Shown here: one piece after another, positions 1 through 20,514 of the stretch
Layout of the letters: every line of letters begins with the position of its first letter
Numbering within the stretch: the first letter of the stretch is position 1
Virus record (IMG/VR): IMGVR_UViG_3300034104_004653
Coordinates: 1-20,514 of that record
DNA from: a virus
Length of the DNA: 20,514 nt
Reading direction: 5' to 3' (one strand)
The notes under the pieces: model-generated
Told to the model about the DNA's origin: nothing
What the model saw: only the letters and a program-made list of their open reading frames with translations
Database searches by the model: none
Position numbers and translations under genes: made by a program

Positions 1-49
1 TATCGGACGGGTAATCCCTCAACTGCTCAATCAATTCTGCGACAGTCAT
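1..49 (-). CDS. small phage protein, N-terminal fragment
   Basis: Only the first 16 codons are inside the window; the gene continues off the left edge. The visible peptide is MTVAELIEQLRDYPSD, which resembles the start of many short phage proteins that begin MTV-x-ELI-x-x-L-x-x-Y-P-x-D, a family without a settled function. The start is well supported: an AAGGAG Shine-Dalgarno lies 5 nt upstream (50-60), and a TTGACA/TAGAAT promoter sits directly before that (68-96). The family resemblance is from memory; the start, ribosome site and promoter are read from the sequence. Confidence 0.7.
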   Translation of the reverse strand, partial: MTVAELIEQLRDYPSD

Positions 50-67
50 AAGTTCTCCTTAGCCTAC

Positions 68-96
68 ATTCTACACTATCTTATTTGTATTGTCAA
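68..96 (-). promoter_or_regulatory. sigma-70-type promoter for the gene at 1-49
   Basis: TTGACA (96-91), 17-bp spacer, TAGAAT (73-68). The -10 is preceded by TG. The leader before the AAGGAG site is only a few nucleotides long. It also marks the latest possible end of the candidate RNA coming from the right. Confidence 0.75.
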
Positions 97-99
97 CCA

Positions 100-607
100 G
101 CGAATCTTTTACGCCCCGATTCTATAACCCACCAATACTCCGATATTTTGAACCCTTGGAGCAAGGTAAAAACTGGTGGAAACCGCCCACGCTGCTTCGC
201 TGCTTTCGGGTACCTATTATCAGGCAGCTTATCAGAGGCAACGGTTACTGGTTATTCGGTATCCGGCTGTTGTTTCAGTGATTCTACCCGATGAAGGATA
301 AAATGCAAGCGCAATGTTGCAGTGTTAATTCACTCTATTACCCGATGAAGGATAATACCGGATTGTATTGGAGCGTGACCAAGGATTCGCACCTCAGTAG
401 ATCGGTATACTATCCTAACGTATAACCCCGTTAGGCAACCCCACGCTGCATAACAGACCGTAGGTTTATCGTACAGGTTATCCCAATCTAGTCGCTAGAC
501 TCACGCACTGTATTGTGAGGACCGATTGTAGCAGACGTTTCCTAGGACATCAACTACCGTTTTTACCGGCTACTCGGCCCGACATAACCAACAAGCGTTT
601 GCTTGTA
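100..607 (-). ncRNA. candidate large structured non-coding RNA (about 500 nt)
   Basis: A strong promoter (614-642) points into about 500 nt with no ORF that has both length and a ribosome site. The RNA read on the minus strand is full of local stems. There is a 6-bp hairpin exactly at the expected transcript start (591-606, loop AAAC). There is a 7-bp stem CCTAACG/CGTTAGG, a 5-bp TCTAG/CTAGA stem with a CGA loop, a CTCAC/GTGAG stem, and CCTTG/CAAGG. Two identical UAUCC-UUCAUC-GGGUA hairpins occur at 285-301 and 339-355. A longer pairing GCGTGA/TCACGC joins 501-506 to 373-378, and a T-loop-like GGTGCGAATCC precedes its 3' strand. Size, phage setting and ornate folding recall GOLLD and ROOL RNAs, but I cannot match a consensus. 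The 3' end is not defined. Inference throughout except the promoter and the stems. Confidence 0.5.
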
Positions 608-613
608 TTATCA

Positions 614-642
614 AGTATATCTTATCAAATATTATTTGTCAA
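614..642 (-). promoter_or_regulatory. sigma-70-type promoter for the large RNA candidate
   Basis: TTGACA (642-637), 17-bp spacer, TATACT (619-614). Expected start near 607, directly at the first hairpin of the RNA candidate. No gene start with a ribosome site follows for about 560 nt. Confidence 0.75.
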
Positions 643-649
643 GAGAACA

Positions 650-785
650 GGACAGGAAACACCCGGAGTCGCACCGGCCACAGGTCGCGTCCTGTGTTGC
701 TTCGTAGGTCTATGTGGCAGTTATCTTGGCCTTCGATAACTGAGAACAACCTTGTGTCCCCTGTCTTGCTCTCTCGTACTCAATC
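650..785 (-). ncRNA. candidate structured small RNA with tRNA-like branching
   Basis: A TTGACA/TAGAAT promoter (786-814) is followed by about 130 nt without a usable ORF, ending just before the next promoter. The minus-strand RNA is closed by a 12-bp stem, GACAGGGGACAC with GTGTTTCCTGTC (10 Watson-Crick pairs, 2 G-U). Inside are three hairpins: CAGTTATC/GATAACTG (8 bp), CACAGG/CCTGTG (6 bp) and CCGG/CCGG with loop TGCGACT. The last resembles a tRNA T-arm (GGTTCGANTCC) with one change at the second loop base. The order, with the T-like arm next to the closing stem, is cloverleaf-like, but I find no acceptable D-arm or anticodon loop and no CCA, so I do not call a tRNA. The precise 5' and 3' ends are not known. 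Confidence 0.5.
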
Positions 786-814
786 ATTCTACTATCTATT
801 ATCGGCTTTGTCAA
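786..814 (-). promoter_or_regulatory. sigma-70-type promoter for the small RNA candidate
   Basis: TTGACA (814-809), 17-bp spacer, TAGAAT (791-786). The TGA inside the -35 (813-811) is the stop codon of the gene upstream, so gene end and promoter overlap. The spacer carries CCGATA, a variant of the GTCGATA box seen at neighbouring promoters. Confidence 0.75.
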
Positions 815-981
815 GAGGTTTCTTTAGAAGCAGAGACCCAATCTCCAAGATACACACGCTCCACAAACAGCCTATCACCATACTGCTCTTGTGCAATACG
901 CATAGCATCCCATTCGCTATGGGCTTTCACATATCCAGCAATACGACAATCTTTCATCACCACCCAAGTATATAAAATCAT
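811..981 (-). CDS. small hypothetical protein, 56 aa
   Basis: A 56-codon frame starting MILYTWVVMKDCR and ending VSASKETS. It has a GGAG 8 nt before the ATG and a promoter about 20 nt further upstream (1003-1030). The centre (GYVKAHSEWDAMRIAQEQYG..LFVERVYLG) looks like a short alpha/beta fold typical of small phage proteins in which a 'GYV-A-SE-DA---A---YG' stretch recurs; I cannot assign a role. A competing ATG 6 nt nearer the GGAG opens only 23 codons, so the longer frame is preferred. The stop codon lies within the next promoter's -35 box. Confidence 0.75.
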   Translation of the reverse strand: MILYTWVVMKDCRIAGYVKAHSEWDAMRIAQEQYGDRLFVERVYLGDWVSASKETS

Positions 982-1002
982 TGGTCATTCTCCGTTTCCA
1001 TC

Positions 1003-1030
1003 ATCCTATCATATAGAATCGACATGTCAA
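1003..1030 (-). promoter_or_regulatory. sigma-70-type promoter for the gene at 811-981
   Basis: TTGACA (1030-1025), 16-bp spacer, TAGGAT (1008-1003). It is preceded by AAAGTTTTTCTC, the A/T-rich upstream block shared by several promoters of this region. The spacer contains GTCGAT. Confidence 0.65.
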
Positions 1031-1056
1031 GAGAAAAACTTTAGCAGAAAAGATTT

Positions 1057-1152
1057 GTCGTAAAGCGTTCTGGTAAAAGAACTTACAGCCACCGGGGCGG
1101 CGCAGCCTCGCCCTAAGTGCTGCCGTAGCAACAACTTAGGGGAGGCGCCTAT
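1057..1152 (-). repeat. hairpin element, copy a (five-copy family)
   Basis: First copy of a dispersed family built of alternating arms, CGTAA(A)GnC-like and its complement, around a G/C-rich centre. It lies between the TAA of the gene at 1155-1559 and the next promoter. It contains the strongest hairpin of the family: 1106-1145 folds as a nearly perfect 18-bp stem capped by UACG in the minus-strand RNA, a UNCG-type tetraloop closed by C-G. The flanking arms diverge from the other copies. It could end, process or protect the upstream transcript; no U-run follows on the minus strand. Confidence 0.6.
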
Positions 1153-1154
1153 TT

Positions 1155-1559
1155 TTACAGCATTGCTGCTGCGGTTTTAAACAATGCACTAGCAAGCAGT
1201 GGCTTACGACAGTTCTTAATGCGTTCAGCATAAAACTGCCTAATCTTACCGTCTGGAGTCTCGCAAACAATCAGATTCTTAGTACGCTTGAAAACCGGAT
1301 CATTACGACGGTATGTGCTTCTCTTGTTAAGAAATGCAATACGACCATCAGTCAGCGTATAAACCGGCTCAATAACCTTAGCCAGAAAACGCTTAGGATC
1401 ACCATGCAAAGGTTGCTCATATTCAAAGTTGAATACATCACCAATCTTAGCATTCTCAACAGAAGACCTAGTACCACCATACATACTATACATCAGAAAA
1501 CTACCAACAGCAATCGCCACCATGGCGAAGAGACCAGCAAACAAAACCGCATTATCCAT
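1155..1559 (-). CDS. membrane-anchored hypothetical protein, 134 aa
   Basis: Residues 3-28 are hydrophobic (LFAGLFAMVAIAVGSFLMYS) and form one membrane segment, with a short extracytoplasmic or cytoplasmic tip before it. The rest is a soluble domain beginning GDVFNFEYEQPLHGDPKRFL and containing YRRNDPVFKRTKNLIVCETPDGKIRQFYAERIKNCRKP, basic and beta-rich in appearance. I do not recognise the family. AAAGGG precedes the ATG by 6 nt, and promoter 1600-1628 lies just upstream. It ends in TAA, immediately followed by hairpin element a. A single-spanning protein in the early region could act at the host envelope, but that is only a guess. Confidence 0.75.
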   Translation of the reverse strand: MDNAVLFAGLFAMVAIAVGSFLMYSMYGGTRSSVENAKIGDVFNFEYEQPLHGDPKRFLAKVIEPVYTLTDGRIAFLNKRSTYRRNDPVFKRTKNLIVCETPDGKIRQFYAERIKNCRKPLLASALFKTAAAML

Positions 1560-1599
1560 ATCAACCCTTTCGTTTTAAAACCTCAAACCTTACTCTATC

Positions 1600-1628
1600 A
1601 GTCTACCACTCTTATCGACAGTTGTCAA
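1600..1628 (-). promoter_or_regulatory. sigma-70-type promoter for the gene at 1155-1559
   Basis: TTGACA (1628-1623), 17-bp spacer carrying TGTCGATA, extended -10 TGG-TAGACT (1605-1600). AAAGTTTTCTC lies immediately upstream of the -35. Confidence 0.75.
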
Positions 1629-1637
1629 GAGAAAACT

Positions 1638-1715
1638 TTAAGAAATCATGTAGGTCACAACACAACCACAAACGAGAGCCACACACCACAAAATCAAATC
1701 ACTCACTTTCATCAT
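1638..1715 (-). CDS. possible small membrane peptide, 25 aa
   Basis: Starts ATG ATG AAA with GGAG 5 nt upstream (TGGAGACAC) and encodes MMKVSDLILWCVALVCGCVV followed by TYMIS, essentially one transmembrane helix. It overlaps the 3' end of the 36-codon frame at 1699-1809 in another frame. The same frame can be read back to an ATG at 1805 to give a 55-aa protein with two helices (start MSLILLALLLVMLSAFY), but that ATG sits 12 nt from its AAGGAG, while the ATG of the alternative frame sits at an ideal 8 nt. The choice is not settled. The TAA lies about 10 nt from the next promoter's -35. Confidence 0.45.
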   Translation of the reverse strand: MMKVSDLILWCVALVCGCVVTYMIS

Positions 1716-1809
1716 GTGTCTCCACAAAAATGAGATGCGTAACACTATAGCAAAGTAGAACGCCGATAACATAACCAGTAGCAACGCTAACAAAATCAAA
1801 CTCATACAT
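1699..1809 (-). CDS. small membrane protein, 36 aa
   Basis: Encodes MYEFDFVSVATGYVIGVLLC then YSVTHLIFVETHDESE: a short acidic N-terminus, one hydrophobic segment (about residues 9-29) and an acidic tail. AAGGAG lies 8 nt before the ATG, the best ribosome site in this stretch. It follows the TAA of the gene at 1830-2000 by about 20 nt and is probably cotranscribed with it. Function unknown; the arrangement of consecutive one-helix proteins recalls phage accessory envelope proteins. Confidence 0.55.
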   Translation of the reverse strand: MYEFDFVSVATGYVIGVLLCYSVTHLIFVETHDESE

Positions 1810-1829
1810 CCCTGTATCTCCTTTTTATT

Positions 1830-2000
1830 TTAATCGTCGTAACCAACCCAAAGATACTCACCCTTATCATTTTTTAAGAGTTTGTATCCCCTAGCTCTCA
1901 TTTTCTCATACTCGTCAATCTCTTGCCAAACATCTCCCCAAAAACCACTGAATAACCACAATCCACACACTATAGCTCCACACAAATAAACAATCCACAT
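1830..2000 (-). CDS. small membrane-anchored protein, 56 aa
   Basis: Starts MWIVYLCGAIVCGLWLFSGF (a membrane segment from the first residue to about 21), followed by a charged stretch WGDVWQEIDEYEKMRARGYK and a C-terminus KLLKNDKGEYLWVGYDD. AAAGGG precedes the ATG, and promoter 2022-2050 lies about 20 nt upstream. It is the first of a run of short leftward membrane proteins (1638-2000). I do not recognise the family. Confidence 0.7.
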   Translation of the reverse strand: MWIVYLCGAIVCGLWLFSGFWGDVWQEIDEYEKMRARGYKLLKNDKGEYLWVGYDD

Positions 2001-2021
2001 TCAGAAGCCCTTTCTGCAACC

Positions 2022-2050
2022 ATTCTACACTACTGTTATCGGCTCGTCAA
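2022..2050 (-). promoter_or_regulatory. sigma-70-type promoter for 2000-1638
   Basis: TTGACG (2050-2045), 17-bp spacer carrying CCGATA, TAGAAT (2027-2022). Preceded by AAAGTTGTGGGTC. Confidence 0.7.
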
Positions 2051-2051
2051 G

Positions 2052-2149
2052 ACCCACAACTTTAACTGACTACAGCCACTCAAGCCATGCCGGAGCATTA
2101 GCTAATACACTCCTACTGTGTCCACACCAGCCTTCTCGTCATCCATGAT
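2052..2149 (-). other. short transcribed spacer behind its own promoter
   Basis: Between promoter 2150-2178 and the next promoter lie about 95 nt that hold only a 14-codon frame (MDDEKAGVDTVGVY, no ribosome site) and a 20-codon frame with a weak AGGAG 11 nt away. The RNA can form a bulged hairpin at 2083-2103 (AGCTAATGC with GCATGGCT, loop TCCG). It may be a small RNA or a leader with a micro-ORF; I cannot decide. Confidence 0.3.
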
Positions 2150-2178
2150 ATTCTACCATACTTATCGACCAGAGTCAA
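2150..2178 (-). promoter_or_regulatory. sigma-70-type promoter without an evident gene
   Basis: TTGACT (2178-2173), 17-bp spacer carrying GGTCGATA, extended -10 TGG-TAGAAT (2155-2150), and AAAGTTTTCTC upstream. Its downstream gene is unclear. Confidence 0.7.
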
Positions 2179-2200
2179 GAGAAAACTTTATAGATTTTTG

Positions 2201-2290
2201 TTGACGTAAAGCGTTGTGAGATAACGACTTATGACCAAATCCCGCCCGGCCGCTTGTCCTAAGTGCTTATGGGTTAAGGATTTACGTCAA
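2201..2290 (-). repeat. hairpin element, copy b (five-copy family)
   Basis: Bounded by inverted ends, TTGACGTAAA at 2201-2210 and TTTACGTCAA at 2281-2290. Inside, arms alternate around CCCGCCCGGCCG. The right end overlaps the stop codon of the gene at 2287-2511 (TAT TGA CGT). The order and spacing of the arms match copies c and d. Confidence 0.65.
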
Positions 2291-2511
2291 TAGTCTCCCA
2301 CACTATTCAAGCGTACAGGCTCGCTACTAAATGAACATACGTTTAGCCCACTTGCAGCAGTCACGGTATCAAACATGATACCCAAAAACTCTTGCCTGTC
2401 AACAGCACTTTCCATACTATGCTCTGGCAAGTCGAGAACGTATTCCTTATCGATGGGCATATCTCCGTTTTCGTTTTCGATCACAATATCAAAGAATCGG
2501 TGCGTACTCAT
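2287..2511 (-). CDS. hypothetical protein, 74 aa
   Basis: Encodes MSTHRFFDIVIENENGDMPI followed by a helical middle (EHSMESAVDRQEFLGIMFDTV) and ending LNSVGDY. The ATG shares its first base with the last base of the TAA stop of the gene upstream (TAATG), with AGGA 7 nt before the ATG, so the two are translationally coupled. Its TGA falls inside hairpin element b. No membrane segment; no family recognised. Confidence 0.75.
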   Translation of the reverse strand: MSTHRFFDIVIENENGDMPIDKEYVLDLPEHSMESAVDRQEFLGIMFDTVTAASGLNVCSFSSEPVRLNSVGDY

Positions 2512-2795
2512 TAGTAGTCCTCTCCGTAGTAATCGTGGAAAGCTTCGATGTCATCGCCGTAATGGCCGTAATCCTCATCGGTTCCCCAACCCGCACTCGC
2601 AAGGCCGGACTCGTGATCTCCGTCCATACTATCATCATAATCGTCAGACCATTCTTCATCTTCGTTCTTCTCAATATCATCGCATCCTTCATAGAAATCG
2701 TCATGGTAATCGTAGTGGTAATCGCTGTAGTTAGTAGCCATGTGATCATCCTCGTAAGAGTTCTCGGGATCGTAGCATGGATCAGGGTGACTCAT
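2511..2795 (-). CDS. highly acidic Asp/Glu/Tyr-rich protein, 94 aa
   Basis: Roughly four residues in ten are Asp or Glu, with many Tyr, His and Gly and almost no Lys or Arg (for example YSDYHYDYHDDFYEG and SDDYDDSMDGDHESG). Such a composition is typical of disordered acidic proteins and of phage DNA mimics that block host DNA-binding enzymes (Ocr is the classic case), but there is no sequence match that I can see, so the mimic role is speculation. AAAGGA lies 7 nt upstream of the ATG within a purine-rich leader, and promoter 2823-2851 precedes it. It is coupled to the gene at 2287-2511. Confidence 0.8.
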   Translation of the reverse strand: MSHPDPCYDPENSYEDDHMATNYSDYHYDYHDDFYEGCDDIEKNEDEEWSDDYDDSMDGDHESGLASAGWGTDEDYGHYGDDIEAFHDYYGEDY

Positions 2796-2822
2796 CTTTC
2801 TTTTCCTTTCTTAGATATCGAC

Positions 2823-2851
2823 AGTCTACCAGAAAAACTTTAGGTTGTCAA
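2823..2851 (-). promoter_or_regulatory. sigma-70-type promoter for 2795-2287
   Basis: TTGACA (2851-2846), 17-bp spacer, extended -10 TGG-TAGACT (2828-2823), followed directly by GTCGATA. The TGA in the -35 (2850-2848) is the stop codon of the upstream gene. Confidence 0.75.
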
Positions 2852-3039
2852 GAGGTCAGTTCTTGATATGACACACGCCTTACGATTTTTTTAGCTTCGT
2901 CAATCTCATAGACCGATACGTCATACTGATACAGTAGCGTATTCGTTATGGTCTTATCCCATCTTTCTTTTGCTTCTTCAAAAGTCAATGGGTAGTCAAA
3001 ATCAATAAATCCATCACGACCAACAACAAACTTATTCAT
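2848..3039 (-). CDS. hypothetical protein, 63 aa
   Basis: Encodes MNKFVVGRDGFIDFDYPLTF followed by EEAKERWDKTITNTLLYQYD and a charged C-terminus ending YQELTS. The start at 3039 is chosen over a longer in-frame start at 3075 because AGGAG lies 7 nt upstream and because the longer form would overlap the neighbouring gene. The last nucleotides of the upstream gene (stop TAG at 3050) form part of the TTAGGAG ribosome site, indicating coupling. Its stop codon is within the next promoter's -35. Family unknown. Confidence 0.75.
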   Translation of the reverse strand: MNKFVVGRDGFIDFDYPLTFEEAKERWDKTITNTLLYQYDVSVYEIDEAKKIVRRVSYQELTS

Positions 3040-3049
3040 ACCTTTTCTC

Positions 3050-3208
3050 CTAACCAAACAACTCATACTCTTCATCGGTCAACGCTACCTCGTCTGGACG
3101 ATAGCAGTTATTCCCATACAAATCACGATTCTTGGGACGCTTTTCCCACTCATCCATGAATCGGTTGTATTCGTCAATCCTACGCTGTTCTTCAGAAACC
3201 TTTTCCAT
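3050..3208 (-). CDS. hypothetical protein, 52 aa
   Basis: Encodes MEKVSEEQRRIDEYNRFMDE, then WEKRPKNRDLYGNNCYRPDEVALTDEEYELFG. Strongly charged, probably helical at the N-terminus. The leader is a purine repeat (GAGAGTGAAAG before the ATG), with promoter 3245-3272 upstream. First gene of a two-gene unit with 2848-3039. I do not recognise it. Confidence 0.7.
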   Translation of the reverse strand: MEKVSEEQRRIDEYNRFMDEWEKRPKNRDLYGNNCYRPDEVALTDEEYELFG

Positions 3209-3244
3209 CTTTCACTCTCTCTTTCTCTATACCTTATATCGACC

Positions 3245-3272
3245 AGTATAGCGTCTAAACTTGAATCGTCAA
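3245..3272 (-). promoter_or_regulatory. sigma-70-type promoter for 3208-2848
   Basis: TTGACG (3272-3267), 16-bp spacer, TATACT (3250-3245), followed at once by GGTCGATA. Confidence 0.7.
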
Positions 3273-3301
3273 GCGGAAAGTTTTCTTACAATAGTGTAAG
3301 G

Positions 3302-3538
3302 TTAGGCCCACTTAACTCCTGGCTCGATTTCATCCGCAATGCCCACAACCTCGGCCCAATCATAAAAGTCGGTCTGTACGTTGGGGTCGTCGATAGGCTC
3401 GACCATAGGCTCCACAATGCCAGCATCGGCCAGCTCGTCCAGAATCCTGTTGACATCCTCGAAATCGTTGAGCATCTTCGAAACTCCGTTGGTGTTGCTG
3501 ATCGTCATGAAAGCCATCATATGTGGAAAGTGATTCAT
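3302..3538 (-). CDS. acidic hypothetical protein, up to 78 aa
   Basis: The frame ends WAEVVGIADEIEPGVKWA and contains MLNDFEDVNRILDELADAGI and VEPMVEPIDDPNVQTDFYDW; it is acidic with a helical first half. The start is uncertain. The ATG at 3538 follows AAGGG at 7 nt and the stop of the gene upstream at 2 nt, which suggests coupling. An ATG at 3475 has GGAG 8 nt upstream and would give 57 aa. A promoter-like pair (3516-3544) would initiate inside the longest form and favour the shorter one. After the TAA there is a 6-bp hairpin CTTACA/TGTAAG without a U-run. Confidence 0.65.
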   Translation of the reverse strand: MNHFPHMMAFMTISNTNGVSKMLNDFEDVNRILDELADAGIVEPMVEPIDDPNVQTDFYDWAEVVGIADEIEPGVKWA

Positions 3539-3544
3539 TGTCAA
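3516..3544 (-). promoter_or_regulatory. possible internal promoter
   Basis: TTGACA (3544-3539), 17 bp, TATGAT (3521-3516). The -35 again holds the stop codon (TGA, 3543-3541) of the upstream gene, the same layout as at 811, 2848, 4422 and 4713. It lies partly inside the longest form of the next gene, so it may be fortuitous. Confidence 0.4.
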
Positions 3545-3729
3545 GCCCTTTTGGATTCGTTTCGAAACCTAAACAAAAGTTCAGTTGCAGCAGCCTTGAT
3601 TCCTTCGCAAAGAATATCGTGAACAGCACCAGTGGAGTTTGGCAGTTGCCACTGAGCCTCTCTGAGCCACAGCTGAATGGTGCTGGTGTTCATCTGTTCG
3701 AATGTCGGTTGGAAATAGTTGGGATTCAT
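3541..3729 (-). CDS. hypothetical protein, 62 aa
   Basis: Encodes MNPNYFQPTFEQMNTSTIQL, then WLREAQWQLPNSTGAVHDIL and EGIKAAATELLFRFRNESKRA: a two-helix-looking soluble protein with a basic C-terminus. The ATG at 3729 is preferred because the purine-rich leader (GAGAGAAAAGA) ends right before it, and the longer in-frame reading to 3843 runs back through promoter 3766-3793. Ends in TGA followed 2 nt later by the next ATG. Family unknown. Confidence 0.7.
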   Translation of the reverse strand: MNPNYFQPTFEQMNTSTIQLWLREAQWQLPNSTGAVHDILCEGIKAAATELLFRFRNESKRA

Positions 3730-3765
3730 TCTTTTCTCTCTTTCTCTCTTACTTGTTGTATCGAC

Positions 3766-3793
3766 ATTATACCAAACATTCTTTAGATTGCAA
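3766..3793 (-). promoter_or_regulatory. sigma-70-type promoter for 3729-3302
   Basis: TTGCAA (3793-3788), 16-bp spacer, extended -10 TGG-TATAAT (3771-3766), then TGTCGATA. A second AATCTCTTGACA lies just upstream (about 3805-3825) and looks like a duplicated -35 region without its own -10. Confidence 0.7.
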
Positions 3794-3879
3794 GAGATTT
3801 TTTCAGATTTTTCTGTCAAGAGATTTTGACAAAACTTTTTCATTTTGTGATGAGTTTGGCACAGCGTGTGCTATTTATT

Positions 3880-3965
3880 CGTAAGTCGTTGTGGCATAAG
3901 GACTTGCGTCAAAAACCCGGCCGGATTTTCGCCGTAAGTCTTTACCAGCAAAGGACTTGCGTCAA
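3880..3965 (-). repeat. hairpin element, copy c (five-copy family)
   Basis: The clearest copy. Four arms alternate, CGTAAGTC and GGACTTGCG, so that neighbouring arms pair as 8-11-bp stems. The central pair encloses AAAAACCCGGCCGGATTTT. Read on the minus strand the centre is AAAATCC-GGCC-GGGTTTTT, a possible intrinsic terminator with a U-run. The right end overlaps the stop of the small gene at 3962-4033 (GAT TGA CGC). Confidence 0.7.
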
Positions 3966-4033
3966 TCGTCGATAGTTGCACAAATATATAGCATTCCAAC
4001 CCAGCCGATGATGAACATTAAGGCACTGAACAT
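3962..4033 (-). CDS. very small membrane peptide, 23 aa
   Basis: Encodes MFSALMFIIGWVGMLYICAT then IDD: a single hydrophobic helix with an acidic end. GGGAG of the ribosome site lies inside the last codons of the gene upstream, whose TGA is 4 nt before this ATG, so translation is probably coupled. The stop codon lies in hairpin element c, as with two other genes. A longer in-frame reading to 4144 would run against the gene at 4038-4373 and has no ribosome site. Small one-helix phage peptides have many roles; none can be chosen here. Confidence 0.6.
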   Translation of the reverse strand: MFSALMFIIGWVGMLYICATIDD

Positions 4034-4037
4034 ATTT

Positions 4038-4373
4038 TCACTCTCCCTTGAAGCTGAACGGACTGATTTCTTGACCATGAGCGGCGATAGCCTCATATTG
4101 AGTCCGCAACGCTTCCACACGCTCACGGCTTCCAGGCTTTCCAACCTTCACGATCATCGTATCATCACCACCGATCAGACGAGGATCGGCCTTTTCAACA
4201 CGAATCTTTCCAAGACGACGCAGTGCCTTGCGATTAAACTTCAACACTTTTTCGCTACGAATCGGGCCATATTCACCATCGGCAAGAGTGGGCTGGTGTG
4301 GGATAGCGATTCCCACAAAGCACATGCGAGCCTGAATCTTAGCCTTTTCGATGATTTCAAACTTGGTTTTCAT
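4038..4373 (-). CDS. hypothetical basic protein, 111 aa
   Basis: Encodes MKTKFEIIEKAKIQARMCFV, a PHQPTLADGEYGPIRSEKVL stretch, and a basic central part (KFNRKALRRLGKIRVEKADP) before GGDDTMIVKVGKPGSRERVE. The start at 4373 follows the purine leader GAGAGAAACC and leaves 18-20 nt to the promoter's transcript start. A longer reading to 4406 would include the -10 box. Mixed alpha/beta and basic; nucleic-acid binding is possible but not shown. Coupled to the small peptide gene at 3962-4033. Confidence 0.8.
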   Translation of the reverse strand: MKTKFEIIEKAKIQARMCFVGIAIPHQPTLADGEYGPIRSEKVLKFNRKALRRLGKIRVEKADPRLIGGDDTMIVKVGKPGSRERVEALRTQYEAIAAHGQEISPFSFKGE

Positions 4374-4396
4374 GGTTTCTCTCTTTCTGTGTGTGG

Positions 4397-4425
4397 ATTC
4401 TAGCAAATTCTTAGTGGCTTGTCAA
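4397..4425 (-). promoter_or_regulatory. sigma-70-type promoter for 4373-3962
   Basis: TTGACA (4425-4420), 17-bp spacer, extended -10 TGC-TAGAAT (4402-4397). The TGA in the -35 is the stop codon of the gene at 4422-4655. Directly upstream, CCCCTA-TTA-TAGGGG (4426-4440) can form a 6-bp hairpin. Confidence 0.75.
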
Positions 4426-4655
4426 CCCCTATAATAGGGGAGACTATTGTATTCTTCCATACTCATGGCATTGTCTTGTAATGCTCGGCGTTTTGAGATA
4501 ATATCGCTGGCAATATCGCTCATGAGTTGATCCGTAGCAGATTGGCTACGAATATGTTCCTCGGTCAAGCGTTCGGCCATATCGCACGAAGCTTCCATCA
4601 TTTCCAACGCTCCACACAATCCGAGAGACATCCAAATCTTTTCACGTTCATTCAT
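4422..4655 (-). CDS. hypothetical helical protein, 77 aa
   Basis: Encodes MNEREKIWMSLGLCGALEMM, then a predicted helical stretch (EASCDMAERLTEEHIRSQSA, TDQLMSDIASDIISKRRALQ), ending SMEEYNSLPYYRG. AAGGA is 8 nt upstream of the ATG, and promoter 4689-4716 lies about 35 nt further. The last four sense codons form the hairpin abutting the next promoter, and the stop codon is inside its -35. I do not recognise the family. Confidence 0.75.
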   Translation of the reverse strand: MNEREKIWMSLGLCGALEMMEASCDMAERLTEEHIRSQSATDQLMSDIASDIISKRRALQDNAMSMEEYNSLPYYRG

Positions 4656-4688
4656 TTCTTTTTTCCTTAGTGGGTTATTGATACGATG

Positions 4689-4716
4689 ATTCTAGCAAGT
4701 TTTTTTTAGGTGTCAA
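4689..4716 (-). promoter_or_regulatory. sigma-70-type promoter for 4655-4422
   Basis: TTGACA (4716-4711), 16-bp spacer with an A8 tract, extended -10 TGC-TAGAAT (4694-4689). The TGA in the -35 is the stop of the gene at 4713-4925. Confidence 0.75.
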
Positions 4717-4925
4717 GCCCTAACTGTGCGAAAATATTTTGCCCACAGTTCATCGGTCACGAATCGCACAACCGTATCCATCGAACCACGGCAAACGTAG
4801 TAGCCCATATGAATGTCGAATAGGGAATAAGTCCCATCATTTTGGGGATGGAGCGTGAATCCAGCCCTATAGGAATAAGCGTTGATTTTCTTCCGAATCG
4901 TTTCAGTCTTAGGAGGCTTTCTCAT
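4713..4925 (-). CDS. hypothetical protein, 70 aa
   Basis: Encodes MRKPPKTETIRKKINAYSYR, AGFTLHPQNDGTYSLFDIHM and GYYVCRGSMDTVVRFVTDEL, ending FRTVRA. The pattern (short helix, beta hairpin around DGTYSLFD, helix around MDTVVRFV) resembles small phage proteins with a 'DGTYSL-D' core whose function is unknown. The start at 4925 follows the purine leader (GAGAGAAAGAA); a longer reading to 4985 would run through the -10. Stop codon inside the next -35. Confidence 0.8.
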   Translation of the reverse strand: MRKPPKTETIRKKINAYSYRAGFTLHPQNDGTYSLFDIHMGYYVCRGSMDTVVRFVTDELWAKYFRTVRA

Positions 4926-4950
4926 TTCTTTCTCTCTTTCTCTTTCCAGT

Positions 4951-4978
4951 ATTATACCAAACTTTTTTTGCTTTTCAA
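4951..4978 (-). promoter_or_regulatory. sigma-70-type promoter for 4925-4713
   Basis: TTGAAA (4978-4973), 16-bp A-rich spacer, extended -10 TGG-TATAAT (4956-4951). Upstream, CCCCA-TAG-TGGGG (4980-4992) forms a 5-bp hairpin touching the -35. Confidence 0.75.
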
Positions 4979-4997
4979 CCCCCACTATGGGGAATCC

Positions 4998-5201
4998 TCA
5001 GATTTTCCAACGAGAGAAAACCAGCGTAAACTGCGTATTTGGATACTTTTCCGCAATGTACTTTTCCGCTGTAGACCTCTTATTGTCCGTAGCACTCACA
5101 CCTTGCACAACCTTTCCATCTATCACAACATTCCAGATTCGACGCTTGCGAATCTTAGGAAGACTACCGATGAAACCGTTTACACTCATAACCTTTTCCA
5201 T
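4998..5201 (-). CDS. hypothetical protein, 67 aa
   Basis: Encodes MEKVMSVNGFIGSLPKIRKR, RIWNVVIDGKVVQGVSATDN and KRSTAEKYIAEKYPNTQFTL, ending FSRWKI. Basic, with a beta-strand-rich centre followed by a helix. The ATG at 5201 lies after GAGAGAGTTGAAA. A TTG two codons earlier is a weaker option. It is driven from the leader at 5221-5382 and not from a consensus promoter, which sets it apart from its neighbours. Family unknown. Confidence 0.7.
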   Translation of the reverse strand: MEKVMSVNGFIGSLPKIRKRRIWNVVIDGKVVQGVSATDNKRSTAEKYIAEKYPNTQFTLVFSRWKI

Positions 5202-5220
5202 TTTCAACTCTCTCTTTCTT

Positions 5221-5382
5221 ATACCCTATATAAATGCACTTCCCGTGCCAAAGCCAAAAATATTTTTGAGCCTACAAAACAAGGCTTTTCTACATACCAT
5301 CCCCTATTGGTAGGTGAAGCATTTTGCTACAGTTTTTGCATTTTGCAACCTATATATAGACGCTTTTGTAGCATTTTGCAAC
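5221..5382 (-). promoter_or_regulatory. leader and control region, copy 1 of 2
   Basis: Shares a run of features, in the same order and similar spacing, with 6981-7122. Three copies of GCATTTTGC (5319, 5338, 5371 on the plus strand) are followed on the minus strand by a G-run with a possible hairpin, AAAAGCC...GGCTCAAAAATATTTT, and GGCACGGGAAGTGCAT (5249-5234; GCAC and GTGC can pair). TATATA and the ribosome site come next. No good -35 is present, so an activator or another polymerase form may be needed. The GCATTTTGC sites look like operators. Confidence 0.55.
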
Positions 5383-5443
5383 AGTTCAACCACTACATCT
5401 TGTGGTTCGCTTTTGGCACAGGATTTGCTAGCCGAGCAGATTA

Positions 5444-5531
5444 GCTGTAACTCCTTGTGCCATAAGAGTTTACGTCAAAAAACCGGCCGGGATTTTGTCC
5501 TAAGTCCTTACGTCGCAAGGCTTTGCGTCAA
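5444..5531 (-). repeat. hairpin element, copy d (five-copy family)
   Basis: Same four-arm order as copy c: GCTGTAACTCC, AAGAGTTTACGTC, CTAAGTCCTTACG, AAGGCTTTGCGTCAA. The centre is AAAAAACCGGCCGGGATTTT. On the minus strand the centre reads AAAATCCC-GGCC-GG-TTTTTT, terminator-like. The right end overlaps the TGA stop of the gene at 5528-5827. Confidence 0.65.
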
Positions 5532-5827
5532 CTCACAATCATACGATCCTCGAACGGTGTACCGTCGTTCAGGTACCATTCATAGTTCTTCTGGTATACC
5601 TGTACGGGTGAATACTGGTTGATACGCTTCTTGGTGGTGTGCGTACGCCAACCCCCACTATTGAGCATCACACTATTGTCGGGATAAATCACCACAACAT
5701 TCGTACCATGCAACTCGATTGCAACACTACCATCAGCCTGAATGTAGGCGTATGTATTATTGCCAACCTTGCGTTGTCCACGATTACGCTTACCCAAAAC
5801 CATCTTAGTAGCTTCTGCATGATTCAT
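5528..5827 (-). CDS. conserved phage protein of unknown function, 99 aa
   Basis: Encodes MNHAEATKMVLGKRNRGQRK, then beta-rich sequence with IELHGTNVVVIYPDNSVMLN, SGGWRTHTTKKRINQYSP and a final YEWYLNDGTPFEDRMIVS. The combination 'LH-T-VV---D--V-LN-GGW-T-TTK-RIN-' is one I have seen repeatedly in phage and prophage proteins without known function. The start at 5827 is set by AAAGG 8 nt upstream; a longer frame to 5893 would overlap the gene upstream and has no ribosome site. Fourth gene of an operon from promoter 6460-6487. The stop codon is inside element d. Confidence 0.8.
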   Translation of the reverse strand: MNHAEATKMVLGKRNRGQRKVGNNTYAYIQADGSVAIELHGTNVVVIYPDNSVMLNSGGWRTHTTKKRINQYSPVQVYQKNYEWYLNDGTPFEDRMIVS

Positions 5828-5846
5828 ATAAAATACCTTTCTTTGC

Positions 5847-6041
5847 TCAGGATGCGTGAATAAAAACTTGTCGAACCTTAGTTGCCTTTGCAACGCTTAA
5901 AGAAACAATCCAGTTTTTCCCGCTACCATCCTCTCTCATTAGAGAGTTAATCAGACCAACATGCACATTTCCCTTTGGGTCGATAACACTACCATACTTG
6001 CCAGTACGCATTGCAGAAAGAATCTTATCAAGGCTGTTCAT
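5847..6041 (-). CDS. hypothetical protein, 64 aa
   Basis: Encodes MNSLDKILSAMRTGKYGSVI, DPKGNVHVGLINSLMREDGS and GKNWIVSLSVAKATKVRQVF, ending IHAS. Looks like a small beta-sheet protein with an N-terminal helix. AAAGGA is 7 nt before the ATG. It follows the gene at 6066-6215 by 24 nt and precedes 5528-5827 by 19 nt, so it belongs to the same operon. No family recognised. Confidence 0.75.
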   Translation of the reverse strand: MNSLDKILSAMRTGKYGSVIDPKGNVHVGLINSLMREDGSGKNWIVSLSVAKATKVRQVFIHAS

Positions 6042-6065
6042 TTCTTTTCCTTTGGATTGTTAAGA

Positions 6066-6215
6066 TTAGAGAATCGTACCATCACTACGAATACGATACA
6101 TTATTCCACCGATACTATACAACACAATACCTTCGCCCATATGTCGAACAAACGTAGCTGAATATCCATGACGAGCAACAAGGCGACGAACAGTGTTTTG
6201 GATTTGAACAGTCAT
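6066..6215 (-). CDS. hypothetical protein, 49 aa
   Basis: Encodes MTVQIQNTVRRLVARHGYSA, TFVRHMGEGIVLYSIGGIMY and RIRSDGTIL: one basic helix followed by a beta-strand-rich half ending in an R-I-R-x-D-G-T turn. AAGGA lies 6 nt before the ATG and starts just after the stop of the gene at 6228-6434, so translation is likely coupled. Family unknown. Confidence 0.7.
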   Translation of the reverse strand: MTVQIQNTVRRLVARHGYSATFVRHMGEGIVLYSIGGIMYRIRSDGTIL

Positions 6216-6227
6216 TGTATTTCCTTT

Positions 6228-6434
6228 TCACCAAGAGACGTTTTCGCAGGCCATATCATAATATAGATCCGAAATCTTTTCAAGAGCATTTTGCTCTGAT
6301 CGAATCCATACTCCGTCATGAATCATGTTTCTCAGTTCAAGCTTGAACCGATCACCACACGACACAATCCTAACATTCCCAGCATCATTACCAAAAACCT
6401 CTTTCACCATCTTATTGAGCGATTCCAGATTCAT
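6228..6434 (-). CDS. hypothetical protein, 68 aa
   Basis: Encodes MNLESLNKMVKEVFGNDAGN, VRIVSCGDRFKLELRNMIHD and GVWIRSEQNALEKISDLYYD, ending MACENVSW. Helix, beta hairpin, helix by eye. The start at 6434 lies right after the purine leader GAGAGAAAAGAA; a longer frame to 6461 would begin inside the -10 box. First gene of a four-gene operon (6434-5528). Function unknown. Confidence 0.75.
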   Translation of the reverse strand: MNLESLNKMVKEVFGNDAGNVRIVSCGDRFKLELRNMIHDGVWIRSEQNALEKISDLYYDMACENVSW

Positions 6435-6459
6435 TTCTTTTCTCTCTTTCTTTTCCAAC

Positions 6460-6487
6460 ATTATACCAAAGATTTTTATTGCATCAA
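6460..6487 (-). promoter_or_regulatory. sigma-70-type promoter for the operon 6434-5528
   Basis: TTGATG (6487-6482), 16-bp A-rich spacer, extended -10 TGG-TATAAT (6465-6460). A G6 run, which can pair with ACCC just upstream, abuts the -35. Confidence 0.7.
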
Positions 6488-6504
6488 CCCCCCTTGTGGG
6501 TGTC

Positions 6505-6657
6505 CTACTCGATCACGATAGGAACCAAGAACACCTTTCCAGCGTTCTTATACTTTTGGGGGATAAGACTAAGAGCCTCACTTTCGTTGTGAGCGGAAAC
6601 CTTGCCAATTCTCTTATCACTACCATTCACCGTAAGCCAAACTGCAAACTCTTTCAT
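6505..6657 (-). CDS. hypothetical protein, 50 aa
   Basis: Encodes MKEFAVWLTVNGSDKRIGKV, SAHNESEALSLIPQKYKNAG and KVFLVPIVIE. Its length, the strand-turn-strand start and the SA-NESEA helix resemble small phage proteins with a 'V-A-SE-EA' core, similar in style to the one at 811-981, with unknown function. The leader is GAGAGAAAGACG and the promoter is 6682-6709. Confidence 0.7.
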   Translation of the reverse strand: MKEFAVWLTVNGSDKRIGKVSAHNESEALSLIPQKYKNAGKVFLVPIVIE

Positions 6658-6681
6658 CGTCTTTCTCTCTTTCTTTCTCTT

Positions 6682-6709
6682 ATTCTAGCAAAGTTTTTTC
6701 TGTCGTCAA
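6682..6709 (-). promoter_or_regulatory. sigma-70-type promoter for the gene at 6505-6657
   Basis: TTGACG (6709-6704), 16-bp spacer with an A6 tract, extended -10 TGC-TAGAAT (6687-6682). Confidence 0.7.
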
Positions 6710-6723
6710 TACTGAACACCTGT

Positions 6724-6954
6724 TCAGCAGATTGCAAAATCCTTCACAACATAACCCATTTCATCGATCTGGATGAATCCACCATCATCACAGAATCCCA
6801 AATCTTCATTAATCAGAATCTCGTTATCGTTAGCCCTAACACGCTCAAGCAAGTCCATTGCAAAAGCAACCCGATTCACAAAAGTATCCATACCAGAAGT
6901 ATTGATGAGATTCTTGAGTTCAGCAACCGTATTCAGCACAATCATATTCTTCAT
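6724..6954 (-). CDS. hypothetical acidic protein, 76 aa
   Basis: Encodes MKNMIVLNTVAELKNLINTS, GMDTFVNRVAFAMDLLERVR and ANDNEILINEDLGFCDDGGF, ending KDFAIC. An N-terminal helical half is followed by an acidic beta-rich half. AAAGGA lies 7 nt before the ATG at 6954; longer in-frame readings to 7122 pass through the leader repeat and are rejected. Like the gene at 4998-5201 it is controlled by the duplicated leader (6981-7122). Confidence 0.75.
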   Translation of the reverse strand: MKNMIVLNTVAELKNLINTSGMDTFVNRVAFAMDLLERVRANDNEILINEDLGFCDDGGFIQIDEMGYVVKDFAIC

Positions 6955-6980
6955 TTTCTTATCCTTTTCTTTCTTTCTTC

Positions 6981-7122
6981 TATGCCATATATAAGATGCA
7001 CTTCCTGTGCCATTCGAGAAAATATTTTTGAGGCTAGAAAAAGAGGCTTTTGCGAACACACCCCCAATACGAGGGTGCTGCATTTTGCTACAATGTGTTG
7101 CATTTTGCATTGCATTTTGCAA
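6981..7122 (-). promoter_or_regulatory. leader and control region, copy 2 of 2
   Basis: Counterpart of 5221-5382: three GCATTTTGC copies (7080, 7100, 7112), a CACCC/GGGTG hairpin, AAAAGCC...AGCCTCAAAAATATTTT, GGCACAGGAAGTGCAT (7011-6996), TATATA, then a purine-rich ribosome region. The conserved blocks are separated by diverged spacers, which suggests selection on the blocks. Confidence 0.55.
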
Positions 7123-7125
7123 ATC

Positions 7126-7236
7126 GCCGTAAACCCTTGTGGCATATGGAGTTACGCCATAAAATCGGGGGTGGTGGGGTTTTTATAAAATGGGAAGGCT
7201 GTGGAGTTTAGGCAGTTTAAACGGCCGGTGGTGCAA
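7126..7236 (-). repeat. hairpin element, copy e (diverged)
   Basis: Begins with GCCGTAAACCCTTGTGGCAT and ATGGAGTTACGCC, matching the first two arms of copies c and d. The centre is replaced by a G-rich stretch (7166-7196, runs of 5, 2, 4 and 3 G) and the later arms are hard to align. It lies 3' of the gene at 7287-7505 on the minus strand. Confidence 0.4.
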
Positions 7237-7286
7237 ACACAATCCAACCATCACAAATAAATTAACCGATTTCTATAAATATATTA

Positions 7287-7505
7287 TTAACTTTGTAACT
7301 CAGCATCTTTCCAATCTAGCTTCTTTGGTCGGCCTATCTTTTTAATCAAAAGCAACTTGCGCCTTTGTTGCCTAATCATATCAGCACTAATATTTTGCCC
7401 CGTAATAACACTCAACTTTAGAGCTATTTCTTTGTCGCCCATGCTTGGAGCATTATCCCTTATGAAGCTCTTTTCTGTATCAGACCACTTTTTATAATTA
7501 GCCAT
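7287..7505 (-). CDS. small putative DNA-binding protein, 72 aa
   Basis: Encodes MANYKKWSDTEKSFIRDNAP, then SMGDKEIALKLSVITGQNIS and a basic end RQQRRKLLLIKKIGRPKKLD. The pattern (W-x(3)-E-x(2)-FI, 'MGDKEIALKL', 'S-x-x-x-x-RQQRRKL' and a GRPKK tail) fits a Myb/SANT-like or other three-helix DNA-binding fold common in phage regulators; this is by eye. It stands alone and opposite to the late genes, beside the divergent region at 7506-7586, a usual place for a regulator. AAGGG is 7 nt before the ATG. Base composition resembles the rightward genes. Confidence 0.75.
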   Translation of the reverse strand: MANYKKWSDTEKSFIRDNAPSMGDKEIALKLSVITGQNISADMIRQQRRKLLLIKKIGRPKKLDWKDAELQS

Positions 7506-7520
7506 AAATTTAACCCTTAT

Positions 7521-7551
7521 TTGACAAATAGTGTAATACCTTTAATATAAT
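7521..7551 (+). promoter_or_regulatory. candidate rightward promoter of the late module
   Basis: TTGACA (7521-7526) is followed by TAATAT at 16 bp (7543-7548) or TATAAT at 19 bp (7546-7551). It lies 36 nt before the first rightward gene and next to the divergent gene at 7287-7505. Which -10 is used, and whether host or phage sigma reads it, is open. Confidence 0.45.
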
Positions 7552-7586
7552 ATAAAACACAATCGGTTCTTTGCAAGGAGTTTACT

Positions 7587-7733
7587 ATGCATACTATTGT
7601 TGATTCCGTTTTGCACGTTAAAGCTAGTGAAAATGTTGACGTATCCAAAGATCTTGAAAAGGCCGAAGGAAAAGACATTAAGGATCTAATAGATGACCAA
7701 GAAAAAGAAGATCAAACCCAAACTACCAAATAA
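7587..7733 (+). CDS. small hypothetical protein, 48 aa
   Basis: Encodes MHTIVDSVLHVKASENVDVS, KDLEKAEGKDIKDLIDDQEK and EDQTQTTK; highly charged, probably largely disordered. GCAAGGAG lies 6 nt before the ATG, one of the best ribosome sites of the rightward module. Its end overlaps the next gene by 41 nt in another frame. First gene after the promoter candidate at 7521. No family recognised. Confidence 0.7.
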   Translation: MHTIVDSVLHVKASENVDVSKDLEKAEGKDIKDLIDDQEKEDQTQTTK

Positions 7734-8337
7734 TGTTGACGAACAACAATTTTTAAATGCTCTAGATAATATCAGCAAAAGATTAGGCAATAAATTTAAA
7801 TTTGGATATCATAGTTATGAAGATATGAAGCAACAAGCCGCTATCTTTGCTCTTGAGGGTTTAGAAAAATATGATAGCTCACGACCACTAGAAAATTTTT
7901 TATGGACCCACGTTCGCAATCGACTATTTAATTTTAAAAGAGACAACTACCAAAGACCAGATCTTCCCTGCGCAAATTGCCCCCTATATGATAAGCTTGG
8001 TAAAAATAGCTCTAGCAATTGTTTAAAATATACCGACAAAACAGAATGTGAACTATACAACAATTGGCTAGTTAGAAATACTAATAAAAAAAATATTATG
8101 AAATTATATGGATCAGAAAATTTACATGAAATTCATAAACACGAAAATGATATTAATCATAATATTAGCAACCAACAAATCTTTGATATTATAGAAACTC
8201 ATATTCCGTCTCAACACAGAGAGTTATATTTAAAGTATAGATACGGAGATAAATTAAGTAAAACTAATCAAAATAAAATAGTTAAAATTATCAAACAAAT
8301 TCTTAAGGATCATATTGATGATATCGAAAATTCCTAA
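7693..8337 (+). CDS. putative sigma-70-family transcription factor, 214 aa
   Basis: Residues 36-86 (HSYEDMKQQAAIFALEGLEK, then YDSSRPLENFLWTHVRNRLF and NFKRDNYQRPD) match the pattern of sigma region 2: an acidic 'E-D-x-x-Q' helix, 'A-x-x-x-x-L-x-x-Y-D' and an aromatic-rich 'F-x-x-x-x-W-x-x-x-V-R-N-R' core-binding and -10 recognition helix. The C-terminus (about 165-205, THIPSQHRELYLKYRYGDKL...KIIKQIL) may be a reduced region 4. Cys at 93, 96, 110 and 119 could bind zinc. Phage sigma factors of this size (T4 gp55 type) direct late transcription, and placement at the head of the structural module fits. AAGGA lies 9 nt before the start; overlaps 20 nt with the next gene. Confidence 0.7.
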   Translation: MTKKKKIKPKLPNNVDEQQFLNALDNISKRLGNKFKFGYHSYEDMKQQAAIFALEGLEKYDSSRPLENFLWTHVRNRLFNFKRDNYQRPDLPCANCPLYDKLGKNSSSNCLKYTDKTECELYNNWLVRNTNKKNIMKLYGSENLHEIHKHENDINHNISNQQIFDIIETHIPSQHRELYLKYRYGDKLSKTNQNKIVKIIKQILKDHIDDIENS

Positions 8338-9133
8338 AAAAAGAGGCCAGCTAGCTCTTGATGAAGAAAAATTTATAAGAGAAAATTTTGATAAATTATC
8401 AGTAAGTGATATTGCTGACCATCTTAATCGCACAGAACTGCCCATCAAAAGATATATCGAAGAAGCTCAATTATTTAGCTCCTATAGTGTGGAAGAAGAT
8501 TCTATTTTACGACAAAAATTACGAAGTAAAAATTTCTGGTCCGAAATTAAAAAACAATTTGATGAAGATAGTGGTGAACTAGAATACTTTGAAAATGTGT
8601 GGATAAATTTAATTAAACAATTTCGTGAGGACGTTCTTCCTGCTGAAGAATTACAAATCAAACAATTTATTACTATTGATATTTTAATTAATAGAAGCAT
8701 GAAAGAACGCAAGCGCCACATAACCGATACTGAAAAACTCCAAAAAGAAGTTGATAAAGAATATGCTAAATCAGAAACTGATCGAGACATTTCCAAGCTA
8801 GCAAACTTAGAAACACAATTAAGTTTTGCTCGAAATAGTATAGCCAATTATACAAATGAATATACGAAACTATTGGGCGAACAACAAAAGATCAGCAAAG
8901 ATCTTAAGGCAACACGAGAACAACGCATCAAAAGAATAGAGGACGGCAAAAGTAGTTGGGTGGGACTGATAAGAATGTTAGAAGATGAACAAAATAGAGA
9001 AAAAGAAGGTCGAGAAATGGAAATTCTTAGCATGGCAACATCCAAGATGAAAGAACAACTCAAAGAATATCACACTTTCGCAGACAACACTGTGGATAAA
9101 CCATTTTTAACGCCGGATAATATTGATGACTAA
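8318..9133 (+). CDS. candidate terminase small subunit, 271 aa
   Basis: Residues 12-50 (ALDEEKFIRENFDKLSVSDI, ADHLNRTELPIKRYIEEAQ) form a plausible helix-turn-helix, followed by a second charged globular part and a long coiled coil (about 120-245, rich in Glu, Lys, Gln and Leu). A DNA-binding head followed by coiled coil, immediately upstream of nuclease and large-terminase genes, fits a small terminase, though I cannot confirm by homology and a virion or regulatory protein is possible. The ATG at 8318 has AAGGA 10 nt upstream; a TTG one codon earlier is the alternative. Overlaps both neighbours by 8-20 nt. Confidence 0.55.
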   Translation: MISKIPKKRGQLALDEEKFIRENFDKLSVSDIADHLNRTELPIKRYIEEAQLFSSYSVEEDSILRQKLRSKNFWSEIKKQFDEDSGELEYFENVWINLIKQFREDVLPAEELQIKQFITIDILINRSMKERKRHITDTEKLQKEVDKEYAKSETDRDISKLANLETQLSFARNSIANYTNEYTKLLGEQQKISKDLKATREQRIKRIEDGKSSWVGLIRMLEDEQNREKEGREMEILSMATSKMKEQLKEYHTFADNTVDKPFLTPDNIDD

Positions 9134-9428
9134 AAGAAATTTTAAAGATCCTTTATATAAAGCGTGGCGTAAAAAAATTTATGAATTGGATAACTATTGC
9201 TGTCAGTGGCCCGGATGTAATCGTAGAAAAAAATTAAATGCTCATCATATTAAAAAATGGAGCGAATTTCCAGGTTTAAGATATAATATATATAATGGAA
9301 TAACATTATGTAGTGATCATCATAATATGATTAAAAACATGGAAGATAATTATGCAGAAACTTTTTTTAAAATAGTTAGCAACAGAAAGAACAAAGGAGA
9401 CAATAATGAGACTAAATCAGACCATTAA
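9126..9428 (+). CDS. HNH endonuclease, 100 aa
   Basis: A compact HNH fold. Cys 25/26 and Cys 31 (CCQWPGC) precede LNAHHIKKW (His 40 and 41). Then comes NGITLCSDHHN with Asn 57, Cys 62 and His 65/66. The two Cys pairs would hold a structural zinc and the H-N-H residues the catalytic metal. Phages with HK97-like packaging often encode such a protein beside the large terminase, where it aids DNA cutting during packaging; a free-standing homing enzyme is the alternative. It overlaps the gene before by 8 nt and the next by 23 nt, which argues for a resident operon gene and not an inserted mobile one. Confidence 0.85.
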   Translation: MTKRNFKDPLYKAWRKKIYELDNYCCQWPGCNRRKKLNAHHIKKWSEFPGLRYNIYNGITLCSDHHNMIKNMEDNYAETFFKIVSNRKNKGDNNETKSDH

Positions 9429-9978
9429 AGTGCGCAGACATCCTGTAACAGCAATGAATGTTAACAAGGTTATAACTCCTCCTCCAATGGAATTGGTCAA
9501 TCCAGAAGTTACTTTCATGGATATGAAAGCTCAAAAATTGATAGTTGCACGATTGGAAAAATTTCCAGCGGCTGTAATATTATACAATCAACAAGATTAT
9601 GATAAAGTTGTGAATAAGAGCGATGAAGCATTTTATGAAAGATTACTACAAATACTAGGAGATAATCCTGGAGAATTATTACATGCTCTATTACCAAGAA
9701 CACTAGAAGCTGATCCAAATGGACCAGGAACTATTCTTCATGGGATGTTTAGCAGTTTAGGAATCAAATCTGATTCTACTTGTGGCTGTATGCAGAGAGC
9801 ATTAGAAATGAACAGACACGGACCAGAATGGTGTTCAGAGAATATTAATCTAATTTTAGGCTGGCTAAAGAAAGAAGCAGAAAAAAGAAAATTGCCATTT
9901 ATTGAACCAGTAGCTAGATTAATTGTTAATAAAGCTATTAGTAAATCTAAACGATTATTAGCTAAAGCAAAAGTATGA
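9406..9978 (+). CDS. conserved hypothetical protein with a CxC...WC signature, 190 aa
   Basis: The core, residues 108-165, runs GTILHGMFSSLGI, then STCGCMQRALEMNRHGPEWC and SENINLILGWLKKEAEKRKL. The C-x-C (126, 128) and W-C (143) with the MNRHGP motif recall a family I have seen beside phage-like genes, in which 'C-C---A--MN--GP-WC-------I--WL--EA' recurs; no function is known to me. The Cys set might bind a metal. AAAGGAG is 6 nt before the ATG. It overlaps HNH by 23 nt and the next gene by 4 nt (ATGA), so it is embedded in the packaging operon. Confidence 0.75.
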   Translation: MRLNQTIKVRRHPVTAMNVNKVITPPPMELVNPEVTFMDMKAQKLIVARLEKFPAAVILYNQQDYDKVVNKSDEAFYERLLQILGDNPGELLHALLPRTLEADPNGPGTILHGMFSSLGIKSDSTCGCMQRALEMNRHGPEWCSENINLILGWLKKEAEKRKLPFIEPVARLIVNKAISKSKRLLAKAKV

Positions 9979-10442
9979 ATAATTTATTTAATATTATTAT
10001 CGACACTAGAGAACAGCAGCCGTGGAATTTTCCAGAACATACCACAGCCATTAAGAAGTTGGATACTGGAGACTATTCAATAGAAGGACTAGAGAATATT
10101 CTGTGTATTGAACGAAAGAAAAGCGTGAATGAATTCGCTAATAATATTATTGAAAAAAGATATATCGATTGGACACACAGAATGAGAGACTACAAATACA
10201 AATATTTGATGCTAGAATTTAATTTGCAGAACATATATGACTATCCAAAAGGATCTAGTTTGCCCAAATATATGTGGGACAAGGTTAAAATTTCTCCCAA
10301 ATTTATTCTTAAAAATTTAGTAGAACTTCAAATATACAATAATATCCATGTAGTCTTTTGTGGCTCATCTCAGAATGCTGAAAAGCTAGCCTTATTTATT
10401 ATGAATAAAGTATACAACAATGAAAACAAAAACTCAATTTGA
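9975..10442 (+). CDS. ERCC4-type nuclease, 155 aa
   Basis: Shows the ERCC4 (XPF/Mus81) nuclease pattern: IIIDTREQQPW (Asp 10, Arg 12, Glu 13), KLDTGDYSIEG (Gly-Asp-Tyr 32-34), and IERKKSVNEF (Glu-Arg-Lys 46-48), the hallmark ERKxxxD-like motif here ending in Asn-Glu in place of Asp. The acidic cluster would bind the metal that cuts branched or flapped DNA. There is no helicase or HhH domain, so it is a stand-alone nuclease. In phages such proteins serve recombination or resolve branched DNA before packaging, which suits its place next to the large terminase. Coupled by ATGA to the gene before, and overlapping the terminase gene by 23 nt. Confidence 0.85.
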   Translation: MNNLFNIIIDTREQQPWNFPEHTTAIKKLDTGDYSIEGLENILCIERKKSVNEFANNIIEKRYIDWTHRMRDYKYKYLMLEFNLQNIYDYPKGSSLPKYMWDKVKISPKFILKNLVELQIYNNIHVVFCGSSQNAEKLALFIMNKVYNNENKNSI

Positions 10443-12441
10443 TGATGCGTGGTTAGGACTAGGCGACTTATCTGAAATTAGCATAAAAGCTAATAGAATG
10501 ATAGGCCGTAACAAATTTGAGATAGAACATCCCGATTTTCACTTAATCAAAATATTTAGTGATCCTAATTATCTTGGATCAACATGTAAATTATTATTTA
10601 ATATCGAATTACATCCAATACAAATAGCTATTCTGCAAGAGTTTTGGATTCGACCATTTCCAATGTTTATTGCGTCTCGTGGTTTTGGTAAATCATTTTT
10701 AATGGCATTATATTGTGTATTAAAATGCGTTTTTGTTCCAGGGACCAAAATTGTTGTTGTTGGTGCTGCTTTCCGACAGAGTAAAATTATTTTCGAATAT
10801 ATGGAAACTATTTGGCGCAATAGTCCAATATTACGAAGTATTTTTTCTGGTAATGATGATGGTCCAAGAAGAGATGTTGATAGATGCACAATGAGATTGG
10901 GTGATAGTTGGACCATAGCCATTCCTATGGGTGACGGATCTAAAATTAGAGGTCTTCGTGCGCATATTATTATTGCTGACGAATTCGCATCAATTTCACC
11001 AGATATTTATGAGACGGTTGTTTCCGGATTCGCTGCCGTATCTGCTAATCCAATACAAAATGTTAAAGAAGAAGCCAAAAAACAAGCCATGCAAAAATCT
11101 GGAGTGTGGAATGAAGAACTAGAAACGCTTAATCATAAGATGGGTAACCAAGCTATTATATCTGGTACTGCTGATTATGCTTTTAAACATTTTGCTAAGT
11201 ATTGGAAAAGATACAAAAAGATTATCGAAAGCAAAGGAGATATTGAAAAACTAAAAGAAATTTTTGGCGATGAGATTCCAGATAATTTTAATTGGAAAGA
11301 TTATAGTATAATTAGAATGCCATATGAACTTATTCCAAAAGGTTTCATGGATGATAAACAAGTTTCCAGAGCCAAAGCCACTATTCATATTGGTACATAT
11401 AATATGGAATATGCGGCGTGTTTCGTAGAAGATAGTGAAGGATTCTTTAGAAGAAGCCTTGTTGAAAGTTGCGTAGTAAATGATCAAAATCCAATATTAT
11501 CAAATAATATACCGATACTATTTGATGCAACAATAAAAGGTAATCCTAATTGTCAATACATCTACGGCATCGACCCTGCTTCAGAACAAGATAATTTTAG
11601 TATTGTTGTTTTAGAAGTTCATCCAACACACTCCAGAGTAGTATATGTTTGGACAACGAATCGTAAGAATTTTAAAGAAAGACAAAAAACCGGATTAGTA
11701 GCAGAAAACGATTTTTATGGATTTTGTTCTCGTAAAATTAGATCGCTTATGAAGTCTTTTCCTTGTTATAGAATAGGGCTTGATGCTCAGGGTGGTGGCG
11801 TAGCTATTGAGGAAGCTTTACATGATATATCAAAATTAGGACCAGATGAAATTCCCATATGGCCCATAATAGATTATAACAAACCAAAAGATACTGACGA
11901 TCAACAAGGATTACACATATTAGAATTAGTGCAATTTGCTAGGGCAGATTGGACAAGTCAGGCTAATCACGGATTGAGAAAGGATATGGAAGATAAAGTA
12001 TTATTATTTCCAAGATTTGATAATTTAACTCTTGGATTAACTATGGAAGAAGAAGGCAAAAATATTCTTGAGTCGGATCTAAATCCAATTTATGATAGTT
12101 TAAGTGAATGTATTTTAGAGATTGAAGAATTAAAAAACGAATTAACAACTATTGTTATGACACAAACTAGTGGTGGTGCTGGAGCAAGAGACCGATGGGA
12201 TACTCCAGAAGTTAAGATGTCTAATGGTAAAAAAGGAAGATTAAGAAAAGATAGATATAGTGCATTAATTATAGCTAATATGTTAGCTAGACAATCTCAC
12301 TCATCTTTAGCTTCTCCTAAATATGAAATTATAGGAGACAACGCAAGAAATGTGGTTAATATAAAAGGAGATATGTATAAAGGACCAGAATGGTTCACAT
12401 CAGCAGCTAATGATGATATTTATACTGGAATTTATAGATAA
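10420..12441 (+). CDS. terL: terminase large subunit (packaging ATPase-nuclease), 673 aa
   Basis: Walker A at 85-92 (ASRGFGKS), Walker B at 182-188 (HIIIADE, Asp 187 and Glu 188), and a coupling SGT at 248-250 form the packaging ATPase. The C-terminal RNase H-like nuclease has Asp 385 (YGIDPASEQDNFSIVV), Asp 455 (GLDAQGGGVAIEE) and Asp 611 (DRYSALIIAN). The arginine of Walker A is at the usual place. The protein docks on the portal and threads DNA into the prohead, then cuts it. The start is weakly supported (no clear Shine-Dalgarno) and overlaps the ERCC4 gene by 23 nt, which suggests coupled translation. At 673 aa it is longer than a typical large terminase (about 450-600). Confidence 0.92.
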   Translation: MKTKTQFDDAWLGLGDLSEISIKANRMIGRNKFEIEHPDFHLIKIFSDPNYLGSTCKLLFNIELHPIQIAILQEFWIRPFPMFIASRGFGKSFLMALYCVLKCVFVPGTKIVVVGAAFRQSKIIFEYMETIWRNSPILRSIFSGNDDGPRRDVDRCTMRLGDSWTIAIPMGDGSKIRGLRAHIIIADEFASISPDIYETVVSGFAAVSANPIQNVKEEAKKQAMQKSGVWNEELETLNHKMGNQAIISGTADYAFKHFAKYWKRYKKIIESKGDIEKLKEIFGDEIPDNFNWKDYSIIRMPYELIPKGFMDDKQVSRAKATIHIGTYNMEYAACFVEDSEGFFRRSLVESCVVNDQNPILSNNIPILFDATIKGNPNCQYIYGIDPASEQDNFSIVVLEVHPTHSRVVYVWTTNRKNFKERQKTGLVAENDFYGFCSRKIRSLMKSFPCYRIGLDAQGGGVAIEEALHDISKLGPDEIPIWPIIDYNKPKDTDDQQGLHILELVQFARADWTSQANHGLRKDMEDKVLLFPRFDNLTLGLTMEEEGKNILESDLNPIYDSLSECILEIEELKNELTTIVMTQTSGGAGARDRWDTPEVKMSNGKKGRLRKDRYSALIIANMLARQSHSSLASPKYEIIGDNARNVVNIKGDMYKGPEWFTSAANDDIYTGIYR

Positions 12442-12489
12442 TTGTGTATTTAAATAATAATTATATTATAATAGAATTACAATAACATT
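12442..12489 (+). promoter_or_regulatory. A/T-only gap with weak promoter-like pair
   Basis: TTGTGT (12442-12447) and TATAAT (12467-12472) are 19 bp apart, the same odd spacing as the TTGACA/TATAAT pair at 7521-7551. This could be a late promoter or an accident of A/T-rich sequence. It is one of the few real gaps in the head operon. Confidence 0.25.
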
Positions 12490-14676
12490 ATGAAAAAACA
12501 ATATCCAAAAAGCGAAGCTATACAAAACGCAGAAGTATCTAACGAAGAAGCATATGTTTTATGGGGAGACGATGCTGACAGTAGAAATCAAGCTATGAAA
12601 GCTTCTGCTGGCGCTTTGGATGAATTTACATCTATTCAAAAATCCACAGCTGGAGGAGGACACAGATATCGATTAGATTATTCTAATTTAGATAGTAATA
12701 CTAGTGGTCGTCCAGGATTAACCAGATCAGACTATGACTACTTTAGGCCAGACGAATCTGTGCCAAAGCATGTTAAACTAGTAATGCGCAAAGCTGATGA
12801 AATTTATCAAAGAGTTGGCTTAGTTAAAAACGTTATAGATTTAATGGGTGATTTTGCTACACAAGGAATAAGGATTGTTCATAAAAATAAAAGAATCGAA
12901 AAATTCTATAAAAAATGGTTTCAAAAAATAAAAGGAAAAGATAGATCCGAAAGATTTGCTAATAATCTCTATAAGTCTGGAAATATTGTTATCAATAGAC
13001 AAACAGCAAAGATTAATCTTAAAACCACCGAAAAAATGTTTAAGGGAACAGCAGCTGACATAGAAGTCTTATCCAATGATAATCAATTTGAAAAAAGAGA
13101 AATTCCTTGGAAATATACTTTTATAGATCCTGTTTATGTTGATGTTGCAGCAGGATCACTATCTTCTTTTGTTCAAGAAAAGAGATATGAATTATCTTTG
13201 CCTCCTAGTTTACGCAAAATAATTAATGCTCCTAAAACAGAATCAGAAAAAGAAATAATAAATAATTTACCACCATCAATTATAGCAGCAGCAAAATCAA
13301 AAAGTAAATATCCTTTGGATCCAAATAAGACATTGGTTTTTCATTATAAAAAAGACGATTGGCAAGCATGGGCATACCCAATGATCTATGCTATTATGGA
13401 CGATATTACAGTAATAGAAAAACTTAAACTTGCAGATATTGCGGCTTTGGATGGTGCGATTTCTAATATTAGAATTTTTAAATTAGGAAGCTTAGAACAC
13501 AAGATAGCTCCTACAAAAGCAGCAACTTCTAAACTAGCACAAATTTTAGGCAATAATGTTGGTGGTGGCACAATGGATCTTGTTTGGGGTCCAGATATTG
13601 AACTAATCGAATCCAAAACATCAGTACATCAATTCTTAGGTGAAGGTAAATACATACCACATCTAAATAGTATTTATGCTGGTCTTGGTATTCCTCCAAC
13701 ACTAACAGGCACTTTCGGAGCTTCTGGAACAACTAATAATTTCATTAGTCTAAAAACATTAACTCAAAGACTTCAATATGGTAGAGATGTTCTCGTTAGT
13801 TTCTGGGAAAAAGAAATCGAGATTGTTCAGAAAGCAATGGGTTTTAGTTCTCCAGCAAAAATAGAATTTGATCGTATGGATCTTAGTAATGAAGAAGCAG
13901 AAAAAGCTCTATTAATTCAATTAGCTGATCGTAATATTATTTCTGATGAAATGATTAGAAATAGATTTGGTTTAGATCCAGATATGGAAAAGTTAAGAGT
14001 TAATCAGGAAAATAGAAGTCGCAAAGCCAAAACTATGCCAAATAAAGCCGGTCCTTATCATGATGCTAATTTTGAAAACTCTATTAAAAAACTTGGTGTT
14101 CAGTTAGGCATGTTAACTCCTAGTGAAGTTGGGGTTGAGCTCGATCCCAAAAAACGAGGAGAAAAAAATATGATGCAAATGAAACAAGAGCTAGCGCCAG
14201 CCGCACCACCACAACAAAGCTCCGGCCCAATCGGAGTATCTGGTCAAGGCAGACCCAAAAATTCTAAGGATTCTACAACCAGAAAACAAAGAGAATTCAA
14301 ACCACAAACCGGAGCTAGTCTAACAATATGGGCAACAAAAGCTCAAGAAAATATTTCTGAAATTCTTAATCCTATATTATTAGATTTTTATAAGAAAAAG
14401 AATCTAAGGAATTTATCACACGCAGAATCTAGTGAGCTAGAAGATATTAAAACTAAAGTATTATTTAATATTAAACCTTATACTAATATTAATATAGATA
14501 TTATTAATGAAATATTAGCTGGTATAAATACTAAAGCTAATTGTCAAATAATGAATCATTATAAAGAATGGCAAAAAGATATTCAAAGCAATTTAAATGA
14601 ACAGATGACTTTAGACGATCAAAAACAAGCTAAAGCTTCATTTTATTCAATGGTGTATAGCATATTAAACCAATAA
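12490..14676 (+). CDS. portal protein, 728 aa
   Basis: Follows the large terminase and has the portal layout. A clip/stem-type N-terminal half contains VGLVKNVIDLMGDFATQGIR and a 'W-x-x-K-x-x-G-K-D-R-S-E-R-F-x-N-N-L-Y-x-S-G-N' motif (about 148-172). The central part has the WAYPMIYAIMDDI helix and the GLGIPPTLTGTFG segment. A low-complexity C-terminal extension holds Pro/Ala/Gln (about 575-590) and a basic GQGRPKNSKDSTTRKQR stretch. Twelve copies would form the ring at the prohead vertex through which DNA enters. The C-terminal extension of about 200 residues is long for the family; its last helix-rich part could be a separate domain. There is no clear Shine-Dalgarno before the ATG. Confidence 0.85.
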   Translation: MKKQYPKSEAIQNAEVSNEEAYVLWGDDADSRNQAMKASAGALDEFTSIQKSTAGGGHRYRLDYSNLDSNTSGRPGLTRSDYDYFRPDESVPKHVKLVMRKADEIYQRVGLVKNVIDLMGDFATQGIRIVHKNKRIEKFYKKWFQKIKGKDRSERFANNLYKSGNIVINRQTAKINLKTTEKMFKGTAADIEVLSNDNQFEKREIPWKYTFIDPVYVDVAAGSLSSFVQEKRYELSLPPSLRKIINAPKTESEKEIINNLPPSIIAAAKSKSKYPLDPNKTLVFHYKKDDWQAWAYPMIYAIMDDITVIEKLKLADIAALDGAISNIRIFKLGSLEHKIAPTKAATSKLAQILGNNVGGGTMDLVWGPDIELIESKTSVHQFLGEGKYIPHLNSIYAGLGIPPTLTGTFGASGTTNNFISLKTLTQRLQYGRDVLVSFWEKEIEIVQKAMGFSSPAKIEFDRMDLSNEEAEKALLIQLADRNIISDEMIRNRFGLDPDMEKLRVNQENRSRKAKTMPNKAGPYHDANFENSIKKLGVQLGMLTPSEVGVELDPKKRGEKNMMQMKQELAPAAPPQQSSGPIGVSGQGRPKNSKDSTTRKQREFKPQTGASLTIWATKAQENISEILNPILLDFYKKKNLRNLSHAESSELEDIKTKVLFNIKPYTNINIDIINEILAGINTKANCQIMNHYKEWQKDIQSNLNEQMTLDDQKQAKASFYSMVYSILNQ

Positions 14677-14689
14677 TAAGGGTATAATA

Positions 14690-16114
14690 ATGAAAATTTA
14701 CGCTTCAGAAATTGAAGATGGTGTTGCAGATTTAATAAAGACTCAAGCTTGTGTTAGTTACGCTAGCTTCGTTGAGCCTTGCGAAAATAAATCTTCTTTT
14801 AATTTTCAAGATATTAAAACTATCGCATCTTTAGATGATAGTGATTTATATTATGTTCAATCTATTTTAGTAACATCATCTTGGAATAAAAATGATGATA
14901 TTTTTGATAAAGCAGAAGTATGGAATGCTAAAAATACTCCAGAAGATAAACCAACAAATTTAGAACATGATGAGGGTTTGATTATTGGACATATTACTTC
15001 AAACTATCCAGTAACAGATGATGGTGAATTAATAGATCCAAATACTCCAGTTGATCAATTACCAGATAAATTCCATATTTTAACAGGTTCTGTAATATAT
15101 CGAGGATTTACTAAGCCAGAATTAAAAGATAGATCCAATAAACTTATTGCTGAAATCGAACAGGGTACTAAATACGTTAGTATGGAGTGTTTCTTTAGAG
15201 GTTTTGATTATGGAATTATAGATAAAACTACAGGACAATATAAAGTTCTATCTCGTAACGATGATACATCTCATCTCACAAAATATTTAAGAGCATATGG
15301 TGGCAAAGGCGAACATAATAATTATAAAATTGGCCGAGTTTTAAGAGATATAACATTTAGTGGCAAAGGTTTTGTTGACAAACCAGCCAATATAGATAGT
15401 ATAATATTTAGTCGCAGTGAATTAATGTATAAATTTTTAGAAGAAAAAAATGAAGATTTAGAAAAAGAAGGTGTAATAGACAATAAACCAATTTTTGTGT
15501 CGGAGAATAACACTATGAGTTCAGAAAATACTTCAGTAGAGAATACAAATAACGAAGCTCTAGAAAGCAAGGTTGCAGAACTAGAGTCAGTTGTTAGCAC
15601 ACACATTACAGAGAAAGAGACACTAATGCAAGAAAAAGAAGCTTTAGTTAAAGAGACACAAACTTTAGCAGAAACTCACGCTGCTGAGTTAGAGGCTATT
15701 AAAGCAGAACTAGACAAGGCTAATCAAGAACTAGCTGCATATAAGAGCAAAGAAGAAGAAATGAAGAAGAAAGAAATGAAGATGAAGAGAATGGCTGAAC
15801 TAGTTGAAACTGGTTTAGACACAACGGAAGCTTCAGAAACTTTGGAAAGCATGGATGCATTTTCTGATGAGCAGTTCGAACTAGTTTTAGCTGCTATGAA
15901 GAAAATGAAACAAGCTAAAAAAATGATGGCTTCTACCGAAGTAGAAACTGAATCCACAAAAGAATCAATAGCTGATGCATCAACTTTAGACACCGTTGAG
16001 GTTGAACCTGAAGTTAATCTGGCGATTAGCGAAGAAGAAGATACTTCTGCTATTGAGGCTACTCGTGCATCGTTAATTGATTTTGTTAAGTCTAGACTTC
16101 AAATTACTAAGTAA
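14690..16114 (+). CDS. prohead protease fused to scaffold, 474 aa
   Basis: The N-terminal half (about 1-250) looks like a capsid maturation serine protease: PTNLEHDE places His 93 and KYVSMECFFRG places Ser 164, in the order of the S78/U35-type and herpesvirus-like assemblins, with a closing DITFSGKGFVDKPAN segment. After a linker (about 250-285) comes a long Glu/Lys-rich coiled coil (about 285-395) typical of scaffold, and an acidic tail ending DFVKSRLQITK. The protease-scaffold shapes the prohead and is then cleaved out. AAGGGTATAATA precedes the ATG. A second, in-frame start for the scaffold half is listed separately. Confidence 0.85.
   Translation: MKIYASEIEDGVADLIKTQACVSYASFVEPCENKSSFNFQDIKTIASLDDSDLYYVQSILVTSSWNKNDDIFDKAEVWNAKNTPEDKPTNLEHDEGLIIGHITSNYPVTDDGELIDPNTPVDQLPDKFHILTGSVIYRGFTKPELKDRSNKLIAEIEQGTKYVSMECFFRGFDYGIIDKTTGQYKVLSRNDDTSHLTKYLRAYGGKGEHNNYKIGRVLRDITFSGKGFVDKPANIDSIIFSRSELMYKFLEEKNEDLEKEGVIDNKPIFVSENNTMSSENTSVENTNNEALESKVAELESVVSTHITEKETLMQEKEALVKETQTLAETHAAELEAIKAELDKANQELAAYKSKEEEMKKKEMKMKRMAELVETGLDTTEASETLESMDAFSDEQFELVLAAMKKMKQAKKMMASTEVETESTKESIADASTLDTVEVEPEVNLAISEEEDTSAIEATRASLIDFVKSRLQITK
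15515..16114 (+). CDS. nested scaffold protein from internal start, 199 aa
   Basis: An in-frame ATG at codon 276 of the protease-scaffold gene has GGAG 9 nt upstream (CGGAGAATAACACT) and begins MSSENTSVENTNNEALESKV, exactly where protease sequence ends and coiled coil begins. Translation from here would make free scaffold in excess of protease, as in lambda (C and Nu3) and several other phages. The ribosome site and position are seen; expression is inferred. Confidence 0.6.
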   Translation: MSSENTSVENTNNEALESKVAELESVVSTHITEKETLMQEKEALVKETQTLAETHAAELEAIKAELDKANQELAAYKSKEEEMKKKEMKMKRMAELVETGLDTTEASETLESMDAFSDEQFELVLAAMKKMKQAKKMMASTEVETESTKESIADASTLDTVEVEPEVNLAISEEEDTSAIEATRASLIDFVKSRLQITK

Positions 16115-16125
16115 GGGAGAAAAAT

Positions 16126-16578
16126 ATGGCTCTTAAACCAGATCGTATCGAAGATCAAACAGATATCTCATTCTTCATGAACACAACTGCCGAACGTGGT
16201 GGTGTTGTTTGTGTTAGCACAGTTGGTTCTGGCGTAGCAATGGATGATGCCAATGCTGTTGTTCAGTACAAGGCTGTTGCAAGCGGTGGTAAGCCAGTAG
16301 GTGTTCTACTAAATGATGTTGTTAATCTTGATCTAACAAGACAGCACATCAACTATCACAGAGACGAAGTACAGATTGGTGGCAAAGTAACAATTCTACA
16401 AAGAGGTCAGGTAACCACAGATTTAATCTCTGGTACTCCAACAGCCGGCGATGCTGCTTATGTTGGTGCTAGCGGTTATTTAAGCCCAACACAGGCTACT
16501 GGTGCTGTACAGGTCGGTAGATTCTTGAGTACAGTAGATGCCGATGGTTTCGCCAAAGTATCCGTAAACATTGTCTGA
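16126..16578 (+). CDS. head decoration protein, 150 aa
   Basis: Starts MALKPDRIEDQTDISFFMNT and is a Gly/Val/Thr-rich, beta-sheet protein with NTTAERGGVVCVSTVGSG, a GKPVGVLLNDVVNLDL segment, GKVTILQRGQVTTDL and AGDAAYVGASGYLSPTQ. These are hallmarks of capsid cement proteins that trimerise on the shell, and the place between scaffold and major capsid gene is the usual one. AAGGGAG lies 6 nt before the ATG. Codons are less A/T-biased than in the preceding genes, as expected for a highly made protein. Confidence 0.8.
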   Translation: MALKPDRIEDQTDISFFMNTTAERGGVVCVSTVGSGVAMDDANAVVQYKAVASGGKPVGVLLNDVVNLDLTRQHINYHRDEVQIGGKVTILQRGQVTTDLISGTPTAGDAAYVGASGYLSPTQATGAVQVGRFLSTVDADGFAKVSVNIV

Positions 16579-16596
16579 TCCTAAAGGGAGAAAAAA

Positions 16597-17613
16597 ATGT
16601 CAAATAAAAGTAAAGCATTTGAACCAACACCAGAGCTTACCGATCTTCTAGTTCGTTCTGGTTCAGCTAGAAAAGAAGAGTCGTTAGTAGCTAATGCAGA
16701 GTTTGCAAAAGCTCTTGAACTACCACTTAGACAAGGTGTTCTTAGTGGTAATATTCTAGATGGTATCTATGAGCCAATTCGTTTAGCTCCTGGTGCCACT
16801 CCAGAATTTCCTCTTGATTTCCTAACCCCAGGCAATGAGAAGGACTTTGTGGCTTACACAATTCCAAATCATGGCTATATTCCAGAGCGCCATGTAGAGG
16901 GCGACTATGTTATGGTTCCAACATTTGATATTGGTGCCAGCATAGACTATCTACTAAAGTATGCTCGTGATGCTCGTTGGGACGTTGTTGGTAGAGCTAT
17001 GGAAGTTCTAGAGTCTTCATTCGTTAAGAAGATGAATGATGACGGCTGGCACACCATCCTAGCTGCTGGTGTTGATCGTAACATCGTCGTTTATGATAGC
17101 GATGCTGATGCTGGTCAATTCACAAAGAGATTAGTTTCTCTATTAAAGACAGTAATGCGCAGAAACGGTGGCGGTAATTCCGCTTCTAACAACCGTGGTA
17201 TGCTAACTGATCTTTATGTTTCACCAGAGGCTATGGAAGATCTACGCAACTGGGGTGTTGATCAGGTTGATGAGATCACTCGTCGTGAAATCTATGTTGC
17301 TGGTGATGGCGCTGGCGTAATCAACCGTGTCTTCGGTGTTAACCTCCATGATCTCGATGAACTAGGTGATGGTCAAGAATATCAGCTATTTTACGAGAAC
17401 ACACTTGGTGGCACACTACAGGGCAGCGACACAGAGGTTGTTGTTGGTCTTGATCTCAGAAGAAGAGATTCTTTCATAATGCCAATTCGTGAAGAAGTTC
17501 AGATCTTCGAAGACGACACACTACATCGTCAGAAGAGAGCTGGTTTCTACGGCTATGCCGAACAAGGCTTCGCCGTACTAGATAACCGCAGAGTACTACT
17601 CGGCTCGTTCTAA
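16597..17613 (+). CDS. major capsid protein, 338 aa
   Basis: Position, size and sequence fit an HK97-fold major capsid protein: an N-terminal arm (about 1-60), an E-loop-like region with VAYTIPNHGYIPERHVEGDY and VMVPTFDIGASIDYLLKYAR, the long spine helix (ARWDVVGRAMEVLESSFVKK), then the P and A domains with LTDLYVSPEAMEDLRNWGVD, VFGVNLHDLDELGDGQEYQ and a closing RAGFYGYAEQGFAVLDNRR. AAAGGGAG precedes the ATG by 7 nt. It carries many C-ending codons compared with the genes upstream, consistent with very high expression. An intrinsic terminator follows within 30 nt of the stop. Confidence 0.9.
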   Translation: MSNKSKAFEPTPELTDLLVRSGSARKEESLVANAEFAKALELPLRQGVLSGNILDGIYEPIRLAPGATPEFPLDFLTPGNEKDFVAYTIPNHGYIPERHVEGDYVMVPTFDIGASIDYLLKYARDARWDVVGRAMEVLESSFVKKMNDDGWHTILAAGVDRNIVVYDSDADAGQFTKRLVSLLKTVMRRNGGGNSASNNRGMLTDLYVSPEAMEDLRNWGVDQVDEITRREIYVAGDGAGVINRVFGVNLHDLDELGDGQEYQLFYENTLGGTLQGSDTEVVVGLDLRRRDSFIMPIREEVQIFEDDTLHRQKRAGFYGYAEQGFAVLDNRRVLLGSF

Positions 17614-17638
17614 ATTATCTTCAGTAATGTGGTTTTAC

Positions 17639-17668
17639 AAAGGGCCGGTTATTCCGGCCCTTTTTTTT
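17639..17668 (+). terminator. intrinsic terminator after the capsid gene
   Basis: GGGCCGG-TTATT-CCGGCCC followed by eight T. The stem is perfect, 7 G-C pairs plus three A-T pairs formed with the first T residues. It ends the head operon after the major capsid gene. Because AAA precedes and the stem is symmetric, some activity for leftward transcripts is also possible. Confidence 0.95.
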
Positions 17669-17719
17669 GTATATTAGGTGTATCTATCCTTGTAGCGATA
17701 ATATCAATAGAGGAAATAT

Positions 17720-18127
17720 ATGGCAGCTAATCAATATGATTTTAAAATAGAACAAGGCTCATCACATAAATTATCTTTTATTTATAAAGACTCTGACAAA
17801 AATCCTATAGATATTAGTGGATATTGCGCTAGATTGACTTGGAAAACTAATACTAATATTAGTCAAATATTTACAACTGAAAATCTGGACTATTCCACTT
17901 ATAAATTTGTTATTGATACGCCAACCTCTGATGGTAAAATGACTTTGTATTTTCCTGCATCAACAACAAATGGTTTTGATTTTAGTACAGCTAAATATGA
18001 CTTAGAACTTCAATCAACCACAGATTTATATACTGGAGGAGGCAAGGAAACTCTAAGAATTCTTTATGGTAATGTTACAATCGCAAAGAGATATAGCAAA
18101 TCAACAGAATTATTAGATTGTACATGA
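17720..18127 (+). CDS. small tail or baseplate-type structural protein, 135 aa
   Basis: Begins MAANQYDFKIEQGSSHKLSF with IYKDSDKNPIDISGYCARLT next. The 'DF-IEQG-T--L---Y-D--G-PIDL-GY-ARL' opening is very frequent in short phage proteins encoded beside fibre or baseplate genes and predicted as an immunoglobulin-like beta sandwich (BppU N-terminal type). The rest continues as beta strands (GKMTLYFPASTTNGFDFSTA, YDLELQSTTDLYTGGGKETL). AGAGGAAA is the ribosome site. It is separated from the head genes by the terminator, so a promoter is expected in 17669-17715, but I see only a weak GATAAT. The stop is 1 nt from the next ATG. Confidence 0.7.
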   Translation: MAANQYDFKIEQGSSHKLSFIYKDSDKNPIDISGYCARLTWKTNTNISQIFTTENLDYSTYKFVIDTPTSDGKMTLYFPASTTNGFDFSTAKYDLELQSTTDLYTGGGKETLRILYGNVTIAKRYSKSTELLDCT

Positions 18128-18128
18128 A

Positions 18129-20514
18129 ATGAGTTTTGATATAGAGATAGTAGAATCTGATCAAAAATACATATCTGTCGAAACATTTATTGGAAATGAA
18201 ATTGATCAAATAAGCCAAGAGAGTGGCGTTAGGTCGATAGATATTATAGAAAGCATGTATGGTACTGATGTATCATATACTAAAAATATTATTGATATAG
18301 ACTCTAATAGTATTAGTTACACTCCTAATATTATAGAAATTAGTCTTACTCCTACTCATAATGTAGATATTATTAATAATACAGAATATCTAGGAAATAT
18401 TCATATTACAAGAGTGGATGGCTTAGAAGATTTTTTAGATTCGTATGTACCAACCATATCTGGTATAAGTGGTGTAAATACAGCATTTTCTAAAATAATA
18501 GTTTCTGGTCAAGGTTCTATTATAGCAGATGCTGGTGAGGACACATTAACAATAATAGCAGGTAATGCTCTTTCAATTACAACCAGTTCCGGTATAGATG
18601 CTTTAACAATAGCAGTATCTGGATTAGAGTTTAATGATATAACAAATATTAATTCGGGTATTGCTGAACTAGTTGGAACCAATTTAGAACCAGGACAAGG
18701 AATTCAATTTAATTATAACTCTATTGATGATATTTTAACAATAGCCACATCAGGAGCTGTATTATTTGATGCTAATAATAATATTTATATTCCTGGTAAT
18801 ATAAGTTTAGCTGGAGATTTGACAGTTGGTGGAACAGGATATATAGTTGATACTGTCACATTAAATGTTGGCAATAATTTTATTAATCTAAATATCGTAG
18901 ATGTTGTGCCGAGTGGAGGATTAAGAGTTGTAAGATCTGGTTTGTTGCCAAGTGGATTCGCTACACTAGTTTGGTATGAAAATAAAAATAGATGGGAATT
19001 TGATCATGATTTATATGCTCCAAACATTATTGCTAATAGTATAGAAGCACCATTAATTACTGGAAATCTGGTTGGGCAAGCATCATTATCTAATCAGATA
19101 TTAGTTAGTGGTATTAATATCACAGATGATCAAACATATATTACATTTGTTAGAGATTCTATTTCTGGTTATCAATCAATTAATATTAATTCAAATTTCT
19201 TTTATAATCCAATAACCAACTCTCTATCTGTTGCAGTGGTCAGTGGCAATTTATCGGGTGTGGCCCTCTCTAGTAAAAGTATAGATATAAATTGTAATTC
19301 AGATAATGTATTTTATAATCTACTATTTGCTAGTTGTGGATCCGGGATCGGAATAAAAGCTTCATCGGGTATTAGATTTAACCCCTTATCGAACGCCCTA
19401 TCTGTACCACAAATTTCTGGTACAAATTTTACTAATTCTATTTGGGATAATGGAATATTAAATCAAAATAATTTATTTCAATTAAGAAGAGCGTTGTCAT
19501 CTGAATGGTCAGGAGTTAATCCTGTACTAAATACCGGAGAACCAGGATATGATCTTAGTAATAATATACTAAAAATTGGAGATGGTATAACAGCATGGAA
19601 TAGTCTACAGGGCATAGTAACTAATAATTATGGTACTCAAGGTATACAGGGTATTCAAGGATTACAGGGATTACAAGGATTGATAGGTAATACTGGCGTT
19701 CAAGGATTACAAGGCAGACAGGGTATTCAAGGATTACAAGGAAGACAAGGTATCCAAGGCATTGGTATTCAAGGAAGGCAAGGTACTCAGGGATTGGCTG
19801 GAAGCGGTGGTTTACAAGGTATACAAGGAGCTAGTGGTATTCAGGGATATACTGGCCCATTTGGTCCTCCTGGTAGTACTGGTATTCAAGGAATACAAGG
19901 GATTCAAGGATATTCTAATATTGATTTAAGTCAAAATTTTATTGCTGGTACTGGTATTAGTTTAGTGTTCGATAGCGGAAATAATACATTAATTATAAAT
20001 GCTATATTGAGTGGTACTATCACAGGTATTGGTATTCAAGGAACACAAGGTATTCAGGGTATTCAAGGTATCCAAGGATTACAGGGTAGACAGGGCATTC
20101 AAGGTTTGCAGGGCATCCAAGGTATTGTTGGAAGTACTGGCGTTCAAGGCTTGCAGGGCATCCAAGGTATTGTTGGAAGTACTGGCGTTCAAGGCTTGCA
20201 GGGCATACAGGGCATTGTTGGAAGTACTGGCGTTCAAGGCTTGCAGGGCATCCAAGGTATTGTTGGAAGTACTGGCGTTCAAGGCTTGCAGGGCATCCAA
20301 GGTATTGTTGGAAGTACTGGCGTTCAAGGCTTGCAGGGCATACAGGGCATTGTTGGAAGTACTGGCGTTCAAGGCTTGCAGGGCATCCAGGGTATTGTTG
20401 GAAGTACTGGCGTTCAAGGCTTGCAGGGCATCCAGGGTATTGTTGGAAGTACTGGCGTTCAAGGCTTGCAGGGCATCCAGGGTATTGTTGGAAGTACTGG
20501 CGTTCAAGGCTTGC
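18129..20514 (+). CDS. collagen-like tail fibre, 5' part (795 codons, continues off the edge)
   Basis: One open frame runs from ATG 18129 to the window end without a stop. Residues 1-450 are Ile/Ser/Asn/Gly-rich beta sequence of the kind found in phage fibre shafts. About residues 452-497 (LRRALSSEWSGVNPVLNTGE, PGYDLSNNILKIGDGITAWN) match the Mtd-N-type segment that frequently precedes fibre repeats. From residue 502 the protein turns to Gly-X-Y repeats (GIQGLQG type), broken by a globular stretch (about 597-633), then regular 15-residue units QGLQGIQGIVGSTGV. These would form a trimeric collagen-like stalk. The tip, which should contact the host, is beyond the window. The start has no strong Shine-Dalgarno and is probably coupled to 17720-18127. 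Confidence 0.85.
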   Translation, partial: MSFDIEIVESDQKYISVETFIGNEIDQISQESGVRSIDIIESMYGTDVSYTKNIIDIDSNSISYTPNIIEISLTPTHNVDIINNTEYLGNIHITRVDGLEDFLDSYVPTISGISGVNTAFSKIIVSGQGSIIADAGEDTLTIIAGNALSITTSSGIDALTIAVSGLEFNDITNINSGIAELVGTNLEPGQGIQFNYNSIDDILTIATSGAVLFDANNNIYIPGNISLAGDLTVGGTGYIVDTVTLNVGNNFINLNIVDVVPSGGLRVVRSGLLPSGFATLVWYENKNRWEFDHDLYAPNIIANSIEAPLITGNLVGQASLSNQILVSGINITDDQTYITFVRDSISGYQSININSNFFYNPITNSLSVAVVSGNLSGVALSSKSIDINCNSDNVFYNLLFASCGSGIGIKASSGIRFNPLSNALSVPQISGTNFTNSIWDNGILNQNNLFQLRRALSSEWSGVNPVLNTGEPGYDLSNNILKIGDGITAWNSLQGIVTNNYGTQGIQGIQGLQGLQGLIGNTGVQGLQGRQGIQGLQGRQGIQGIGIQGRQGTQGLAGSGGLQGIQGASGIQGYTGPFGPPGSTGIQGIQGIQGYSNIDLSQNFIAGTGISLVFDSGNNTLIINAILSGTITGIGIQGTQGIQGIQGIQGLQGRQGIQGLQGIQGIVGSTGVQGLQGIQGIVGSTGVQGLQGIQGIVGSTGVQGLQGIQGIVGSTGVQGLQGIQGIVGSTGVQGLQGIQGIVGSTGVQGLQGIQGIVGSTGVQGLQGIQGIVGSTGVQGLQGIQGIVGSTGVQGL
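19632..19917 (+). repeat. first collagen-like Gly-X-Y block within the fibre gene
   Basis: Roughly thirty consecutive Gly-X-Y triplets, mostly GIQ and GLQ with some GRQ, and a short GPFGPPGSTG stretch near the end. Glutamine takes the place that proline has in animal collagen, as in many bacterial and phage collagens. The DNA is irregular (CAA/CAG, GGA/GGT), so this block is older or under less recent expansion than the one at 20100. Confidence 0.8.
20100..20514 (+). repeat. 45-bp tandem repeat (nine full units, runs off the edge)
   Basis: Units start at 20100, 20145, 20190 and so on to 20460, with a tenth starting at 20505. Each encodes QGLQGIQGIVGSTGV. Units differ at only a few third-codon positions (CAA/CAG, ATC/ATA, GGT/GGC), which points to recent expansion or gene conversion. 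The true unit number is unknown because the window ends here. Such repeats are also prone to assembly collapse. Confidence 0.95.

Follow-up and report, generated by a model that had tools for sequence, protein, structure and literature searches.

A stretch of about 500 nt in an uncultured large bacterial virus is non-coding and encodes a string of separately folded RNA pieces. The element is an array in which self-contained structured modules are set on an AAUACAA linker. In the window (the whole 20,514-nt stretch of DNA that was analysed), the modules stand in the order A-B-C-D, and a further RNA, E, lies directly upstream with its own promoter. We regard the existence of this RNA array as virtually certain, because compensatory changes among its relatives show that the minus-strand RNA is real. 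The features of the locus are as follows.

786..814, minus strand: promoter of the upstream RNA E, TTGACA-17-TAGAAT (11/12 matches).
645..781, minus strand: module E, a structured RNA of ∼137 nt (alignment with L086; MFE z).
614..642, minus strand: array promoter, TTGACA-17-TATACT (11/12 consensus matches).
516..608, minus strand: module A, a 5′ hairpin and a closed domain (19 sequences, covariation).
509..515, minus strand: linker CAAUACA between A and B (sequence).
371..508, minus strand: module B (35 sequences, covariation; covariance model match of 110 bits).
363..370, minus strand: linker CAAUACAA between B and C (sequence).
255..362, minus strand: module C, twin hairpins (7 distinct sequences).
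97..251, minus strand: module D, the constant last module (46 sequences, covariation).
68..96, minus strand: promoter serving the leftward gene that comes next; it abuts D directly (11/12 matches).
1..49, minus strand: beginning of the leftward ORF that follows (MTVAELIEQLRDYPSD...), truncated at the window edge (sequence; AAGGAG Shine-Dalgarno before the ATG).

The TTGACA/TATACT promoter put forward in the original prediction is present at 642-614 on the minus strand, with 11/12 matches. Its counterparts precede module A in 28/28 A-first arrays and form, across relatives, a TTGACA/TAGAAT-type, sigma70-like class; an E-type promoter precedes E, at the same place, in all four contigs that have this module (the window and three others). 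Frequent G-U pairs, the promoter and a U-run after D (TTTT in 35 relatives) together place the array on the minus strand. The bounds first proposed, 100-607, need small corrections, with the end of module D at 97 and the predicted start of transcription near 606.

The surroundings of the array show further regularities. Small ORFs line up leftward across positions 1-2100, and several of them have a TTGACA-17-TAGAAT-type promoter to themselves, so that the array and the neighboring small ORFs share one promoter type; promoter-like sites number 14 in this region against 3.9 expected from shuffling. Intergenic segments at 2201-2290 and 1054-1160 have an inverted-repeat character and similar copies in many relatives, and are possibly terminators or a mobile repeat. 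At the other end (18129-20514), an open tail-protein-like ORF carries long G-I-Q-G-L-Q collagen-like repeats at its end, where the window cuts it.

A coding function was considered and rejected. As predicted, the stretch contains no convincing gene: its ORFs reach at most 74 aa and have no Pfam match even at an E value of 0.1, and relatives display compensatory changes and indels of any length instead of the codon-like substitution that the original prediction had named as contrary evidence. Folding energy was dropped as uninformative, with a whole-stretch MFE z of −0.79 on the minus strand (20/100 shuffles were equally good) and −1.39 on the plus strand. The many stable stems noticed earlier do not, as such, exceed chance in stability; the proof of RNA structure lies in covariation among relatives, not in energy.

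The first related viral contigs were retrieved using a nearby protein (1155-1559) and the twin hairpin of module C, and many further ones with two patterns from the conserved 3′ module and its junction; two additional scans brought in further loci carrying B, D or A′. Module D occurs in 91 contigs including the window, once duplicate loci are removed, with lengths of up to 243,821 bp. By blastn against the first relatives, patches of the element are 78-97% identical, with large indels. A covariance model of B, run on 25 viral contigs (most >100 kb), found one site in 19, two sites in 2 and none in 4, two of which (L032 and L077) carry a divergent form, B3, instead; A′ is present in 19/25, once each except for one weak additional match. 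The array is a single copy per genome. Several module sets, searched against 50,697 phage records, returned short chance matches or nothing, and none of 111 pattern matches in bacterial genomes contained any module. These uncultured phages are distant from known ones, with a terminase 25% identical to those of Bacillus phages and a major head protein 23% identical to its Bacillus phage G counterpart. Ordinary tRNA genes or clusters lie near the array in many relatives. In four related phages, Pistol self-cleaving ribozymes (51-56 bits; L010:9995-10057, L015:3618-3680, L017:9010-9072, L018:5102-5164) sit ∼200 nt upstream of tRNA-Arg(TCT), where they perhaps process the tRNA transcript.

Alignment of the relatives fixed the structure of the individual modules. 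The hairpin predicted at the first nucleotides of the transcript (607-601/596-590, loop AAAC) is kept in 19 relatives, 5 of which show a compensatory C-G to U-A change at one pair, and is followed in module A by a domain closed by GGGCCGA (580-574) and UCGGUCC (525-519). Across 19 sequences of A, 98.3% of cells are paired and 7/25 pairs are doubly changed, which 0/500 shuffles equal, the double changes coming mostly from one divergent member. Module B comprises helices P1 (506-501/378-373), P2 (490-483/405-398), P3 (475-472/410-406) and P4 (434-429/420-415), and the pairing of 501-506 with 373-378 in the original prediction (GCGUGA/UCACGC) is its P1, several pairs of which are doubly changed in relatives. 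B also carries a T-arm-like hairpin (395-392/384-381, loop UGCGAAU) and a pseudoknot in which the P4 loop 427-422 (GGUUAU) pairs with 481-476 (AUAACC); 99.5% of cells in this helix are paired, with three doubly changed pairs that include A-U/G-C and C-G/G-C exchanges. Over 35 sequences of B, 95.8% of cells are paired and 18/39 pairs doubly changed (0/500 shuffles), and the covariation score is 0.302, compared with 0.139 after shuffling and ≤0.082 in shifted registers.

Module C is closed by UCCGGUAU/AUACCGA and has two hairpins with the same loop, UAUUAUCC-UUCAUC-GGGUAAUA (357-336) and UUUUAUCC-UUCAUC-GGGUAGAA (303-282), whose stems differ from one another by compensatory changes; its relatives, 7 distinct sequences found in several array contexts, are 88-98% identical to that of the window. 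Module D has a CCAGU..GCUGG closure, an AACCGUU/GGGCGGUU helix, a variable hairpin (UCCACCAGU/AUUGGUGGG) and a 3′ hairpin (GAAUC/GAUUC), with 94.6% of cells paired and 12/26 pairs doubly changed among 46 sequences (0/500 shuffles). For A′, a module described below, the values are 98.3% and 5/9. The covariation score in A, A′, B (with its pseudoknot) and D exceeds all shuffles and every register shift. The long helix GACAGGGGACAC/GUGUUUCCUGUC closes module E, and its 3′ strand is immediately preceded by a T-arm-like hairpin, CCGG-UGCGACU-CCGG; relative to L086, compensatory changes occur in the closing helix, in the T-arm stem and in a further hairpin (CACAGG/CCUGUG vs CAUAGU/ACUAUG), and the mean MFE z of the module is −4.4.

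Promoter and covariation together uphold the earlier proposal of a large structured phage non-coding RNA with its own promoter. Covariation also leaves next to no chance that the stretch consists of decaying tRNA genes and functionless intergenic debris. Such an origin might be read into the proximity of modules to tRNA clusters, or into one variant of a module named T that ARAGORN calls tRNA-Glu, yet it is already contradicted by covariation, since B, D, A′ and A have compensatory changes far in excess of those in shuffles, and the 78-97% nucleotide identity of the RNA patches contrasts with 49-67% identity, in the same relatives, for the neighboring protein 1155-1559.

The more specific proposal that the RNA is a GOLLD or ROOL did not hold. 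Rfam covariance models for GOLLD, ROOL, OLE, HEARO and tmRNA gave zero matches on window 1-1200 at any E value up to 5, and a six-module array from L050 had no GOLLD or ROOL match at E values up to 1. Other Rfam families were negative as well. The alternative of a new class is the better fit. ARAGORN detected neither tRNA nor tmRNA in the window, and Rfam RF00005 was likewise negative there. Among the modules scanned against Rfam, T alone matched, as a marginal tRNA in one phage.

We recognize at least 16 module families, or 17 with B3 counted separately: A, A′, B, B3, C, D, E, F, G, H, J, K, M, O, Q, R and T. An automatic count, a few truncated contigs included, gives 37 different arrangements of these families, all ending in D; in six contigs a distant T-H pair comes after this last module. 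B is almost always present and usually precedes D directly or with one or two modules between. Elements measure from ∼250 to 860 nt and contain 2-7 modules of ∼50-170 nt, the longest array having seven (F-A′-T-H-B-G-D, in L270). AATACAA stands at 131/183 inter-module joints and close variants at 29 more; this constant linker of 7-8 nt resembles the transcripts' own start (TAGAAT-ACAA). Expected end-to-end pairs number 3.9-12.6, compared with 0.9-4.0 after shuffling, for A′, B, B3, C, D, E, F, H, T, J, K, M, Q and R, which close on themselves, while A, G and O did not pass this simple pairing test. A and A′ are treated as separate families since a merged profile kept A′ and lost A. A further candidate, N, was dropped, as its matches at 57 loci mostly overlapped B and D.

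What follows D bears on whether the array is a cis-acting leader, a long 5′ untranslated region with a regulating or stabilizing effect on the mRNA downstream. In some relatives, L013 among them (GGUUUUAAUACAAAGGAGAAAGACAUG), the linker comes after D and leads to a Shine-Dalgarno and ATG. The gene that follows in the window, however, is served by a separate promoter that abuts D (96-68), and elsewhere what comes after D is a U-run (TTTT, 35 relatives), a tRNA or a further promoter. We consider a leader quite improbable, and the ORF at 1..49 is a separate gene downstream of the array. In L013, after position 7500, the Shine-Dalgarno and ATG follow the linker directly, and this and similar cases look as if the linker also joined coding cassettes.

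We further investigated whether the modules evolve and fold together. Across 1,953 pairs from the 63 arrays that have B as well as D, the identity of one does not correlate with that of the other (r = 0.10): 21 pairs are ≥97% identical in D and ≤75% in B, and 35 are ≥97% identical in B and ≤70% in D. The C module of the window is 94% identical to that of L019, compared with 69% and 66% for the adjoining B and D, and G, H, T, F, J and K are each 96-99% identical across differing architectures. This indicates that modules are exchanged between phages as cassettes, and the simplest reading is that exchange takes place at the linkers. No covariation that would indicate base pairing was found between B and D (63 sequences, with an effective number of 28 that limits power), and a single integrated fold is to that extent unsupported. 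In many phages A′ is a solitary gene with a promoter of its own, and in others it belongs to an array, which implies that a module can act alone. This module of ∼86 nt (L018:2887-2972 and ∼100 other viral loci) has strictly conserved loop motifs, AAUGAUAUCAAA and GAGUAUGGC. Given the double occurrence of A′ and the lack of B-D covariation, the modules are best read as independent RNAs within one transcription unit, and we consider their independence probable. The single ornate RNA of about 500 nt envisaged in the original prediction thus stands as a structured RNA but resolves into four modules on a linker.

The main rival to an operon of separate RNAs is a single GOLLD-like RNA particle. The modules would then be domains of one intact transcript of the GOLLD/ROOL kind, assembling into a multimeric particle, with D as its conserved 3′ core and the variable 5′ modules placed inside it or at its periphery. 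The layout shared with GOLLD (PMC12286853), the single copy per genome, the constant last position of D and the UUCAUC loop common to both hairpins of C would all suit such a particle. It is nevertheless rather unlikely: no covariation between modules was found, A′ is also a stand-alone gene, a range of ∼250 to 860 nt and 2-7 modules is poorly compatible with one closed particle, and neither the GOLLD nor the ROOL model matches.

The ends of several modules point to what separate RNAs might do. We scored a module as having a tRNA-like end when a hairpin with a 7-nt T-loop (U-N-N-R-A-N-N) immediately precedes the closing helix's 3′ strand. This T-arm is present in T (8/10), K (3/3), B3 (5/5), E (1/2) and B (10/63, with the B type of the window among the ten), at a shuffled rate of ≤0.0004. 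The test was negative for A, A′, C, D, F, G, H, J, M, O, Q and R; tRNA mimicry is therefore not the role of every module. Module T also retains the tRNA D-loop (UAAUGGUAG) and T-loop region (GGUUCGAUUCCA), with a longer domain in place of the anticodon arm. T modules were rejected as true tRNAs, their anticodon domain being replaced; among those scanned (L014, L017, L018, L025, L027 and L028), L018 alone passes as a tRNA (33 bits).

The most likely reading, to which we give an even chance, takes the array as an operon of small, stable RNAs, several of them mimicking tRNA ends, comparable to the tRNA/rnaC/rnaD cluster of T4. The primary transcript would be cut at the linkers into separate, decay-resistant RNAs, and the tRNA-like ends suggest that the cutting is done partly by host tRNA-processing enzymes that recognize the acceptor and T-arm. 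From the mimicry and the rapid exchange of modules we infer, more weakly, that the tRNA-like modules may be mimics or decoys occupying host enzymes that read the tRNA elbow, candidates being tRNA-directed defense nucleases and processing or translation factors; the fast exchange would then reflect an arms race with such enzymes. A role in mimicry or decoying is possible, with the balance leaning against it. Somewhat short of an even chance is the view that RNA cassettes are a new kind of genetic element: one locus where phages acquire, lose and swap RNA genes that each fold separately, so that each phage has its own tRNA-mimicking and other RNAs against host enzymes.

Around 100 phages carry such RNAs as interchangeable parts, with variation sufficient to fix their structures, and none of the at least 16 families is in Rfam except the tRNA-like T. 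Natural swaps reveal which parts are constant and which variable. Together, these properties make it possible to test function module by module. If the modules are indeed tRNA mimics, they are RNA-based counter-defense tools, of which, to our knowledge, there are few examples.

Several known RNAs resemble the array in part. ToxI, of type III toxin-antitoxin systems, consists of tandem copies of one ∼35-nt pseudoknot beside a toxin gene and is processed to units. Like it, the array is made of structured units, one with a pseudoknot, and has a short A-rich linker between them. By analogy, each module could be an RNA antitoxin or decoy that sequesters a different host nuclease or abortive-infection protein, with the linker as the cutting site of such nucleases, and unit exchange among phages would suit an arms race; the modules are, however, mutually unrelated and ∼50-170 nt long, unlike the repeats of ToxI, and we find this explanation improbable.

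The overall setting is already known. GOLLD and ROOL are large phage RNAs near tRNA islands, still without known function (PMC12286853), and the array shares with GOLLD its phage location, its length of several hundred nucleotides, its complexity and the tRNA islands nearby (PMC12286853). GOLLD has a conserved 3′ region and a variable 5′ region that sometimes contains tRNAs (PMC12286853); the array has a similar layout, with D last in 37 orders, and arrays contain or adjoin T modules and ordinary tRNAs. Its variable part differs in consisting of recurrent, exchangeable modules on a constant linker, with A′ also standing alone. GOLLD forms a homo-oligomeric nanocage. ROOL, comparable in size to the array, is likewise a large phage or prophage non-coding RNA near tRNA islands (PMC12286853), but it has one conserved fold of ∼600 nt, in contrast to a variable chain of separate folds with no Rfam match.

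Single modules resemble rnaC and rnaD of T4 (species 1 and 2), stable structured RNAs of ∼120-140 nt beside the phage tRNAs whose roles are still not known (PMC3014915, PMC9697503). In T4 (NC_000866, 70908-71171; L249), rnaC ends in a tRNA-like T-arm and closing strand, and this 3′ anatomy matches that of modules T, K, B3, E and some B. The hairpin CCGG-KUCGCUA-CCGG is common to rnaD and module O (L024/L028), with a z of 5.5, which is suggestive of homology for this one hairpin only. The covariance model of module B had no match in the T4 region, and neither rnaC nor rnaD is present in Rfam. T4 has two such RNAs, without a shuffled array and without the AAUACAA linker. A description of the element is absent from the literature searched, which left most subscription journals outside its scope, and the array is apparently a modular phage RNA system without earlier description, whose exchangeable-cassette organization may deserve its own category. 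Its closest analogues are GOLLD for the architecture and T4 rnaC and rnaD for the single modules.
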